A DNA stretch of 61,541 bases from Thermoproteota archaeon (GTDB lineage Archaea > Thermoproteota > Thermoprotei_A > EX4484-217-1 > JAPDJV01). How positions within the stretch are numbered: position 1 is the stretch's first letter; the number at the start of each line of letters is the position of its first letter. The notes beneath the pieces were generated by a model. It worked only from the letters and a program-made list of their open reading frames with translations. It ran no database searches and was not told the DNA's origin. Below, piece after piece: positions 1 to 61,541 of the stretch. Location: NCBI GenBank assembly GCA_029258925.1, contig JAPDJV010000036.1, positions 1-61,541 of the forward strand, written 5' to 3'. The translations under genes and the position numbers were made by a program.

Positions 1-520
<520 letters not shown>

Positions 521-642
521 CACTACTGCGTGCAGGAGTTCAGGCGAAATCTGGTTAGCTTATGGCGGCGTGTGGTTGTGCTATTCGATGTTCTACTATT
601 CTATTCGGCCTCCTCAGAGTAACTTATTTAAGACGTTAATCT

Positions 643-651
643 CTTTATATA
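643..651 (+). promoter_or_regulatory. Probable TATA box of the aRF1 gene
   Basis: CTTTATATA lies about 50 bases before the ATG at 700. With the usual archaeal spacing the transcript would start near 672, giving a short leader that includes the ribosome binding site GGGAGGTG (686-693). Confidence 0.5.
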
Positions 652-699
652 GGAGACACATAATCAATAACCTGCTAGTGGAATAGGGAGGTGGCTGCT

Positions 700-1953
700 A
701 TGGCTGAGGTATTAGAGAAGCCTAAGACTAGTGTAGATAGGTTTAGGCTTAGAAGACTATTGGAGGAACTCGAGAGGAAAGAAGGTAGGGGGACAGAACT
801 AATATCACTTTACATTCCACCCGGCAGAAACATAGGGGAAGTTATGAGCGATTTAAGGAAAGAGCATAGTACAGCGGGTAACATAAAGTCTAAGAGTACT
901 AGGAAAAACGTTCAAAACGCCTTGGAGAGTATAATGCAGAGACTGAAGTATTTCAGGAAAGCACCTGACACCGGGCTCGTAGTATTCTGTGGAGCAATAC
1001 CTAGAGCAGGTCCTGGAACAGAGAAGATTGAGACTTACCTAATAATACCTCCAGAACCAGTGCCATTCTACCTATATAGATGTGATAGCAAGTTCTACGT
1101 GGCACCGTTGAAGGAGATGATTAAAGAAAAGGATGCATACGGCCTCATAGTGATAGACAGGAACGAGGCTACAATAGCTCTCCTAGTAGGGAGGAGAATA
1201 GAGATTGCAGCCTCGCTCACAAGCGGGATTCCTGGAAAACATGATCAGGGAGGTCAGAGCCAGAGGAGGTTCAGCAGGATAATAGAGCAGCTAGCTCACG
1301 AATTCTATAAGAGAGTCGGGGAGAAAGCAAGCAACATATTCTTGGAATTAGAGGACAACTTAAAAGGGGTAATAATAGGGGGTCCAGGTCCAACTAAACA
1401 GGAGTTTGCAGATGGAGACTACTTGGACTATAGGCTTAAGAAGAAGATTCTTGGAGTAGTCGACATAGGCTACAGTGGTGAAGAGGGAATATATGAGCTT
1501 GTTAGAAGAGGTGAGGAGCTGATAAAGGAGTCGAGATATGTTGAGGAACGCCAGCTAATACAGAAATTTATGGCTTACATAGCTAAGAAGCCGGATCTAG
1601 TAACTTATGGTATCAAAGAAGTGCTCGACGCACTGGATAAAGGTGTAGCTGAACTGGTGTTGATAAGTGAAGACGTGGACTTGGTGATTGTTGATGGAGA
1701 GTGCAGGGTTTGCGGAAAACCATACCACGATATTGTCAGCGAGAAGAGTATTAGAAGAGGTCAATTGAAGTGCCCCGACTGCGGGGGAGACATAGCTGTC
1801 TCAGAGGTTAAGAGCCTAGTGGATGTTATTGACAGGAAGGCTAAGGCTACTTCCACTAGAGTAGAGGTTATCAGTACTGTAACCCCCGAGGGACAACAGT
1901 TTAAGAACGTTTTTGGAGGAATAGCGGCACTACTCAGATACAAAATATCATAA
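700..1953 (+). CDS. prf1: Peptide chain release factor aRF1
   Basis: Archaeal/eukaryotic class I release factor, which recognises all three stop codons in the ribosomal A site and triggers peptide release. The NIKS motif of the stop-codon reading domain is near residue 61 and the GGQ motif of the hydrolysis domain near residue 184 (GKHDQGGQSQ). The C-terminal domain carries two CxxC pairs (CRVCG and CPDCG). Length of about 417 residues is normal. I chose ATG 700 over GTG 691 because GGGAGGTG sits 6-7 bases before 700. It converges with, and overlaps by 6 bases, the recombinase gene that follows. Confidence 0.95.
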   Translation: MAEVLEKPKTSVDRFRLRRLLEELERKEGRGTELISLYIPPGRNIGEVMSDLRKEHSTAGNIKSKSTRKNVQNALESIMQRLKYFRKAPDTGLVVFCGAIPRAGPGTEKIETYLIIPPEPVPFYLYRCDSKFYVAPLKEMIKEKDAYGLIVIDRNEATIALLVGRRIEIAASLTSGIPGKHDQGGQSQRRFSRIIEQLAHEFYKRVGEKASNIFLELEDNLKGVIIGGPGPTKQEFADGDYLDYRLKKKILGVVDIGYSGEEGIYELVRRGEELIKESRYVEERQLIQKFMAYIAKKPDLVTYGIKEVLDALDKGVAELVLISEDVDLVIVDGECRVCGKPYHDIVSEKSIRRGQLKCPDCGGDIAVSEVKSLVDVIDRKAKATSTRVEVISTVTPEGQQFKNVFGGIAALLRYKIS

Positions 1954-2934
1954 TCTGATCCCGCAGTAAGGACAGAACGATGCGTCTGGAGGCACAGTTC
2001 TCCCGCAACTTCTACAAGTCTTCATTCCACTCCTGCTCCCATCTAGGAAGGCTGCTAGATAGGCCTTTCTTAAGTCCTCTCTATGTAAATGAGTGTATAT
2101 CTGGGTAACTTTAACATCGCTGTGGCCCAGAATTCTCTGGAGAGCCATGACATTCAAGCCCCTTCTCAGAGCATTCGTTGCAAAAGTGTGTCTCAGAACG
2201 TGGGGTCTAATCCTCGAGGAGTCTAAGCCAGCTCTCTCCGCAAGCTTCTTCAATCTCTTCCAGAGACCAACATATGTTAACGGGATCAGTCTGTCTCCTG
2301 GCTTAAGCTTTCTCAGAGATATCCACACTGAGAGAAGTTCTCCGAGTACGGGGGTAAAGAACACCGTCCTCTTCTCCCCATACTTCCCTTCTCTAACAAC
2401 AATCTCGCCTAGAGATAGATCTATGTCTCTAACTCTAATAGACAAGGCTTCCCCTGCTCTAAGACCTGTTTCACATAGTAGTCTGATTATAATTATGTCT
2501 AGCAGATCTCTTGCAGCCTCCTCAAGTCTGGAAAGCTCTTCTTCAGATAGCGCATCGACTTCTCTGCTACGTGGAGCTCTTACAACGGAAACTTTTACCG
2601 GTAGTCCAGCCCACTTCAAGAATCCTCTGAGGAAGAGAGTATAGTAGTGTAGAGTTATCCTCGTTCTCCTACCGCTCCTCCTAGAATTCCTCTTCCTAGG
2701 AAAACCTCTGCGAATCCTATCTGCCTTCCACTTATCCACCAGCTCTTCAGAAACTTCCCTAAGACACTTGATACCCGAGTATTCTAAGAAATCCGATATG
2801 GCGGCTCTATAGGCTTTAACGGTCTTCTCGCTAGCGCCGGAAGCCAGTAGGGCATTGAGGAATACCTCTAAAGCCTCCCAAACATCTCTATCTAAAATAT
2901 CTCTGGGAGGATCCGCCAAGTCGAACTTAACCAT
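1948..2934 (-). CDS. xerA: XerA-like tyrosine recombinase with C-terminal zinc ribbon
   Basis: Site-specific tyrosine recombinase; archaeal XerA resolves chromosome dimers, and that is the likely role. An N-terminal SAM-like core-binding domain (about residues 15-115) precedes the catalytic domain. All catalytic residues are visible: R159 (ETGLRAGE), K184, H245 and R248 (HVLRHT), H271 (LGHSD) and the nucleophile Y280. After the catalytic domain, four cysteines (C307, C310, C321, C324) form a zinc ribbon, which is not part of the basic Xer fold. No element or tRNA att site is evident nearby, so it looks like a housekeeping gene rather than a prophage integrase. Confidence 0.88.
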   Translation of the reverse strand: MVKFDLADPPRDILDRDVWEALEVFLNALLASGASEKTVKAYRAAISDFLEYSGIKCLREVSEELVDKWKADRIRRGFPRKRNSRRSGRRTRITLHYYTLFLRGFLKWAGLPVKVSVVRAPRSREVDALSEEELSRLEEAARDLLDIIIIRLLCETGLRAGEALSIRVRDIDLSLGEIVVREGKYGEKRTVFFTPVLGELLSVWISLRKLKPGDRLIPLTYVGLWKRLKKLAERAGLDSSRIRPHVLRHTFATNALRRGLNVMALQRILGHSDVKVTQIYTHLHREDLRKAYLAAFLDGSRSGMKTCRSCGRTVPPDASFCPYCGIRL

Positions 2935-3060
2935 AATCCACCATCAAGAGAATCCTTCCAGCACTTAAGCTTAAAACCTAGACTCCTAGTAATACTGCGT
3001 GAAGGTACAGGGATCTCGCTCACCATGATCCTTGAATTAAATTAACTGGGGTGAAGTTAA

Positions 3061-3789
3061 GTGACAGTTAACTTAACCATCAACCCGCCTAGAAGCATGG
3101 TGGTTAAGCTAAGCGGCCACCTATCCACACCGAGCCACGTAGAGCTCATAGCGGAGTACGCTAACATAATAAGAGAGCTCTGGGTTCGCGGAGTAAGGCT
3201 CTCAGTAGTTGTTGGAGGAGGAGATACTGCTAGAGAATACATTAGCGCAGCCAGAACTCTAGGAGGAGACGAGACGACACTCGACAGAATAGGTGCAATG
3301 GTAGCTAGATTAAACGCTATGCTCCTAATATCAGCCCTACCCGCCATAGCCTACCCGAAACCACCTGAAAACCTGGAGGAATTCCTTGAAGCCCACGCAA
3401 CTGGGAAAATAGTTGTTTCAGGAGGATTCCAGCCGGGGCAGTCAACAAACGCTGTTTCAGCCCTAATAGCGGAGTCGATGAGAGCAGACATACTAGTAAA
3501 CCTAACGACGGTGGATGCCGTTTACACTGAAGATCCAGCAGTGAAGCCAGGCGCAAAACCGCTAACTAAAATAACTATAAGTGAATTGGAGGAAATACTG
3601 ATGAAAAACATCGATTACAGAGCTGGAAAATACAAGCTAATGGATCCCCTAAGCATCATGATAGTTAAGAGAAGTGGGATACCACTAGTAATAGCTGACG
3701 GAAGAAAACCTGAAAATCTGATTAAAATAGCAGAAGGCAGAATACCTGGAACGCTAGTAGTTCCAGACATTGAATCCGAAGACCGTTAA
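3061..3789 (+). CDS. pyrH: UMP (uridylate) kinase
   Basis: Amino-acid-kinase-fold enzyme that phosphorylates UMP to UDP in pyrimidine synthesis. The N-terminal VVKLSGHL and the VVVGGGDTAREY stretch form the phosphate-binding region; the TTVDAVYTEDP segment is typical of the family. Length of 243 residues fits archaeal PyrH. Start is GTG 3061, supported by GGGGTGA at 3048-3054. It is followed by an inverted repeat that probably ends its transcript. Confidence 0.92.
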   Translation: MTVNLTINPPRSMVVKLSGHLSTPSHVELIAEYANIIRELWVRGVRLSVVVGGGDTAREYISAARTLGGDETTLDRIGAMVARLNAMLLISALPAIAYPKPPENLEEFLEAHATGKIVVSGGFQPGQSTNAVSALIAESMRADILVNLTTVDAVYTEDPAVKPGAKPLTKITISELEEILMKNIDYRAGKYKLMDPLSIMIVKRSGIPLVIADGRKPENLIKIAEGRIPGTLVVPDIESEDR

Positions 3790-3800
3790 CTTAGCAGAAC

Positions 3801-3849
3801 AATACAGGTGCAACACTTCACGCAATAACCATTGTTCCCCACCTGTATT
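3801..3849. terminator. Inverted repeat between converging genes
   Basis: AATACAGGTG (3801-3810) is the perfect reverse complement of CACCTGTATT (3840-3849), with a 29-base loop. It lies between the converging pyrH and DUF362 genes, so a shared transcription end or RNA-stabilising hairpin is the simplest reading. No T-run follows directly. Confidence 0.45.
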
Positions 3850-4031
3850 CAGAAAAGTTGAGTATTCAAATTAACTTCGGACAGGTTATTCACAAGTAGG
3901 AGACAGTGGAAGTCGAGAAACCAGGTATACAGGAATCGCCCCAAATAAAATGCTTTCAGAAACACTTTCTAAAACTGGTCATAGTGAATTATAGTTTAGA
4001 CTACTCAAAACACTGCAACACTGGTTTCAGC

Positions 4032-5018
4032 TCACAATTTTATGAGCTCGTATTCAGTGGAACCTAGCCCTATTTCCTGGGCACGCTTTACTTGCCTATA
4101 AGGGTCTATTTTGTGTATTTTCTCGAACAGTCTTGGTTTAACCTCATCTATGAGGTCTAGTGATGCTTTGTCTACTGCAACAATGTCTCTTGAAGCCAGA
4201 TAGCCTATGTCGGGACATATTATTGGGCCGGCTCTGGGATCGCAGTCGCATGACCTCGTTATATTCTTTAGGACGTTAACGTAGATAACCTGCTTACCTG
4301 AAATACATGCCTTAGTTGCTAGGGCAAGCAGGTCTTGGAGATTTCCTATTCTACACGTTAATGCCCCTGTTGGACAGGAGGCCGCGCAATTGCCGCATCC
4401 ACCGCACTTCCTATAGTTAATCTCCACTCGGTCACCCTTAATGGTTATTGCGTTGAGGGGACATATGGATGCACATGTCCCACACAAACTGCACTTACTT
4501 GGATCGTATACGGGCTTAGCTCCGTTATGCATGAATTTCTTAGTATTCTTCGTCACACCCCCCATTCCAAGATTCTTTATTGCACCTCCGAAACCAGCTA
4601 GAATGTGTCCTTTGACGTGGGAGACTACTACCATGCACTCGCTGTTGTAAATGTTCTCTACGACCTCAAATGTGAAGTCATTTAATGATGTGGGAAAACC
4701 TTTATCATCAATCACTATAGGACACTTGATGTTTCTTTTAGTGAAGCCATGTAGCGAAGCCACTATTCTATATCCTAGAACTGTTGCTCTGGGAGCGGTA
4801 TATGCTACAGTACTGTCGAGAATGAAGGGTTCAGCATCCGCTTTTCTCAACTCGCTCACGATAAGTCTTATGAAGTTCGGTTTCACGTAGTACCTGTTGC
4901 CGATTTCGCCCATATGGACTTTCACTGGAACCCTCATACCTGAGAAGTCTCCAATACCCAGTTCCTTCAGAACCAAACCTATCTTATCCTGATCCTTGAA
5001 GTAGTAGACCTTACTCAT
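4032..5018 (-). CDS. DUF362 protein with two 4Fe-4S clusters
   Basis: The N-terminal two thirds match the DUF362 family (conserved stretches such as VSHVKGHILAGFGGAIKNLG). A ferredoxin-type pair of clusters follows: CSLCGTCASICP and CGGCGNCAASCP. The reaction is not established for this family; an iron-sulfur redox role is inferred. GTG 5033 is also possible, but ATG 5018 is preferred because GTGAGG lies 9 bases upstream of it. The gene stands alone, converging with pyrH. Confidence 0.85.
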   Translation of the reverse strand: MSKVYYFKDQDKIGLVLKELGIGDFSGMRVPVKVHMGEIGNRYYVKPNFIRLIVSELRKADAEPFILDSTVAYTAPRATVLGYRIVASLHGFTKRNIKCPIVIDDKGFPTSLNDFTFEVVENIYNSECMVVVSHVKGHILAGFGGAIKNLGMGGVTKNTKKFMHNGAKPVYDPSKCSLCGTCASICPLNAITIKGDRVEINYRKCGGCGNCAASCPTGALTCRIGNLQDLLALATKACISGKQVIYVNVLKNITRSCDCDPRAGPIICPDIGYLASRDIVAVDKASLDLIDEVKPRLFEKIHKIDPYRQVKRAQEIGLGSTEYELIKL

Positions 5019-5196
5019 ACTAATGTTCCTCACAAGATTTACTCAATCTTCATTACTTTAAAGATTTATATTAAGTTATGGATATTTGTGAGGATTCGAA
5101 CTAGGTTGCCTAGGAGGCAATGTTTAGACTATTATCTAAGATTTCATCGCGAGCGTTCTGAGACACCTGTTTCAAGGGACTTGGAGAACAGTGATG

Positions 5197-5547
5197 CTAT
5201 TCACCCTCACGTTTTAGCTCATCATATATCTTGTTGAGGACTTCAACAAGCTTACCTATCCTCCACCCCTCTTCCATGGCCCCCTGTATACTGTCAATAG
5301 CTTGTTCCTCGAAATCGAATCCCACGGGTTGAAGTACTCCATAATGATACTCCTTGGCAACCCTATACCTCCTCTCCCTCAACCACCCTATAATATCGTA
5401 AATATTGGTCTCTCCTCGAGGCGACCCCTCTCTAGGTAACTCGACAACCTCATATTTTCCTTCATCGGAATCGTAGCAGACAATTTTTCTAATATTAAAT
5501 AACGCCGGCTGCTCCCATCTCAAAAGCATTACACATAGAGTGACCAT
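5197..5547 (-). CDS. Small hypothetical protein
   Basis: Not recognised. A 116-residue, mostly acidic, soluble protein with a probable C-terminal helix (KLVEVLNKIYDELKREGE). No membrane segment or cysteine motif. Upstream on the minus strand are two TATA-like runs (around 5563-5570 and 5578-5585), so the start could be ATG 5547 or the internal ATG 5529. The coding frame is open and codon use matches neighbours, but no context points to a function. Confidence 0.55.
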   Translation of the reverse strand: MVTLCVMLLRWEQPALFNIRKIVCYDSDEGKYEVVELPREGSPRGETNIYDIIGWLRERRYRVAKEYHYGVLQPVGFDFEEQAIDSIQGAMEEGWRIGKLVEVLNKIYDELKREGE

Positions 5548-6216
5548 GACATTCCCTAATCTTTATAGGGGCCTCGCATTTAAAATTAGTTTCTACATCT
5601 ACTTCCGGCTTGAAACACTATATTGTATAATACAGTGTTTCCATGAGGTCCGCTCGATCTACTTTTTAGATCGAAACAGTTTTGACTCGCATAATGCTGT
5701 CGTAAATTCGAGTTCCGCCCTTGTGATGTTACTCTCCCGAACATTTTTCGTATTTGGTAATAAATTTTATGAATGGTCTTATGCATATAATTTATATACT
5801 GTTTCTAATTGTTTGTAATACCATGGACAGGTACCTACTACTGTTCGGTAAAAACGCCCTACCCGATGACATACATCGCCCTACTAGAAGAGACCCCTAT
5901 GACGTGTCCTTTCATTCCCAGAGGAAGACGATGAGAAGAGGGGAGAGTGCTGTTGAAGCTTTGGGAACAATACATACTCCTAATCAACGGGATCCCGGAC
6001 ATGTTAGCGTTGGATTATAGAGGCCTGAGGTTAATGAGTGGAGTAGAAACCGGGCTCTTCGTAACGTTTACTAGTAGCTCTAAGGTCTTCATGCAAGGTG
6101 AAGAGCGTGTAGATAAGGCTAACTCCATGAATTTAAATGGAGTTGGATGCTTGCTCTAGGTGTCCGCACTCAAACTCGATGCTCCAACGTTATTGAACAT
6201 ATGTTAGGTGAATAGA
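5548..6216. other. Gene-poor stretch upstream of the decayed glutamate synthase operon
   Basis: No intact gene can be defended. From about 5822 to 6159 the plus strand has coding-like pieces in different frames: one begins MDRYLLLFGKN at 5823, another (5947-6159) reads with LWEQYILLINGIPDMLALDY. They may be the remains of a gene that belonged to the decayed operon that follows, but I do not recognise a family. The last bases hold AGGTGAAT, a ribosome binding site for the ATG at 6217. Confidence 0.4.
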
Positions 6217-7594
6217 ATGCGGTGTAGAGCGAGAAGCGTCTTCAAAAGGTATCGCATAGAGGTCAGAGAGACCCCTCCGAAGGTTAAGTTGCCTCCGAAG
6301 TTCCTAGTTAAACGCTACAATAACTGTACAAACGAGCAGGAATGCGTTGTAGTGTGTATATATGGTGTTCATAGAGTAAACGAGGATGGAACTATTGCTG
6401 AACCCATAAGCGAACTGTGCAGAGGGTGCCACCTATGTGTTTTAGCATGCCCAAAGAGAGCGATATCGATAGAGGTTAACCCTGAGTTTTTGAGGCTGGG
6501 CATCGTACTTCACTGCGGATAGAATAGAGAGAATCTACTTCGAAACCGAGACAGGTAGAGTGCCGGTTTCGGGAGCAGGGTACGGAGGCCCGTTTGCAGG
6601 GAGAGGATTCGACGCTATTTGGTTCGATTTCTCGGAGATCGTTAGGCCGACGAGAGACGGAATTCACGGCAGAGAGTACATTTCGACATCAGTTGACTTA
6701 GGTAGGAAGCTGCCGTACCTCGAGTTCGACGAGAATGGCGCCCTGCTATCGGATATTCCGAAGAACATTGAGATCCCTATACCGATGATCCTCGACGCTC
6801 CAACTCCCTGCGCTAGAGACAAATACCTTCAGCTATCAGTAGTGAAAGCCGCGTCTAAGCTTGACACCTTTGCCATCGTGAGAGCTGAAGGTTTCTGCGA
6901 AGAGCTAAATCCATATGTTCAATGGGTTATTCCGAGGATTCCAGCCGACTGCATAGAGGAATCAGCTGATTTGATTGCCGCATCGAGGATCGTTGAAATA
7001 GATTGCTGTGGCGATGAGGATTTCAAGGGGATCTTCGAGAGGGTGAAAGAAGAGAATCCCTCGACGCTGGTATCGTTCCGTTTCCCCTATAGCGACAGAT
7101 CTGGAATAGTAGCGGAGGCGCTGGTGAGGATCGGTGCTGATATCGTTCACTTTTACGCGAGCGATAAAAATGTTGAAGAGGGGCCCGATTACATTGTAAA
7201 GGCCATTCGATCTGTACACTTACACCTCGTCGACAGGGGGATTAGGGATCAAATAACATTCATTTCCAGCGGTGGACTGGCAGAGGCTGCACACGTCCCC
7301 AAGTCGATACTCCTCGGAGCAGACGCCGTCGCTATTGGTCTGGCATACCAGGTGGCCCTGGGTTGCAGGGTTTGCTACGGTGAGAGAAAGTCTGAGTGTT
7401 TGGTGGAAGTGGGGAGCGCGGATATCGAGTGGGCTGTGCAGAGAATAATGAACATGGTAAACTCGTGGAGGGATCAACTGCTCGAGGTTCTCAGCGGAAT
7501 GGGGATGCGGGAAGTAAGGATACTGAGAGGTGAGGTCGGCAGGGCAATGTTCTACGAAGAACTCGAATCTAAAGTATTCGGTGGTGCAGAGTGA
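6217..7594 (+). pseudogene. Glutamate synthase domain-2-like protein (FMN barrel paralogue), frameshifted
   Basis: Two frames together give one protein. The first part (to about 6503) has cysteines of a ferredoxin-like domain (CTNEQECVVVCIYG, CRGCHLCVLACP). The second (from about 6500 to 7594) has the archaeal glutamate-synthase signature GAGYGGPFAGRGFD and SEIVRPTRDGIHGREYIS, then a degenerate FMN-type barrel with SSGGLAEAAHVPKSILLGAD. The shift falls near CTGGGCATCG (about 6500-6508), where adding one base restores the frame. Even when intact it would be the regulatory or paralogous subunit, since the fully conserved barrel is the next gene. First of at least five adjacent damaged genes. 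TGA of this gene overlaps the next ATG. Confidence 0.82.
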
Positions 7595-9126
7595 TGCAGA
7601 GACTATTTCACTTACCAGAAGTGAAGCCAGCACCCTCCAAGTACCCTGGGAAGATAGAGAAGTACGAGGTTTTACTGGATAGATCTAAGTGTATAGCGTG
7701 CGGTGCTTGCACAGAGATTTGCGAATACATAGCATCCGCCCACTCGACTATGAAGCGTTTAAGAAGTCTGATGGCTACATTCGTTTAGTCAACCCCGAAA
7801 AGTTCTGTAAGGGTGTTGAGTGTCAGCAGTGCGTGAGGGTTTGTCTAACTAATGCTTTGTAAAGTTAGGTTAAACCCGCAGTACCTGGCACTCTGGGATT
7901 CCCGCTGGTCAGCCGACCTCATACTGTCAACTTGGGAGCAAGCTGAAAGCGGAGATGTTTCAGGAAGGTACGAGTATAGTGTCGGAAATTCAGGGGGAGG
8001 ATTTGACAGGATAATGTTCGACTTTGAGTTGAACGAGGATCCACGTGACTTCGAGTTGTTCGATGAAGACCGCGATACTTCCATAGTCCTCAATAAGAGG
8101 GACGACAGGAGGCCTAGAATAGAGATCCCAATTCCCGTATATAGCGCAGACATGTCCTTCGGGTCCATAAGCTTAAACGTGATGCTTGCGAGAGCTAAGG
8201 CTGCCAAGGCCTGGAACACGTTTGTGGGTACTGGTGAGGGCGGATACCCGGACGAGCTGATACCATACAAGGACCACGTAATAACACAAGTTGCCACAGG
8301 CCATTTTGGTGTGAATGCTGAAACCATAAAAAGAGCGAGAATCGTGGTTCTGAAGTATGCGCAGGGTGCAAAACCGGGTCTCGGCGGCCATCTACTAGCC
8401 GATAAAGTTACCCCCGATGTGGCTAGGATAAGGGAGACTGTTCCCTACGTCAGCTTGTTTTCACCGTTTCCATTCCACAATGTCTATTCTGTGGAGGATC
8501 ACTACAGGCACGTGTAGCTAATAAAGGACATAAACCCCAGAGCTCTCGTTGCAGTAAAAGTATCTACTCCCATCGACATCGACATGGTTGCTATCGGGAT
8601 CTACTATGCGGGGGCAAACATCATCCAAATAGATGGGGGTTGCGGAGGAACCGGAGCGGCGCCAGACATAGCTAAGAGAAACATCGCTATGCCCATAGAA
8701 TATGCGATCCCCATAGTCCATAACTACTTGGTGGGAGAGGGCGTGAGAGAAAAAGTGGTGATAATGGCTAGCGGGGGGATAAGGACAGCCTTCGACGTTG
8801 CCAAGGCGATTGCCTTGGGAGCCGACGGAGCTGTGACTGGAACTGCAGAATTAGTGGCACTCGGCTGTAAGAGGTGTGGGAACTGTGAGAGGGGAGGGGG
8901 TTGCCCGTCAGGAATTGCTACAACTGATCCTGTGTTAAAGCATTTAATCAATCCCGACTGGGGGGCTCAAAGGATAATAAACATGTACCGTTCGTGGAAG
9001 AAGCAGAGGAGCTATATTCTAGCAAGACTAGGCTTGGAGAACATTAGAGAGTTGCGTCCAAGCGGGATAGTCAAGTTCAAAAATAGTAGGTTTAACCACT
9101 TGATCCATCTAGACCATTTGAGGTGA
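7591..9126 (+). pseudogene. gltB2: Glutamate synthase FMN domain (GltB domain 2), frameshifts and in-frame stop
   Basis: Ferredoxin-dependent-type glutamate synthase domain 2, which would take ammonia from glutamine and make glutamate on an FMN barrel. A ferredoxin-like head (CIACGACTEIC, then in another frame CKGVECQQCVRVC) precedes the barrel: SADMSFGSISLN, KPGLGGHLL, DGGCGGTGAAPDIA, MASGGIRTAFDVAKAIALGAD, and a CGNCERGGGCP cluster-binding segment. Damage: a frame change near 7725-7733, another near 7856-7861, and an in-frame TAG at 8515-8517 between DHYRHV and LIKDIN. A conserved-looking Gly before DSRW is also Trp. Its GTGA stop overlaps the next gene's start. Confidence 0.87.
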
Positions 9127-11549
9127 GAGACTTGGTCCTCCAGCTATCTAGTAGGATAGCGACTTTAAGGAATGCGTTGCTAGGATCACTGAACGCCCCG
9201 GTCTACAAGAGCGCTGTTGAGGGCGGATGCGGCGTTATAGGAGTTGCCTGCACGGTTCCCGTAAAAGGAAGACACTTGTTGCAACCATTGCTGCAAATGC
9301 ATAATAGAGGGAATGGGAAGGGCGGAGGCATTGCGGCTGTAGGTCTTTCCCACAAGCAGCTGGGTGTTTCAAAGAGAGTTTTGAGGGAATACTACATATT
9401 GCAAGTAGCTTACCTAGACCCAGAATATAGGAGGAAAGTGGAAGAGGAGTTCATAAACCCCTATTTCACTATCGAGGTCGCCGAAAAAGTTCCAACCATT
9501 CAGGATTACAAGAGCGTGGGATTGGAGGTAAAGCCTCCGGATGTCTGGAGGTATTTTGTCGGAGTTGACGAGGACGTGTTGAACAGGTTCATTGAGAGAA
9601 GCAACCTCGAATGGCTGGATCCCCGTAGGGCGGAGGACGAGTTCGTCTATAGGAACAGCTTCGCCTTAAACAAGAAGTACTATGCTTCACTAGGCGAGAA
9701 AAAGGCGTTCGTGGTGTCTCATGGGAAGAACATGATAGTTCTGAAGATTGTGGGATACGCTGAACAGGTCATAAGATACTATCGATTAGAGGAGTTTGAA
9801 GCCAACATCTGGATCGGACATCAAAGGTATCCAACGAAAGGGAAGGTCTGGCATCCAGGAGGAGCCCACCCATTCATAGGGGTTCACGACGCGCTAGTTC
9901 GCAATGGAGACTTTGCGAACTACTACTCGATGACGGAGTACTTGAAACAGAGAAATATTTATCCACCATTCTTAACGGACACGAAGGCAGCCGCCCTTTA
10001 CTGGGATCTCTTGACAAGGGTTTACCAGTATCCTTTAGAATATGCGATTGAGGCTATTGCGCCGACGACGGAGAGAGATTTCGTTATGTTACCTGAAGAG
10101 AAGAGGAGAATATACAAGGCAATCCAGGCAACGCATATTCACGGATCACCTGATGGACCATGGTTCTTCATAATCGCTAGGAACGACCCCTACAGGAGGT
10201 GCTTCCAGCTCATAGGCATAACTGAGACTTCGATGCTGAGGCCTCAGGTTTTTGCACTTCAGGAGGGATATGTGAAGATAGGTATCATAGCATCTGAGAG
10301 ACAGGCAATCGACGCCTTACTCAGAAGCCTTGCGTTAGAGGATGACAGATTTTGCCCTGTAGCAGATCTTTACTGGTATGCTAGGGGAGGTAGCTATACT
10401 GATGGAGGCGCCTTCATTTTTACCATAGACTACGACTCTAAAGACCTTGTATGCACAGATAAATTCGGGAAAGTGATCTCCGTGGCTAAGTGGAAGAAGC
10501 CTTGTAGAAGTATTTATAGAATGGTCGTTAAGCACAATCCGAAGAATATATCGCGTGAACTGGACTACGTATTATCGAAAAAGAAGAGTTATACTGAAAT
10601 ATATGATTACATTGCGAAGAATATTAAATATTGGGATTACGATGAAGTTTTCTATGTTGCAGAATCGTTGAAGATTTTTGCTAATAGGGGGGACGAGGAG
10701 AGAACTGCTGCTATCAAAGCCTTAACGCTTCTAATAGATCGAAGATACGATGTGGGCGACAAAAAGAGGAGTTGCATAGTGTCGATATTCGAAGAGAAGC
10801 TCTTCGAGCTCTTCAGTTCAATACCCCCATAGACTCTGGTTTAAGCAGCGCCTACTGTCTGATTGATTGGGATAGTAGAAATAAGCTGAAACCACCCGTA
10901 GATCCCCGGCAGACATTAGTCATCGATGTATACGACTTCGAGCCCGAGGGAGATGGAGGTGTCTGCGGCTTTTTAGATAGAGCCTGTAGATTAGGATGGA
11001 GAAGAATTATAGCCTACAATTTCAAGGGGCAGAGGAACTTCGGAGCCGGTCTTGTGTCGAGAGATGACATGGGAATCGACATTTATGGTAGAGTCGGCGA
11101 ACTGCCTCGCTGCCTTCGCCGATGGCCCAGAATTCTACGTGCATGGAAGCGTTAAAGACTCAGTGGCCTACTGCTTCAGGTCAGGGAAAATGGTGATCTT
11201 CGGGGATGCTGGGAAAGCGTTTGGATATGGTGCAAAGGGTGGAATAGCTTTCATCTTAGGAGATCTCATTGATAGGCCTTTAATCAACGCTGTGGGAAGC
11301 GCTACTGCAGTAGTAAACGGTTCATGTAAGGATTACATGGGGGAGTCCTTTATGGCGGCAAACGGCCTCATAATCATTAACGGGGTGAAGTTTGACGAGA
11401 ATGGAAGACTTGTTGAAGAGGAAACACCTTATCATGGCGGAAACCTATTCTCCTTGGCTGCTGCCGGCGCTGTTTTCCTAAGAGACCCCTGGGGAACTGT
11501 TAGCAAAGACCAGCTTAATGGTGGTAAAATAGTCTCACTGACAAAATAG
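9123..11549 (+). pseudogene. gltB1: Glutamate synthase glutaminase (GltB domain 1) plus GXGXG domain (domain 3), frameshifted and 3'-truncated
   Basis: Residues 1-569 are an uninterrupted class II glutamine amidotransferase domain with the catalytic Cys in GGCGVIGVA and the substrate segments HQRYPTKGK and RNGDFANYY. The frame breaks in a C5 run at about 10826 (four C's would restore it) and again at about 11095-11105. Beyond, the GXGXG repeat domain of glutamate synthase is clear (YGAKGGIAFILG, NGSCKDYMGESF). The gene stops at SLTK, missing the normal C-terminal tail, because a deletion joins it to the inside of etfA. Confidence 0.87.
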
Positions 11550-11671
11550 GTACTGAACTATCAGCGGTTCTCATAGGATACGGTGTTAAGCATCTTGCAC
11601 GCGAGCTGATAAGCTATAGTGCCGATAAGGTTTACCTAGTGGAGCACGAGTGTCTTAGACATTACATAACG
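11550..11671 (+). pseudogene. etfA: etfA fragment, 5' side (split by IS607 element)
   Basis: Frame GGT ACT GAA CTA translates as GTELSAVLIGYGVKHLAREL and then SADKVYLVEHECLRHYIT, typical of the N-terminal domain of electron transfer flavoprotein alpha subunit (FixB). The first 30 to 40 codons are missing: the fragment is fused directly to the truncated gltB end. It stops at the insertion-sequence boundary and continues at 13637. Confidence 0.8.
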
Positions 11672-11680
11672 CTACCGTTT

Positions 11681-11716
11681 CCCGTCCTAGGTCATTGTAG
11701 GTCTCGCTAGGACGGG
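11681..11716. repeat. Terminal hairpin of the IS607 element; probable end of the omega RNA
   Basis: CCCGTCCTA (11681-11689) pairs with TAGGACGGG (11708-11716), with an 18-base loop. It lies 3' of tnpB on the minus strand, the place where TnpB guide (omega) RNA is encoded in related elements. The stretch 11717-11850 is rich in further G/C stems overlapping the tnpB 3' end, consistent with such an RNA. Confidence 0.6.
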
Positions 11717-11745
11717 TTGTGCCTCTGCTCCGTGCTTCACTGTGG

Positions 11746-13035
11746 CTACAAGCCACTCCACACGGGGGTCATGGGCACCCTTCGTCCCAACGGCATGGGG
11801 GACACATCTAGGATGTACTTTCCAACTAGGTTTATAGCACCTATAATGTCTCGGTCATGTATGAACCCGCATCTAGGACACTTCATTAGTCTTGGTTTCC
11901 ATCCGTTCCTCTGGGCATAGCCCTTCATCAGGATAAGTTTAGAACTACAGATTGGGCAAGTAGAGGAAGTATATGAAGGATTAATAAGAATAAAAGGAAT
12001 GACATATCCCTCTAGTTTCTCAATTATCAACTTATGTATTCCACGTATGCTTGACTGTTTTAACCTATGGGCATCAAGTCCATTTAACTTCCTATTTTTC
12101 TCTATAACCTTATCTTGGAATCTCTTAGGTAGTTTCTCAAGAACAACTACACCATCCTTAACAATATCAATAACGATTCTAGCGAGTTTCTGCTTAATGC
12201 CCTTCTTAACGTTTCTCTCTCTAAGTTTCATCAATGCTATCTTGAGTCTTCTATTATCTTTAACGCCGAAAACTCTACTCCATTTTCGCTGAATTCTAGC
12301 CCTCCTATAAGCGTATCCAAGCACTATCTTAGAGAAGTTTGTAACTATAGTTGCTGCTTTATTTTCGGGATAGCAGTATATTGTTACGTTGTTCTCGTTA
12401 ATATCAATACCATAAACTTTTGATGAATTCGACGTCCTAATAACTTCGACTTCTCTAGTAAAGACCACGTAGAGGTATAATTTATTCTCTACAAGCTTCC
12501 ACCTAGTTGAACTCCTAAGAATCCATCCACCATTATAGTATCTCCAGAACAGTTTATGGAATTGTAATGGTATGTTTATCCATCCCTTACGGGTAGCTAT
12601 CCTTACCCCCTCTAACGTTAATTTCCATAACTGGTTATCACATCCAACACTCCACTTCTTAACAACTGGCTTATCCGTCTTAGCTAATCCCTTCTTCTTA
12701 AGCTTCTTAAAACTCTTAAGTCTCTGAGATGCATCACGTATAGCCTCATGAATGTAGTGAGATGGAAGGTCTGGATATTTCTCCCTAAACCTCTTATAGA
12801 GCAGCTTCTTAGCCCTTGTCCAAGAACTAATGCTATTACTCCACATGCGCTCAAGAGCTTCAATAAGTATTCTACCATATACTTGGTAGATGTAACTTAA
12901 TACCTTAATCTTAGTCTTAGTTAGCTGTAATGATACTAATACTACTGTCCTCTCAAGGGTCTCCGATTGCTTGTTCAACTGCTTCCACCACCTTCCTATA
13001 CTTATGACTACGCTCACCATAGATTCTTGAAGCAA
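11746..13035 (-). CDS. tnpB: TnpB RNA-guided nuclease of IS607 element
   Basis: TnpB cuts DNA under direction of an RNA made from its own 3' end and helps the element persist. The RuvC-like triad is visible: D211 (YGIDINEN), E300 (VVVLEKLPKR) and D396 (HDRDIIGAIN). The zinc ribbon has CPIC and CPRC pairs. Homology seems to begin near residue 28 (ERTVVLVSLQL), so the true start may be TTG at codon 20 rather than the first ATG; the 83-base overlap with tnpA is then shorter. No disabling mutation seen. Confidence 0.88.
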   Translation of the reverse strand: MLQESMVSVVISIGRWWKQLNKQSETLERTVVLVSLQLTKTKIKVLSYIYQVYGRILIEALERMWSNSISSWTRAKKLLYKRFREKYPDLPSHYIHEAIRDASQRLKSFKKLKKKGLAKTDKPVVKKWSVGCDNQLWKLTLEGVRIATRKGWINIPLQFHKLFWRYYNGGWILRSSTRWKLVENKLYLYVVFTREVEVIRTSNSSKVYGIDINENNVTIYCYPENKAATIVTNFSKIVLGYAYRRARIQRKWSRVFGVKDNRRLKIALMKLRERNVKKGIKQKLARIVIDIVKDGVVVLEKLPKRFQDKVIEKNRKLNGLDAHRLKQSSIRGIHKLIIEKLEGYVIPFILINPSYTSSTCPICSSKLILMKGYAQRNGWKPRLMKCPRCGFIHDRDIIGAINLVGKYILDVSPMPLGRRVPMTPVWSGL

Positions 13036-13585
13036 ATGATGTAACTATCTCTATCAAGTCCTCGACCAACTCTTGGTAGAAGTCTTTAGCTGGTTCTTGG
13101 AAAGCTACTATGACTTTCACTCCGTGAGCCTTGAATAATTCTTCAAGATATTTGAATCCAAATCTTGTGAGTCTGTCTCTATATGCTACCAACAATATAT
13201 CAAATTCGTGTTTCTTTGCCATTTCTACTAGCTTCCATAGTCCTCTCCTATCTTCCTTAAGACCACTAGCAATGTCTCTTACTATCCCCACTAGCTTCCA
13301 ATTGTTTTGCTCTACATACTTCTTTAGTGCTTCTAACTGATTCTCTAACTCTTTCTTCTGATTAGCTCCACTAACACGAGCATATATTATTACACGAGCT
13401 ACTTTAGGAGTCTTCATCTCTTCTACTGGTTGTCCGAGTAAACGCTTGACTTCACTTTCTGGTATTTTCCACCTACCACCAATATTAACTGCTCTAATCT
13501 TGCCCTCCTTAATCCACCTACGGAGGGTACGATTAGCAATACCTAGAATTTCACAAACTTCCCTAGTACTGTAATGACGCTCCAC
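12953..13585 (-). CDS. tnpA: IS607 serine recombinase (transposase A)
   Basis: A 210-residue protein with an N-terminal MerR-type helix-turn-helix (STREVCEILGIANRTLRRWI) and a small serine-recombinase domain. The nucleophile is S72 in YARVSGANQ; the conserved segment AYRDRLTRFGF follows. The MerR-like domain at the front is diagnostic of IS607 transposases. Encoded upstream of tnpB with overlapping frames. Confidence 0.93.
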   Translation of the reverse strand: MERHYSTREVCEILGIANRTLRRWIKEGKIRAVNIGGRWKIPESEVKRLLGQPVEEMKTPKVARVIIYARVSGANQKKELENQLEALKKYVEQNNWKLVGIVRDIASGLKEDRRGLWKLVEMAKKHEFDILLVAYRDRLTRFGFKYLEELFKAHGVKVIVAFQEPAKDFYQELVEDLIEIVTSFASRIYGERSHKYRKVVEAVEQAIGDP

Positions 13586-13636
13586 AGACCATCTCCAGAA
13601 TAAAAAGACCTACACCGACCTATAAAAACCTTTACG

Positions 13637-14455
13637 TTGGAAACTACACCTCCACCCTACGCGAGAGTGCTAACAGACCTAATAGTTAAGGAGAGGCCAG
13701 AAATAGTGCTCTTCGCTGCCAACACTACTGGCCGAGACCTAGCGCCGAGGATTGCTGCTAGGCTTGAAACAGGGCTAACCGCGGACTGCACGGACCTAGA
13801 CATAGGTGACTACGAGGACGTGTTAAGCGGGAAACTTTACAGGAATGTTCTATACCAGATCCGTCCAGCATTCGGCGGAGACATTATGGCAACAATAGTT
13901 ACTCCAGAACAGCGTCCACAAATGGCTACTGTACGACCTGGAGCTTTCGAGCCGCCAGAGAAAGATCCGAGGAGAGAAGGGGAAGTAATATCCTATAGAG
14001 TCGAGTTCGAAGGCGAAGACTTGGCCGTGGAAGTACTTAAAGTGGTCAGAGAACAGGAGGGGGTTGATTTGAGGAACGCTAAGATAATAGTCAGTGGAGG
14101 CAGGGGTGTCGGCGGCTCTGATGGTTTCAAACTGATAAGAGAGTTAGCGAGGGTTTTAGGGGGTCAGGTCGGGGCGTCGAGAGCAGCAGCTGTCGACGCA
14201 GGCTGGATTCCTATAGCCATCAAATTGGGTTGACGGGGCAGAACAGTTAAACCAGACATTTACATAGCATGCGGTATTTCCGGAGCAATACAGCATGTTG
14301 TCGGAATAAAGAATTCTAAAATTATAATTGCCATAAATAATGATCCAAATGCATCGATATTTGACTACGCTGATTACGGCATAGTAGGAGATCTATTCGA
14401 GGTTATACCAGTGCTCATAGAAAAGCTGAGAAGGGGCAATGGTGGGGGAAATTAA
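13637..14455 (+). pseudogene. etfA: etfA fragment, 3' side (electron transfer flavoprotein alpha), with in-frame stop
   Basis: Reads LETTPPPYARVLTDL onward, with the ETF alpha landmarks TTGRDLAPRIAARLETGLTA, RPAFGGDIMATIV and the FAD-binding SGGRGVGGSDGF. An in-frame TGA at 14231-14233 cuts off the end of the FAD domain; after it the same frame continues [20 protein letters not shown] and ends at TAA 14453-14455. Intact, the protein would carry electrons, together with a beta subunit not seen in the window. The ATG-less start is the insertion-sequence boundary. Confidence 0.88.
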
Positions 14456-14701
14456 AATTTCATAGAACACTATAGACTTGCGGGCATGGTGCGCGAGGAG
14501 TTAAAAACAGACATTACATGGTTCCCAGTTTAAGTTTCTGCACAACATCGTATCTTCTTCGAGAAACCTGTAAATCCAAGTATATGTGGAGTAGTTGTGT
14601 CAAGCGTCTCCGAAACAGCCTGTAATACTTAAGAGCGCCCATAGTGGGAAATCGTTGGATCGCGTAAAACTATAATAGTCTACACTAGCACCTATGTATT
14701 T

Positions 14702-15537
14702 ATGGAGACCTATAAAATAGGCTTAGCGCAAGTACATTCCCTATTGGGAGACGTAGAGGAGAACCTAGCAAAGCATCTAGAATATGTGGATAAGGCTCGC
14801 GACCTGGGGATAGATATCCTGGTTTTTTCCCGAGCTATCCCTAACAGGGTATCTTTTAAGAGATTTAGCCTATGAACTATCAGATAAGTGTCTAGATGCG
14901 CTGAGGGAGATAGAGAAAGCATCTAGAGGCATGTCCGTGCTCGTAGGTGTTGTGGAAGAGCCGAGACTCGGTATATACAGGAATTCTATAGCCGTTATCT
15001 GTAATGGAAGGCTTGAAGGCTTCGTCCCTAAACTTTACTTACCTAACTATGGCCTTTTCGAGGAGAGCAGGTATTTCAAGGAGGGAGATGTTGGAGATGT
15101 TAGAGTTTTTGAGCACAAGGGTCTGAAGTTTGGTACCGTTATTTGCGAGGACGCGTGGCACCCGGAGCCCGTCGAGTTACTTGCTCGGCTGGGAGCAGAT
15201 TTAGTTTTCATAAACTCTTCTTCACCGCTCAGAGGATTATACGGCGAGGGTGATATTTTCATAGAGAGTGTGGGAAGCCATTAACATCACACGTGCTGTC
15301 GAGAACACTATATACATAGCCTTCGTAAACAGAGTGGGGGTTGAGGACGAGGAATGTTTCTGGGGCGGCTCCATGGTTGTAAGCCCGGATGGAGAGGTAG
15401 TGGCTAGGGGGAGGAAGCTGGATGAGGATTTAGTAATAGCCGATATAAGCATCCACGTAATCCGTAGGGCTAGGAGGTTCAGCTCTTTTAAAGAGCATAG
15501 AACAGATATTCACAAGATACTGGGTGGTATTTCATGA
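14702..15537 (+). pseudogene. Nitrilase-type glutaminase of NAD synthesis, frameshifted
   Basis: Starts METYKIGLAQVHSLLGDVEENL, a carbon-nitrogen hydrolase that would supply ammonia to NAD synthetase. The frame breaks in a T6 run near 14823-14831, at the position of the catalytic Glu (an extra T; removing it gives VFPELSLTGY). The catalytic Lys (KLYLPNYG) and Cys (TVICEDAW) segments are intact. A second break near 15265 gives a premature TAA in front of VWEAINITRAVENTIYIAF. Its TGA overlaps the ATG of nadE (ATGA), so the two were an operon. Confidence 0.83.
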
Positions 15538-16356
15538 GTTTGCCGCCCATAAACGCCGAGCGGGTGGCAGACTACATTGCACGTAGGCTTAGATGGTATG
15601 TTCTAGACTACGCGGGAAAGAAAAACGGTGTAATCGGAGTTAGCGGCGGCGTGGATTCAGCTGTCACAGCTTACCTCACGGTTAGGGCGCTCGGACCAGG
15701 GCATGTATACTGCTATCTCCTTCCCTCCGAGGCTACACCTAGAGAAGATGTTGAAGATGGTCTAGAGGTTATCAGGAGGTTGGGAATACCTAGGGGGCAT
15801 TGGGAGATCATAAACATTAATGGAATAGTCCAGGATTTCGAGAAATTGCTGGGGGAGATGACAAAAATTGAGCGGGCAACGTTATAGCACGTGTAAGGAT
15901 GATCGTCTTACATCAAAGGGCATAGGGTTGGTTATAGGAACAGGTGATAAGAGCGAACTATTACTAGGCTACTTCACCAAGTACGGCGACGGCGGTGTGG
16001 ACGTGTTACCCATAGGGGGACTCTACAAGACCCATGTAAGACAGCTAGCTAAGTATTTAGGCGTACCGGATAGAATAGTGGAGAAGCTGTCGTCGCCTAG
16101 ACTCTGGCCCGGGCAAACAGCAGAGGGCGAGCTTGGAGTCAACTACGAGACCATAGACTCCGTTCTATATTACCGCTTTGAGAAGTGGCTGCCTGAGGAG
16201 GAGATAGCAAAAACCCTGAATGTACCGAGAGAGATGGCCGATAGAATACTGAATATGGTAGAGAAAACTCAGCACAAGCGATTAATGCCCGAGGTCTTCC
16301 ATATAGGTTATAGAGATATAGGCTCGGATTGGAGATACCCGAGGCAGTGGTTCTAA
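15534..16356 (+). pseudogene. nadE: NAD+ synthetase, frameshifted with small deletion
   Basis: N-type ATP pyrophosphatase that amidates deamido-NAD. The ATP loop SGGVDSAV is intact in the first part. Near 15872-15905 the frame shifts twice: the middle frame reads GNVIARVRMIVL, and then the frame with GTGDKSELLLGYFTKYGDGG resumes, leaving several residues missing between. The C-terminal part, with QTAEGELGVNYE, is otherwise normal. The protein cannot be made in one piece. Confidence 0.85.
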
Positions 16357-16430
16357 ACCAAATACCCGATCAAGTTTCGAGAATCACCATTTAAATGAGA
16401 CCTGCCATTTATGATAACAGGTGTCCGACT

Positions 16431-16748
16431 ATGATTGTTTTAAGAAACATGGATGTTAAGAGGATAATAGCTGGAATACCAAGAGGTCACAAACATTTAA
16501 GGCTAGTACTCGAATCGACGAGCGGAATTATAGTCTTACATGAAGCCACGGTAGCAGCCATAGTCAGATCCTACATAAACATAGTAGCCCACCCTGTGAG
16601 AAGAGGATTAGAACTAGTGGGGACAATACCAGACAACATTAAACCTGGATACGCTGAACACCAATTATTGGAGTCTAATAGAAGTGAGAGAGAAATTTTA
16701 GAAGAACTTGAAACCATTCTAAACGAAGCCTACCATAGACAAAGCTAG
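16431..16748 (+). CDS. Hypothetical protein (105 aa)
   Basis: Not recognised. A small protein beginning MIVLRNMDVKRIIAGIPRG, with a mixed N-terminal half and a C-terminal acidic helix. I prefer ATG 16431 over ATG 16395: a TATA-like CATTTAAAT at 16388-16396 would place transcription start near 16418, and AGGTG (16420-16424) fits as ribosome binding site for 16431. It is the first intact gene after the decayed block. Confidence 0.6.
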   Translation: MIVLRNMDVKRIIAGIPRGHKHLRLVLESTSGIIVLHEATVAAIVRSYINIVAHPVRRGLELVGTIPDNIKPGYAEHQLLESNRSEREILEELETILNEAYHRQS

Positions 16749-17152
16749 AATAACAGTATTGAAAGGAGAATAATAAAAATATCTTCACTCTTCTCTAAGG
16801 GCGTGAAGTAAGATCTGAGAAGGAAACTTATGGAAATAGGCTCGTATCCCTTGTACACCATCTTCCTCGCAGTGAACTCCTCAAACAGTGAACCACAATA
16901 CAACAGGCACACAGCAATCTATGTTGCAGAAGCTGATGATACACCACTGCAAAATAATTGTTAAAGGCGTGAATACCAAGTATGCCAGAATATTGTTAGA
17001 AACCATATAACCTTTACCTGCATTTGCAGAAAGCTTATTCTTCCATACAAAATAAAGTCTTAGGAAATTTCTCCAGTTAAACACGTATTATTTTATCCAT
17101 AGCCATTAAAACCATGCTGAATTGAAAGTGGGGAAAGAGAATGGGGGGTGAA
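16749..17152. other. Intergenic region without a recognisable gene
   Basis: AT-rich, with no open frame of coding character on either strand. The last bases contain GGGGGGTGAA (17142-17151), a strong ribosome binding site for the integrase remnant at 17153. Confidence 0.5.
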
Positions 17153-17398
17153 ATGGTTTTTTACAGGGTTAGGAGGATAAGAGGCAAGTATTATTTGATC
17201 AAGGAATGGTATGATCCTAAAGCTAAACGTAAGCGTTCTAGAAGTCTAGGTCCATGCATCGAAATAGAACGGATAATATCAATGGTGCGGGGGGTGGGAT
17301 TCGAACCCACGCAGGCATGCGCAGGGGGAGTCCCCCTTCTACGCCAGCGGATCTTAAGTCCGCCCCCTTTGTCCTGGCTCGGGCACCCCCGCATGTAA
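17153..17398 (+). pseudogene. Integrase N-terminal remnant, int(N), at tRNA-Leu(TAA)
   Basis: About 45 codons starting MVFYRVRRIRGKYYLIKEWYD run straight into the antisense of the tRNA-Leu 3' end and stop just past the tRNA. The same design (short basic N-terminus, then tRNA antisense, then recombinase) occurs at 54030-55145, where the complete integrase is present. In SSV-type integration the integrase gene is cut at the att site and its N-terminal piece is left next to the intact tRNA. No matching C-terminal piece is seen nearby, so the element is gone or lies beyond. Confidence 0.65.
17283..17392 (-). tRNA. tRNA-Leu(TAA) with a 22-nt insertion in the variable arm
   Basis: Acceptor GCGGGGG/CCCCCGC, T-arm GTGGG-TTCGAAT-CCCAC, discriminator A and encoded CCA. 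The anticodon arm is GCGGA-CTTAAGA-TCCGC, giving TAA. Compared with the tRNA-Leu(TAG) piece at 54.1 kb, which reads TGGCGTAG-GCCTGC in the variable arm, this gene has 22 extra bases (17317-17338) containing a GGGGG/CCCCC hairpin. A non-canonical intron is the likely explanation. Confidence 0.9.
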
Positions 17399-17472
17399 TG
17401 CTCCACTAGTTTTTCACGTGTCGTGCTTAAATAGTTTAAGCTGGATTCGAATTGTCTGGAAGAATATGGGTG

Positions 17473-18219
17473 TTATGCTGAGGCTTCTGCTGCTTTGGAG
17501 GGTGAAACCTCTAATCCTAAGTAGAGTTTGACTAGGTCTTTTCTTGAGAGAAGTGCATTGCATTCTCCTTCGAAAATCTTCTTCCCAGCAGCTAATAGTA
17601 GAGCTCTGTCTGCCATCTTTAAAGCTTTCATAGCATTCTGCTCTACTATGAGCACTGTTATCCCCATATCTCTAAGCTTCTTTATTCTTTCAAATATGTA
17701 GTTGGATATTTTGGGTGCAAGGCCTGTTGACGGCTCGTCTAGCATTATTAGCTTAGGTTCTCCCATTAATGCCATTGCTAGTGCGAGCATTTGTCTCTCG
17801 CCTCCGCTGAGCTGGAATGCTTTATTATCCATGTACTTTCTGAGGACTGGGAGGAGTTCTAATACGCTTTCAATTTTCTGCTTAAGTTCCTGCTTGGGAA
17901 GCTTGTAGCCTGCCATCAAAAGATTTTCTCTAACAGTTAGCTTCGAGAAGACGTTTTCCACTTGAGGCAAATACACCAAGCCCTTTCTCGCAATTATGTG
18001 GGGCTTGATTCCTGTAATGTCTTCTCCATTAAAAATTACTTTTCCACTATAAATGTTTGTTAAACCAAATATTGATTTGAGGAGGGTGGATTTCCCGCTT
18101 CCGTTGGGTCCCACGATTGCAAGGATTTCCCTCTCATCAACACTAAAAGAGATATCAAATAATACCCTCAGCCTTCCATACCCGGCGTTGAGGCCTTCTA
18201 TTCGGAGTATTGGCGCCAA
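17473..18219 (-). CDS. livF: Branched-chain amino-acid ABC transporter ATPase LivF
   Basis: Cytoplasmic ATPase subunit powering import of branched-chain or related amino acids. Walker A GPNGSGKST, signature LSGGERQMLAL and Walker B LIMLDEPS are all present; the 248-residue length is typical. It starts ATGGCGCC just 4 bases after the end of livG, so the two ATPases are co-translated. Together with livG, livK and the divergent livH and livM it makes a complete HAAT-family transporter. Confidence 0.92.
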   Translation of the reverse strand: MAPILRIEGLNAGYGRLRVLFDISFSVDEREILAIVGPNGSGKSTLLKSIFGLTNIYSGKVIFNGEDITGIKPHIIARKGLVYLPQVENVFSKLTVRENLLMAGYKLPKQELKQKIESVLELLPVLRKYMDNKAFQLSGGERQMLALAMALMGEPKLIMLDEPSTGLAPKISNYIFERIKKLRDMGITVLIVEQNAMKALKMADRALLLAAGKKIFEGECNALLSRKDLVKLYLGLEVSPSKAAEASA

Positions 18220-18223
18220 TGCT

Positions 18224-18982
18224 CTAACCCCCCAGGTACGCCCTAGCCACTATTTTATCCTCTAAGACCTCGCTGGGAGAACCCTTAGATATTATTTTAC
18301 CTCTATCCATGGCGTAAACGTAGTCGGCGTAGGGTAGTGCTATGTCAAGACGGTGTTCGACTATTAGAAATGTTAGGTTAAGCTCTTTTCTAAGAGATAA
18401 TAGGTGCTCGAATATTTCGTTTGCAAGCCTAGGGTTCACGCCTGCTATGGGCTCGTCCATTAACACCATCAGTGGATCAGCCATTAGAGCTCTCCCAATC
18501 TCAAGTAGCTTCATTTGGCCCCCGCTTAAAGTACACGCAGGCTTGTCCCATAGATGATCCAAGTTGAGTAGCTCAAGTATTCTAAGAGCCTTCTCTACGA
18601 GATGTTCCTCAGCCCTCCTCCAGGAATTCTTGAATAATGCCTTCCTAAGTTTCTCCCCCGGATTATTCCTAGATGCTACAAGCATGTTCTCTAAAACAGT
18701 TAAACTCTTGAATAAGTGTGGTATTTGAAATGTTCTAACAATGCCTTTCTCGAATATTTTGAATGGAGGTAAACCCGTTATGTTGCTTCCATTAAATTTC
18801 ACTTCTCCCCTCTCGGGATGATAGAAGCCTGTTATCACGTTTATCAAAGTAGTTTTACCACTCCCATTGGGACCTATAATCAAAGTTATTTTTTCATTAT
18901 ATACATCTATTGAAACTCCATCTAACGCCCTAATCCCGCCAAACGTTTTCACGAGATCTCTCGTTTTAAGCGGTGCATCCAA
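18224..18982 (-). CDS. livG: Branched-chain amino-acid ABC transporter ATPase LivG
   Basis: Second ATPase of the transporter. Walker A GPNGSGKTT, signature LSGGQMKLLEIGRALM, Walker B MVLMDEPIAGVNP, and the long insertion of LivG-type ATPases. The start appears to be TTG 18982, with AGGGTGAAA a few bases upstream on the minus strand. It lies downstream of the binding-protein gene livK in the same direction. Confidence 0.91.
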   Translation of the reverse strand: MDAPLKTRDLVKTFGGIRALDGVSIDVYNEKITLIIGPNGSGKTTLINVITGFYHPERGEVKFNGSNITGLPPFKIFEKGIVRTFQIPHLFKSLTVLENMLVASRNNPGEKLRKALFKNSWRRAEEHLVEKALRILELLNLDHLWDKPACTLSGGQMKLLEIGRALMADPLMVLMDEPIAGVNPRLANEIFEHLLSLRKELNLTFLIVEHRLDIALPYADYVYAMDRGKIISKGSPSEVLEDKIVARAYLGG

Positions 18983-19084
18983 GCCGTTTCACCCTTATAA
19001 TAATTTTCGTTAAGATGGGAGGGTAAAAAGTGGGATTTAAATTTTATCCATTGAACTATTTAATTTAATGTCTATGAGAGCCCT

Positions 19085-20332
19085 CTAAAACCATTCCACA
19101 GTGTCTGTAGTAGACCTGTAAACCCCTACAACTTTACACACGTATTCTCCGTTCTCGAAGACTATAGCAGCTATGCTGTAGTCTCCGAAAGCCCTATCCC
19201 CGTTCTCATCTAAATTAAGCCATCCTGAAACACCGAAGAATCTTGCAGCAACTTCAGGTAAAGCCTTAGCTATGGCCTCGCCGTCATATTTGCCTACTTG
19301 CAGTATTGTCATTGCCGCAAGCCATGCTGCATCGTACATGTTGTGGGTGTACGAGTCTGGCTCAACACCGTAGGTATCCTTATACCTCTCGAAGAAGCTC
19401 TGTTGCACTGGACTACTCGTTGGAGCGAATATTGTGGATGGGAGGCCTCCAACACTTACAGCAACGTCTCCAACCTGAGAAGCTATTTTAGTCGAGAACG
19501 CTGTTCCATCCGTTCCAAACCACTCGACACTCATTAGTACGGAGTAGTCTTTTGCAGCATTAAGTATTGATATTCCGTCTTCCTCGAAAGATATCAGGAG
19601 GACTGCAGTCTCTGGGGAAACTCCGAGGGCGGAAACCTTGTCAGCCAAGCTTGCAACCTCGCTCGAGAATTCGAGAGCTTTTGGATCGTATCTGACGCTG
19701 TCAACAGTACCCCCGAGATCTTCAAATGTGCTCTTAAATCCGTTGAAGAGTCCGTCTCCCCAATCATCTCCCCTATATATAACAGCTACTTTTTTAACTC
19801 CCTTACTCCAAATCATCCTAGCCACTGCCTTAGCTTGAAAGAGGTCTGTTGTAACAAGTCTAAATATGTAGTCTCCTGGTATTGCAAGCGATGGCGCGGT
19901 CGATGAGCCGCTTATCACCACGATCTTATTTGAGTCAGCATAACTCTTAATAGCTGAAACCTCGTTGCTCGCAGCAGGCCCTAGAACAACCTTAACACCC
20001 TTAGCTACAAGAGACTGAAGTGCTTGAAGTGCACCCTCCTCACTAGTCTTAGTATCTTCTACGAGTATCTTGAATTTGACGTTCAGCCCCAGAGTGCTCA
20101 CATAGTTATTTATGTCGGTCTCTGCCATCTCAAGGGCATTCTTCCACTTAGCACCGAATCCCGAGAGGTCTCCAGTTAATGGGAGAAGTGCTCCGATAGG
20201 TATTTCTGACGGGAGACCTTGGGCAGCTCCTCCAACAACTCCTCCAGCAGTAAAGACATAAGCCACTCCTCCCCCGATAATCAAGCCTATTAGTAGGCCT
20301 GCGATTAGGTTTACTATAGTGGGTTTAACCAT
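19085..20332 (-). CDS. livK: Branched-chain amino-acid binding protein LivK
   Basis: Extracellular solute receptor of the HAAT transporter. Residues 7-31 form one hydrophobic anchor (IVNLIAGLLIGLIIGGGVAY), so it is probably membrane tethered. Two Venus-fly-trap lobes follow, with family landmarks PIGALLPLTGDLSGFG and GPAASNEVSAI. Length of 415 is normal. GGTGGAGAG just upstream of ATG 20332 is the ribosome binding site. It is transcribed divergently from livH over a 142-bp region. Confidence 0.91.
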   Translation of the reverse strand: MVKPTIVNLIAGLLIGLIIGGGVAYVFTAGGVVGGAAQGLPSEIPIGALLPLTGDLSGFGAKWKNALEMAETDINNYVSTLGLNVKFKILVEDTKTSEEGALQALQSLVAKGVKVVLGPAASNEVSAIKSYADSNKIVVISGSSTAPSLAIPGDYIFRLVTTDLFQAKAVARMIWSKGVKKVAVIYRGDDWGDGLFNGFKSTFEDLGGTVDSVRYDPKALEFSSEVASLADKVSALGVSPETAVLLISFEEDGISILNAAKDYSVLMSVEWFGTDGTAFSTKIASQVGDVAVSVGGLPSTIFAPTSSPVQQSFFERYKDTYGVEPDSYTHNMYDAAWLAAMTILQVGKYDGEAIAKALPEVAARFFGVSGWLNLDENGDRAFGDYSIAAIVFENGEYVCKVVGVYRSTTDTVEWF

Positions 20333-20474
20333 GACTCTCCACCGCGCTAACCTAATAGTTCATCTTTGGGAGAAATGTGGGATTCGTTTTAAGTATATAA
20401 ATTTTATTGTTCTTATTATTCTCAGTAAACTTTAAAAGAATGTGGGAGTTCTGAAACACTTCAAGTGATTCACA
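20333..20474. promoter_or_regulatory. Divergent promoter region of livK and livH
   Basis: AT-rich gap between divergent transporter operons, with TATA-like runs AAGTATATAAAT (about 20391-20402) and TTTAAAAG (about 20431). It would drive both livKGF (minus) and livHM (plus). No clear palindromic operator was found. Confidence 0.5.
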
Positions 20475-21401
20475 GTGCTAAACGTAATAGCAGACGCCAT
20501 AGTATTCAGTAACCTGCTAGCTTTAATGGCTTTAGGAATAACGTTAACCTATATGACAGTTAAGGTTGCAAATTTCGCACACGGCGATTTCGCAACTGTT
20601 GGAATATATTTTGTATATACGTTATTCATAGTAGTAGGTGTTTCACAGTACTTCCTCCTACCATTTGCCTTTTTAATGGGGGGGCTTGTAGCATCTCTAT
20701 CATATTTCCTAGTATTTAAACCCCTAGTGAATAGGGGGGTTGGAAGCGTGGGTTTAATGATTGCCTCGATAGCCATGGATATGATAATAAGGTCATTCCT
20801 CCACATATACTCCGATATAATGCAGTTGGAAACAAAGAAAATCTTCAGAGGATTTATTTTCCAAGACTTCGTCTTCCAAATCTACAACTGGACTCTGCCA
20901 GGAATACTGGTGGTTTCAACAATACTATCAATAACACTAATACTATCATTACACTTGCTATTAACTAAGACTAAAATGGGTATTGCGATGAGAGCTGCAA
21001 TCGAGAACCCTAACTTAGCGGAAGTGTTAGGGGTCAACGTTAACTTAGTATATGCGATATCGTGGTTTATAGCTGGAGGACTAGCAGGTATTGCTGGAGC
21101 ACTATTGCCGTTCACAATGGTTTCTGATCCGGAGATTGGATGGCAGATTCTCTTAAGAGTATTCGCTGCATCAATTCTAGGCGGGCTCTCAAGCCTGTAT
21201 GGGGCAATTCTCGGAGGATATATTGTTGGATTTGCGGAGACTCTGGGAATATACTTCCTATCTAAGCCTCCATTTAACATTTCAACGGCTTATAGGCCAG
21301 CCATATCGTTCATGATAATCATATTATGCCTCCTCATAATACCTGAGGGAATAGTATCCGTGAAAATAAGCTTAAAGATGCCTTGGAGGAGAAAGCAGTG
21401 A
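20475..21401 (+). CDS. livH: Branched-chain amino-acid permease LivH
   Basis: Polytopic membrane permease with about eight hydrophobic segments. The family segments GAILGGYIVGFAETLG and MGIAMRAAIENPNLAEVLGV (the ATPase-coupling loop) are visible. Start GTG 20475. It overlaps livM by four bases (GTGA), so the two permease subunits are translationally coupled. Confidence 0.9.
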   Translation: MLNVIADAIVFSNLLALMALGITLTYMTVKVANFAHGDFATVGIYFVYTLFIVVGVSQYFLLPFAFLMGGLVASLSYFLVFKPLVNRGVGSVGLMIASIAMDMIIRSFLHIYSDIMQLETKKIFRGFIFQDFVFQIYNWTLPGILVVSTILSITLILSLHLLLTKTKMGIAMRAAIENPNLAEVLGVNVNLVYAISWFIAGGLAGIAGALLPFTMVSDPEIGWQILLRVFAASILGGLSSLYGAILGGYIVGFAETLGIYFLSKPPFNISTAYRPAISFMIIILCLLIIPEGIVSVKISLKMPWRRKQ

Positions 21402-22465
21402 TAGACATCATTAGATTACTAGTGGACATAATAGCTTTCTACGCAATATATTTACTTCTATCTATAAGCTTAAATGTGGAATACGGGTATGCAGGAATCC
21501 CTAACTTCGGGAAAGCCTTGTTCTTCGCTGCAGGAGGATTCGTAGTGGGATCGCTTACATCTAGACTACTAGCTCCCCTAGCTGGAATAGACCTCCATCA
21601 AGTCAACTTCAAAATATACAATGTGCTCATAGCAACAAAAGTGTCACAGTATTTGTCGGGAAATATTTTACTAGCACTAACAGCATTCATAGCAATGATT
21701 ATATTGGGGGCAATTATGGGAGGACTGCTTGGAGTAGTAGCATCCTACCCAGCTATAAGGCTTAGAGAAGACTACTTGGCAATAACTCTTCTTGCAGCAG
21801 GAGAGCTTGCTAGAATAATAGCTAGGAACTATGATCCCTTGATATGTGGCACACTCGGTGTATCCGTTCCAGACCCCTTTGCCTGGCTGCCTGGAATTCA
21901 GAGAAGCATCGTCCAGGCTGGGATAATGATGAGTATTGCAGTAATGGTTTGGCTCCTAGTTGAGAGAATTGCTAGATCGCCTTTTGGAAGACTTCTGAGA
22001 GCTATTAGAGAAGACGAGAGAGCTGCGGAAGTATATGGCAAAAACGTTGCATCAATTAGAATGAGGGCGCTACTAATAGGCTCAAGCATAGCTGGATTGG
22101 CTGGAGCTATCTATGCCTTCTATGTTGGAAGTGTCCATGCAGACGACTACACGCCCATAAGAACATTCATTGTCTGGGTTATGGTGGTCCTCGGAGGTGC
22201 GGGAAACAATGCTGGAGCAGCGCTTGGATCACTGGTATACGTGTTATCCGATAGAATAATAATGCAAGTTAAGTACTATATTACCGTTCCATTCGACATA
22301 AACTACTTGAGCTACATGGCCTTCGGAACACTACTCATACTAGTACTAATGTACAGACCCAAGGGAATACTTCCCGAGAAACCTAGCCTAACAATAGATT
22401 TCAGCAAGGTAATCTCTAGGCTAAGAGAGGAGGCTGAAGCATCGCCTGAAGGGTCAGGAGGCTAG
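21398..22465 (+). CDS. livM: Branched-chain amino-acid permease LivM
   Basis: Second permease subunit. Contains LSLNVEYGYAGIPNFGKALFF-type segment, the ATPase-coupling loop GRLLRAIREDERAAEVYG, and about eight to ten hydrophobic helices. I chose GTG 21398, which overlaps the livH stop and has GGAGGA about 8 bases upstream, over TTG 21383. Its last bases overlap by four with the converging GTPase gene. Confidence 0.89.
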   Translation: MIDIIRLLVDIIAFYAIYLLLSISLNVEYGYAGIPNFGKALFFAAGGFVVGSLTSRLLAPLAGIDLHQVNFKIYNVLIATKVSQYLSGNILLALTAFIAMIILGAIMGGLLGVVASYPAIRLREDYLAITLLAAGELARIIARNYDPLICGTLGVSVPDPFAWLPGIQRSIVQAGIMMSIAVMVWLLVERIARSPFGRLLRAIREDERAAEVYGKNVASIRMRALLIGSSIAGLAGAIYAFYVGSVHADDYTPIRTFIVWVMVVLGGAGNNAGAALGSLVYVLSDRIIMQVKYYITVPFDINYLSYMAFGTLLILVLMYRPKGILPEKPSLTIDFSKVISRLREEAEASPEGSGG

Positions 22466-23247
22466 GTTTCGGGAGCAACATAGAAGTTTATTTTCCCCTT
22501 ATGCCAATCCCTTATAATAGTTCTAGCCGCCTCCTCGACATTAGGTTCCCCGCTCTTCTTGTAGAACCACCCCCTCCTCACAGCTATTTCCTCCAGTATC
22601 TTATAGGGATCGTCGTGATCCATCCCGTAAGCCTCTCTAATCGAAGCAGGGTCGTGCTTCAATGCCCTGGTAATCAATACTATTGCCGGTTTAATGGGGT
22701 TCCGGAGTTCCTCAGGAGGCAAACCTCTAATCGCAGCCTCTACACTACCCCTCCTAACAGGAAGTATTCCAGGAGTATCGATAACTCTAATATCCCTGCC
22801 CACCCTGTAGAACTGTACATGTCTAGTGTACCCGGGGCTCCCGGGTATGGGACTCGTTGGAGCGCTCTTCCTGCCCTTTAAAGCATTTATTATTGTAGAT
22901 TTCCCAACTTTAGGGTAGCCTACTACAGCCACCGTTATAGGCCTCCTGTTCCCCGCCACCATCCTAATAGCCCTCCTTAAAACTCTAGTTCCAAGCCTAC
23001 TCTTAGCACTCACATACACCGTGGGGTAACCAGAGTTTTCGAAAATCCTCTTCCACCGCTCAACAATATTCCTGGGAACCATGTCAGCCTTATTCATCAC
23101 TATCAACAGTCTCCTACCCATTCCCCCGACAATACTCTCAAGCCTCCTACTCCTAGTGGCAACAGGATCTCTAGCATCAACTACTTCTAAAACCACATCA
23201 GCCATCCTAACTATTCTCCTAATATCCCTCCACGACGCAGTTATCAA
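22462..23247 (-). CDS. Circularly permuted GTPase (YlqF/YawG family)
   Basis: The GTPase motifs occur in permuted order: G4 (VMNKADMV) first, then G1 (GYPKVGKST) and G3 (DTPGI). This order marks the ribosome-biogenesis GTPase family, so a role in ribosome assembly is likely. The open frame extends to 23331, but TTG 23247 (MITASWRDI) is preferred because AAGGTGTGA lies just upstream and the family N-terminus starts there. No other operon member. Confidence 0.85.
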   Translation of the reverse strand: MITASWRDIRRIVRMADVVLEVVDARDPVATRSRRLESIVGGMGRRLLIVMNKADMVPRNIVERWKRIFENSGYPTVYVSAKSRLGTRVLRRAIRMVAGNRRPITVAVVGYPKVGKSTIINALKGRKSAPTSPIPGSPGYTRHVQFYRVGRDIRVIDTPGILPVRRGSVEAAIRGLPPEELRNPIKPAIVLITRALKHDPASIREAYGMDHDDPYKILEEIAVRRGWFYKKSGEPNVEEAARTIIRDWHKGKINFYVAPET

Positions 23248-23340
23248 AACATCACACCTTAAACAGTGACTACACCAGTAACTCTCTGCAAGTATTTGGA
23301 TAAAAAGTTTATATGGGCGTCTAAGACACATCTTATTTGA

Positions 23341-23434
<94 letters not shown>

Positions 23435-23699
23435 CACATAATGTTTGAATATCTTCTGAGGATCTCAAGCCTTACATGAGATCCCGATAATGTTGCCCGG
23501 TTAGGGATCCATGTTTTTAAGAAAGCTGAAGAGAACGTGTTGCTTGCTTCATCAGAGTTCCAGACTTTTAAGCATATGTCTGCTAACGGAGGCGATGAAA
23601 GCTGTTAGTGTTGTTAATTCTAGGTGGAGTCTTAAGTCTACACTACGATGGCCTACGGCCTACATGTTGTGAGTAGAACCCAGGCTATCATTGAGGACT

Positions 23700-24119
23700 G
23701 TGAGGTTTGAAGTCTTAGGGCTCCTATTAGTAGCTATACCGCTATCGCTCATCGAGGGAATACATGTAATAAGCGTCGTGTTATTCTTCTCCCTCTGCTC
23801 CAATGCACTCATTGCAGATGCACTCTTGGAAGTATGAGAGAGGTTTTGAGGAGTGCGAGAGAGTCCTTCCTAGGCTAGATACTATGTACTTCCACATAGC
23901 CCACAACAGGGAGACAGCGTTACCCCTTAATTTACATGTGAGCATGCCTCCCGCGATGTACATGATCTACATGAAGATGTCATATTTAGACTAGGAGGAA
24001 TCATCGTGTACACAGTCTTCCCACATATGGCCATATTCATGGTGTTAAAATGGCTCGCTGCGAAAGCTTTAGATAAAGGCTATTTAAGTACTACTGATCT
24101 TCCAGTGAGCTATGTTTGA
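23700..24119 (+). pseudogene. Possible decayed membrane-protein gene
   Basis: Three coding-like pieces lie one after another in different frames. The first (GTG 23700 to TGA 23837) is strongly hydrophobic, with VLGLLLVAIPLSLIEGIHV and VVLFFSLCSNALIADALL. The second (to about 23994) carries MPPAMYMIYMKM; the third (about 24008-24119) carries VFPHMAIFMVLKWLAAKAL. The order fits a membrane protein broken by frameshifts, but I recognise no family, and the first piece could be a real 45-residue membrane protein with its own ribosome binding site. 23435-23699 holds nothing recognisable. Confidence 0.4.
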
Positions 24120-24203
24120 AGTCATATACAACTGTCCCTGCATAATCGGTCATATTTTATAGGAAAGCATTTTTATGCTGATGCTTCATAGAGAATTGGG
24201 TGT

Positions 24204-24878
24204 GTGCGTTTGAAGTGGGAGATTTCTAATAGACCTGCATACTCTCTTCTCAAGGTTTCATTAAGTCCTGGAGAAAAGATTACCGCCGAAGCCGGAGCTT
24301 ACGTTATGCATCGTGGCGATGTTGATATTAAGACACATACTGGCGGCGGACTTTTGAAGGCTTTTGCCAGAGCTCTTATGGCTGGCGAAACTGTTTTCTT
24401 GAACTCGTTTACTGCTCGTAGCAGTGCAGAGATCTGGTTTGCTCCTAGTTTGCCCGGTGACATCTCCTATGTTCCGCTGGAGGGCAGAGGGCTGATAATC
24501 CAGGACATGAGCTATCTGGCTCACCACGGTGATGTGCGTCTTAGTGTAGCGTGGAGAGGATTTAGGGGGCTACTTGCTGAGGGTTCCCTCGTCTGGCTCA
24601 AGGCTGAGGGACGTGGTGGAGTGTGGGTTAATAGTTATGGTGGTATAGAGGAAATAGTGTTAGGACCAGGTGAAGAAATGGCTCTTGACAACTTCCACTT
24701 CGTTGCAATGGAGCCTACTCTAAGCTGGAAGGTTAAGAAATTCGGTGGATTAAAGAGTTTCCTATTCGGGAAAGAGGGAGTTGTCATTCATTTAAAGGGG
24801 CCGGGTAAAATACTTGTTCAAACAAGAATACTGCCACCTTTCGCATACGTACTTAAAAGATTCCTACCCTCGGGATAG
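24204..24878 (+). CDS. AIM24/TIGR00266-type protein
   Basis: Beta-rich protein of the AIM24 (TIGR00266) family, whose biochemical role is not known. Family features: opening substrate-like segment NRPAYSLLKVSL, the glycine-rich ITAEAGAYVMHRGD and the TGGGLLKAFARALMAGET stretch. About 224 residues, no signal peptide. Start is GTG 24204 or TTG 24210. No neighbours in the same operon. Confidence 0.82.
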   Translation: MRLKWEISNRPAYSLLKVSLSPGEKITAEAGAYVMHRGDVDIKTHTGGGLLKAFARALMAGETVFLNSFTARSSAEIWFAPSLPGDISYVPLEGRGLIIQDMSYLAHHGDVRLSVAWRGFRGLLAEGSLVWLKAEGRGGVWVNSYGGIEEIVLGPGEEMALDNFHFVAMEPTLSWKVKKFGGLKSFLFGKEGVVIHLKGPGKILVQTRILPPFAYVLKRFLPSG

Positions 24879-25224
24879 AATACTACATAACCTCCGCTAT
24901 TAGAGGTCGTACCCATATTTGAACAACAGCACTTTCATCACTATGCAAGTACACTTTAAGCTTAAGCCTGTTGAGTACCTTTTTGAGGAAACATATCTTC
25001 AAAGCCGTTGAAACTTTGAAAAGAGGGAATGACTGGTGAAGACATATTGATATTCTCCGAGTTGCATCTGCTAAGTATAATCATCTATTCCGGACCACTA
25101 TACTCAAAGATTACGCCCAACTCGTTGTAAACATTATTATTAGAAGCAACCTCTTAATAGTTAACACAAAACAGTTTTTAGTTGGTTGAACACATATCCT
25201 AATTTATGTGAGAGGTAATAGGTA
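24879..25224. other. Intergenic region without a recognisable gene
   Basis: No convincing frame on either strand. A short plus-strand piece near 25060-25190 reads smoothly but has no start or family match. GAGGTAATAGG at 25211-25221 is the likely ribosome binding site of the next gene. Confidence 0.45.
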
Positions 25225-25911
25225 TTGACTACTAGGAAAACGGAAATTTTAGTAGTTGTAATTGGAGTATCCGTTATTCTAGGTGGAGTACTCTACATAA
25301 TGCTTCTTCAACCCTCTACAAGTCATGGAGTATCCGAGCTGTTCGAACTTAAGAGAATTGAAGGCATAGGGGATGTTGTTGAAACTTTAAATTCATTATA
25401 TGTAACTCAAATATTACTAGATCCCGAGACAGGGGAGACTATAGCTGTAAGCTCATATAACTTTACAGTTACATATGAGAACGAGACGGTAGTCGAAGTT
25501 TTCGTAGAAGCATCGTCGACCGCACCTAACATGACCTCCTCGGCAACAGCACTCTTAAACAAGAGTGATTGGAGCATTATTGATGTGAAAGACTGCGATG
25601 AGAGGATGACAACTAGGTTAATTGGGGGAGCATATTATCCTTTCATTATAGCAGACCAGCTAGTAAGTTTGATGGAGAATGGTAATGTTTCATATAGCTG
25701 TAGATATGTTGGTTATCGTAATGTCGGCGATGTTTCTCTTAAAGCATGGAACATTACAATATGGATATCGGGATCGGAGTACTCTCAACCAACGATAAAG
25801 GCTGTAATAGTTGATCTCAAAGGTTACGCAGCAATTGTAGAAATGATTATGATAAACCCTGCTGAAGCAATACTCCACTGTAAAGTAGAGAAAATAGTGC
25901 CAAAAACTTGA
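25225..25911 (+). CDS. Membrane-anchored extracellular hypothetical protein
   Basis: Not recognised. One N-terminal hydrophobic segment (residues 8-30, with VVVIGVSVILGGVLYIMLL) followed by a 200-residue outer domain. Many N-x-S/T sites (for example NETV, NMTS, NKSD, NVSY) suggest an N-glycosylated surface protein. Three cysteines. Start TTG 25225 follows a good ribosome binding site. It stands alone before the oxidoreductase operon. Confidence 0.72.
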   Translation: MTTRKTEILVVVIGVSVILGGVLYIMLLQPSTSHGVSELFELKRIEGIGDVVETLNSLYVTQILLDPETGETIAVSSYNFTVTYENETVVEVFVEASSTAPNMTSSATALLNKSDWSIIDVKDCDERMTTRLIGGAYYPFIIADQLVSLMENGNVSYSCRYVGYRNVGDVSLKAWNITIWISGSEYSQPTIKAVIVDLKGYAAIVEMIMINPAEAILHCKVEKIVPKT

Positions 25912-26032
25912 ATGATAAATGCTATTACTTATTACTCATGAAGAGTACCATGTTAACAGCAATTCTACAGTAATCCTTAAGTATATTTACCTCTAACAGT
26001 GCAAACTGTAACATAAACGGGGGGTTACCTTT

Positions 26033-26590
26033 TTGATCGAGATAAGGTGGCATGGTCGAGGAGGGCAAGGTGCATGGACCGCGAGTAATATTCTGGCTCA
26101 AGCAGCATTGAAAGAGGAGAAATATGCACAGTCATTCCCAGCATTCGGCCCGGAGAGAATGGGCACCCCCATACTAGCGTTTACTAGGATAAGCGATGAA
26201 CCAATCCATATACATTGCATGGTGTATAATCCGGATGCAATTGTAGTATTAGATCCGACACTACTTAAGACGATCAATGTAGTGGCAGGCTTAAAGGAGG
26301 GAGGAACCATAATAGTTAACTACAGCAATGAAGCAAGGGAATTATACAAGCTTTTGAACGTGGAAGCTGGGAAATACAGGGTTTACACAGTGCCTGCAAC
26401 TGAAATAGCTATAGAGGTTCTGGGGCGTCCAATAGCGAATACTGCGATGATAGGAAGCCTAGTGAAGGCAATGGGCGTAGTAAGGCTTGAAAGCGTTCTA
26501 GAGACTATAAGAGAGAGATTTCCGGGGACTATTGGAGAAAGAAATGTTGAAGCCGCTAAGAGAGCCTACGAGCAAGTAAAAGAGGTGTAA
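26033..26590 (+). CDS. porC: 2-oxoacid:ferredoxin oxidoreductase gamma subunit
   Basis: Gamma subunit of pyruvate (or 2-oxoisovalerate) ferredoxin oxidoreductase, which oxidises a 2-oxoacid to acyl-CoA and CO2 and reduces ferredoxin. Start MIEIRWHGRGGQGAWTAS is the family signature. TTG 26033 is the start codon. It opens the four-gene operon porCDAB; the delta-subunit gene follows after 5 bases. Confidence 0.93.
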   Translation: MIEIRWHGRGGQGAWTASNILAQAALKEEKYAQSFPAFGPERMGTPILAFTRISDEPIHIHCMVYNPDAIVVLDPTLLKTINVVAGLKEGGTIIVNYSNEARELYKLLNVEAGKYRVYTVPATEIAIEVLGRPIANTAMIGSLVKAMGVVRLESVLETIRERFPGTIGERNVEAAKRAYEQVKEV

Positions 26591-26595
26591 GTCTT

Positions 26596-26868
26596 ATGGG
26601 TGAAACCCTTAGAAGCTGGAAAGAACTACCTCTCTCAGCACTCCCATTCAAGCTTTCAACAGAATTCAAGACAGGCGATTGGAGAACATTTAGGCCCGTA
26701 GTGGACCAGGAGAAGTGTACAAGATGTCTCCTATGCTGGGTTTATTGTCCAGACATGTCGATAGTGTGGGATGGGCAGAGGATTTCAGTAAACTACGATT
26801 ACTGTAAGGGATGCGGTATCTGCGCCCGCGAGTGCCCCGTAAAGGCCATAGAAATGGTTAAGGAGTGA
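26596..26868 (+). CDS. porD: 2-oxoacid:ferredoxin oxidoreductase delta subunit (2x 4Fe-4S)
   Basis: Small ferredoxin-like subunit (90 residues) passing electrons to external ferredoxin. Two cluster motifs are visible: CTRCLLCWVYCP and CKGCGICARECP. The stop (GAGTGA) overlaps the possible GTG start of the next gene. Confidence 0.93.
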   Translation: MGETLRSWKELPLSALPFKLSTEFKTGDWRTFRPVVDQEKCTRCLLCWVYCPDMSIVWDGQRISVNYDYCKGCGICARECPVKAIEMVKE

Positions 26869-26882
26869 GGTGGATTAAGGCT

Positions 26883-28115
26883 ATGAGTCGGTTGAAACAG
26901 GTCTTAATGGGTTTAAATGGAGACGAGGCAGTCGCATGGGCTGTGAAACAATGTGATGTAGATGTTGTAGCAGCGTATCCCATAACCCCGCAGACCATAA
27001 TAGTTGAAAAGTTCTCGGAGTTTGTCGCAAACGGTGAAGTTCACACAGAGTTTGTTGCAGTTGAATCGGAGCACTCGGCTATGAGCGCCTGCGTTGGAGC
27101 AGCTGCAGCTGGGGGAAGAGCGTTTACGGCCACAGCTGCAAACGGCCTAGCATTAATGTGGGAAATACTCTACATTGCAGCAAGTCTTAGACTGCCCATA
27201 GTAATGGCTGTCGCAAACAGAGCTCTCTCGGCACCAATCAACATACACTGCGATCACAGCGACAGCATGGGAGCTAGAGATACGGGCTGGATACAAATAT
27301 ACGTTGAAGACGCTCAGGAAGCATATGATTCAACAATCCAAGCATTTAAGATAGCCGAACACCCAGACGTGCTTCTTCCAGTAATGGTTTGCTTAGACGG
27401 CTTCTTCTTAAGTCATACTCTTCAAAACGTGAAAATCTTGCCGGACGAAGCTGTGAAGAAGTTCGTAGGCGAGAGAAAAATACCTGAAACAATGGTCGAT
27501 TACTTCGGGAAAAAGGTTCCAGTAGTTCTAAACCCAGACAAACCATTGAGCTTCGGACCCCTCGACCTATACGACTACTACTTTGAACATAAGATTCCAC
27601 AGTTCAAGGCAATGGAGAAAGCCAAAGATGTCATAAGGGAGGTCAACGAGGAATGGTTCAAGCTTACTGGTAGGAAGTATGGAGATGGACTAATAGATAC
27701 GTATGCCATTGAGGATGCCGACGTAGCCATAGTAATCCTCGGCTCCGCAGCTGGAACAGCAAAATCCGTGGCTGAACAGTTGAGGAAGAACGGGGTTAAA
27801 GTAGGGGTTGTGAGAATCAGAACCTTTAGACCCTTCCCAGAAGAAGGCCTCGTGGAGGCTCTGAAAAACGTGAAAGTAGTCGGTGTCATGGATAGGAGTG
27901 GGAGTTTTGGTGCAATAGGTGGACCGGTGTTCTTAGAAACACGTGCAACATTTTACGATAAATCTGAGAGACCTGTAATAGTGGGATACATATACGGTCT
28001 TGGAGGCAGAGACTTGTCTCCCGAAATGGTTAAAAAAGTCTTCGATGAGCTTCTCGAAATCAAGAGAACAGGAAAAGTTAGGAGAACGCTTAGTTTTGTA
28101 GGGGTAAGAGAATGA
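26883..28115 (+). CDS. porA: 2-oxoacid:ferredoxin oxidoreductase alpha subunit
   Basis: Alpha subunit; segments MGLNGDEAVAWAVKQCD, AAYPITPQTIIVEKFSEF, ESEHSAMSACVGAAAAGGRA and TAANGLALMWEI are diagnostic. I prefer ATG 26883 to GTG 26865, since GAGGTGG (26867-26873) makes a ribosome binding site for the ATG. ATGA overlap with the beta subunit indicates translational coupling. Confidence 0.92.
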   Translation: MSRLKQVLMGLNGDEAVAWAVKQCDVDVVAAYPITPQTIIVEKFSEFVANGEVHTEFVAVESEHSAMSACVGAAAAGGRAFTATAANGLALMWEILYIAASLRLPIVMAVANRALSAPINIHCDHSDSMGARDTGWIQIYVEDAQEAYDSTIQAFKIAEHPDVLLPVMVCLDGFFLSHTLQNVKILPDEAVKKFVGERKIPETMVDYFGKKVPVVLNPDKPLSFGPLDLYDYYFEHKIPQFKAMEKAKDVIREVNEEWFKLTGRKYGDGLIDTYAIEDADVAIVILGSAAGTAKSVAEQLRKNGVKVGVVRIRTFRPFPEEGLVEALKNVKVVGVMDRSGSFGAIGGPVFLETRATFYDKSERPVIVGYIYGLGGRDLSPEMVKKVFDELLEIKRTGKVRRTLSFVGVRE

Positions 28116-29074
28116 GTGGTAAGATAGTCTTCAACATAAGGGAACTAGCTAAGAGACCTCCCAAACTACTGCCCGGCCACAGGCTGTGTGCTGGATGTGC
28201 TGCGCCAATAATAGCGAAGCTCGCACTCTTAGCCACAGATCGTCCCACAATAGTGGTTAACGCAACAGGATGTCTGGAAGTCGCCACAACGATATTCCCG
28301 TATACGAGCTGGAATGTGCCGTGGATTCACAACGCCTTCGAAAACGCTGCGTCAACAGCCTCCGGGATAGAGGCAGTCATAAAGGCCTTGAAGAAGAAGG
28401 GGAAGTACAAGTATGAAAATGTAGACATAATAGTTTTTGCGGGAGATGGAGGAACATATGACATAGGATTGCAGTCTTTGAGCGGAGCGCTGGAGAGAGG
28501 TCATGACTTCCTCTACATATTATACGACAATGAGGCATACATGAATACTGGAATACAGAGAAGCGGAGGAACACCTCTCGGAGCATGGACAACCACTTCG
28601 CCTGCTGGAAGAGTTATTCCAGGGAAAACGCAACATAAGAAACCCATAGCAGACATAGCTGTAGCCCATAGGATACCCTATGTGGCTACAGCTACTCCAG
28701 CTCATTGGATGGACTTCATGAGGAAGGTTAGGAAAGGCCTTGATGTTAACGGTCCAGCATTCATCCATGCCTTGTCACCATGTGACAGGGGATGGAGATT
28801 TGACACCAGCGAAACAATAGAGGTATGTAAGCTAGCAGTAGACACATGTTACTTCCCACTATGGGAGTTCGAGAATGGAGAGTGGAGATTAACTGATAGA
28901 AGCCTCGCTATCGCAAGAAACCCGAGGCTTAAGAAGCCTGTTGAGGAATTTTTGAAAGTCCAGGGAAGATTTAAACATCTATTTAAACCCGAGAACAGAC
29001 ATTTAATAGAGGAGATACAGAGACACGTTGACGCTATATGGGAGGATCTCCTAGAGAGGACAGGCATTAAGTAA
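28112..29074 (+). CDS. porB: 2-oxoacid:ferredoxin oxidoreductase beta subunit
   Basis: Thiamine-diphosphate-binding beta subunit. Cluster-ligand Cys residues in HRLCAGCAAP, the ThDP/Mg motif VFAGDGGTYDIGLQSLSGAL and DNEAYMNTGIQRSGGTP are present. Substrate (pyruvate or branched 2-oxoacid) cannot be decided from sequence alone; the nearby amino-acid transporter makes either plausible. Last gene of porCDAB. Confidence 0.93.
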   Translation: MSGKIVFNIRELAKRPPKLLPGHRLCAGCAAPIIAKLALLATDRPTIVVNATGCLEVATTIFPYTSWNVPWIHNAFENAASTASGIEAVIKALKKKGKYKYENVDIIVFAGDGGTYDIGLQSLSGALERGHDFLYILYDNEAYMNTGIQRSGGTPLGAWTTTSPAGRVIPGKTQHKKPIADIAVAHRIPYVATATPAHWMDFMRKVRKGLDVNGPAFIHALSPCDRGWRFDTSETIEVCKLAVDTCYFPLWEFENGEWRLTDRSLAIARNPRLKKPVEEFLKVQGRFKHLFKPENRHLIEEIQRHVDAIWEDLLERTGIK

Positions 29075-29154
29075 TATTATGCTCTTTAATTACATTATAT
29101 TACCTCCATTATCCTATTAAAACAAGGAAGCCCATTGAACCGGCAATCATAGAT

Positions 29155-29721
29155 ATGTCAGCGTGTGCAGGGGGCACTACAGTGGAGAATAGTATTGAAA
29201 ACTTGTGGCTTAGAATGAAGGTGAAGCTTAGGGAAGCGTTAGAGAAGTTTTCTGACAGTATAGGATGTAGCGGGTTGAATGCGCTCGCATCTAGGCTTAA
29301 AAAAGATGGGTATAGATCCTATACGTGGCAGAGGATGAAAAGAATATTGGCTGATACTGTAGCAGAGGAGATAATATACTTGCTTGGACCCGAAAACGTT
29401 CGTGGAATATTCTATGCAGACCTTCATGGAGGAGAGCCCGTTAACGTGGGGGAAATAGGGGGGAAGGACATAGACATCATACTGTGGCTTGATGAGAAAA
29501 TAGTTGTAAAAGAAAAATTGCTAGAGAGGAAGCTTGAGGAGAGAACTTCAAGGATCCTAGAGCAATTGCTCGGAGAAGATATACGTAAAACATTGAATAT
29601 ACCTAACTTAGTCGAACTCCACATAGTAAAGAACTTGGAGAAGGACATATTCGGCTGGCTCATAAAAAACTGTAGCTCGGGAGCAATACCAATATGGTTA
29701 AGAAGGGAGGATGCAAAATAG
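29155..29721 (+). CDS. Hypothetical protein, nucleotidyltransferase-like
   Basis: Not firmly recognised. 188 residues, mainly charged helices. The stretch GEIGGKDIDIILWLDEKI looks like the GG..DxD strand of the nucleotidyltransferase superfamily, although the preceding glycine pair is spaced loosely. A TATA-like CTATTAAAA at 29114-29122 lies at a fitting distance from ATG 29155, which has no clear ribosome binding site. Followed by tRNA-Ser. Confidence 0.55.
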   Translation: MSACAGGTTVENSIENLWLRMKVKLREALEKFSDSIGCSGLNALASRLKKDGYRSYTWQRMKRILADTVAEEIIYLLGPENVRGIFYADLHGGEPVNVGEIGGKDIDIILWLDEKIVVKEKLLERKLEERTSRILEQLLGEDIRKTLNIPNLVELHIVKNLEKDIFGWLIKNCSSGAIPIWLRREDAK

Positions 29722-29772
29722 TATATTGAAAAACAGAAAAAATAAAACAGGAAAATGTTTATAAGACAGTGA

Positions 29773-29859
29773 GCCGGGGTCGCCTAGCCTGGTAGGGCGC
29801 CGGCCTGCTAAGCCGGTGGGCTTGCGCCCACGCGGGTTCAAATCCCGCCCCCGGCGCCA
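29773..29859 (+). tRNA. tRNA-Ser(GCT)
   Basis: Acceptor GCCGGGG/CCCCGGC, anticodon arm CCGGC-CTGCTAA-GCCGG (anticodon GCT), a long variable arm (TGGGCTTGCGCCCA) as expected for serine, T-arm GCGGG-TTCAAAT-CCCGC, discriminator G and encoded CCA. No intron. Confidence 0.95.
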
Positions 29860-30235
29860 AACCCCTTTCTCATTAGACACCTATATTGTGTCTTCTATGT
29901 TCCTTTGGAAACCTGTAGTGTCTGGTGTTTAGGGTCAATGTAATGCTTAGTCTTTGCTATGCTGTATGGTTGGATATGGTATACTCCAATACACTACTTC
30001 TTGAAGATTTTATCGAAAGGAAACCTCTACTTTCCAAATTTGGCATAGCAGTCTCCTTTAACGATGTACACCAAGAGTATTCATTAACATAGAATCACTT
30101 AGATTTCCAGATAATAGCTTAAGTAGCTAATAATGGTAATCGCTCGGAACTTAAATTCTATAAATTTTAAATCTCCCAGAGATTTAAAGTAATGTACGAT
30201 TGGCAGATAAGACCCATGATATCTGAGAATTTTAA
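29860..30235. other. Intergenic region without a recognisable gene
   Basis: AT-rich (runs such as TATAAATTTTAAA near 30160), no open frame with coding character on either strand. It separates tRNA-Ser from the 3' end of the minus-strand permease gene. Confidence 0.5.
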
Positions 30236-30949
30236 CTAACATATTAGACAAGCTAAGCCCAGGCCTAGAGCTGCTAATCCCATAAGCTTCCTGATTCTAA
30301 CAGAGCCCGACCTCTTAATAGTCATAGCCGCTAAGGGGGCTGATAGTATCGTGCCTAAAGTCATGGGCCCTGCTATGCTTACGTCGATAGTTCCACTCAA
30401 GTAGTATACTACTGTTGCAACAGTACACGTTAATCCCTCAGCTAGAGCTGTAATGGCTACAGCACTCCTAGCCTCAGCTCCTAAGATAACCTGACCACCC
30501 GCTATAAGAGGGCCGTAACCTCCCCCAGTTAAACCCTTGTTGAATCCAGCTATTAGGCTCAGTAAGAGTGCTTTGCCTCGCGATAACCTCCCTCTAATTC
30601 TCTTATTAGATAGTAGAAATAGACCAATGATCGTGGTCATTGCAGCCACGTAGTATTTAATAACCATCCCCGATAGCCTTAGTGCTACTAATGATGCTAC
30701 CAAGGGTGCTAGTATTCCCGAACACCCCAATATCAAAGCTACGTGCAGCTCTACGCTACCAAGCTTAAAATTAGCGTTCCCGAGTCTATGGTGAAATATT
30801 GACACAACAATGTCTCCTGCAAGCTGTGACACCATGACTGCTGGAACGATTTTGAGAGGACTTAGTCCTGCTAATAGAAGAGTCGGAGTTAAAGCTGTGC
30901 CATACCCCATACCCAGGGTGGCATCCAGATACTCGAGGACAAACGCCAA
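30236..30949 (-). CDS. TauE/SafE-family membrane permease
   Basis: Polytopic protein of about seven hydrophobic helices, with the family repeat motif visible twice: LDATLGMGYGTALTP and AGFNKGLTGGGYGPLIAGG. The family exports or imports sulfite, sulfoacetate or related anions; the substrate here is unknown. The start is unclear: TTG 30949 is the first usable codon, but the first helix seems to extend a few residues upstream (frame open through ITLVI) without an ATG or GTG. Confidence 0.82.
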   Translation of the reverse strand: MAFVLEYLDATLGMGYGTALTPTLLLAGLSPLKIVPAVMVSQLAGDIVVSIFHHRLGNANFKLGSVELHVALILGCSGILAPLVASLVALRLSGMVIKYYVAAMTTIIGLFLLSNKRIRGRLSRGKALLLSLIAGFNKGLTGGGYGPLIAGGQVILGAEARSAVAITALAEGLTCTVATVVYYLSGTIDVSIAGPMTLGTILSAPLAAMTIKRSGSVRIRKLMGLAALGLGLACLIC

Positions 30950-31239
30950 TATTACCAGTGTTATAGTCGTCTCCAGCTCAACTTCACCATAATTTAATTA
31001 TATTTAATTAAATTACATTTACCGTATTCATAACAATAGTATATAGGCTTTCCGCCTGGAACCAGCATATCTGACCTCTATGAAGTTGATTACTATAGAG
31101 TCCCGTTCCAATCCTAAGGAAACTCTTGGTTTCCGTAAAATACTAGGGAGATGTTGAAGAAGCGAAGATAAATGAACTATGACTTGAGAAAACTAAGAAA
31201 ATCTGGAAATAGCGTACTAGTCCTCGTGAACAGTTATAA

Positions 31240-31559
31240 GGGCGCGCGGCCCCCGCCACCTAAGCCTCCACATCAAGGCCTCCCCAGAGACGAGCTCTCC
31301 GCTCCGGGAACCCGTGAACGTTGGCGTCCGAGGACAGGTTGCTCCCTTCCGGGCCTGGCCAGGTTCCCTCGGTGAAGGTGGTAGGATCTCCGCCTCCGCG
31401 GAGACCTCCACCTCCGCCAACCCCACGGGGCGAAGCTTCATCAGTCGCCTCTGGGGCTTACACCATGATGTGGAAGCCCGGTGGCGGGTTACTGGCCCCT
31501 GCATGTCGCCCGTTTCAGGTTACGAGGGAGGACGAGCCCCTCGGCCCTACCCGCGCGCC
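31240..31559 (-). ncRNA. Signal recognition particle RNA (7S RNA)
   Basis: A 320-base GC-rich island in AT-rich surroundings. On the minus strand it contains GGCCAGGCCCGGAAGGGAGC, the highly conserved SRP54-binding helix 8 loop. The ends pair: GGCGCGCGG (31552-31559 side, minus) with CCGCGCGCC (31240-31249 side), which closes the molecule as in archaeal SRP RNA. A TATA-like AATAATATAT near 31583-31592 is correctly placed for a minus-strand start near 31560. The open frames over it on both strands are not genes. Confidence 0.9.
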
Positions 31560-31637
31560 ACTAAATTATATAGGGGTCCAGATATATTATTTTGGTGCTA
31601 AAGATAGCGACCTGTAGAAGGGAACTAGGGATGCCAA

Positions 31638-32348
31638 ATGAGGGAAAAAATTGGTAGAGTGGGGGAGTTCGTGGAAGTAGTGTATGATAGAAGACGTTGG
31701 AGTATTTTGAGGAAGAAGAGGAGGAAAACATTAGAGATAATGAAAGCTCTTGTAGCATATAACCTGAACCCCATAGTCCACGGTAGCATAGCGAGAGGAG
31801 ACGTGAGGGAGAACAGTGACATTGATGTCGTGTTGTTGGAACCTGTCCCGAGCTACATAGTGGAGATAGCGCTTGAGGCCGCGGGATTCAGGCCTGTCAA
31901 GAAGTTAATCGTTCAAGCAACTCCATCCCATACACCAAAAGCCTACATAGCTCTAGATGAGGAGGAGGAAAAAGTTGTCAGTTTCCCCCTGGCTAAGTTA
32001 GGCACTCGGGAATACGAATTTTACATGTTCGGCGGACTTCTCAGAATAAACGATTTAATTGGGAAGCTTAGAGTTAAGGGGGTTGATAAAAGGCTTATGC
32101 TCATCGAACCAACTCCAGAGGGACACATAGAGTCTTCTATAATAGGGAGAGAGTCTGAAGTAGCTAAAATTCTCGGGGTATCAGTGGACACTGTTCTTGA
32201 GAGAGTAAGAGTCTTAACGAGGAGGGACGAGAAGGGGAGAACAGGAGTCTTCATAAAACACGTTTTACCGCCCGATGTAAACATAGAGGAGGCTCTCGAA
32301 TACTTAAAGAAAAAGTACCCGCTTTTAAGGAGGAAAATGCATGGCTAA
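31638..32348 (+). CDS. Predicted nucleotidyltransferase (COG2413-like)
   Basis: Contains the minimal nucleotidyltransferase core HGSIARGDVRENSDIDVVLL (near residues 48-67) with both metal-binding aspartates, followed by an archaeal-specific region and a C-terminal helix-turn-helix-like part (VAKILGVSVDTVLERVRVL). Archaeal family of unknown substrate. Its 3' end overlaps the radical SAM gene by 8 bases, so the two form an operon. Confidence 0.8.
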   Translation: MREKIGRVGEFVEVVYDRRRWSILRKKRRKTLEIMKALVAYNLNPIVHGSIARGDVRENSDIDVVLLEPVPSYIVEIALEAAGFRPVKKLIVQATPSHTPKAYIALDEEEEKVVSFPLAKLGTREYEFYMFGGLLRINDLIGKLRVKGVDKRLMLIEPTPEGHIESSIIGRESEVAKILGVSVDTVLERVRVLTRRDEKGRTGVFIKHVLPPDVNIEEALEYLKKKYPLLRRKMHG

Positions 32349-33429
32349 AATAGGGAATTTCGTTGCTGGACCAGCCGGTAATATTGTTTGGGGCCGTCTA
32401 CCTGTGGGATGTGCATTATGCTGGAAGGGACTTAAAACAGTAGTTTTCATTACGGGGCTATGTAATGTCAAATGTTATTATTGTCCAATAAGCTTTGAGA
32501 GAAGAGGCAGAGATATAACATACGTGAATGAGAGAAGGTTTGGGAAAATAAGAGATTTGATAATGGAAATAGAGATCTCTAAAAGTGAGGGAATAAGCAT
32601 TACAGGGGGAGAGCCAGCATTAAGAGCTGCTAGAGTATTGAGGGTTGTGGAGGCTGTTAAGAGGGAGTTTGGAAGAGGCTTCCACATACACTTATACACT
32701 TCTGGCGTGGGTTTAACGGGGAACATTCTTGAAAACTGGTGGTCCCGGGGGATAGATGAAATAAGGTTTCACGTAGTGTCTCAGAAAACTCTAGAACTTG
32801 TTGAGAAAGCCTTGGAACTCGGGTCTTGGGATGTGGGTGTGGAGATACCGGTATTACCAGGTTCAGAGACATATATTATGAGACTGATACGTATACTCCA
32901 GGATTTAAAAGTCAAGTTCATAAACTTGAATGAAATGGAGATTACGGAGTCTAATGCTGAAAACCTTCTACTAAGAGGATTCAAGTTGGGAGACAGGTCT
33001 CCGACAAGCGTGGAGGGGAGCCATGAGACTGCTCTAAAAGTTTTGAAAAAATGTGTTGAAGAGGGAGTAACCATAGGAGTCCACTACTGTACAGCTAGGT
33101 ATAAGGATGCTGTTCAAACGAGAATGAGGTTTCTAGTCAGGGGAAACTCTGTGAAGTCCGTGTTTGAGGAAACGCTAAGTAGCGGTCTCTTAAGGAAGGC
33201 TGTGTTAAAGGTGGGAGTGAAGGAGGCACCTGAGATAATAAGCTTCCTACATGATAAGAGAATAATGTTTGATGCTTTGAAGGAGAGTAGAGATGTTGTT
33301 GAACTAGTAGTGCATCCCAGTAATTTAAGGGATTTGCTGTCGTTTGCGAAGATTTCAGGGAAAATAGCATTGGCATATGAGTACCCCATTGAGCCCAGAA
33401 TGAGAGTTATTGAAGAAGTCGTTTGGTAA
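32341..33429 (+). CDS. Radical SAM protein
   Basis: The radical SAM cluster motif CNVKCYYCP lies near residue 41, with the SAM-binding GG motif ITGGEPAL near residue 83. An upstream cysteine pair (GCALC) is also present. The C-terminal 100 residues resemble no known accessory domain. Archaeal family without known substrate; translational coupling to the nucleotidyltransferase gene suggests a common process. Confidence 0.83.
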   Translation: MAKIGNFVAGPAGNIVWGRLPVGCALCWKGLKTVVFITGLCNVKCYYCPISFERRGRDITYVNERRFGKIRDLIMEIEISKSEGISITGGEPALRAARVLRVVEAVKREFGRGFHIHLYTSGVGLTGNILENWWSRGIDEIRFHVVSQKTLELVEKALELGSWDVGVEIPVLPGSETYIMRLIRILQDLKVKFINLNEMEITESNAENLLLRGFKLGDRSPTSVEGSHETALKVLKKCVEEGVTIGVHYCTARYKDAVQTRMRFLVRGNSVKSVFEETLSSGLLRKAVLKVGVKEAPEIISFLHDKRIMFDALKESRDVVELVVHPSNLRDLLSFAKISGKIALAYEYPIEPRMRVIEEVVW

Positions 33430-33450
33430 AAAACTCGTGGCTATTAATGC

Positions 33451-34548
33451 TTAACGCTTCTGATCCGTAATGTTTTCTAAGTCTAGTTCATATCTCAAAA
33501 TCGCAACAACTCCTCCGAAACCCTTCAACATTTTCCCAGGCTCGCTATGGGAACTAAATATCGTAACCTCTCCCCTAGAACTCTCAACAACCCTGATTAT
33601 TTCATCAATTCTAGACCTGATGGAATCATTATAGTGGGAAATCATTTCGTCTAGAACTAGAAGCTTCTCGACGGCTCCCATAGATGCGACGATATTCACA
33701 TAGTCTAGTCCGTAGGTGATTCTATTCGGGGTCTTCGCCATTAAATACAATACTTCTTCCATAAGTTCTCCCTCTCTCACTACACTATACTCTTCTACGA
33801 TTTTTCGAACGGTATCCCTCCTAACAGCCTCCCTCACTCCATGAACGCCACCGGATGATACAGAATCCACTCTAATCGAAACATTGATTCCTCTCTCCCT
33901 AATAGCATTCTCTAAGACAGTAGCTACTTTTTCCTTTAAGAAGCCGGGTCCAGCTACTACGATTACTAGCGGATCGTATTCTTCAACTACTTCAACTATT
34001 TCCTTAGCCAGTCCTCTAATCTCCCTCTCCTCCTCTCCACGAGTACGCCCCTCTTTCCCTGTAATGTTGAGACAGTGGTCTCTGACAATTTTCACTCCAT
34101 AATCATATAATGCTCCTATTGCTACTTCATCTCTATCAACAGCCACAATTATCGCGGGCTTCTTTAGCTTACCTGACATCTTAATCCTGTCTATGACTAT
34201 CCTAGGCCACCCTTTACTTCTCACTACTGTAATCTCGGATCCCCTAGTTACGCTAATAGTGTGGTGAGAACCTTTAAGCCCGTACTTCTCTGGTCCCTCG
34301 ACTATTATCCCCCTAATTCTAAGTCTATTTGTGAATGGCTGGAATTCTGTTGACAGAACTCTAATCTTCAACACCATTGGAATCCTCCTACTTCTTGAGC
34401 CATCGTCGCCTACCTTCACCTCTCTAGTAGTTCTAGCTATAACTACGTCGTCTTTTCCTACTATTACGTGGAGGAGCCATAGGTCATCCATGGTCTCTAC
34501 TTTTAGTTTGAGAGAGCCCTTCTTCTCGTCGTATTCCAGTATTCTCAT
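33451..34548 (-). CDS. pelA: Pelota, mRNA surveillance and ribosome rescue factor
   Basis: Homologue of Dom34/Pelota, which enters stalled ribosomes with aEF1A or ABCE1. The N-terminal Sm-like domain (to about residue 125), the central RNase-H-like domain (VVAGPGFLKEKV, VSSGGVHGVREAV) and the C-terminal domain ending GGVVAILRYEL are shared with aRF1, but without the GGQ loop. Length of 365 is normal. Transcribed toward the radical SAM gene and divergent from the acetyltransferase gene. Confidence 0.93.
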   Translation of the reverse strand: MRILEYDEKKGSLKLKVETMDDLWLLHVIVGKDDVVIARTTREVKVGDDGSRSRRIPMVLKIRVLSTEFQPFTNRLRIRGIIVEGPEKYGLKGSHHTISVTRGSEITVVRSKGWPRIVIDRIKMSGKLKKPAIIVAVDRDEVAIGALYDYGVKIVRDHCLNITGKEGRTRGEEEREIRGLAKEIVEVVEEYDPLVIVVAGPGFLKEKVATVLENAIRERGINVSIRVDSVSSGGVHGVREAVRRDTVRKIVEEYSVVREGELMEEVLYLMAKTPNRITYGLDYVNIVASMGAVEKLLVLDEMISHYNDSIRSRIDEIIRVVESSRGEVTIFSSHSEPGKMLKGFGGVVAILRYELDLENITDQKR

Positions 34549-34633
34549 AGCTTATCCACCATAGTACAGAGTAATCTTTAGGAGGCGAAATATAAGTATA
34601 TGCTGAACCTCTACAAATATTCAAGGAAGGATC

Positions 34634-35074
34634 ATGGTTAAGATAAGGCTTGTTAGAAGCGAGGATATAGCACAAGTCTACAAAATAGAGTCAGAAGCAT
34701 TCAAGTATCCTTATCCTAGAACACTGCTGGAATACTATAGCAATCTCAAAGATGCTGTATTCTATGTAGCTGAAGTAGATAATAGCATAGTGGGTTATGT
34801 GATCGGATTGCTCAGGAGGAGGATTATCGGACACATAATCTCAATTGCTGTTAGTAAAAGGTACATGAGGAGAGGAATTGGAAGTAAGTTACTTAAGAAA
34901 GCTGAGGAAACTCTTAGGCGTATGGGAGCCAAGGTCCTTAGGCTTGAAGTTAGGAATTCCAATATTCCTGCAATAAATTTCTACGTGAAACACGGATATA
35001 AGATAGCATTCATTAAGGAATATTATTATCCTAACGGAGAAAGTGCTTACGTCATGTATAAGGTTTTCTTTTAG
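34634..35074 (+). CDS. GNAT N-acetyltransferase, RimI/Ard1-like
   Basis: Acetyl-CoA-dependent N-terminal acetyltransferase of the archaeal Ard1/RimI type. Acetyl-CoA loop RRGIGSKLL, then AINFYVKHGYKIAF near the end. 146 residues is typical. AGGAAGGATC just before ATG 34634 supports the start. Divergent from pelA and upstream of the DNA polymerase gene. Confidence 0.88.
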   Translation: MVKIRLVRSEDIAQVYKIESEAFKYPYPRTLLEYYSNLKDAVFYVAEVDNSIVGYVIGLLRRRIIGHIISIAVSKRYMRRGIGSKLLKKAEETLRRMGAKVLRLEVRNSNIPAINFYVKHGYKIAFIKEYYYPNGESAYVMYKVFF

Positions 35075-35142
35075 GTTTAGTGAAAAACGCGTTAACAATA
35101 ATACCTTTAAGGGTCGTTTTCCAAATAATTAAATACGGTAAA

Positions 35143-37578
35143 ATGGGGCGTCAGACGACACTTAAAATTGGGGTTCACGAGTTGAAGTTGCGATTTTGGC
35201 TTATAGATATAAACTATCAGATCATTAATAGAGAACCCAACATACTTATGTGGGGGGTCTCAGAGTCAGGTGAGAGAGTATTAGTTGTTGATAGGAGATT
35301 TAGACCATACTTTTACGTAGTTCCTAGAAAAGGCGTGGACATAGAAATGCTTAAAGCTAAAATAATGAAGCTCAACAACGTGAGGTCTCCAATACTGAGC
35401 CTTGAAGCTGTTGAAAAGAAATATTATGGAAAACCAATTAAGGTACTTAAGCTAGTAACGTTGATGCCGGATCAAGTGCCAGCATACAGGGAAGCCATTA
35501 AGAACATCCCTGAAGTAGAGGACTGCCTCGAAGCAGATATAAGGTTTTACATGAGATACCTAATAGACAACGATGTACAGCCTAGCGGATGGAATGAGGC
35601 AGAAGTTGTAGAGCATCCATCTCCACTGAAGGCATCAGTAGATAAACAATACATCCTAACTGGTAATATCAGACGGGTGGAGTCAAGCATTCTTCCACAA
35701 CTTAAAACTGTGTCTTTCGACATTGAGGTGTTAAACCCGCTTGGCAATCCTAGACCCGAAAAGGATCCTATTATAATAGTATCGGTTGTCGCAGATGGAA
35801 AATCTAAAGTACAGTTCATAGCAGATGGCAACGACGATAAGCCGGTAATAAAAAGCTTTGTAGAATTCATTAGAAAGCTTGACCCAGACATCATAGCAGG
35901 CTACAATAGCAATGGCTTTGATTGGCCATATCTTGTCTCCCGCGGAAAACATGTAGGTATTAAAATAAATGTAAACAGGTTTGGAGGAGAACCCCATCCA
36001 AGCGTCTACGGGCACATATCTATTATTGGAAGAGCAAACGTGGATTTATACGATTTTGCTGAAGAGCTTACTGAAGTAAAAGTTAAGAGCTTGGAGAACG
36101 TAGCAGACTACTTAGGCGTTATGGAGAAGGATAAGAGAATATTGATAGATTGGACCGAAATGGCTGAGTACTGGAACGATCCGTCTAAAAGGCCAATATT
36201 CATAAAATACGCTATGCAAGATGCGGAGTCGACGCAAGGTCTGGCAGAAAAATTTATCCCGTTCGGAATACAGCTTTCAAGCCTCACTGGACTACCCCTA
36301 GACCAAGTTGTTGCAGCTGCCGTAGGATTTAGAGTAGAATGGTTCCTTATGAGAGAAGCGTATAAACAAAACGAGCTTGTTCCCAACCGTATCGAAAGAC
36401 CCTATTCTACTTATAAAGGCGCAATAGTATTGGAACCCAAGAGGGGGATGCACGAGAACATAGCGGTTCTAGACTTCACAAGCATGTATCCGAGCATCAT
36501 GATAAAGTATAATATATCCCCAGATACGTATGTTGGAACAGACGAAAATATACCTGAACACATGGTTTGGAAGGCTCCTGAAGTAGGACATAAGTTCTTG
36601 AAGAGTCCCCCGGGTTTCTTTACAAGGGTTCTAAAAGCTCTAATAGAGCTCAGAGCAAAACTTAAAGAGGATTTAAAGAGGCTCTCGCCTGATTCTCCGG
36701 AGTATAGGGTTATTGATGAAAGACAGAGAGCCGTCAAGGTTCTAACTAATGCCATGTACGGCTACCTAGGTTGGACCGGGGCCAGATGGTATTGTAAACC
36801 TGCCGCTGAAGCAATAACCGCGTGGGGGAGAGAACTCATAACGAAGGCCATAGATATCGCCAGAGGACTGGGATTAAAAGTAATATACGGTGATACAGAC
36901 AGCTTATTTGTAAGTTATGTTCCAGGAAAAATCGATGAGCTCATAAGGCTAGTTAGGGAGGAGCTAGGATTCGAAATAAAGGTGGATAAGGTCTATAAGA
37001 GGGTCTTCTTCACCGAAGCAAAGAAAAGGTACTGTGGTCTTCTCATAGACGGAAAAGTGGATATTGTAGGATTCGAAGCTGTTAGGGGAGACTGGGCTGA
37101 AATAGCTAAGGAAGTGCAGGAGAGAGTCGTTAACATACTTCTCAGAGAGGGGTCCGTAGAGAAAGCTGTTGAATATGTCAAGGGAGTTGTAGATGACGTT
37201 AGAAACCACAAGTTACCCTTATCAAAGTTAATAATATGGAAGACTTTGTCTAAGAAATTAAGCGAATACGAAGTTGAAGCTCCCCACGTTGCAGCTGCTA
37301 GGAAAATTGTTGAGAGGGGCGGTAAGATAAGTGCAGGAGAGAAAATAGGATACGTTATTGTTAAGGGCTCAGGTAAACTCTCTAATAGGGCATACCCGTA
37401 CTTCATGGTTAAAATGGAGGATATTGATTCAGAGTATTACATTGATAGACAAATAATACCTGCAGTCCTCAGAATCCTAGGATATTTCGGTGTAACAGAG
37501 AAGACTCTGAGATTAGGCCGTGAACCATCTAAGCAGAGAACATTATTCGATTTCTTTGCTTCTGGAAGAAAGAAGTGA
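35143..37578 (+). CDS. polB: DNA polymerase, family B
   Basis: Replicative-type polymerase with proofreading. Exonuclease motifs: FDIEVLN and GYNSNGFDWPYL, with a third region YAMQDAESTQ. Polymerase motifs: A (LDFTSMYPSIM), B (KVLTNAMYGYLG) and C (YGDTDSLFV), plus AKKRYCGL. About 811 residues from ATG 35143, chosen because the 21 codons before it (from 35080) do not look like family sequence and CCTTTAAGG at 35101-35109 can act as TATA for a transcript starting near 35133. A hairpin terminator follows. Confidence 0.93.
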   Translation: MGRQTTLKIGVHELKLRFWLIDINYQIINREPNILMWGVSESGERVLVVDRRFRPYFYVVPRKGVDIEMLKAKIMKLNNVRSPILSLEAVEKKYYGKPIKVLKLVTLMPDQVPAYREAIKNIPEVEDCLEADIRFYMRYLIDNDVQPSGWNEAEVVEHPSPLKASVDKQYILTGNIRRVESSILPQLKTVSFDIEVLNPLGNPRPEKDPIIIVSVVADGKSKVQFIADGNDDKPVIKSFVEFIRKLDPDIIAGYNSNGFDWPYLVSRGKHVGIKINVNRFGGEPHPSVYGHISIIGRANVDLYDFAEELTEVKVKSLENVADYLGVMEKDKRILIDWTEMAEYWNDPSKRPIFIKYAMQDAESTQGLAEKFIPFGIQLSSLTGLPLDQVVAAAVGFRVEWFLMREAYKQNELVPNRIERPYSTYKGAIVLEPKRGMHENIAVLDFTSMYPSIMIKYNISPDTYVGTDENIPEHMVWKAPEVGHKFLKSPPGFFTRVLKALIELRAKLKEDLKRLSPDSPEYRVIDERQRAVKVLTNAMYGYLGWTGARWYCKPAAEAITAWGRELITKAIDIARGLGLKVIYGDTDSLFVSYVPGKIDELIRLVREELGFEIKVDKVYKRVFFTEAKKRYCGLLIDGKVDIVGFEAVRGDWAEIAKEVQERVVNILLREGSVEKAVEYVKGVVDDVRNHKLPLSKLIIWKTLSKKLSEYEVEAPHVAAARKIVERGGKISAGEKIGYVIVKGSGKLSNRAYPYFMVKMEDIDSEYYIDRQIIPAVLRILGYFGVTEKTLRLGREPSKQRTLFDFFASGRKK

Positions 37579-37608
37579 TTTAGAGGTGTTTGTAGACCTC
37601 TAAATTTT
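37579..37608. terminator. Bidirectional hairpin terminator between polB and dnaG
   Basis: TTTAGAGGT (37579-37587) and ACCTCTAAA (37596-37604) form a perfect 9-bp stem with an 8-base loop, followed by TTTTATTATTTTA. It lies in the 31-base gap between two converging genes, so it can serve both. Confidence 0.7.
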
Positions 37609-37609
37609 A

Positions 37610-38767
37610 TTATTTTAAGACGTCATTAAATGAAAGAATGCGTGTGTCTAAGGGCATTTTTGTTATTCCACCTATACGTGCACCAATTATCATCTTAACC
37701 TCCTTGTCCACCGCAATGTCCACAAGTCTCTGAGTAACCACTCCATCAAATAGTATTGCATGTATCTTCCCCTTTTCAGCAGACGAAATCTTCTCTACAA
37801 GGTCCCTCACAGGGATCTCTTCTATGATGTTCCAGTTACTATCTAGAAGAACAGCTTTAAGAGTGCCCTGTAGACCTCTAATTATCTTAGTAACCGTTTC
37901 GGGGAGTAAGGGAACTCTCTGATACTCTACTGCAATACCACGCTCCTTTGAAGGCTCAATATATTGTTTTGGAGGTACAGCGTTTTTAAGACATTTCATT
38001 ATCTCCTTACCTGTTAACTCCTCTACCTCCTTACCCTCAGGAGCTCTAGCAATGTAATCTATATCTGCTACCCTCAAAAGCTCTCTTAATATCAGGTCTC
38101 CTCCTCTATCGCCATCTAAGAAGGCTATGGCGTTTTTCTCCCTACTAAGCTTGACTATGGTTTCCGGCACTTTACCTCCTGCTCCTTCAAGCGCTATGAC
38201 GTTCCTGTAACCGTATCTCAGGAGATTTAATACGTCTGCTCTCCCCTCAACTATTATCACTGTTTCAGCTCTATCTACATCTGGCCCTGCGGGAAGTTTT
38301 TCGGGACCATACTCTATTATTTCCGCTGCTCTAACAGACCTCTCTATGTCATTTATTATCTCCTTCATGTCGGGAGCTCTCTCCTTGATCCACTTGTTCA
38401 ATATTTCCTTAGCTCTACTCACAACTTTCTTTATTTTCTCCTCCCTCAAGTCGATTAAGTCTGTGACCACGACTTTAGCATTGTATGGCCCCACCCTATC
38501 TACGATTTCCAGAAGTGCAGCGATTATAGCTGTTTCAACTCTGTCTAAGTTTGAAGGTATTGTTATCTCTCCTACGCTCCTAGAGTTGTACACTCTGAGG
38601 TCGACCTGTATTCTACCTATTCTACCTTTCTCCTGTAAATCTCTTAGATCGTATTCCTCTCCCAACAATCCCTCCGTTTGACCGAATAGTGCTCCTATAA
38701 CATCATGCTTATCTACTATTCCATCAACTTCTATCCTAGCTTTAATCAAATATTTCATTTCCACCAT
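37610..38767 (-). CDS. dnaG: DnaG-like primase
   Basis: Archaeal DnaG with a central Toprim domain: VIIVEGRADVLNLLRYGY and AIAFLDGDRGGDLI supply the acidic metal ligands. In archaea it makes primers and also associates with the exosome. 385 residues is a normal size. It starts 4 bases after the end of tyrS on the same strand, with GAGG directly upstream of the ATG. Confidence 0.92.
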   Translation of the reverse strand: MVEMKYLIKARIEVDGIVDKHDVIGALFGQTEGLLGEEYDLRDLQEKGRIGRIQVDLRVYNSRSVGEITIPSNLDRVETAIIAALLEIVDRVGPYNAKVVVTDLIDLREEKIKKVVSRAKEILNKWIKERAPDMKEIINDIERSVRAAEIIEYGPEKLPAGPDVDRAETVIIVEGRADVLNLLRYGYRNVIALEGAGGKVPETIVKLSREKNAIAFLDGDRGGDLILRELLRVADIDYIARAPEGKEVEELTGKEIMKCLKNAVPPKQYIEPSKERGIAVEYQRVPLLPETVTKIIRGLQGTLKAVLLDSNWNIIEEIPVRDLVEKISSAEKGKIHAILFDGVVTQRLVDIAVDKEVKMIIGARIGGITKMPLDTRILSFNDVLK

Positions 38768-38771
38768 TCCT

Positions 38772-39863
38772 CTATCTTGTTATGCGGGTCCCCCTTAATT
38801 CCTCTAGTAGCCTCCTAGCCTCCGGGTTTTCAGTGAAGTACTTTCTAATTGGGGAAAGATATTTTATTAATGCTTCTGCTGTAGAGTTTTTTAAGTCTAA
38901 GGGATGTATCTTACCCGTGCTATACAGTTTTTCGAGTTCATGATAAGAGTTAACCAATAGTGTTCCACCATATTTCTCCGGTCTATTTATAGTAAGGTTG
39001 AAGTCTTCTCTACTAAACAATATGTACTTATTTATTTCCATTATCGGGTTTCCATCAACTACTTTGGGTGGACAGAATGCTTTCAGTATTTTAGCCCTAA
39101 TTTCCTCTGGTCCATCGTGTACGAATATCGCTGTCTCGGGCTTCGACTTACTCATCTTAGCCTCGATCAGAGGCTGCTCTCCTAAATAATCCATCCTACT
39201 CGATCCCTGAAGCCCTGTTAGCAGGGGGATGTGTATGGCTATGGGCTTCTTGAAATGTAGTTTCTCTGCAACATCTCTTGCCAGTACATGAGCTTTCCTC
39301 TGATCCATCCCACCTAGAGCTATGTCCACATTTAGATAGAATATGTCCGCCACCTGCATTACAGGATATATCAGCTTCGAGAAATCCATCACACCTTCCT
39401 CTTCTCTCCTACCCATTATTGTAAGCGCTCTCTTAACTCTAGAAAGAGTAGAGCTCTTAGCTATTTTTAGAACAAGCCTCCAGTACTCAGAGTCCGATAC
39501 AACATCTTCCGCATCAATTATTGTAAGCTTATCTACATCGACTCCCAGAGCTCTAAGACAATGTTCCACGTACTTACTGCACCTTTTGATGGCCTCCATA
39601 TCTCCCCCTAATTTATCGTTTATCCAAGCATGCCATGTTGCCTCTAGTAGAACCATTTTAAAACCTACGTCAATAAGATCCTGAAGCTTCATGGCCCATA
39701 TTATCCATCCTATGTGGAACATACCGCTAGGCTCGAATCCTATGTACCCCCTAACCTCACCGCTCCTGGAGTTCACAATATCCTTAAGTTCGCTTAACGT
39801 AATTATCTCTGAAGTGTTCCTAACAATCCTCTTTATAGCGATATCTGTATCCGAGGTTATCAA
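38772..39863 (-). CDS. tyrS: Tyrosyl-tRNA synthetase
   Basis: Class I aminoacyl-tRNA synthetase. The HIGH-type sequence appears as FHIGWI and the KMSKS loop as AKMSKSKPE. Tyr-binding segments YIGFEPSG and MQVADIF are present. 363 residues, archaeal/eukaryotic type. TTG 39863 is the likely start, with a TATA-like TGTTTAACA about 26 bases upstream (leaderless). First gene of a tyrS-dnaG operon. Confidence 0.92.
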   Translation of the reverse strand: MITSDTDIAIKRIVRNTSEIITLSELKDIVNSRSGEVRGYIGFEPSGMFHIGWIIWAMKLQDLIDVGFKMVLLEATWHAWINDKLGGDMEAIKRCSKYVEHCLRALGVDVDKLTIIDAEDVVSDSEYWRLVLKIAKSSTLSRVKRALTIMGRREEEGVMDFSKLIYPVMQVADIFYLNVDIALGGMDQRKAHVLARDVAEKLHFKKPIAIHIPLLTGLQGSSRMDYLGEQPLIEAKMSKSKPETAIFVHDGPEEIRAKILKAFCPPKVVDGNPIMEINKYILFSREDFNLTINRPEKYGGTLLVNSYHELEKLYSTGKIHPLDLKNSTAEALIKYLSPIRKYFTENPEARRLLEELRGTRITR

Positions 39864-39911
39864 TTGAAATCACTCTTTAAACCGTTGTTAAACAGTATTG
39901 TAAGGCTATTT

Positions 39912-40020
39912 TAGGCCCGCTGCTGTCCCCCACTGCTAACACCCGGTTTCACAGGGAGATCTACGTCTCTCTCCAGCCGGGCTCTCTCCCAGTGGGAGCG
40001 GGGTTGTCGCAGCGGGCCTA
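39912..40020. ncRNA. Rod-shaped palindromic RNA or small element of unknown kind
   Basis: Four nested helices fold the stretch into one rod: TAGGCCCGCTG (39912-39922) with CAGCGGGCCTA (40010-40020); CCCACTG (39929-39935) with CAGTGGG (39990-39996); CCCGG (39942-39946) with CCGGG (39977-39981); GGAGA (39955-39959) with TCTCC (39970-39974). It lies between pheT and tyrS in a GC-poor gap. A TATA-like run (about 40036-40043) is suitably placed for minus-strand transcription from about 40018. It matches no RNA family I know; a MITE-like insert is the alternative. Confidence 0.6.
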
Positions 40021-40050
40021 CTAATCATAGTGTAGGCAGCAATTAAAATA

Positions 40051-41712
40051 TTATTCCTTCCATAAACCCGATAAGTCTAATTCGAATAGTGCAACAGGGT
40101 ATTCTATATTGTATTTCTCTAATATCGACGGATGTACCTCGCCTATTATTCCTCTAGGCTCTCCATTAAGAATTATTTCCGCTGTTCTGCCGTCAATAAA
40201 GGCAGAGTGCTTATATTCTCTGAGTGCTATCCTCCAACCCATGTTCTCTGCTAATGCAAATAGTGGGGAGTGAACATCCTCCAAGCTCACGGCATATGCC
40301 AATACCCCTGCACAAAGCCTAAGCGTATAGTTAATCCTATTCTCTCTATCTAGGAATGCAGTTATACCTGTCTCGAATATTTTGATCGGGTGCTCTTTAT
40401 ACTGGTTTTCTCCGAGAACCCTCAATGCTATTGGCAAAAGCCTTGCCCTCAAACAACTCATGTAGCTCACTACAGGATTCTCTAATTCTATGAGTTTCAC
40501 ACCTTCAGCGTCCTCTAAGAATTCGAGTTGATCCTCAGGTGAGGAAAGCATGTATGTTAAGATCTCTTGGAAACCTAGTCCGACCATGAGGTTTCTTACG
40601 GCTCTCAGAAAAGCTGTTTTCCTAAGCTCTCTTCCAGTAGTGTATATTGTTGGGAGCTCTATGGGTATCTCGTTGTAACCCATGGAGATTGCCATATCCT
40701 CTATTACATCTATTTTATGCAGTATGTCATATCTGTATGGGGGAGCCTCTGCTTCAACCATTCCACTACTGATGCTAACATCGTATCTGGCTCTCAACAG
40801 TAAGTCAACAACGGTCTCCGGGGACAATTCTACTCCTATGACTCTCTCCGCTTCCGCAATACTGAATACTGTCTTCGATGTTTGAAGCAGTGGAGTTCTA
40901 ATGGTTCTCTGACCACTACATATTTCAACTCTGCCTATCCTCCTACCAGCGCTCTCAGCAATGGTTGTTGCCACCAGGTCGAGGGCCCTATACACTGCCG
41001 CCTCATCAATTCCAGTTATATCTATGAAGAGGTTTTTGGTGCCCGGCTCGACTCTAGTTAAATCACTATTTATTATCGGGGGCATAGCAATTATGTCCCC
41101 CGTTTCCTCTACAACGATTACTGGTGCCATGTTGTGAGCCCTGATTATCCAACCATATTCTCTCCCCTTCTCGTGTTTTACAAGTATCTCCCTACCAGTC
41201 ATAACTCTCGTTTCATATAGGGGTTTAAACGAGAACTCATCTAAACCCATAGCTTTGTATATCAATTTCCTGCCACGTATTACGTCGTAGTTGTGTATTC
41301 CTATTGCGATCTTCTTTCTCCCCCTACCTAGAGTTGTATGTATCTTCTCCTGTAGCTGTATTATCTCCTCAAGCATGTACTCGTCGATGTGTACACCGCG
41401 TATAACCGCTGTTGCAATATAAGGTCTAACCTTTCTCACACTACTGTGAACTTCTAGCTTAAGGCCTGAATCGTATGTTTCGTACTTTGGCATCCCAAGT
41501 TCTAATCCTAAGAGGCCCCTGACCACTCTAGCTATGCCCTCGCTCATAAGCATGTCTAGTCTATCGTTTGTTACCTCCACTTCAATGTACTCGTCATCCA
41601 ATGGACTGACCTCACACTTGGTTCTGAAGAAAATATCTTCGAATTCCTCATCGGCTAGCTTTAATCCAATAATCTCTTCCAGCCTCTTCCTACACAATCT
41701 GATTACCGGCAC
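40051..41712 (-). CDS. pheT: Phenylalanyl-tRNA synthetase beta subunit
   Basis: Beta subunit of the (alpha-beta)2 PheRS, archaeal/eukaryotic type (no EMAP/OB N-terminal extension). B5 and core regions such as IDITGIDEAAVYRALDLVAT and MGYNEIPIELP are recognisable. The frame is open to TTG 41733, but GTG 41712 (MPVIRLCRKRLEE) matches the usual N-terminus and has GGTGAGG five bases upstream. It follows pheS by a few bases. Confidence 0.92.
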   Translation of the reverse strand: MPVIRLCRKRLEEIIGLKLADEEFEDIFFRTKCEVSPLDDEYIEVEVTNDRLDMLMSEGIARVVRGLLGLELGMPKYETYDSGLKLEVHSSVRKVRPYIATAVIRGVHIDEYMLEEIIQLQEKIHTTLGRGRKKIAIGIHNYDVIRGRKLIYKAMGLDEFSFKPLYETRVMTGREILVKHEKGREYGWIIRAHNMAPVIVVEETGDIIAMPPIINSDLTRVEPGTKNLFIDITGIDEAAVYRALDLVATTIAESAGRRIGRVEICSGQRTIRTPLLQTSKTVFSIAEAERVIGVELSPETVVDLLLRARYDVSISSGMVEAEAPPYRYDILHKIDVIEDMAISMGYNEIPIELPTIYTTGRELRKTAFLRAVRNLMVGLGFQEILTYMLSSPEDQLEFLEDAEGVKLIELENPVVSYMSCLRARLLPIALRVLGENQYKEHPIKIFETGITAFLDRENRINYTLRLCAGVLAYAVSLEDVHSPLFALAENMGWRIALREYKHSAFIDGRTAEIILNGEPRGIIGEVHPSILEKYNIEYPVALFELDLSGLWKE

Positions 41713-41719
41713 CCACGCC

Positions 41720-43204
41720 TCACCACTTGACAAGCGTTTTCCTAAGAAAGTCTATGTTTGTGCTATAGAGCTTCCTAATATCGTCTATTCCAAGAAATAG
41801 CATGGCAACTCTGTCTATTCCGATACCCCATGCTGCAACAGGATACTTTACTCCCAGAGACGCCAATACTTCCGGCCTGAACATCCCTGCTCCGAAAGCC
41901 TCAACCCAGCCTGCTTTAGGATGATTTATGTATCCTTCAACGGAGGGCTCGGTGAATGGGAAGTATCCTGGCTTAAACTTTACCTCCTCTATACCCAGTT
42001 GCTTGAAGAATTCGGCTAGGGTTCCAAGTAAGTGTTTAAAGGACAGGTTCTCCGCCATAATGATGCCGTCCAGCTGTTGGAACTCAGGTAGATGAGTGGC
42101 ATCTATTTCATCGGGTCGAAATACCTTGCCTATTGTGAATACTTTGACGGGCGGCTTAGGATTCTCCGAGAGGTATCTTGCAGTTACACATGTTGTCTGG
42201 CTTCTTAGAATGAGCCTTGTAGCAATATCCGGCCTCCACTTGTAACCCCACCCCCTAGAGCCAGTATCCCCTCCACTCTCATGTATTCTCCTAACTCTTT
42301 CAACTATGGCTTCCTCCTCTAATGTTGTCCTCCTGGGATACTTTATCCAGAACGTGTCGTGAATTTCCCTTGCAGGGTGATCTTGAGCTTGGAATAGTAC
42401 GTCAAAGTTCCAAAACTCTGATTCAACCAGTGGTCCCTCAATCTCCCTGAATCCCATTGCAATAAGAATGCTCTTAATTTTCTCCAAGAACTCTACGTAG
42501 AAGTGTTTTTTCCCGGGATAAACCGTGGGTGGGAGAGCCTTTATATTATATGGCTTTAACCTTGCTTTCCTCCACAAACCCCTCTTTATGATGTCATGTG
42601 TTATTTTGGATATTACTGGAACAGCCTTGAGCAATGCTTTGCTGACTGAGGAAGAAGCCGACACTTTCACTAATGTTCTCATAGAGATTTCTACAAGACC
42701 TCTTTTCTCAAGTTCTCTAATAACTTGGGGAATGTCTTCAGTTAATTCAAGTAAGCCTCTCCCCGTAAGTTCTTCCAGCATTCTTTCGTCGTCGCTCCTT
42801 GGAGGTTCTCTTTCAACCACTATGAAACCCTTATCTATCCTCCCCCAGCCTTTCTTCACTATCCAGCCTACACCTATACTTATCTCGTTCTCAGTGAAGC
42901 CAAGATCTCCTAGATCTCTTATCCTAAGCTTCCCACCATGCTTTAAGACCTGTAGCGCTATTCTCCTCTCAGGTACGCCTCTACTAGCATAGTCTAATCC
43001 CTCACTCGTAGGCTTAACTAGAAACTTTCTAGTTATCTCCTTGGAGACCATGCCTTTAGCGCTCAGGCTCTCGATTACAGACATTATAGTTGAGTGGGGC
43101 ATTCCAGTTTTAGACGTTAATTCCTCTATTGATAGAGGTCTCTTAGATTCTAGTAGGAGTTCTAGTATTTTCCTCTCGTTCTCTGTCAGCTCACTCATAC
43201 ACAT
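41720..43204 (-). CDS. pheS: Phenylalanyl-tRNA synthetase alpha subunit
   Basis: Catalytic subunit. An N-terminal winged-helix region (residues 1-100) precedes a class II synthetase core: motif 2 area FWNFDVLFQAQDHPAREIHD, FRPDEIDATHLPEFQQLDG, and motif 3 GIGIDRVAMLFLGIDDIR. 494 residues fits archaeal PheS. It overlaps the 3' end of the coaD-like gene by 14 bases; ATG 43204 or ATG 43198 are possible starts. Operon: MBL hydrolase, coaD, pheS, pheT. Confidence 0.92.
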   Translation of the reverse strand: MCMSELTENERKILELLLESKRPLSIEELTSKTGMPHSTIMSVIESLSAKGMVSKEITRKFLVKPTSEGLDYASRGVPERRIALQVLKHGGKLRIRDLGDLGFTENEISIGVGWIVKKGWGRIDKGFIVVEREPPRSDDERMLEELTGRGLLELTEDIPQVIRELEKRGLVEISMRTLVKVSASSSVSKALLKAVPVISKITHDIIKRGLWRKARLKPYNIKALPPTVYPGKKHFYVEFLEKIKSILIAMGFREIEGPLVESEFWNFDVLFQAQDHPAREIHDTFWIKYPRRTTLEEEAIVERVRRIHESGGDTGSRGWGYKWRPDIATRLILRSQTTCVTARYLSENPKPPVKVFTIGKVFRPDEIDATHLPEFQQLDGIIMAENLSFKHLLGTLAEFFKQLGIEEVKFKPGYFPFTEPSVEGYINHPKAGWVEAFGAGMFRPEVLASLGVKYPVAAWGIGIDRVAMLFLGIDDIRKLYSTNIDFLRKTLVKW

Positions 43205-43718
43205 CCCATCGAACTTCTTTAATTCCCTCGAAGTTTAATATTAGGTCCCCGTACCTATTTAACTCTCCTAGTCTTATTCTATGTGAACTTACTGGCCTCC
43301 CGTCCTCCGAGTGTATTATTGGTATGACCACTATTTTAAGGGGATTCATCCCAGCCTTTTCCCTCAATAAATTTATCTTCAAGGCTCTTGGAAATGTTTC
43401 CTCGCTTACAACAATGTAGTCTATATTCTCTCTATCGAGCACTATGTCATAGGGACCTTTTATCGGTATTATCTCGTACACTCTTCCTCCCATAAGTTTA
43501 CTCAGTATTTCAGCAACACTTCTCACGCTTCCAACTCTTACCCTGTAGGGTTCTATGGGTTTCCCTATCTTGTACTCCAGGATCTGCGATCCGTTTTCCA
43601 CGACACCTATTAGAATGCGTGTTCCAAGCTTGAATGCTTCGTAGAGTAGTGTGATGTGAGCCACGTGTAATCTATCGAAAGTACCTGCTACAAGTGACAC
43701 TGTTTCCCCTGCTCCCAC
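43191..43718 (-). CDS. coaD: Phosphopantetheine adenylyltransferase, archaeal type
   Basis: Nucleotidyltransferase of coenzyme A synthesis (4'-phosphopantetheine to dephospho-CoA). N-terminal GTFDRLHVAHITLL is the HxGH-type motif (here HVAH), and YIVVSEETFPRAL and SSHRIRLGEL are typical of archaeal PPAT. 175 residues. GTG start with AGAGGAAGGA upstream. It overlaps pheS by 14 bases. Confidence 0.87.
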   Translation of the reverse strand: MGAGETVSLVAGTFDRLHVAHITLLYEAFKLGTRILIGVVENGSQILEYKIGKPIEPYRVRVGSVRSVAEILSKLMGGRVYEIIPIKGPYDIVLDRENIDYIVVSEETFPRALKINLLREKAGMNPLKIVVIPIIHSEDGRPVSSHRIRLGELNRYGDLILNFEGIKEVRWDVYE

Positions 43719-43751
43719 TTCAATCCTTCCTCTTATCTACGGCAACGCTGA

Positions 43752-44420
43752 TTATATATTTAATCTTTCACCTGGCTTCAATACGACAACTTCTGTCTGA
43801 GGATGAAATTCCTTAACATACTTCTTGAACTCCCCTGGATCCACCATTATAGCGTTGAAAGTATTGTAGTGCATGGGTATTACTATTCTAGGCTTGAGCA
43901 ATTCAACGGCCTTAGCCGCCTCGAGGGGGCCCATGGTGAATAAACCCCCTATAGGGAGTAAAGCTATTTCCGGAGAGTAGAGTTCTCCCAGAAGCTTCAT
44001 GTCATAGAATAAGCCAGTGTCTCCTGCATGATATATGCTCGCTTCAGATCCTTTAATGATGAAACCCGTGGGATTACCCCTCTCACAACTGTGCAGAGCC
44101 TGTGTCATTATTATTGTTATTCCTTCAACTGTTAGAGAACCACCTATGTTCATCCCAATAGCCTTTCTCACACCCTCCTGAGAGGCTTTGAGAGAAATCT
44201 CGTATATTGATATGAAGGCAGCATTGGTTTTCCTAGCTAAATCTATCGCCTCCCCCAAGTGATCTCTATGGTCATGGGTTACTAGGATTATATCAGCTGC
44301 TCTGATGTCTTCGACACGTATTGGAGATAGAGGATTAGTAATCCAAGGATCTATGTATATTATCTTGCCGTCGAGCTCTAGTTCGAATGCTGCATGCCCC
44401 AACCACTTAATATATCCCAT
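43752..44420 (-). CDS. UPF0173 metallo-beta-lactamase-fold hydrolase
   Basis: Metal-dependent hydrolase with the metal motif THDHRDH near residue 50, a second ligand region YHAGDTGLF and MHYNTF near the end. 222 residues, as usual for UPF0173. Substrate unknown. First gene of the minus-strand operon leading to coaD and pheST; divergent from the methionine aminopeptidase gene. Confidence 0.88.
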   Translation of the reverse strand: MGYIKWLGHAAFELELDGKIIYIDPWITNPLSPIRVEDIRAADIILVTHDHRDHLGEAIDLARKTNAAFISIYEISLKASQEGVRKAIGMNIGGSLTVEGITIIMTQALHSCERGNPTGFIIKGSEASIYHAGDTGLFYDMKLLGELYSPEIALLPIGGLFTMGPLEAAKAVELLKPRIVIPMHYNTFNAIMVDPGEFKKYVKEFHPQTEVVVLKPGERLNI

Positions 44421-44572
44421 TATCCCACCACCAAAACATTACTCAAATATCCAGTCAAACTCTTATTCAAACTCTTATAAATTATTTAATCAATATACTT
44501 CTGTTAGAAAGACTTTAATAAACTTCATCACCTTTAAGACCGCGGTAGTACTAACCTCCTTAAGCGCGGAGC

Positions 44573-45478
44573 GTGAGGCTATTGGAGGAAGTATTAGAGA
44601 AATATTTGAGGGCTGGGAGAATAGCTAATAACGTACTAACGCATGTAAGTAGGATGGTTAGACCAGGAGTCAGAGTACTAGAATTATGCGAGGAGGCTGA
44701 GAGGAAAATCTTTGAGCTAGGAGGTAGACCTGCATTTCCAGTGAATATATCAATAAACAATGTTGCCGCGCACTATACTTCACCCATAAACGACCCCTCT
44801 ACGATACCTGAAAACTCTATAGTCAAGATAGATGTGGGAGTTCACGTAGACGGGTATATAGCGGATACTGCACTCACAATAGATTTGAGTGGGGAGAGAG
44901 AAGACCTGGTTTTCTGCGTTGAGGAAGCGCTGGAGAATGTTATTGAGGCCATATATCCCGGAATACGTGTTTCTAAGATCGGAGAGATCATTGGGAAAAC
45001 GATTAGAAAATACGGTTTTAACCCCATTAAAAATCTTAGCGGGCACTCTCTCGACAGGTACATGTTGCATGCAGGCCTCTCAATACCCAACTTCAAAACA
45101 CTGTTAGCAATAGGATCTCTAAAACCTTGGAAAGCATACGCCATCGAGCCTTTCGCCACAAACGGTATAGGAGTAGTCGAGGAGAGGGGGGAAGACGTCT
45201 TCATATACTCTCTCCCGAAGCCTAAGAAAGCTAAAGGTCCTGTTGAGAGAAAGATAATTACCTATGTTAAGAAGAACTTCAATGGCCTACCGTTCTCAGA
45301 GAGGTGGCTCCTAAAATTGGCAGCACCTAATAAAATTAGGGAGGTTTTAAGAGAACTCGTGTCAAAAAAGGTGCTTGTAGGATACCCCGTGCTCGTGGAG
45401 GCTTCGGGGGGTCTAGTTTCGCAGAGAGAACACACAATTCTCGTGTTACCTAAGGAAATCGTAGTCACTACGCTCTAA
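44573..45478 (+). CDS. map: Methionine aminopeptidase, type II
   Basis: Removes the initiator methionine from new proteins. Metal-binding residues are visible: two Asp (KIDVGVHVDGYIADTALT), His (SGHSLDRYMLHAG), Glu (AIEPFATNG) and the terminal Glu (SQREHTILV). The helical insertion of type II enzymes is present. 301 residues. GTG 44573 start. Divergent from the UPF0173 gene. Confidence 0.92.
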   Translation: MRLLEEVLEKYLRAGRIANNVLTHVSRMVRPGVRVLELCEEAERKIFELGGRPAFPVNISINNVAAHYTSPINDPSTIPENSIVKIDVGVHVDGYIADTALTIDLSGEREDLVFCVEEALENVIEAIYPGIRVSKIGEIIGKTIRKYGFNPIKNLSGHSLDRYMLHAGLSIPNFKTLLAIGSLKPWKAYAIEPFATNGIGVVEERGEDVFIYSLPKPKKAKGPVERKIITYVKKNFNGLPFSERWLLKLAAPNKIREVLRELVSKKVLVGYPVLVEASGGLVSQREHTILVLPKEIVVTTL

Positions 45479-45551
45479 CCACATGTTTATAAAAGGGGGA
45501 AAGCGATTTACTAGAGACTAGAAACTTAGGTTTGAGGGAAGGATAAAAGCC

Positions 45552-46688
45552 ATGATATGTAGTGTACTATACTTGAATGGACCTGCAGGACTCTTCGGTG
45601 CAGACAACGACCTCCTATCGTTACTCAACTCAATAATATTTCTAGTATTCATGATACTGCTCTTCACGGGCTTAAACCAGAAAATACAGATGATGATATG
45701 GGTAAAAAACATACGGAAATACCTCTCCAGAATAGAGGTTATGGCTAAGGAGGCCAAGGTGAAAAGTGTTGAAACCATTAAGAAGATGGGTGGAAGCAAT
45801 GCGGAGGAATTGGTTAACAGAATGATAGAGTTCTTCATAATCTCCCCGGTCTCAGAGGAGCCAACAGGATTAATGAGAAGACTAGAACATCTATTAAATA
45901 TTAGAGATGATAGATTTAAGAAAGCCATTAAAGCTGTTCTCCCAGAAGCATCTAAACACGAAGTAGCTAATGCGGGAGTAATATTGGAGATTGCAATAGC
46001 ATTAAATGCTATCTTTAGAACAGTGAGACACTACCTGATATTAGGTGAGAAAACAAATAACTGGATACTCATTACACAACTGCAACTTGAAATGCCTCAA
46101 ATATACAAGCTATCCCACGCCTACTACAAGGCTATTGACTCCTTTACTCAGGGGAAGCCTATAGGAGACGGCATAGGTCCGCTAGTAGCTGCAGTTCTAT
46201 CGAAGGACGGTAATAAGAAGATTATCTGCGAAGACACTATTATGTCTGAAGTGGAGAGGAAGGGTAGGAAGCTCATAGTAGTTAAAGCAGAGGGCCCGGG
46301 AGCAAATGTGGGGAAACCAGGCGAGGCAGTAGCTAAACTCGTTAAAGAATACGAGGGGAACATTAAGAGAATAATAATGGTGGATGCAAAACTAAAGCTT
46401 GAGGGAGAAGAAACGGGAGATGTTATTGAAGGAGTGGGTGCGGCCATAGGAGGCCTCGGACCCGAAAAGTTCAAGATAGAGAATATAGCAGCCCACTACA
46501 ATATACCATTAGATGCCATAGTAATCAAGGAATCTGTCGAGGAATCCATAAGTGCTATGACAAAGCGTATCGCGGATGCAGTAGACAAAGTACTAGAGAT
46601 TATAGATAGAACATTAATAGAACGAACCAAAGAAGGAGACATAGTGATAGTTGCTGGAATAGGAAATACCGTTGGAATAGCTCAATAG
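45552..46688 (+). CDS. DUF1512 membrane protein
   Basis: Archaeal family DUF1512, function unknown. One N-terminal membrane segment (LLNSIIFLVFMILLFTGL) followed by a large soluble domain with helices and a Rossmann-like half (GPGANVGKPGEAVAKLV, GVGAAIGGLGPEKFKIE). Followed after 10 bases by the zinc-ribbon membrane protein, probably in the same operon; the co-occurrence suggests a common membrane role. Confidence 0.82.
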   Translation: MICSVLYLNGPAGLFGADNDLLSLLNSIIFLVFMILLFTGLNQKIQMMIWVKNIRKYLSRIEVMAKEAKVKSVETIKKMGGSNAEELVNRMIEFFIISPVSEEPTGLMRRLEHLLNIRDDRFKKAIKAVLPEASKHEVANAGVILEIAIALNAIFRTVRHYLILGEKTNNWILITQLQLEMPQIYKLSHAYYKAIDSFTQGKPIGDGIGPLVAAVLSKDGNKKIICEDTIMSEVERKGRKLIVVKAEGPGANVGKPGEAVAKLVKEYEGNIKRIIMVDAKLKLEGEETGDVIEGVGAAIGGLGPEKFKIENIAAHYNIPLDAIVIKESVEESISAMTKRIADAVDKVLEIIDRTLIERTKEGDIVIVAGIGNTVGIAQ

Positions 46689-46698
46689 GGGGGTGCTA

Positions 46699-46995
46699 AT
46701 GGATTACGATATGTTATTTACACTAATGCTTATAGTAATTGCAACACTATGTATCGTAATGCTTGCAGCAAGAAGATTCCAGAAACCATCAGAAGGAAAA
46801 TACGAGACGATAACTCTCAGAGAATGTGATTCGTGTGGATATAGGGAGAGGAGGAGTTTCGTGAAGGGAGACTACGTTTTAAAGATTAACGGAGTATGCC
46901 CTAAGTGCGGGGGCACAATGACTATTATGAAGATTTACGTGGAGAAGGCCGAGGCCAGAAGACAAAAAGGATATAAACAGATATCTCCTCAGTAA
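46699..46995 (+). CDS. Small membrane protein with zinc ribbon
   Basis: 98 residues: N-terminal hydrophobic segment (LMLIVIATLCIVMLAA), then a zinc ribbon with CDSCGYRER and CPKCGG, then a basic tail. ATG 46699 is preferred to GTG 46693 because GGGGGGTG (46687-46694) is a well-placed ribosome binding site. Probably co-transcribed with DUF1512. 5S rRNA follows within a few bases. Confidence 0.75.
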   Translation: MDYDMLFTLMLIVIATLCIVMLAARRFQKPSEGKYETITLRECDSCGYRERRSFVKGDYVLKINGVCPKCGGTMTIMKIYVEKAEARRQKGYKQISPQ

Positions 46996-47001
46996 GAAAG
47001 T

Positions 47002-47132
47002 GGCCTCGGTCCCGGCCATAGGGAGCAGGAGACGCCCGGACTCGTATCGAACCCGGAAGCTAAGCTGCTCCCGTTGGCGGAGCCGTGGAGTCCGCGAGGC
47101 TCCGCAGCTCCGCCAAGCTGGGAACCGGGGCC
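47002..47132 (+). rRNA. 5S rRNA
   Basis: Starts GGCCTCGGTCCCGGCCATAG and ends GGGAACCGGGGCC, whose ends pair. Core segments CCCGGACTCGTATCGAACCC and GGAAGCTAAGC are typical of archaeal 5S. About 131 bases. Located 46 kb from the 23S fragment, an unlinked arrangement typical of Crenarchaeota. Confidence 0.93.
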
Positions 47133-47173
47133 TTAAACTTCATATACTTCTCCGCGAAATCATATTGTGGAGA

Positions 47174-47268
47174 GCCGCCGTAGCTCAGCCCCCGGTTAGA
47201 GCGCCGGACTCATAGGGTCTTGCCGGGACATCCGGAGGTCCGGGGTTCGAATCCCCGCGGCGGCACCA
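47174..47268 (+). tRNA. tRNA-Met(CAT), elongator, with intron
   Basis: Acceptor GCCGCCG/CGGCGGC, discriminator A, encoded CCA, T-arm CGGGG-TTCGAAT-CCCCG. The stem CCGGA/TCCGG encloses 22 bases; removing 15 after position 37 gives loop CTCATAA with anticodon CAT. The lack of initiator G-C pairs in the stem and the body sequence fit elongator Met; tRNA-Ile2 cannot be fully ruled out. Confidence 0.85.
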
Positions 47269-47313
47269 AAACCATTTAAACACCTCCCAAATATTGGAAT
47301 ATAGAGTACCGGA

Positions 47314-47390
47314 GCCGCCGTAGCTCAGCCTGGTAGAGCGCCGGCCTTGTAAGCCGGTGGTCGCGGGTTCAAACCCCGCCGGCGGCTCCA
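47314..47390 (+). tRNA. tRNA-Thr(TGT)
   Basis: Acceptor GCCGCCG/CGGCGGC, anticodon arm CCGGC-CTTGTAA-GCCGG (anticodon TGT), T-arm GCGGG-TTCAAAC-CCCGC, discriminator T, encoded CCA. No intron. Confidence 0.95.
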
Positions 47391-48173
47391 CAAATTCTGT
47401 AAGCTTCAGTGTCAGCTTTCCAGTGATATGAGTTTGGGAATATTGTGCAGGTTAAAGTAATGTTATTGATTTACGAGGAGCCCACTATTTAGCCCTTATA
47501 AGTGGAAGACCCTTGAATATTCATGAAAATGTTCCCATTTGCTGCTTAGAGGTTATGGAGGTGAAAAGGCCTACCCCATGTAGAAGGTTGTAAGATGACA
47601 GTATTTACGTTTTAGCAATAGATGTATTGGAGTGTAGGTCAGTGGAGAAGTGGAGTTTACAAGGATCATTACAGTCGATACACGGTTCAATAGATTTATC
47701 AATGTTCCAGGAGAAATATGGGAGAATCTACAGCCTTGAAATACGGCGTACTTTCTAGCCAGTAAAATGCCTAATAAAACTTTAACCTGGTATGGGCTAA
47801 GAGGTTCCGACACATTGAAGAAGCTGGACAGAAGCATTGAACCATATAATTTAGTTTAGGAATATTAATTGTGAAATTTAAAGCTGAAACCCCTGCTAAA
47901 ATATTTGACCGTGAAACCTGAGAGGAATCTTCTGGACGCAGTGAAACCCTCTATTGGCATAGACATGTTCCTATACGACGACCACAGTGAGAATATGAGG
48001 AGACTTGGGAGAGTAATTAAGAAGAGGCGTTCTGGGGCATGAACATTTTATCCACCTAAAATACCGAAAACAATGCTAGACCTACACAATCTCATATTAG
48101 AGCTTGTTGGAGGAAAGTGTAGACGGTGCCATTCCATAACATTGTCTTAATTAAATGAGTAATATTATTGGTA
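47391..48173. other. Gene-poor region between tRNAs, possibly with gene remnants
   Basis: No intact gene. Short coding-like pieces occur on the plus strand in different frames: one near 47650-47740 reads FTRIITVDTRFNRFINVPGE, another starts GTG 47871 (MKFKAETPAKIFDRET, then stop), and a further one near 47920-48043 reads SIGIDMFLYDDHSENMRRLG. They look like remains of one or two small genes, but no family can be named. Confidence 0.4.
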
Positions 48174-48250
<77 letters not shown>

Positions 48251-48523
48251 ACTCAACTGGTTGCTGTAGTAATGTTTGGGTTGGAGAGAGATTTAAGCTT
48301 TTACTGAAACTATTTTGCATTCCCCGCACTCTCTAATTGGTGAATGACAACTAGCATTTCCGCTCTTCGCTAAGTAAGAGTTAATAGTTATACTCATTAG
48401 TGAAGAAGCATCGCTTTGAGTTCGCGGATGCCCTAAGAAGCTTCAGCAGTATTAGTAGTTGAAACATTGCTCCGCTATCCTTAAGGCATTGCTAGTCAGA
48501 TATTTTAGTGGAGATGTTGCTTT

Positions 48524-49825
48524 ATGGTGGGATTTGAGTGGTATCTTGACTTCGTAGACTTGAGCTATGAGGTCTCTGAGAGAGATCTCATAGCGGTATT
48601 CAAAGTAACCCCATCGGAGGGTTTGACCATAGAGGAGGCGGCAGGTAGAGTTGCTTCAGAGAGCAGTATTGGCACATGGACTACGCTGACGACAATGAAG
48701 CCAAGTTTGAGGAGGCTGATGGCTAAAGTGTTTGAGATTAGCGGCGAAATAGTGAAGATAGCTTACCCCCTCGACTTGTTCGAGGAGGGAAATATTGCTC
48801 AACTAATAAGCTCTATTGCAGGCAACATATTTGGAATGAGAGCTATTAGAGGAGTGAGACTCGAAGAAGTCTACTTCCCCAAGGAATACATTAAGTCGTA
48901 TAGGGGTCCAAGGTTTGGAATCGATGGGGTTAGGGAGAAACTTAAGGTGTGGGGTAGACCTATAACTGCTACAGTTATCAAGCCTAAGGTTGGTCTAACA
49001 GCAGAGGAGTACGCTAAAGTAGCCTACGAGATCCTAACCGGAGGAGTAGACTTGCTTAAAGATGATGAAAACTTAACAGACCAGAAATTCAACAAGTTTG
49101 AAGAAAGACTTAGTAAAGTTATGAGGGTCATAGATAGAGTTGAAAGAGAGACTGGAGAGAGGAAAGGGTATCTCGTCAATGTGACAAGCGAGACTGAGGA
49201 AATGAAGCGCAGAGTAAAGCTCGTTGCAGATTACGGAAACGAGTTCATAATGGTGGACATATTAGCTGCTGGATGGTCCGCTCTCCAAACTATTAGGAAG
49301 ATTGTAGAAGACCTAGGTCTCGCTATCCACGCCCACAGAGCATTTCATGCAGCCTTCACTAGAAACCGGAAACACGGGGTCTCGATGTACGTGATAGCAA
49401 AGCTTTCGAGGCTAGTTGGAGTAGACCACATTCACATAGGTGTTCCAGTGGGTAAAATGGAAGCCGATGTCAAGGAAGTTCTTACCACGGAGAGAGTGCT
49501 AGTTGAAAAAGAGTTTAACCCAAGTCCAGGGGATAGATTACACTTGAAACAGTGCTGGTACAATATTAAACCCGTTTTCCCAGCGGCTTCAGGAGGACTA
49601 CATCCAGGACTACTCCCGGAGGTCGTCAAGTTGATGGGTAAGGATATAATAGTTCAGGTGGGGGGAGGAGTACTGGGGCACCCCGATGGCCCGAGGGCTG
49701 GGGCAACCGCTGTTCGCCAAGCTTTCGAAGCTATAGAGGAAGGCGTCTCATTAGTGGAATATGCTAAGTCACATAGTGAGCTAGCTAGGGCCCTAAATAG
49801 GTGGGGTTTCATTAGGCCCAAGTAA
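48524..49825 (+). CDS. rbcL: Ribulose-bisphosphate carboxylase, form III
   Basis: Archaeal form III RuBisCO, expected to fix CO2 onto ribulose 1,5-bisphosphate, usually in AMP/nucleoside salvage rather than a Calvin cycle. Active-site features: K153 (TVIKPKVG), carbamylated K179 with its metal ligands (GGVDLLKDDEN), HAHRAFHAAFTR, and loop-6 K311 (VGKMEAD). 433 residues fits. ATG 48524. No AMP phosphorylase or ribose-bisphosphate isomerase gene lies in the window. Confidence 0.94.
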   Translation: MVGFEWYLDFVDLSYEVSERDLIAVFKVTPSEGLTIEEAAGRVASESSIGTWTTLTTMKPSLRRLMAKVFEISGEIVKIAYPLDLFEEGNIAQLISSIAGNIFGMRAIRGVRLEEVYFPKEYIKSYRGPRFGIDGVREKLKVWGRPITATVIKPKVGLTAEEYAKVAYEILTGGVDLLKDDENLTDQKFNKFEERLSKVMRVIDRVERETGERKGYLVNVTSETEEMKRRVKLVADYGNEFIMVDILAAGWSALQTIRKIVEDLGLAIHAHRAFHAAFTRNRKHGVSMYVIAKLSRLVGVDHIHIGVPVGKMEADVKEVLTTERVLVEKEFNPSPGDRLHLKQCWYNIKPVFPAASGGLHPGLLPEVVKLMGKDIIVQVGGGVLGHPDGPRAGATAVRQAFEAIEEGVSLVEYAKSHSELARALNRWGFIRPK

Positions 49826-49930
49826 AATATTGATGTGTACAAAGACTTTAAGCCAAGTTTCCCCTAAAATATCAAGGGTAGACTGTGGAGTACTGGATTA
49901 GCTACACGTAGTAATTCATAGTAGGGTGCC

Positions 49931-51136
49931 ATGAAAATGGAGGTTCTAGACGAGATATTTAGGAGGGTTTTATCTTCGAAGATTTTCACTAATAGAAGCT
50001 CTCTTAGACCAGATTATGTTCCGGACGAGCTCCCTCATAGGGAGAACCAGATTAAGATGCTTGGAAGCATTCTTGCCCAAGCTCTCAGGGGGAGTAGACC
50101 AAGCAATGTGTTCATATATGGTTTAACAGGTACGGGTAAGACTGCTGTGACAAAATATGTTCTAAAGAGAATCGAGGAGAAGAGTCTGGGTTTTAAAACG
50201 AACTTCACATACGCTTATATCAACTGTAGGCAAAGCGATACCCCCTATAGGGTTCTAGCTGACTTAAACGAGTCAATTGGGGTGAGAGTTCCATTCACAG
50301 GACTGTCTAGAGCAGAAGTATATAGGAGGTTTCTCAGGAACTTGGATGCAAGGAAATGTGTTATGATAATAGTCTTAGACGAAATAGACTTTCTAGTCAA
50401 GAGGCATGGCGATGACATATTGTACAAGCTTTCGAGAGTAAACGAGGACCTACTCTACTCTCAGGCTTCGCTTATTGGAATTACCAATGACCTAAAGTTA
50501 ACGGAGACCTTGGATCCAAGGATTAAAAGTAGTCTAGGAGAGGAGGAACTAGTGTTCCCCCCATACAATGCAGTACAGTTAGAAGATATACTGAGGAGGA
50601 GGGCTAAGAGGGCTTTTAGGCGGGGAGTTCTAGAACCAGGCGTAATACCTCTATGTGCTGCTCTAGCGGCAAAAGAGCATGGCGATGCTAGGAGGGCACT
50701 GGACTTGTTGAGGGTGGCGGGAGAGATTGCTGAAAGAGAGGGAGCAGAAAATGTAACTGAGGAACATGTGAAAAAGGCTAGGGCAGAAATAGAGAGGGAC
50801 AGAGTTGTAGAAGTTTTGAGGACGATGCCTTTACATGCAAAGTTAGTATTATTGAGCATGGTGTACCTAGACAATAAGGGCAAGACCAGAACCACCACAG
50901 GGGAACTGTACGCGTCATATGTTCACATATGTAGGGAACTTGGAGTGGAGTCTCTAACTCAGAGAAGGATTAGTGATCTAGTGAACGAACTGGATATGCT
51001 TGGGCTTCTAGCAGCAAGACTCGTAAGTAGAGGTAGATACGGTAGGACAAAAATCATCGAGCTCAGCGTCTCCAAGAAAACCATTCTAGAGGTTCTTGGA
51101 AAAGATGAACGATTCTCGGGGGTTGCCAATTTATAG
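49931..51136 (+). CDS. cdc6: Orc1/Cdc6 replication initiator
   Basis: AAA+ origin-binding protein with Walker A GLTGTGKTAVT, Walker B MIIVLDEIDFL, sensor-1 LIGITNDLKL and sensor-2 arginine area GDARRALDLL, and a C-terminal winged helix. 401 residues. No clear origin-recognition repeat was found in the 105 bases before the gene. It overlaps the DUF99 gene. Confidence 0.92.
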   Translation: MKMEVLDEIFRRVLSSKIFTNRSSLRPDYVPDELPHRENQIKMLGSILAQALRGSRPSNVFIYGLTGTGKTAVTKYVLKRIEEKSLGFKTNFTYAYINCRQSDTPYRVLADLNESIGVRVPFTGLSRAEVYRRFLRNLDARKCVMIIVLDEIDFLVKRHGDDILYKLSRVNEDLLYSQASLIGITNDLKLTETLDPRIKSSLGEEELVFPPYNAVQLEDILRRRAKRAFRRGVLEPGVIPLCAALAAKEHGDARRALDLLRVAGEIAEREGAENVTEEHVKKARAEIERDRVVEVLRTMPLHAKLVLLSMVYLDNKGKTRTTTGELYASYVHICRELGVESLTQRRISDLVNELDMLGLLAARLVSRGRYGRTKIIELSVSKKTILEVLGKDERFSGVANL

Positions 51137-51737
51137 GATAGCCGGGTTCGAGGACGGGTACTTCCCCTTTTTCGCAAAAAATCTTAGACTTAAAACTATC
51201 ATAGTGGGGTCTTTCTTCAAGGGACTTAGCTTAGACTATGTCTCTTATGCTTGGGTGACTGTAGACGGCTTAGACTCCACGGAGAAGATCTTGGCAATTA
51301 CGAGAAGCTTTTCAAAACATTCTCCTGTTGATGCAATAATGCTATCTAGCCTATCGTATGCTGGCTTCAACGTAGTCGATCCATTCAAATTACGTGAAGA
51401 ACTGGACGTCCCAGTCATAATAGTTACGAAGAAGAGGCCTGAAATAAATGGTGTTGAGAGAGCTCTGAAAAGACACTTTGAGGACTGGGAGGTAAGGCTA
51501 AGACCATTTATCAAGCTTTCTGAGGCCACGGAACCGGTACTTGTGAAAAAGGGAGACGCAAAGTACTATGTGCAGACAATAGGATATCCCATCGACAGAG
51601 CAGTTAAAACCTGCATCTCCACTACAACTCTAGGAGGTCTGCCGGAGCCCTTAAGAATAGCTAAGCTGATAGCTTCCGCAGCATCAAAACTCTACTATAA
51701 ACTAATGTTCCCAAAATATTTGGGAACACTGGAGTAA
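51105..51737 (+). CDS. DUF99 (UPF0215) protein
   Basis: Archaeal DUF99 family, structurally related to endonuclease V/RNase H folds; activity unknown. Segments GFEDGYFPF and LDVPVIIVTKKRP are typical. ATG 51105 (MNDSRGLP) has GTTCTTGGAAAAG upstream and is preferred to TTG 51096. It overlaps the end of cdc6 by 32 bases, so it may be co-translated with it. Confidence 0.8.
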   Translation: MNDSRGLPIYRIAGFEDGYFPFFAKNLRLKTIIVGSFFKGLSLDYVSYAWVTVDGLDSTEKILAITRSFSKHSPVDAIMLSSLSYAGFNVVDPFKLREELDVPVIIVTKKRPEINGVERALKRHFEDWEVRLRPFIKLSEATEPVLVKKGDAKYYVQTIGYPIDRAVKTCISTTTLGGLPEPLRIAKLIASAASKLYYKLMFPKYLGTLE

Positions 51738-51751
51738 TATGAGGCAGGCTT

Positions 51752-51775
51752 GGTTCCCGAAGTTAGCGGGGAACC
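51752..51775. terminator. Hairpin between converging genes
   Basis: GGTTCCCG (51752-51759) pairs with CGGGGAACC (51767-51775) around a 7-base loop. It lies between the 3' ends of the DUF99 and DUF429 genes, fitting a transcription end. The weak open frames across 51750-51959 are not convincing. Confidence 0.5.
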
Positions 51776-51851
51776 TGTTTACATGAGTGTAGATTCTTAT
51801 TGTATAGCCCCTGTTATGCCTTACACAGAATGTGTGGATACCTACAGCTCT

Positions 51852-52442
51852 TCATATGAGGTATATCGTTCCCTCATTAGAGTAATGATATTTTGCTCTC
51901 CCATGGTAGGCCATGTATGCTACTACAGCACATATTATGGAGTCTTGAACATGCTTTGATGATCTGGATGAGCTTAAAACATCGTCTTGCACCTTAATTC
52001 CACACATCTTATTGGCAAATTCAGTGAACTCCTGGAAACCCCGGAGACCTAATTGTTTTAGAACAGATGTTGGATGAGTTTCGATTACGCAGATTCCCTT
52101 TAAAGCAAGTTGACGTGCAATTCTGCGCGCTCTCGCCATTAGATTCCTCATGGATGCCATAGTGAGAGGCAGAAGTCTAAATCCTTTCCTCAACATCGTC
52201 TTCTCCACTTCTCTAAATCCCCCGCTTTTTGCAGGAGTTAGAGGAGCATCTATAGCTACAACCAGCACTATTCCACTAGTCTCCGAGAAGAACTCTAGTA
52301 TTTCACTGTCCGAGAATAATGTTCCAGCTTTTACAGCAACGTTTCGCTCCACTACTGCTACTCCACTAGGCCTCTTCTCCGATGCAGCTAGATCCAATCC
52401 CCCGAAACATGGGGGTCTAAAGTACTCTTTTATACTTGACAC
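51852..52442 (-). CDS. DUF429 protein, predicted RNase H-fold nuclease
   Basis: DUF429 family; motifs GLDLAASEKRPSGVAVV, VVAIDAPLTPAKSGGFR and VIETHPTSVLKQLG carry the conserved acidic residues of the fold. Activity is unproven. 196 residues. It converges on the DUF99 gene and is divergent from speE; both DUF99 and DUF429 belong to the RNase H/EndoV-like structural class. Confidence 0.8.
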   Translation of the reverse strand: MSSIKEYFRPPCFGGLDLAASEKRPSGVAVVERNVAVKAGTLFSDSEILEFFSETSGIVLVVAIDAPLTPAKSGGFREVEKTMLRKGFRLLPLTMASMRNLMARARRIARQLALKGICVIETHPTSVLKQLGLRGFQEFTEFANKMCGIKVQDDVLSSSRSSKHVQDSIICAVVAYMAYHGRAKYHYSNEGTIYLI

Positions 52443-52495
52443 CAGTTTCTAATAGGTGTGGTTTCACAGATAACTTTGCCGCGTGGTGATCTGTA

Positions 52496-53413
52496 ATGAG
52501 TGGATGGAGGGAGTGGAAGTGGATTATAGAGTGGCATACACCCACAATAGGGGTTATACACGGGATAAAGAAGATCTTGTTTGCCGGGAAAACGAAGTAC
52601 CAGGCTGTTGAGGTTGTTGAGACATATGATTACGGGAAAGCTCTTTTCTTAGATGGGAAAATACAGTCTTCGGAATATGATGAGGCATTATATCATGAGG
52701 CACTCGTACATCCATCAATGACAGCCCATCCAAATCCAGAGGATGTTCTAATAATAGGTGGAGGAGAAGGTGCGACTCTACGCGAGGTCTTAAGACATAA
52801 AAGCGTTAAGAGTGTTGTAATGGTTGACTTAGACGGAGAAGTTGTTGACATATGTAGGAAGTACTTGCCTGAGTGGAGCCGCGGAGCATTCGAGGATCTT
52901 AGAGCGGAGCTCGTGATAGGGGATGGAAGAGAATACTTAGCTAATACTGACAAGGAGTTCGATGTCGTTATCGTAGATGCCACGGATCCCTTAGAAGGAG
53001 GACCATCTGTCCTATTATACACCTACGAGTTCTATAAGCTTGTTAAGAAAAGACTTAGGAGGAAAGGTGTAGTCGTTACTCAGGCAACCACACCATACTT
53101 ATATGAAACAATATATGCAACAATATATAACACTATGAGTAGCGTATTCAACATTGCTAGAACGTACTACACCGTGATACCATCGTTCCACGGAAGCTGG
53201 GGCTTCGTATTGGGATCTGACGAAATAGATCCCTCAAAACTGAGCGCTATGGAAGTAGACAAGATATTGGAGGAGAGAGTTGAGGGAGACCTATTCAGTT
53301 ACGATGGGCAAACACATGTAAGGATGTTCACACTACCCAAGAATATTAGGAGAATCTTGGAGAAGTACGGGAACCTCATAGCCACAGACAGCAAGCCTAT
53401 TACAACCCCCTAA
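52496..53413 (+). CDS. speE: Spermidine (polyamine) synthase
   Basis: Aminopropyltransferase adding an aminopropyl group from decarboxylated SAM to a diamine. Signature GGGEGATLREVLRH (SAM loop), ALFLDGKIQSSEYDEALYHE and VDATDPLEGGPSVLLYTYEFY. 305 residues. In hyperthermophilic archaea such enzymes often have wide acceptor range, so the exact polyamine is not certain. ATG 52496. Divergent from DUF429. Confidence 0.92.
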   Translation: MSGWREWKWIIEWHTPTIGVIHGIKKILFAGKTKYQAVEVVETYDYGKALFLDGKIQSSEYDEALYHEALVHPSMTAHPNPEDVLIIGGGEGATLREVLRHKSVKSVVMVDLDGEVVDICRKYLPEWSRGAFEDLRAELVIGDGREYLANTDKEFDVVIVDATDPLEGGPSVLLYTYEFYKLVKKRLRRKGVVVTQATTPYLYETIYATIYNTMSSVFNIARTYYTVIPSFHGSWGFVLGSDEIDPSKLSAMEVDKILEERVEGDLFSYDGQTHVRMFTLPKNIRRILEKYGNLIATDSKPITTP

Positions 53414-53481
53414 ATGTCTTAACGAAACCCCTTAATCAGGGAATAAGTAAAATAGGTCTGCGAAATTAATCATAAGGTGGT

Positions 53482-53596
53482 GCCGGGGTGGCCGAGTGGA
53501 CTAAGGCGGTGGGCTCGAGACCAGGCTCCGGCTACATGGCAGGAGACCCACTGCCCCATACGGGGCGCGCGGGTTCGAATCCCGCCCCCGGCGCCA
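53482..53596 (+). tRNA. tRNA-Ser(CGA) with 26-nt intron
   Basis: Acceptor GCCGGGG/CCCCGGC, T-arm GCGGG-TTCGAAT-CCCGC, a long variable arm (GCCCCATACGGGGC), discriminator G, encoded CCA. The anticodon stem GTGGG/CCCAC encloses 33 bases; removing 26 after position 37 leaves CTCGAGA, anticodon CGA. Confidence 0.88.
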
Positions 53597-54029
53597 TAAG
53601 CTCTCTTTCACATCAGCTACATGGTTAAAACATGTCTGCATAAACTGGGCAAAGAACAAGGCGAAAAATACTGCGAAGTCTTAAGTTAATATGCTGTATC
53701 TCGCCAATAGGCTTCAAAACGGCATACTTGGAGCTTGTTGAAGCTAAGGAATACAATAAATGTAATTAATATGCCAAGAAATATCCTAAGAGATAATTAA
53801 AGAGAAAGAAATGGTTGAAGGCATCCGACTCCAATAACCTTCTACTAAACGCAAGATTAATAGTTAGTATAAACTGTTGTAGTCTTTTTTACGAGGAGAA
53901 TTCCTAAACCTTCTGCTGTAATTCCACATTCAAAGTATATGGTGGGATAATCAGCTGTTATTACAAATATCAGATACCTACCTACTATTCTACATTCTAT
54001 GTGATCAATGTATCTTTACATTCAGTAAG
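53597..54029. other. Intergenic AT-rich region before the integrated element
   Basis: No coding frame on either strand and low GC, in clear contrast to the GC-rich element that starts at about 54145. No inverted repeat or promoter that I can defend, apart from weak TATA-like runs near 54010. Confidence 0.5.
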
Positions 54030-55145
54030 GTGAAGTCAAGTAAACACGTCTACCGCTACCTCGTCATCGAAGAATACCACAACAGTAAGCGTAAACAGTT
54101 GTTAAGGTTACCCGTTGAGGAGGCGATGAAGAAGCTTTTGCAGTGGTGCGGGGGGTGGGATTCGAACCCACGCAGGCCTACGCCATCGGGTCCTAAGCCC
54201 TCGCGGAGCCAGGGGTTTGATGGCGGCCTCCTGGTGGACGAGGGGTTGCTGGGGAGGTTCCGTGAGTGGCTGCTTGCCGAGGGCCTCAGCGAGGAGAGTA
54301 AGCAGTTCAGAGAGTACTTGTCGAAGCTTTCCAGGCTTGAGGGCAAGTATCTCACCCCTAGCCTGGTGCACGACTATGCGGGGAGGAGTAAGCGGTGGTA
54401 TGAGTTGCTGAGGCGCTTGATCACGTTCATCAGGGTGCCGAGCGGCCTGGGGATGAGGGAGCTTGCCTTCGAGCTCAGGGAGAGCTTGCCGAGGAAGCCT
54501 AGGAGCGGGAGCGACACCTATGTTCCCCCTGTCGGGCAGGTTGTTGAGGCTGGGAGGAGGCTAAGGGACACAAGGTACTACCCCCTGTACCTGCTGCTTG
54601 TCTCCACAGGGGCAAGGCTGACAACTCTCCTCGAGGTCCTGGAGGACCTGGATTCTTCAAGGCTTGTTGAACTGGGCGGCGTGGCCAGGTACCATGTCGA
54701 CTATTTGCGGGGGGAGAAGGTCCAGTGGCTCCTCTACGGTCCAGCAGAGGTTTGGAGAGCGGTGCTGAAGTCCACGAGGCCCCCTGACAGCTATGATCTT
54801 ATAGCTGAGAAGGTGAGGGCGGCGGGGGTGGCCGTGAAGCATTACAGGAACTTCGTGTACAATGCGATGCTGGGCCTCGGGGTGCCAGAGGGGGTGGTGG
54901 AGTTCATAGTTGGCCACGCCCCCTCCACGATCGGGAGGCGAAGCTACCTGGCGAAAATCGTTCAAGCGGACAGGTTCTACCCTGTCTACGCCCAGTGGCT
55001 TAGGAGAAACGTGCTGGCCGCAGTGGATGGAGAGATGTGTGGAGACAGTGTTGAACACGGTTGCCTAGGCAACGTGTTGGACCGCAGCCTCCCTGCTGCT
55101 ACCTCTCTTCTCCGAGGCCCAGAGCCATGTGAGGAATATGGCTGA
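54030..55145 (+). CDS. int: SSV-type tyrosine integrase with internal att site
   Basis: A 371-residue archaeal integrase. Residues 1-39 are a short basic N-terminus like the int(N) remnant at 17153. Residues 39-60 come from the antisense of tRNA-Leu(TAG). After about residue 70 comes a core-binding region and a C-terminal catalytic domain with R (STGARLTTLLE), KHYRNF, VGHAPSTIG and Y (RRSYLAK). Start GTG 54030 is weakly supported. Integrase is normally cut at the att site in the integrated state; here the frame is uncut (see findings). GC rises inside this gene. Confidence 0.82.
   Translation: MKSSKHVYRYLVIEEYHNSKRKQLLRLPVEEAMKKLLQWCGGWDSNPRRPTPSGPKPSRSQGFDGGLLVDEGLLGRFREWLLAEGLSEESKQFREYLSKLSRLEGKYLTPSLVHDYAGRSKRWYELLRRLITFIRVPSGLGMRELAFELRESLPRKPRSGSDTYVPPVGQVVEAGRRLRDTRYYPLYLLLVSTGARLTTLLEVLEDLDSSRLVELGGVARYHVDYLRGEKVQWLLYGPAEVWRAVLKSTRPPDSYDLIAEKVRAAGVAVKHYRNFVYNAMLGLGVPEGVVEFIVGHAPSTIGRRSYLAKIVQADRFYPVYAQWLRRNVLAAVDGEMCGDSVEHGCLGNVLDRSLPAATSLLRGPEPCEEYG
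54144..54199 (-). repeat. att site: copy of the tRNA-Leu(TAG) 3' half
   Basis: From anticodon loop to CCA the minus strand reads CTTAGGACCCGATGGCG onward, then TAGGCCTGC, GTGGG-TTCGAAT-CCCAC, CCCCCGC-A-CCA. The anticodon is TAG. The 5' half does not follow: beyond 54199 the sequence no longer pairs as a tRNA (3 of 5 anticodon-stem pairs only, no acceptor strand). This is the typical crossover region for archaeal integrases. Confidence 0.85.
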
Positions 55146-55253
55146 CAACACTATTACAGGTATTCTGAGGGGAGCTGGGAGGCCGCCTGCTGCCACACCT
55201 ACCAGTATGCCGCAGGCGAATGCTTCAAGCATTTCCCCCAAACTCATCATCAA
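55065..55253 (-). CDS. Small membrane protein of the integrated element
   Basis: Not recognised. 62 residues with one or two hydrophobic segments (EAFACGILVGVAAGG, PVIVLSAIFLTWLWA) and a basic tail. ATG 55253 has AAGGTGTT directly upstream, a good ribosome binding site. Its 3' end overlaps the integrase 3' end by about 80 bases in antiparallel, which makes it less certain. Confidence 0.5.
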   Translation of the reverse strand: MMMSLGEMLEAFACGILVGVAAGGLPAPLRIPVIVLSAIFLTWLWASEKRGSSREAAVQHVA

Positions 55254-55285
55254 ACACCTTCTTTTTTCCGTAAAACATTGAACTC

Positions 55286-55635
55286 TTATAGGAGCCGTCT
55301 TCTCCTGGCCTCCTTTACAACTTGCCTGGCATAAGTGTATGCCTTCTCCTCCTCGTCCTCCCCATACACTTTATGGTAGTATTCGTGGGCCAATATTTTA
55401 AGTAGTTTCTCCACGCTTGAATACCATGGGACGCTTAGGAAAATAGTGTTCAACTCCTCCACATATACTCCATCAATCCAGGTGCCGTCATGGCTTGCAA
55501 GAATGATCCCACATCCTTCTCCTTGAGCTCTGGGTCAATCATCCACAGGACGTTTATGGCCCTCTTCAGTCTCTCCTTAAGCCTGGGCCTGCGGCTGGAA
55601 CACGTTTTCAACCGTCTACGTGGCCGCTTCCCCAC
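55286..55635 (-). pseudogene. HExxH metallopeptidase-like protein, frameshifted
   Basis: The first frame starts GTG 55635 (MGKRPRRRLKTC) and reads to LKEKDVG; one missing base near 55503-55510 then ends it early. Restoring the base joins it to a second frame: ILASHDGTWIDGVYVEEL, LLKILAHEYYHKVYG and EDEEEKAYTYARQV. HEYYH followed by an acidic EEEKA pattern resembles zinc peptidases of the ImmA/IrrE type. Total about 118 residues. It overlaps the end of the RHH gene, so the two were an operon. The lesion could be a sequencing error. Confidence 0.55.
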
Positions 55636-55783
55636 CCTTCATTCTCCCCCTCAACTCGTACAATGCTACTTCCACCAAGTGGCTTAGGCTTCTGAACTTC
55701 TTGCCGTCAACCTGCCTCCTAGCCCATTTAACGAGGTCCTCGTCTACTGTTACACTTATCTTCACTCTTCTCACGTATTTCAC
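55616..55783 (-). CDS. Ribbon-helix-helix DNA-binding protein (55 aa)
   Basis: GTG 55783 gives a beta strand KISVTVDEDLVKWARRQ followed by two helices (FRSLSHLVEVALYELRGRM), the pattern of RHH/CopG repressors. A TATA-like ATTTATATG around 55814-55822 sits about 26 bases before a start near 55793. It is divergent from the plus-strand gene at 55863 over an AT-rich gap, and probably controls this promoter and the downstream HExxH gene, an arrangement like small regulator-peptidase pairs. Confidence 0.7.
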   Translation of the reverse strand: MKYVRRVKISVTVDEDLVKWARRQVDGKKFRSLSHLVEVALYELRGRMKGGEAAT

Positions 55784-55862
55784 CCTACTTTACACTACTG
55801 TGTAGGAGCATATAAATATTTATACTACTTTTTCGCATAATATAGTATAGAAGGGGATAAAA

Positions 55863-56168
55863 ATGTTCACGAAAATAAGGTGGGTCATAGAGGGCAGAAA
55901 CCTCGACGCATGCGAGATAAAGGATCTTCTAAGAGTACTAAGCGAGGCCGAGATAATAGGGCAAATAAAGCTGTGCAAGGCACTCATAAGCGCTCTAAGC
56001 AGGCACAGCGGCGAGGAAATAAGCAAGAAGAAGGTGCTTGAGGGAATAGGTGAGTTCTTGAATCAGCTCGAAGAAGAATACTATAATCTTGTCAGCGAAG
56101 ACATGTTCTACGACAACCTAACATCAACAGTGCTCGGAGAAAAAACTGTGGTGAAAACACAAGTCTAA
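55863..56168 (+). CDS. Hypothetical protein of the integrated element (101 aa)
   Basis: Not recognised. Helical acidic-basic protein with two predicted helical halves (LLRVLSEAEIIGQIKLCKAL, VLEGIGEFLNQLEEEYYNLV). ATG 55863 follows GAAGGGGATAAAA, a good ribosome binding site, and shares a bidirectional TATA-rich promoter with the RHH gene. Confidence 0.65.
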   Translation: MFTKIRWVIEGRNLDACEIKDLLRVLSEAEIIGQIKLCKALISALSRHSGEEISKKKVLEGIGEFLNQLEEEYYNLVSEDMFYDNLTSTVLGEKTVVKTQV

Positions 56169-56258
56169 ATCAAACCTCTTTTCTCTTTTTTCTCTCAAGC
56201 GGAGAAACCATGCCTTTTAAAAGCAAGATATTAATAGTGCGCGCGCAAAATATTAGAT

Positions 56259-56309
56259 CAGGGGGTGTCTCGCCCCCTGCGGGGTGGTGGTGGCCCGCCA
56301 CGGCCCCGC
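56259..56309. terminator. Two GC-rich hairpins between converging genes
   Basis: CAGGGGG (56259-56265) pairs with CCCCCTG (56273-56279) around a 7-base loop; then GCGGGG (56279-56284) pairs with CCCCGC (56304-56309), with an inner GTGG/CCAC. They stand between the 3' ends of the 101-residue gene and the DUF3800 gene, after GCGCGCGC at about 56239-56246. A double terminator or a small structured RNA are both possible. Confidence 0.5.
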
Positions 56310-56322
56310 ACTTCTTCCACTT

Positions 56323-57108
56323 TTAAACTGTGAAAACTTTCAGTCCGCACCCAAGTATTCTTCCCGACGCGCATCTATCGAATTTTTCTTTAATTATATT
56401 GAAATAGTTGTTGAAGTCGAATACTGCACTCCGCGGCTTACTGTATTTCTTGAATATCGTGTAGGCTACTATGTCTGCAAGCTGTAAGGGTGTCATTTCA
56501 ATCGATGGATAAAATAATGGTATCTTGAAGACTCTTCTCGACGAGGGATACCTACTTGTATAGATGCCTTTCGATATTTCCTCCAATATTTTCTCCTTTA
56601 TCGACTTATCGTGGCCCACATCCGTCTCATCTATGACGAGCAGCATCACCTCATTTCCCTTGCCACGCTTATTAAGGTAAATGACTAGTCTCTCCAGCAG
56701 AAGAGAGTACGCTCGTTTCTCTATCTCCTCTCTGATAACCCTATCTGACTCTCTGCTTTCAAGTACAGACTTCTTCACTATTACGACAGATATTATTGTG
56801 CAGTTCAGTGATGCAATATAGTTACATAAAGCGTCAAAAAGTCTCTTCCTATCCTCCATCCTAACACTTCTATAATATCTCTTCCCATGGACAATGTCTT
56901 TTGCATGGATCTCGGCTTGGGGATCAATGTTCGAAATGATGCATGTTTTCAAGTCATGGATCTCCCTGCGGATCCTAACAATATCATCATCCTCAATTAT
57001 CAGCGCCGAAACGACAAAGGGTGTTTTCTCTTTCTTCGTGGGCTTCCCGCTCTCATCAATGAAGGCCACAAGCAATTTAACACCACTATACCTTACAACT
57101 CTCACCAT
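56323..57108 (-). CDS. DUF3800 protein
   Basis: RNase-H-like family DUF3800, frequent on mobile elements and in defence contexts; activity not established. Acidic residues of the fold are visible in VAFIDESGKPTKK, AEIHAKDIVHG, LLVIDETDVGHD and the final LQLADIVAYTIF. 261 residues. The true start may be TTG 57075 (LLVAFIDESG), because the TATA-like CTTAAATAT just upstream of ATG 57108 would start transcription after that ATG. Confidence 0.83.
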   Translation of the reverse strand: MVRVVRYSGVKLLVAFIDESGKPTKKEKTPFVVSALIIEDDDIVRIRREIHDLKTCIISNIDPQAEIHAKDIVHGKRYYRSVRMEDRKRLFDALCNYIASLNCTIISVVIVKKSVLESRESDRVIREEIEKRAYSLLLERLVIYLNKRGKGNEVMLLVIDETDVGHDKSIKEKILEEISKGIYTSRYPSSRRVFKIPLFYPSIEMTPLQLADIVAYTIFKKYSKPRSAVFDFNNYFNIIKEKFDRCASGRILGCGLKVFTV

Positions 57109-57365
57109 AAATATTTAAGATAAGGGGGCCTAGGCAGGCTGCCCCGCTCTGGACCGTTGGGTCTTGTTATGGTTTGGCCCGTTCTGATGTGTCCAGGGTA
57201 GGGTGGACCCGTTGCAATGTAGAGTTTAGCTGTGAACTGTATTGCAGCTACGTTATGTTCCGCCCTGAAGCTGCGTTCTCTCCCCCAATTATACTATTCC
57301 TTCTCTCGAACCTTTAAATACTCCGCCCCCTCCAGTTTTAACTTTCCAGGAGGTGTATGGAATAA

Positions 57366-58247
57366 GTGTCTAGCTCAAATACTGTCCAAATAGTGATAAG
57401 CCCCAAGAAGGTTATGAAGTGGGGAGGAAACTACGTTATCAGCGTCCCCAAGGAGGTCGGGGAGAAGCTTAGGGGCAAGAACCTGATGGTGATATTGAAG
57501 GTGTTAAACTTCGTATTGCTGCTTGCATTGATGGGTTCGGTGCTGTGGGTGCAGCCCGCATTAACGGCGGCAACCGAGTGCACTCCGATACCTGGAGACT
57601 ACTGGGTGGAGGAGTCATATACTGTGACGGTGAGCGGAATAGTTGAGGTTAAAGCGTACACCCAGGACCAGGTCCGCAGCCAGCTGCCCTGGGCGGTTCA
57701 CGAGAAGATAGAGAACAAGCTGGCGGGCGACGGGTATTCGTGGAGGTGGGACAGTAGGCATGGGTGGAGTGTCCAGGTGTGGGACACCCACAGGGTGGGG
57801 GACAAGTACTATAGCCACCTGAAGGTCCACTTCCAGCTGAACGTTTACAGCCATGAACACGGGTGGAAGCCTTCCCAGGTGAAGCAGCTGGTTATGGAGG
57901 CGTTTAGGGAGGCGTTCCAGGACAACAATATTCTAGTGTCCTACGAGATCCTGCAAGACGACTTCCACTACTGTCTATGGGCTGGCGCGCAGGCAGGGAG
58001 GCCAGGGCAGAAGTGGACATTTCAGTTAAAGGAGCCCTGGTGGAGGAGCCTAGCGTTCCAGCTAGCAGTATTGTTCGGGGGAGCCATAATCCTGATAACA
58101 CTATACGATTTGGCGAGAAAATGCTTGATGAAAAAATGGAGGAGGCCTAGGGGACATGAAAGCTGCCCTGCTGCTGCTAATCATCATGATTTTGCCAATA
58201 GCTGTTTTGCTGTTCTGGGGCAGGAAGCGTGGGGGGAAGAGTGGTAA
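57366..58247 (+). CDS. AbrB-like domain joined to a secreted or membrane protein
   Basis: Residues 7-43 match an AbrB/SpoVT swapped-hairpin domain (SPKKVMKWGGNYVISVPKEV). The frame continues without stop into a signal peptide or helix (VLNFVLLLALMGSVLWV, about residues 46-62), a 150-residue outer domain rich in Trp and Tyr, and a second membrane helix (VLFGGAIILITLYDLA) near residue 240. Translation may instead begin at ATG 57486 (MVILKV), giving an ordinary secreted protein. Start GTG 57366 has AGGAGGTG (57349-57356). The last about 35 residues overlap the next gene. Confidence 0.55.
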   Translation: MSSSNTVQIVISPKKVMKWGGNYVISVPKEVGEKLRGKNLMVILKVLNFVLLLALMGSVLWVQPALTAATECTPIPGDYWVEESYTVTVSGIVEVKAYTQDQVRSQLPWAVHEKIENKLAGDGYSWRWDSRHGWSVQVWDTHRVGDKYYSHLKVHFQLNVYSHEHGWKPSQVKQLVMEAFREAFQDNNILVSYEILQDDFHYCLWAGAQAGRPGQKWTFQLKEPWWRSLAFQLAVLFGGAIILITLYDLARKCLMKKWRRPRGHESCPAAANHHDFANSCFAVLGQEAWGEEW

Positions 58248-58254
58248 GGCTTGA
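58156..58254 (+). CDS. Tiny membrane protein (32 aa)
   Basis: MKAALLLLIIMILPIAVLLF then a basic tail. One clear membrane helix. Overlaps the end of the previous gene and shares TTGA with the next start, which places it in one continuous operon. Too short for most gene finders. Confidence 0.55.
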   Translation: MKAALLLLIIMILPIAVLLFWGRKRGGKSGKA

Positions 58255-58679
58255 CGCTCCCCTACAGCCTAGCTGAGAAAATACTTGACGAAATACGTGC
58301 AATGCTCGCAAAAAGGTTCAACGGTAAGCCCAGGCACGTTGCTACATCGCTGAAGGCAAGAGACCTCCTCGAATACGGGCCGCACACCGCTGCAATAGTT
58401 CTGAGAGAACTGTGCAAGCTAGGATACTGCGAGCAGACTGGGAGGAACAGGAGAAAATACATTTTCAAGGGGCCAGCGTACACGTGGGCCGTTGAATGCA
58501 GCTGCGAGAAACGACCTGAATGCCACTGCTGCAAGCTGAGGCTCAACTGCCCCTACCGCCACATCTCCAAGCAGCTAGGGAGGAGAGAAGCAAGAGCAAC
58601 AGCACCCATGAAAAACATGTCTACCAGTAAACGCTTCATTGAAGTGTCTACTAGTAAAAGAGAAGAGAAACAATTTTAA
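58251..58679 (+). CDS. Winged-helix-like protein with C-terminal cysteine cluster
   Basis: Not firmly recognised. Residues 1-90 look like a winged helix (LKARDLLEYGPHTAAIVLRE, then KLGYCEQTGRNRRKYIF). A Cys/His-rich stretch follows (CSCEKRPECHCC, CPYRH), which could bind zinc. 142 residues. The start appears to be TTG 58251 coupled to the previous stop. Last plus-strand gene before the regulator on the other strand. Confidence 0.6.
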   Translation: MTLPYSLAEKILDEIRAMLAKRFNGKPRHVATSLKARDLLEYGPHTAAIVLRELCKLGYCEQTGRNRRKYIFKGPAYTWAVECSCEKRPECHCCKLRLNCPYRHISKQLGRREARATAPMKNMSTSKRFIEVSTSKREEKQF

Positions 58680-58680
58680 T

Positions 58681-59469
58681 TTAAAGAAGGGGAATAAGCC
58701 CCCCTATCTCCCTCAATACGCGGGCCGTTTTCTCCAACTGCCTGGCGTCATCCAGCACTATTTCACGCATCTTCGCCTTCATCCACGGATTTGCCTCTAG
58801 AAGCCTCCTCAACTCTTTCTCCAGAGCGCTTCTCAACTGCTCTACAACGTGAAGGGAAGCAAGAGGGAAAATTATTTCCGTGAGGGGGAGAATCCCTGCC
58901 TCCACCTCTTTCGCCTTCACCTCATCATGAAACAACACGTTTAACATTATCACAGTAAGTATTCTGAAACATTCTTCTATTGATTTCGCTCCTTCCTCTG
59001 CACAAGATAGGGTGATCACTCTGGACAAATACTCTAGGTTGCTTAGACCCCACTCCTCCCACACTTCGAAGACGGGGAGAAAACTTCTTCTATTCTCCTT
59101 CACCGCAATACTGCCCAAACTCTTCAGCACATTATACGAGGAGAACACTTTTCCTACAGCCTCTAATCCACCTCCAATATTATCAATTACTTCGAAGAAA
59201 GCGTGGTGAAGCAGTCTTCTGAAACCCTTCTCCGTGACATCATAATATTTCTTCTTCAACCCCGTTCTGAAAACCTCCTCCCCGACAACTTCAATAAGCC
59301 CCTTCTTCACCATCTTCTTCAATTTAGTGAACAATGTTGTATGGGGGATGTCTGTTTCCATTCTCAACCTGTAGCACGTCATTGGGCCAGACGCGGCCAG
59401 AACATCAAGTACCTTCTTCTCCTTCTCATCAATGACAGACATGAAGATATATCTTGTTCCTTCCCCCAT
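58681..59469 (-). CDS. Winged-helix transcriptional regulator
   Basis: An N-terminal winged helix (KEKKVLDVLAASGPMTCYRL, FTKLKKMVKKGLIEVVGEE) is followed by a 170-residue helical domain without a recognised family. I chose ATG 59469 (MGEGTRYIF) because GGAAGGTGACAT lies just upstream; the longer frame to 59556 would read through the operator. It lies divergent from the AbrB-like gene, with a 12-bp palindrome between them, so it probably represses itself and that gene. Confidence 0.72.
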   Translation of the reverse strand: MGEGTRYIFMSVIDEKEKKVLDVLAASGPMTCYRLRMETDIPHTTLFTKLKKMVKKGLIEVVGEEVFRTGLKKKYYDVTEKGFRRLLHHAFFEVIDNIGGGLEAVGKVFSSYNVLKSLGSIAVKENRRSFLPVFEVWEEWGLSNLEYLSRVITLSCAEEGAKSIEECFRILTVIMLNVLFHDEVKAKEVEAGILPLTEIIFPLASLHVVEQLRSALEKELRRLLEANPWMKAKMREIVLDDARQLEKTARVLREIGGLIPLL

Positions 59470-59494
59470 ATATGTCACCTTCCACGATGAAGCA

Positions 59495-59526
59495 CGGATA
59501 TATCTCTCTTTGATGAGATATATCCG
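59495..59526. promoter_or_regulatory. 12-bp palindromic operator
   Basis: CGGATATATCTC (59495-59506) and GAGATATATCCG (59515-59526) are exact reverse complements around an 8-base spacer. A related AAGATATATCTT lies at 59444-59455 inside the start of the regulator gene. The palindrome is between the divergent regulator and AbrB-like genes, over their promoters (GATATATC can itself serve as TATA). Binding by the neighbouring winged-helix regulator is inferred. Confidence 0.72.
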
Positions 59527-59586
59527 ACATACGAACTTATAAATCATTCTAATCATATTATTATTGGGTTTAAACTGGGTGAAAAT

Positions 59587-59745
59587 ATGAGGTTACTAAG
59601 ACCAGTTCATCTTGTGAGGAAGGTCGTGCGCTCAGCCCGATACTACATGATCACTCTACCACGCCCCCTCGGCGAGCTCCTCCACGGGGAAACAGTGCTA
59701 GTTACGATTGAACCACTGGAGAATGCTATTGAAAACGAGCAATAA
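59587..59745 (+). CDS. Small AbrB-like DNA-binding protein (52 aa)
   Basis: MRLLRPVHLVRKVVRSARYY then MITLPRPLGELLHGETVLVTI matches an AbrB/SpoVT swapped hairpin, like the N-terminal part of the 57366 gene. Divergent from the winged-helix regulator over the palindromic operator. It is below the usual length cut-off but has a good start (ATG 59587) and domain match. Confidence 0.65.
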   Translation: MRLLRPVHLVRKVVRSARYYMITLPRPLGELLHGETVLVTIEPLENAIENEQ

Positions 59746-59799
59746 CAGTGTCGTGAGGTGATGAATGCTTCAAAAATAAAAAGGTAGGAGGTGAGATAT

Positions 59800-60189
59800 G
59801 TGGGTGTACTACTAAAAGAGAAGATGTGCTCTCGACATAAAAACACTGCTTTTCTTGCTGCGGAGGATTGTCTAAGAGAATATATTGTTTGGAAAATTAG
59901 GAGGTTTGGCGTAAGACTGCCCCTCTTCCTTCAGCCTAGGAGGATTGCGAGGACTTTCATCGACGACGAAAGTGTACATGCGTTGGCGTCTGCTATTGGC
60001 AAACTCCTCTCCAAGTACTGTGTTCCAGTCACCTCTTCAAGACCGAGAACATACAAGTGTACTTCGCGACTCTTGCAGCATCTTTTTGGCTTTCGCTATC
60101 AATCGCTCAGAGACAAGCGCAACTTTACACCCTTAGAGGTTATTTTCTTGACGTTGAGTCTGATGGAGGCGAGGAGATATGATGAGTGA
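59800..60189 (+). CDS. Hypothetical protein of the integrated element (129 aa)
   Basis: Not recognised. Basic, with an N-terminal LLKEKMCSRHKNT and four cysteines. GTG 59800 is preferred to GTG 59791 because TAGGAGGTGA (59786-59795) lies at the right distance. Overlaps the next gene by 11 bases, so it belongs to a coupled run of genes. Confidence 0.6.
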   Translation: MGVLLKEKMCSRHKNTAFLAAEDCLREYIVWKIRRFGVRLPLFLQPRRIARTFIDDESVHALASAIGKLLSKYCVPVTSSRPRTYKCTSRLLQHLFGFRYQSLRDKRNFTPLEVIFLTLSLMEARRYDE

Positions 60190-60667
60190 AGAGAATTTGG
60201 TGGGATATTTTGAGCAGCGGCTTGAACTAGCAACTAGAATAACGCGTAAGTTGGTTAAAGAGAGGTTGAAGAGACTTGGTTGGAAGAATACTACACTATT
60301 AGAAGAGAAGTTACTGGTTGTAATCTTTGATAAAATAACGGCGCCCACATATTACAGGCGAGCAAGAGATCTACCTAAGAAAGAATCCAGGCATCATGAA
60401 ACCATGGTTTTCAAGTTTTCACGTTCACTGAGGTCCAATGATTCCCTCATTGTCTGGCTGCGGAGGAAAATCTTGGAACCTCATCGGCGCAAGTACAATA
60501 TCACCTATGAGTTCATTGCTTCAGGTGATGAAACATTTGACACCAGCGGCATCAAGCTAAGTATTCCTCCAGGCACAGACCCACGGCACCTCCGCGAAAT
60601 AAGGAGGTGTTTATTGTGGCTCGGAAAAAAGGCCGACATTGAGGTAAAGGAGGTGCAGGAGCAGTGA
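60179..60667 (+). CDS. Hypothetical protein of the integrated element (162 aa)
   Basis: Not recognised. Lys/Arg- and Glu-rich helices at the start (FEQRLELATRITRKLVKERL), then a mixed region with TFDTSGIKLSIPPGTDPRHL. ATG 60179; its TGA overlaps the start of the next gene as GTGA, which indicates translational coupling. Confidence 0.62.
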   Translation: MMSEENLVGYFEQRLELATRITRKLVKERLKRLGWKNTTLLEEKLLVVIFDKITAPTYYRRARDLPKKESRHHETMVFKFSRSLRSNDSLIVWLRRKILEPHRRKYNITYEFIASGDETFDTSGIKLSIPPGTDPRHLREIRRCLLWLGKKADIEVKEVQEQ

Positions 60668-61541
60668 GACTTGTTGAAGCATATTCTGATTTAAGCACTG
60701 TCCTAGAGCGTTTAGCGGGAGACGGTGAGAGAAAACTGGTTAAAACACTCCTCGAGGCAGCGAGGAGAATAGAGGTTGAAGGTGCTGGCGGGAACGGCTA
60801 CGTTGTGAAAATGGGGGAGGCGGAGGCCAAGGTTTACGGGACCGTCAAGGCAGGGGACATAGAGCTCTTACTCTACAAGTCGGGTTTCGTGGCCGAACAC
60901 GGCCTCAGCCCGAAAGATGTTGAAAGCATTGCGAAAATCACTGAGACGTATGTTAACGGCGCGCTACAGCGCTTGGCGACGGAGGAGGTGGAGGTAAGAG
61001 AGCTTAACCACATCGCCGAAATCGAGGACCCCAACCTCTTCGGCTCCATTGTCGCCGTGAACGCCGTTATCGCATCGAATTCCGTAGCATATGTCGTTCC
61101 CGAAATCGTGAAGGCCGTTCCCATGGAGACCAGGTTTCTAATAAGAGACATGGATCCCTTCCTCCTCAAACTGGTGGGTGTCTCCGAGGATAAGAAGAGG
61201 AGGGTGTTGAGACATTACTTAAGAGGGCTGCTGCCTGGAAAGGAAGACTTCAACGTCGTGGAGGAAGGCTTCAAGATAATCTACAAGCTGCGGGTTAGAC
61301 CCCCCGTGATGGCGCTGGAGGAGAGGGAGGAGAAAATAGTTGATGAGAAGGGCTTTGAATACAAGGCTTATGATGTTTACGTAGTGGGTCATCACCCCAT
61401 GAGCTTCATGCCGTCAACACTGGTCAGACTGCAGGGTGTTGTAACAGCTGATCCGAGGAACCAGAGGATAACGTTGCTCGCCTACGACGTCAAGTTTCCA
61501 GAGGAGGCCGACGAGTACGACGCGGAGAAGCTACACGAGCT
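60664..61541 (+). CDS. Large protein of the integrated element, 5' part (cut by window end)
   Basis: GTG 60664 opens a frame of at least 292 codons running off the window. The first 210 residues are helical and acidic. From about residue 215 an EYKAYDVYVVGHHP and LVRLQGVVTADPRNQRITLL pattern looks like a beta-barrel (OB-type) region such as precedes the ATPase of MCM-like or other element-encoded helicases. That is an inference from general form; I see no ATPase motif in the part available. Confidence 0.6.
   Translation, partial: MRLVEAYSDLSTVLERLAGDGERKLVKTLLEAARRIEVEGAGGNGYVVKMGEAEAKVYGTVKAGDIELLLYKSGFVAEHGLSPKDVESIAKITETYVNGALQRLATEEVEVRELNHIAEIEDPNLFGSIVAVNAVIASNSVAYVVPEIVKAVPMETRFLIRDMDPFLLKLVGVSEDKKRRVLRHYLRGLLPGKEDFNVVEEGFKIIYKLRVRPPVMALEEREEKIVDEKGFEYKAYDVYVVGHHPMSFMPSTLVRLQGVVTADPRNQRITLLAYDVKFPEEADEYDAEKLHE

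Follow-up and report, generated by a model that had tools for sequence, protein, structure and literature searches.

Remains of a seven-gene operon

Positions 6208-16356 of the window, that is, of the entire 61,541-nucleotide stretch of DNA analysed here, hold the remains of a seven-gene nitrogen-assimilation operon, as judged by comparison with intact orthologues. Very probably the region is the remnant of a recently dead operon, which would have encoded an EtfBA-linked glutamate synthase and a glutaminase-NadE pair, was probably gained horizontally, and was released from selection and then broken. This explanation builds on the lesions, the missing etfB, the young age of the decay, the glutamate dehydrogenase and nadE genes that stay intact elsewhere and a second glutamate synthase that is broken as well. 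In the source assembly, a 1.75 Mb genome in 56 contigs (98.4% complete), the window corresponds to contig C9, and the fragments within 6208-16356 were identified from their reading frames and from domain scans.

The original gene order was g1, g2, g3, etfB, etfA, a nitrilase-type glutaminase gene (g5) and nadE (g6), and all surviving pieces lie on the forward strand. The g1 pseudogene (6208-7594) encodes a 4Fe-4S ferredoxin domain and a GltB2-like FMN domain and carries a frame break near 6502, while its orthologue in the related locus L096 is one uninterrupted open reading frame of 462 residues. A ferredoxin domain and a GltB2 domain (PF01645) are likewise found in the g2 pseudogene (7594-9126), which is broken near 7735 and 7855 (placed within about 7730-7743 and 7850-7858, respectively) and has a TAG at 8515; its orthologues are open and 515-522 residues long. 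The PF01645 FMN synthase domain is recognised in the g2 fragments at 139 and 155 bits against a cut-off of 20.4, versus 298 bits in an intact relative. The g3 pseudogene (9123-11546), a fusion of the class-II glutaminase (GltB1) and GXGXG (GltB3) domains, has breaks near 10826 and 11100 and has lost its 3′ end, while the orthologues in L093-L095 are single reading frames of 833-841 residues. The class-II amidotransferase motifs GGCGV, RYPTKG and NGDFAN are invariant across seven g3 orthologues, and the g3 protein appears to be divergent, as it gave no Pfam glutaminase match and no PDB match by profile. Downstream, the etfA pseudogene (11546-14455) is truncated at its 5′ end, interrupted by an insertion sequence and stopped by a TGA at 14231, g5 (14702-15537) is broken near 14825 and 15262-15272 within a gene for a nitrilase-type glutaminase domain, and nadE (15534-16356) is broken near 15860 and 15923.

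In total, tblastn with intact relatives against the window reveals nine small frame breaks spread over g1, g2, g3, g5 and nadE, and the alignments with L096 and L094 run on in frame across the positions of the two in-frame stops. At the deletion junction (11543-11546, to which no strand applies) the homology to g3 ends at about 11543 and that to etfA begins at about 11546, from about residue 34, so that g3 has lost its 3′ end, etfB is gone entirely and etfA lacks its first 33 or so codons. The corresponding stretch between g3 and etfA in the relatives is about 1 kb long and includes the whole of etfB (270-271 residues), which occupies the deleted position in L093-L096, and no ETF domain was found anywhere else in the genome. 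The preliminary description had listed at least eight frame breaks, two stops, a deletion and an insertion sequence in six decaying genes. All of these lesions are indeed present, with the breaks now numbering nine, and the genes are in decay; the operon, however, originally had seven genes, the wholly lost etfB having been overlooked. Most of the operon genes carry disabling lesions that the orthologues do not have.

The IS607-like insertion sequence (11688-13622, reverse strand) lies inside etfA and is bounded by 17-nt imperfect inverted repeats at 11688-11704 and 13606-13622. It encodes a serine recombinase (12953-13585) with a PF00239 resolvase domain and HTH_17/MerR domains, and a TnpB-like reading frame (11746-13035) assigned from the reading frame itself and its C-terminal Cys motifs. 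The combination of a serine recombinase bearing a MerR-type HTH with TnpB is that of the IS607 family. The element is the sole full-length copy in the genome, and a burst of one multi-copy insertion sequence was therefore rejected as the cause of the decay.

Relatives and origin of the operon

Among 229 genomes of the class, this one included, no other genome gave a g3 orthologue beyond weak similarity, and relatives from the order or class were accordingly discarded as a source of orthologues; viral contigs likewise gave no relative of the operon. Across the phylum, g3 orthologues with 59-84% identity are present in eight genomes. The loci L093-L096 keep the order g1-g2-g3-etfB-etfA, and the next gene is guaA in L093-L095 and a nitrilase gene in L096. 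The nearest relative of the operon is L096, found on contig C184 of G549, a genome of another class, and in the g3 tree the two group together (100/100) inside an archaeal clade of Bathyarchaeota, Asgard and Brockarchaeota sequences. Because the PolB of G549 is only 55% identical to that of the window, versus 64% for the same-order genome G001, it appears that either the operon was transferred horizontally or C184 is a misbinned contig. In L096, too, a single frame break divides g3 (G549:C184, 3713-3830), with the other operon genes of that locus open, and the PolB gene of G001 (L112, G001:C1:17630-20014) has an in-frame TAG within the match.

More widely, g3 relatives are encoded in 508 confirmed stretches from archaea and bacteria, judging by their names largely anaerobes, and the g1-g2-g3 order is kept in the loci examined. 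The neighbours of this core vary (L116-L195) and include guaA, carA/carB and glnA, as well as an FAD/Fe-S oxidase gene in ANME-1. EtfBA adjoins the core in 6 of the 88 loci scanned, an archaeal subset, and two pairs of these represent the same record.

Age of the decay

Counted over the columns that do not vary among the outgroups, 45 amino-acid changes are private to the window and 40 to L096, and the tip branches in the g3 tree are of nearly equal length (0.14 versus 0.15), which indicates recent decay. This relative-rate count was used in place of dN/dS, which is unusable for the window/L096 pair in g1-g3 because synonymous sites are saturated. From the two nonsense mutations, some 43 base substitutions are expected (0.56% of sites), and with them about 15 extra missense changes at invariant columns; the excess actually observed is 5, with a standard error near 9, and is consistent with this expectation. 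The lack of a detectable amino-acid excess fits a young age of the decay. Nine small indels beside some 43 implied substitutions make an indel-rich spectrum, which by analogy fits a thermophile: in Sulfolobus acidocaldarius, indels were found in 95 of 108 pyrEF mutants (PMC2688765), and from its class the present host is presumably thermophilic.

Remaining nitrogen and NAD capacity

The genome retains an open glutamate dehydrogenase gene (C28, 430 residues) and a second, intact nadE (C6). A second glutamate synthase, of the canonical archaeal kind, is encoded on contig C30 (L027, G000:C30, 871-2896; gltB3 and gltB2) and is broken too: in its GltB2 gene (about 1570-2896), the only other one in the genome, comparison with three relatives places in-frame stops at 2266 and 2744 and a loss of frame near 2581. 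The genome retains no GltB2 (PF01645) that is intact over its full length, and the loss of a glutamate-synthase route, as earlier proposed from the operon, thus goes further than had been claimed. The accompanying proposal for NAD needs correcting: with the intact nadE on C6, NAD synthesis is not lost, and only the glutaminase-paired copy has gone. As both the operon and the C30 glutamate synthase are broken, the cell probably depends on glutamate dehydrogenase in place of a glutamine-fed route.

Sequence error and other explanations

In principle, low read coverage could have produced the breaks as errors of sequencing or assembly, with a working operon behind them. Several of them fall at short homopolymers (C5 at 10826, T6 at 14823); the indel/missense ratio is on the high side and missense changes are not in excess, as a local patch of indel errors would predict. 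Assembly artefacts also exist in the contig: its start (1-292), within the LSU rRNA, holds a 68-nt inverted repeat with perfectly matching arms (1-68 and 225-292), is matched by Rfam on both strands and probably arose as a chimeric join or a foldback. Against this, about 1.08 Mb of the genome was compared with 0.70 Mb of G001, and the 237 conserved control genes (194 kb aligned) contain just 7 lesions, in 3 genes; being conserved, such genes underestimate true pseudogenes, yet they are a fair gauge of sequencing error. In the operon, 7.7 kb contain at least 10 point lesions; under a Poisson model with the rate of the control genes, such a number has a probability of about 6e-13. The window genes at 31.6-46.7 kb that have a homologue in the G001 sequence sampled (14 matches) show no lesions at all, and within the window the detected lesions end at the limits of the operon. 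Moreover, indel errors do not account for the two stops, which are base substitutions, for the 1-kb deletion or for the complete insertion sequence, the glutamate synthase on a different contig is broken too, and even with all frames open the system would be incomplete without an EtfB in the genome. Sequence error is thus an unlikely source of the lesions, and an intact, merely misread operon is improbable. A genuine loss of function of the entire operon is well supported, in agreement with the preliminary description, which had favoured real loss over random error. Its further point that the damage is confined to one operon stands for the window; genome-wide, the C30 glutamate synthase and 3 of the 237 control genes are also lesioned. 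These three are a 255-residue gene of unknown family with three stops (L269, 1079-1789), a GMC/FAD oxidoreductase-like gene (L270, 126-1352) and a small 121-residue gene of unknown family (L263, 8628-8990), the latter two with stops or frame breaks.

An origin as a contaminating or chimeric fragment, already a pseudogene in another organism when it was assembled into the contig, would be in line with the lack of the operon in the rest of the class, with its closest relative in G549 of another class and with its GC3 of 0.52 versus 0.41-0.44 for two window housekeeping genes. The operon, however, lies within a 61.5-kb contig with core genes on either side, and the broken glutamate synthase on C30 is also nearest to G549, which suggests a shared gene history over one chimeric join; this origin is even less likely than sequence error. 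The least credible proposal is that the fragments are still used, either through translational recoding or by separate expression of domain fragments. While long open fragments remain (569 residues in g3 and 366 in g1) and protein evolution was constrained until recently, the breaks interrupt conserved domains of five genes and lie in different frames, etfA is interrupted besides, and EtfB is missing from the genome.

Proposed function and relation to known systems

In the preferred reading of a recently broken operon, the reaction, the electron route, the horizontal gain and the reason for the release would be as follows. The intact operon would have encoded an EtfBA-linked glutamate synthase, in which the N-terminal-Cys glutaminase of g3 would free ammonia from glutamine and the ammonia would be tunnelled to the FMN site of g2, with electrons likely arriving via EtfBA and the 4Fe-4S domains; the adjoining glutaminase-NadE pair would use that pool of glutamine, too. 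The operon was probably acquired horizontally and then held under purifying selection, from which it would have been released, most likely because glutamate dehydrogenase and the second nadE cover its functions. After the release, the nine frame breaks, two stops, the etfB deletion and the insertion sequence would have accumulated.

From its sequence, the g1-g2-g3 core can be read as a glutamate synthase whose electron partners vary, and its neighbours guaA, carAB, glnA and nadE would place the module in ammonia assimilation. It is conceivable, if somewhat doubtful, that the intact g1-g2-g3(-EtfBA) module represents a class of glutamate synthase, coupled to ETF or ferredoxin, that has gone unrecognised and has spread horizontally among archaea and bacteria, most of them anaerobes, and that the present genome is a natural knock-out losing both synthases in favour of glutamate dehydrogenase. 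No description of an ETF-linked glutamate synthase and no report of an assay of the g1-g2-g3-EtfBA module were found in open-licence papers; the Clostridium GltAB with ferredoxin-NAD reductase activity was considered as a precedent and rejected, being the usual NADH enzyme.

The operon shares the class-II glutaminase, the FMN (PF01645) and ferredoxin domains and the GXGXG domain with the archaeal split glutamate synthases, the domains of which are encoded as separate genes (mentioned in PMC8097209). In contrast to these, it fuses GltB1 and GltB3 in one gene, and has EtfBA and a second, weakly scoring ferredoxin-GltB2-like paralogue, g1. The bacterial NADPH-dependent enzyme (gltB/gltD; PMC8097209) likewise combines glutaminase, FMN and GXGXG domains, and ammonia transfer between the domains would be a common trait; however, the NCBIfam model PRK11750 gives only 87 and 99 bits on the operon fragments against a cut-off of 1047, and the intact operons show no GltD gene and carry EtfBA. 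An EtfB/EtfA pair encoded beside a flavin oxidoreductase recalls the Bcd-EtfAB and Ldh-EtfAB complexes, although here the partner would be a glutamate-synthase-like flavoprotein, of which the part of PMC6085437 consulted makes no mention.

That a dispensable operon which has spread horizontally should decay is nothing unusual. The ETF-coupled module is of greater interest: it belongs to a glutamate-synthase-like module of wide occurrence, the electron partners of which vary and include EtfBA in some archaea. The region captures a pathway loss at an early stage in an archaeon, and its mutation spectrum, with frameshifts prevailing over missense changes, resembles that of reporter genes in thermophiles. 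The frame breaks, stops, deletion and insertion sequence in a dispensable operon are those of ordinary pseudogene clusters, from which the present case differs in that two separate glutamate-synthase loci are hit in one genome, and the loss of both synthases, together with the ETF-linked module, lends the case moderate interest.

Follow-up and report, generated by a model that had tools for sequence, protein, structure and literature searches.

What does a 109-base inverted repeat encode when it lies between two aminoacyl-tRNA synthetase genes of an archaeon? The element was recognized by sequence inspection at positions 39912–40020 of the window, i.e., the whole stretch of 61,541 nucleotides that was analyzed, and is GC-rich relative to the flanking DNA. 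It belongs to a source genome of 1.75 Mb in 56 contigs, and the archaeal nature of the window is indicated by matches to archaeal SRP and 23S models in an Rfam scan. The sequence-only reading of this DNA had placed an unknown rod-like RNA or MITE-like palindrome between pheT and tyrS and had given these genes a common strand, which is correct (pheT, 40051–41733; tyrS, 38772–39863; both on the minus strand). From fold, covariation, and guide complementarity, we are confident in a more specific proposal: the minus strand of the element is predicted to carry the gene of an archaeal box H/ACA guide RNA that has one hairpin and is directed at the equivalent of E. coli U1921 in 23S rRNA.

The minus strand and its probable H/ACA anatomy

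The palindrome is present as described and folds better than all dinucleotide shuffles on either strand (z of −4.9 on the plus and −5.1 on the minus strand; 0/200 shuffles as good in each case). Among the helices listed in the earlier reading, those of 7 bp (CCCACTG/CAGTGGG), 5 bp (CCCGG/CCGGG), and 5 bp (GGAGA/TCTCC) stand, while the outer arms, given as 11 bp, form 12 bp (TAGGCCCGCTGC / GCAGCGGGCCTA). A loose Rfam scan of the region returned a weak match to HgcG (Pab40, RF00064) on the minus strand, with 10.3 bits and an E-value of 0.66. This falls far short of the gathering score of 77 bits and does not place the element in RF00064, yet it was the lead to the H/ACA reading of that strand. 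Besides this lead, Rfam at loose E-values gave chance-level matches only over the region, and neither the window stretch nor 18 related loci gave a match to the element at gathering level. The earlier reading had rejected an H/ACA signature, which is right for the plus strand only, as the minus strand fits in every dimension measured. The predicted parts of the RNA are as follows.

39912–40020, minus strand: whole RNA gene, a predicted H/ACA guide within an outer helix (fold z −5.1; covariance match)
40009–40020, minus strand: 5′ arm of the 12-bp outer clamp (sequence; covariation in relatives)
39999–40008, minus strand: unpaired 5′ spacer GACAACCCCG (alignments; conserved among near relatives)
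39990–39998, minus strand: 5′ strand of the lower stem, 9 bp (compensatory changes in 7/9 pairs)
39983–39986, minus strand: left guide GAGA, complementary to target UCUU (alignment and target scan)
39941–39982, minus strand: upper stem, kink-turn motif, and apical stem-loop (invariant GA and UGA; covariation)
39972–39973 and 39949–39951, minus strand: GA and UGA of the kink-turn motif, respectively
39936–39940, minus strand: right guide GUUAG, complementary to target CUGAC (alignment and target scan)
39927–39935, minus strand: 3′ strand of the lower stem (compensatory changes)
39924–39926, minus strand: ACA box, at a distance of 14 nt from the G·U pair that closes the pocket
39912–39923, minus strand: 3′ arm of the outer clamp, abutting ACA (sequence; covariation)
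40043–40048, minus strand: TATA-like TTTTAA just past the pheT stop (consensus only)

H/ACA identity is very likely. Fold and covariation both give a stem–pocket–stem hairpin whose lower stem has 9 bp, within the 7–9 bp of the class, with 98.8% of cells paired. The ACA distance of 14 nt from the closing pair recurs in 82 of 90 homologues, and ACA ends 84 of the 90. The kink-turn bases GA and UGA are invariant in 7/7 aligned sequences and, by a crude check, both present in 60/90 homologues; the motif sits about 10 layers above the pocket, a count that is approximate here, as the 5′ side carries an additional base. Two guide strands are complementary to the sequence around UN at the 23S 1921 site, as scored on the rRNA of a relative. 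This geometry matches the published ‘10/5/9’ class, and published work on such RNAs describes productive archaeal guides as having ACA 14–15 nt from the pocket closing pair and a ten-layer stem (PMC4652768). The source genome also contains cbf5, whose match (L229, G000:C1:81972–82966) falls into two pieces about 29 bases apart, as expected for the cbf5 intron known in Crenarchaea (PMC2738675).

The RNA would be transcribed from the minus strand. By analogy with characterized archaeal H/ACA particles, L7Ae would bind its kink-turn, and its ACA box would be the site held by Cbf5 together with Nop10 and Gar1. The pocket strands GAGA and GUUAG would then pair with 23S 5′-CUGAC-[UC]-UCUU-3′ and place the E. 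coli U1921 equivalent (yeast 25S Ψ2264) in the active site for isomerization. The TTTTAA box, centered 25.5 nt from 40020, is a possible promoter of its own, from which transcription would begin at the clamp. In one further locus (L102), a TATA-like box is likewise centered about 25–27 nt upstream of the clamp; in two others (L034, L065), it lies only 3–5 nt upstream, so that the 5′ arm would be left untranscribed from such a promoter. Because of this unequal spacing, the RNA start is not settled by these boxes. The spacer between clamp and lower stem, GACA(A/G)CCCCG (39999–40008), is conserved even in clampless members, and a partner for it was not found.

Homologues and the predicted 23S target

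A DNA search of 41 genomes revealed convincing homologues at the same place, beside pheT and/or tyrS. In an alignment of seven core sequences (A2), made by MAFFT without structure and given a structure chosen by hand from the same sequences, 15 of 22 pairs show two-sided changes, and on all measures but one none of 500 shuffles attains what was observed, the exception being further pair types (9/500). Covariance model R1 matched 89 of the 229 genomes of the class. The element itself was matched by covariance model with 71.9 bits (E 3.9e-16), the sole such match in the window. Ninety matches from fetched loci were aligned, a few of them weak or partial (L114, L117). Two-sided changes were found in 18/22 pairs over 88 distinct sequences, and the covariation in related species that the sequence-only reading had proposed as a check is thus strong. 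Paired cells in these 88 rows amount to 94.6%, against a mean of 70.8% in shuffles and 42–54% when slid, although fitting the alignment to the covariance model favors the structure in this comparison.

A broader model, R2, gave matches in 151 of the 397 genomes that represent the phylum. Group f9 yielded no convincing member of the family, as all 13 of its genomes lacked matches at E ≤ 0.01. When named genomes were scanned with a pattern, 39 stretches were returned; 38 of them carry archaeal titles (Desulfurococcales, Pyrodictiaceae, Acidilobaceae, Thermogladius, Staphylothermus, Aeropyrum, and others), and the single bacterial one was taken as chance. Relatives of the RNA are widespread and seem uncatalogued, and no prior description of the family was found in the open-licence literature on Desulfurococcales H/ACA RNAs and H/ACA terminal stems. 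The family appears to be new, while the kind of RNA, an H/ACA guide, is already known. The earlier suggestion of a new small RNA holds in substance, since the structural RNA is conserved and covaries strongly, and fails in its unknown class, the minus strand being read as an H/ACA guide. If this is right, an old H/ACA guide across much of Thermoproteota was missed by Rfam.

The guides of the 90 matches were scored against both rRNAs, 16S and 23S, of a single relative, G029 (intron-free; G·U closing pair). The U1921 equivalent in 23S rRNA (E. coli numbering), next to helix 69, is the best 16S/23S site for 78 homologues; 1915 is the best for three, another site for three, and no rRNA candidate was obtained for six. 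Under a strict rule of five right and four left pairs, 75 of the 89 usable guides (truncated L114 left out) fit 1921, and the next site only four. When guide columns were permuted in 100 runs, the most popular site never rose above 30. The right guide is GUUAG in most members and GUCAG in others, both complementary to CUGAC. These results make the U1921 equivalent the likely target, with CUGACUCUCUU as the predicted substrate stretch. The pairing varies in length: the RNA of the source genome pairs with the target over only 9 bp, including two G-U, and some relatives reach 15–16.

No match to the target 23S segment was obtained in the source assembly, which appears to lack this stretch. The tests of the site therefore used relatives and the rRNA of one relative; the target string was found in 5/5 of the 23S loci examined (L025–L029). 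The middle of the 23S gene seems to be absent from this assembly. At the start of the contig (window 1–292), 23S matches occur on both strands together with a perfect 68-base inverted repeat (1–68 / 225–292), probably an assembly fold-back. In four of these loci (L025, L026, L028, L029), 23S introns lie directly after CTCTTAA, within the guide-paired region, and longer left guides would therefore need splicing first.

The closest comparison is provided by HgcG/Pab40 (RF00064) of Pyrococcus, whose third motif, Pab40.3, is likewise an H/ACA hairpin with a kink-turn, with a similar pocket, a G·U closing pair, a right guide GUUA-, and a target a few bases off in the same 23S region. Pab40, however, carries several motifs per RNA, as opposed to the single hairpin here, and the published target of Pab40.3 is the E. 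coli 1915 equivalent instead of 1921. That target is named L2016 for Pa40.3 in passages of PMC4652768, and part of PMC2584109 equates L2016 with 1956 of Haloarcula and E. coli 1915. When the same pocket rule is applied to the 3′ motif of the HgcG consensus, it leads to GUAAC[UC]UGACC, i.e., U1915, and the pocket reading thus reproduces a known case. An assignment of this 3′ motif to Pab40.2-L1932 was considered and rejected in favor of Pab40.3-L2016.

In yeast, the H/ACA snoRNA snR3 guides the equivalent position, 25S Ψ2264, and the two RNAs, one of them a eukaryotic snoRNA, are equivalent by target only. A section of PMC8307265 assigns Ψ2264, in helix 69, to snR3 and marks Ψ2258 and Ψ2260 as common with E. 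coli; by our numbering, Ψ2264 would correspond to E. coli 1921, four bases past 1917. If the prediction is right, the target is the helix-69-side uridine that eukaryotes modify via snR3, and the sharing of a bridge modification by eukaryotes and their archaeal relatives becomes testable. Among crenarchaeal pseudouridine guides, the H/ACA-like sR201–sR210 of Pyrobaculum are set apart here by stem architecture only. The element has a full lower stem plus an extra helix outside, unlike sR203–sR210, which lack a lower stem according to passages of PMC4652768.

Weighing other explanations

The position beside tyrS invites two explanations. An H/ACA RNA adjoining this gene could be a guide for Ψ35 of tRNA-Tyr, resembling Sso1 and kept there for that reason; such guides are known in Sulfolobales and Aeropyrum, as passages of PMC4652768 report, and the Sso1-type guide of Sulfolobales is also a crenarchaeal single H/ACA motif with the 10/5/9 fold. 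Its target and guides nevertheless differ from those found here. The first right-guide base, G, would face G34 of the GUA anticodon, and with G opposite G the guides cannot pair beside U35; they fit 23S instead. Moreover, no candidate appeared in 30 of the 43 tRNA loci of the genome, a set outside which tRNA-Tyr falls, and the gene is often away from tyrS, which leaves this function very improbable. The same distribution bears on a cis-acting regulator or processing element of a pheT–tyrS transcript, which the earlier reading had entertained as a regulator of tyrS. The place between two synthetase genes of the same strand, kept in near relatives, would suit such a role. Yet tyrS was matched in 43/90 loci, where the RNA lies upstream on the same strand in 25 and on the opposite strand in 18, and the remaining 47 have no tyrS within the stretch examined (some stretches being short). 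As the conservation also obeys H/ACA rules, there is very little to recommend a regulator. In Pyrodictiaceae-like f8 genomes (L048, L052, L050, L059, and others), the RNA keeps its position between pheT and tyrS but in reversed orientation, a flip that the clamp arms, as inverted repeats, could have favored.

The perfect terminal inverted repeats had also suggested a MITE or another insert. The proposed search of the genome for more copies was run and found no second copy, the only other match being 15 bases long (E 0.72). Between genera, the arm sequence differs while its complementarity stays, and the conserved unit is the interior guide hairpin, not the terminal repeats; a mobile insert is hardly credible on these grounds. 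Less remote, albeit still improbable, is an H/ACA guide acting mainly on an mRNA or some other RNA, not on 23S U1921. Guides of 9 bp match many places (20 at ≥5+4 pairs in the window alone), and passages of PMC4652768 raise extra-ribosomal targets. Only the rRNA site, however, accounts for the conservation of both guides from class to class and for a drift confined to bases that keep the pairing.

The outer clamp and further H/ACA candidates

The guide hairpin proposed for 23S U1921 is enclosed by a helix that closes directly on ACA. At least eight contiguous pairs starting 0–3 nt past ACA occur in 26 of 90 loci, versus 2.7% when arms of different loci are combined; chance seems to account for no fewer than two of the 26 (L079, L092). 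In the 24 loci without a gap after ACA, which comprise 20 distinct arm pairs, three or more pair types occur at each position of the helix, and when the arms are re-dealt the paired cells fall from 160/160 to a mean of 98 and a maximum of 117. Since presence of the helix was the criterion for selecting these rows, the pairing is built in and only the pair variety counts as evidence. The letters vary and the complementarity is kept, which argues for base pairing and not for a protein site.

The clamp is broken by an A-rich bulge in about a dozen members of f4, some of which, by eye, hold an A-rich bulge of 3 nt, and many members (f7 and part of f4) do not have it. Guiding therefore does not need it. 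In a wider sample of 27 matches from the R2 phylum search (20 regions picked from its matches and six loci that it gave), at least 8 bp within 6 nt of ACA were found in 12, and guides fitting 1921 with 5+4 pairs in 17. The clamp thus recurs far outside the class, and strong covariation together with recurrence in distant classes points to a selected terminal feature. Our preferred guess is that it would protect the RNA ends at high temperature; it may also serve their maturation. A bolder and rather doubtful proposal is a phylum-wide H/ACA subclass whose ends are sealed by a long clamp on ACA, for excision out of longer transcripts or for high-temperature circularization, so that the guide would mature in a closed or circular form. 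The terminal clamp of this subclass would be comparable to the terminal stem of C/D RNAs. For circular archaeal RNAs, the open-licence literature yielded no report. A bulge–helix–bulge splicing motif in the clamp was considered and dropped, the helix here being an unbroken 12 bp. A conserved outer clamp poses the question of how archaea excise or protect their guide RNAs.

Second copies with other guides were observed in f11, where L103 (1370–1444) and L106 (1501–1581) fit 23S U1915, not U1921, as do the guides of L080 (1501–1580) in another f11 genome. Two f11 genomes, G034 and G133, carry both kinds of guide. A second H/ACA family appears in f8 and part of f7 (L216, L217, L223, L226), with left guide GGUCUCA and, on the right, CGGUC or a similar sequence. 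Judged by eye, this family fits 23S GACCG[UC]GUGAGAC, a site which we take to lie near E. coli 2593. In L204 (6–88), a second H/ACA-like hairpin lies immediately upstream of the clamped one, and similar upstream letters with GGGACACGG are seen in several of L202, L205, L208–L210, and L212. Pairs of the L204 type are possibly tandem H/ACA RNAs.

Follow-up and report, generated by a model that had tools for sequence, protein, structure and literature searches.

The right end of the window (the whole stretch of DNA that was analysed, 61,541 nucleotides) is, judging from its sequence, most of an element integrated in a tRNA-Leu gene. This is probably a cryptic integrative, plasmid-like element of about 10.3 kb, whose insertion target in its host, a heat-loving member of the Thermoproteota, is the tRNA-Leu(TAG) gene. 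Two things are unusual here: the lineage of its MCM-like helicase, which elsewhere is represented mostly in bacterial viruses, and a restored hybrid integrase. The window corresponds to the whole of contig C9 in a 1.75-Mb, 56-contig genome that is 98% complete, and on the right it stops where the contig was left off by the assembly, not at a biological boundary. The source genome is the sole member of its family among the genomes compared, and its order comprises 4 genomes.

Extent and attachment sites of the element

The left att is a 60-bp core at 54141-54200, containing the 3' half of a tRNA-Leu(TAG) whose gene lies on the minus strand (57 bp, 54144-54200). From here the element runs past the end of C9 and onward into contig C31. 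A search of the genome with the 57-bp tRNA half located an intact tRNA-Leu(TAG) at C31:2882-2969, and the 60-bp core recurs there exactly (C31:2879-2938), forming a direct repeat at both ends of the element; the right-hand copy belongs to an undamaged tRNA gene. A sequence-only reading of the window had proposed that an integrated element begins at an att site and had called for the right att to be found; the repeat and the intact tRNA bear this out. About 2.9 kb of C31 makes up the right part of the element, in the order ORF 1-1596, an excisionase-type HTH, a non-coding stretch, an int(N) ORF and the tRNA, to the right of which lies host DNA.

The two contig ends are predicted to encode one colinear protein. 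The 60664-61539 ORF of C9 (mcmN) and the ORF at the start of C31 (mcmC) match adjoining stretches of a single protein in L204-L207, which are close homologues from other Thermoproteota, and a phage primase-helicase profile matches them in the same order (mcmN, E 7e-11; mcmC, E 3e-71). The gap between the mcmN and mcmC matches is constant, at 17-18 residues, in the 4 homologues, and about 50 unsequenced bases are therefore estimated to lie between C9 and C31. Given this join, the total length of the element is about 10.3-10.4 kb (7.4 + 0.05 + 2.9), and the helicase is predicted to be one in-frame protein of about 840 amino acids.

The host context agrees on both contigs, with speE and tRNA-Ser on C9 directly left of the att and tRNA-Leu on C31. 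In G003, a genome of the same order and a different family, speE, an intron-containing tRNA-Ser(CGA) and tRNA-Leu(TAG) follow one another inside 2 kb, without the element. The GC content of the element part is 49.4% vs 44.5% in the host part. The change in base composition that had been described from the att on is thus present, but it is strong only in int (59%), and the DUF3800 gene and some other element genes are host-like in composition.

The integrase and its int(N) pieces

The ORF at 54030-55145 (plus strand) encodes a complete SSV-type (suicidal) tyrosine integrase of 371 amino acids that is hybrid across the att. It matches Pfam Phage_integr_3 (PF16795, E 3e-36), the recombinase type of suicidal-integrase elements, and the PHROG integrase family (9e-48), in agreement with its initial recognition by eye. 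Its C-terminal domain matches structures of the catalytic domain of SSV integrase (E 5e-10), with 3vcf, 3uxu and 4dks matched over the whole domain, and the ORF is 50.6% identical end to end to the integrase of Aeropyrum pernix ovoid virus 1 (APOV1; E 2e-102). The att lies inside the int gene, as is typical of the SSV type, with int(C) to the right of 54141-54200 and the element's own int(N), an N-terminus-type ORF reading into the tRNA, at C31:2756-2881. The integrase had been placed inside the element, and this holds for its C-terminal catalytic domain, which is the element's; the first codon of the ORF, at 54030, lies upstream of the att and outside the element proper.

The first 38 amino acids of the ORF (54030-54143, plus strand) lie in the left host flank and align with the N-terminus of the APOV1 integrase. 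By geometry, the int(N) that belongs to the element has to be the C31 copy next to the tRNA; the host flank therefore already held a related int(N), which is probably the remnant of an earlier related integration. Solo int(N) pieces adjoin tRNA-Leu genes in many genomes of the class, and a second one lies within the window at 17153-17392. Two other genomes (those of L093 and L095) have a complete int at one end and an additional int(N) at the opposite end. Both the N- and C-parts of the window ORF are APOV1-like, so a single scar may be too simple an account of how the pieces were exchanged.

Integration cut the element's own integrase gene and fused the pre-existing int(N) of the flank in frame to the incoming int(C), and the left junction carries a complete int ORF because the flank already held the int(N) of an older element. 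With such an ORF, the element could go on producing integrase while integrated, and we infer that the hybrid may be an active enzyme. This bears on the persistence of suicidal integrases, which is a paradox. A review attributes it to superinfection or to recombination between elements (PMC8371274), and completion of the gene by an int(N) scar when another element integrates would offer a simpler and testable route.

The MCM-like helicase

The last ORF of the window, at 60664-61541 (plus strand), encodes the N-terminal part of a putative MCM-like replicative helicase, which goes on at C31:1-1596 past the absent bases. The sequence-only reading had left this large terminal protein unrecognised, and neither Pfam nor a PDB sequence search recognises it; that description no longer applies. 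The C31 ORF, which is open from the contig start, contains the MCM P-loop domain (PF00493, Pfam 7e-13) and keeps the Walker A (GDTTTGKS), Walker B (LLAIDE) and RTR motifs of the AAA+ half. An AlphaFold model of the window part, made with 6 homologues, has a pLDDT of 81.5, and each of the 50 matches listed in the fold search is an MCM protein or a complex that contains MCM (best E 5e-7; TM-scores modest, about 0.3-0.4). Among them is the MCM N-terminal domain of M. thermoautotrophicus. The colinear homologues and the modelled fold confirm the 60664 protein as the N-domain of an MCM-family helicase.

The middle and AAA+ regions are homologous to, and colinear with, the TOPRIM primase-MCM-like helicases of tailed phages (Bacillus phage BSTP12, Arthrobacter phage Wollypog and Microbacterium phages). 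Profile match (2.8e-71) and tree both place the helicase region in this phage TOPRIM-MCM lineage. An earlier 14-row tree left the element sequence unresolved, and a 47-row tree was used instead; its sampling is limited, with cellular MCMs from this class only. In this tree the cellular MCMs are set off by a 100/100 branch, and the element helicase groups with 7 archaeal sequences (95/99), beside a clade of phage and IMG/VR sequences. For the AAA+ half the bit score is 231 with the profile of the phage family vs 50 with the cellular MCMs of its class. The element protein shares with cellular archaeal MCM the P-loop family and the N-domain fold, but it is not nearest to the cellular MCM of its own lineage, and a copy of the host MCM was rejected on the branch and the bit scores. 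The helicase belongs to a lineage common to tailed bacteriophages and integrated elements of other Thermoproteota.

The phage proteins differ in carrying an N-terminal DnaG-type Zn/TOPRIM primase, which is absent from the archaeal protein; no TOPRIM part is matched by the ~105 residues at the start of the window protein. In IMG/VR, at least 319 stretches contain a gene for a relative, and nearly all complete ones among the 80 that were kept have an N-terminal TOPRIM primase. The primase arrangements of the lineage are a fused TOPRIM (phages), an adjacent AEP primase gene that overlaps the helicase start (G233; AEP-TOTE 3e-28), a possible Prim-Pol fusion (G515) and none (this element). The G515 helicase may be fused to Prim-Pol on the strength of a weak N-terminal match (E 0.087).

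Tyrosine integrases adjoin the helicase in L204, L206, L207 and L208. They differ in type from the integrase of the element, the type in G548 and further relatives being PF00589. Because its relatives stand beside integrases of other types, the helicase appears to be a module travelling among integrated elements. The G548 relative, at C1:1328742-1329962, may be that of the thaumarchaeal element NitGar-E6. The helicase is present in 11 of the 398 genomes of a phylum sample (E <= 1e-16), some of them with only distant relatives, and in no other genome among 229 of the class. The mcmN product, the 57366 and 60179 proteins and the regulator are likewise confined to the source genome among these 229. 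Single-protein scans of IMG/VR with the MCM N-domain, the integrase and the 57366 and 60179 proteins gave no relatives, and neither did a scan of genome contigs with the helicase.

The source of the MCM helicases in bacterial mobile elements has been an open point, since bacteria are without an MCM to donate and the MCMs of their mobile elements are very divergent (PMC5862659). The well-supported neighbouring clade in archaeal integrated elements provides a concrete link to them.

Remaining genes and nature of the element

The genes to the left of the regulator are mostly orphans. A possible small membrane protein of 62 amino acids (55065-55253, minus strand) is an ORF with a hydrophobic stretch that overlaps the 3' end of int. 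It is followed on the same strand by a 58-amino acid protein with an HEYYH (HExxH) motif (55286-55462; DUF2268 E 0.011, below cut-off), a small orphan ORF without a match (55450-55635) and a ribbon-helix-helix-like protein (55616-55783) recognised by eye, with no family above cut-off. An orphan of 101 amino acids (55863-56168, plus strand) has no significant match. The DUF3800 protein (56323-57108, minus strand; PF12686, 8e-15) was correctly named from sequence alone, and a DUF3800 gene likewise comes after int(C) in the G174 element (L086). The 57366-58247 ORF (plus strand) has an AbrB-like N-terminus (MazE/AbrB, E 0.16 only) and, by hydropathy, two transmembrane segments flanking an external domain; translation of this membrane protein may in fact begin at an internal ATG, at 57486, and the protein is an orphan with no relative in the 229 class genomes, IMG/VR or phages. 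Next on the plus strand are a single-span membrane protein of 32 amino acids (58156-58254; hydropathy), one of the tiny membrane proteins reported earlier, and a 142-amino acid protein with a possible wHTH and a Cys cluster (58251-58679; HTH_27 E 0.11, not significant). The ribbon-helix-helix, HExxH and AbrB-like motifs that had been noticed are visible in the sequence, but none reaches a family cut-off. The membrane, DUF3800, RHH-like and HExxH genes gave no match to a virus, plasmid or defence family, and a defence-island reading was rejected with no PADLOC match.

By category, the element fits with the cryptic integrated elements of Thaumarchaeota (PMC6563490), with its integrase, its att repeats and no recognised capsid, conjugation or casposase gene. 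NitGar-E6 and NitEve-E3 have an integrase and an MCM and no capsid or conjugation genes, and NitEve-E3 has an SSV1-like split integrase (PMC6563490), but the rest of their gene content is not common to the present element. On the basis of this fit to elements with a suicidal integrase and an MCM, it is not wholly without kin. APOV1 (Betaguttavirus, Guttaviridae) shares the SSV-type integrase and the tRNA-Leu target but has a DnaA-like gene where the element has the helicase, and membership with APOV1 was rejected because only int is shared. The initial view that no standard family accommodates the element thus stands as regards its many orphans and the lack of a virus or plasmid family, and has to be qualified by the APOV1-related integrase and the category of cryptic integrated elements. 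The sequence-only reading had also suggested looking for capsid, Rep or MCM genes beyond the window, and of these the AAA+ half of the MCM was found on C31, with no capsid or Rep.

The element ORFs gave no capsid, packaging, conjugation or Rep gene in any library searched, including VirB4/TraD-type conjugation genes. PHROG gave no significant match beyond the integrase and general HTH families, and no fusellovirus coat-protein gene (VP1/VP3) or other core gene. Homologues of structural genes, which would have spoken for a known family, were found in none of the libraries. Half of the genes are orphans, so virion proteins could be among them, and the element might be a provirus of an undescribed, possibly membrane-enveloped family resembling guttaviruses or pleolipoviruses. 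Its integrase is nearest that of a guttavirus, it is small like many archaeal viruses, and the membrane-anchored protein with an external domain is followed by a tiny membrane protein (57366, 58156). Such a provirus has only a small chance in our estimation, as no further APOV1 gene is shared, no packaging ATPase or PHROG structural family is matched, and the room beyond the replication and regulation genes is about 2-3 kb.

A decayed remnant, or a mosaic of two tandem elements that is no longer a functional unit, would account for the extra int(N) in the left flank, the solo int(N) at 17 kb and the fusion of a membrane-protein ORF to an AbrB-like N-terminus. This seems unlikely, since the large ORFs are all open, the Walker A/B and R motifs of the helicase are intact, and both the att repeats and the operator candidate are perfect. 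It is very improbable that the complete int ORF is an assembly artefact and the true flank is free of int(N). A contig break is nearby and the genome has related int(N) copies at other places, but 54030-54143 is unlike every other int(N) read in the source genome, the flank runs without interruption into tRNA-Ser and speE, matching G003, and the arrangement recurs in L093 and L095.

Two wider propositions are put forward together and tentatively, with somewhat less than even confidence. The MCM-like helicase lineage may span archaeal integrated elements and bacterial tailed phages, swapping primases, and solo int(N) scars may restore complete hybrid suicidal integrases in cis. If so, archaeal elements would be the natural place to seek the origin of phage MCMs, and elements thought to be trapped by their own integration could express their integrase and leave again.

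The regulator (58681-59442, minus strand; likely start at 59442 or 59469) is a wHTH protein of the TrmB/PadR type (PF01978, 2.5e-6) and an orphan outside this domain. It is divergent from an operon that leads from 59587 to the helicase. The first gene of this operon (59587-59745, plus strand) encodes a small AbrB/SpoVT-like protein with a visible motif and no family match, and is 45% identical (E 1.6e-9) to a small protein of the G226 integrated element (L093). Two orphans follow on the plus strand, of 132 amino acids (59791-60189; no match) and 162 amino acids (60179-60667), and the genes 59791, 60179 and 60664 overlap, as previously described. The AlphaFold model of the 60179 protein is of low confidence (pLDDT 65.7) with weak fold matches, mostly to designed proteins, and a ferredoxin-like fold for its C-terminal part was set aside.

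The excisionase-type HTH at C31:1816-2151 (NCBIfam TIGR01764, 40.6 bits vs a cut-off of 28.8) adjoins int(N) and would assist excision. No origin or initiator was identified in the element, nor was a circular form observed; such a form would replicate by loading the MCM-like helicase, with the primase and polymerase of the host. The wHTH regulator would bind a 12-bp palindrome, switching between itself and the divergent replication operon; replication and switch are both proposed from established properties of such proteins. The predicted operator, CGGATATATCTC-N8-GAGATATATCCG at 59495-59526, lies between the regulator and the rightward operon, where the sequence-only reading had already paired a regulator with an operator. 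It is a perfect 12-bp inverted repeat with an 8-bp spacer, is unique in the whole window, and such a repeat arose in 0 of 300 simulated sequences. Beside the palindrome, a TATA-like CTTATAAAT is seen by eye at about 59534.

Integrase and tRNA genes in the window

The solo integrase N-terminus, int(N), at 17150-17392 of the window (MVFYRVRRIRGKYYLIKEWYDPKAKRKRSRSLG...) is a second integration scar within this contig. It reads into a gene that resembles tRNA-Leu and carries an insert, and its DNA is 71% identical over 244 bp to C31:2753-2969, where the integrated element's own int(N) reads into the intact tRNA-Leu(TAG). No int(C), the C-terminal part of the integrase, was found near it.

The tRNA-Ser(CGA) gene at 53482-53593 of the window contains an intron; it was detected by Rfam and overlooked by ARAGORN at default settings. 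G003, an archaeal genome with the same, element-free gene order, also has this gene, there with an intron of 25 bases.

Related elements and helicases in other archaea

Like that of the window, two other integrated elements, L095 (G051:C10; 1204-1410 and 9472-10461) and L093 (G226:C34), each have one end with a complete integrase and the other with an extra int(N). At L207 in G310 (8014-8099 and 8167-9498), a locus that also encodes a related helicase, a tyrosine integrase gene of the PF00589 type directly adjoins tRNA-Leu(TAG), the same tRNA species as for the window element, but the integrase family differs. The helicase of the window element retains DE in its Walker B motif, unlike five archaeal relatives (L193-L197, from G233, G523, G385, G310 and G548), in which the motif reads LLA(V/I/M)DG and the usual catalytic glutamate is absent.

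A repeat shared by C31 and C17

A 133-bp repeat, 93% identical between its two copies, occurs on C31 (L015, 2255-2387) and at the end of contig C17 (L016, 1-132). It is overlapped by a sub-threshold match to the Sulfolobus sRNA133 (E 6e-5; C31 2227-2295, minus strand). The repeat may be a small element of transposable or structured-RNA type.
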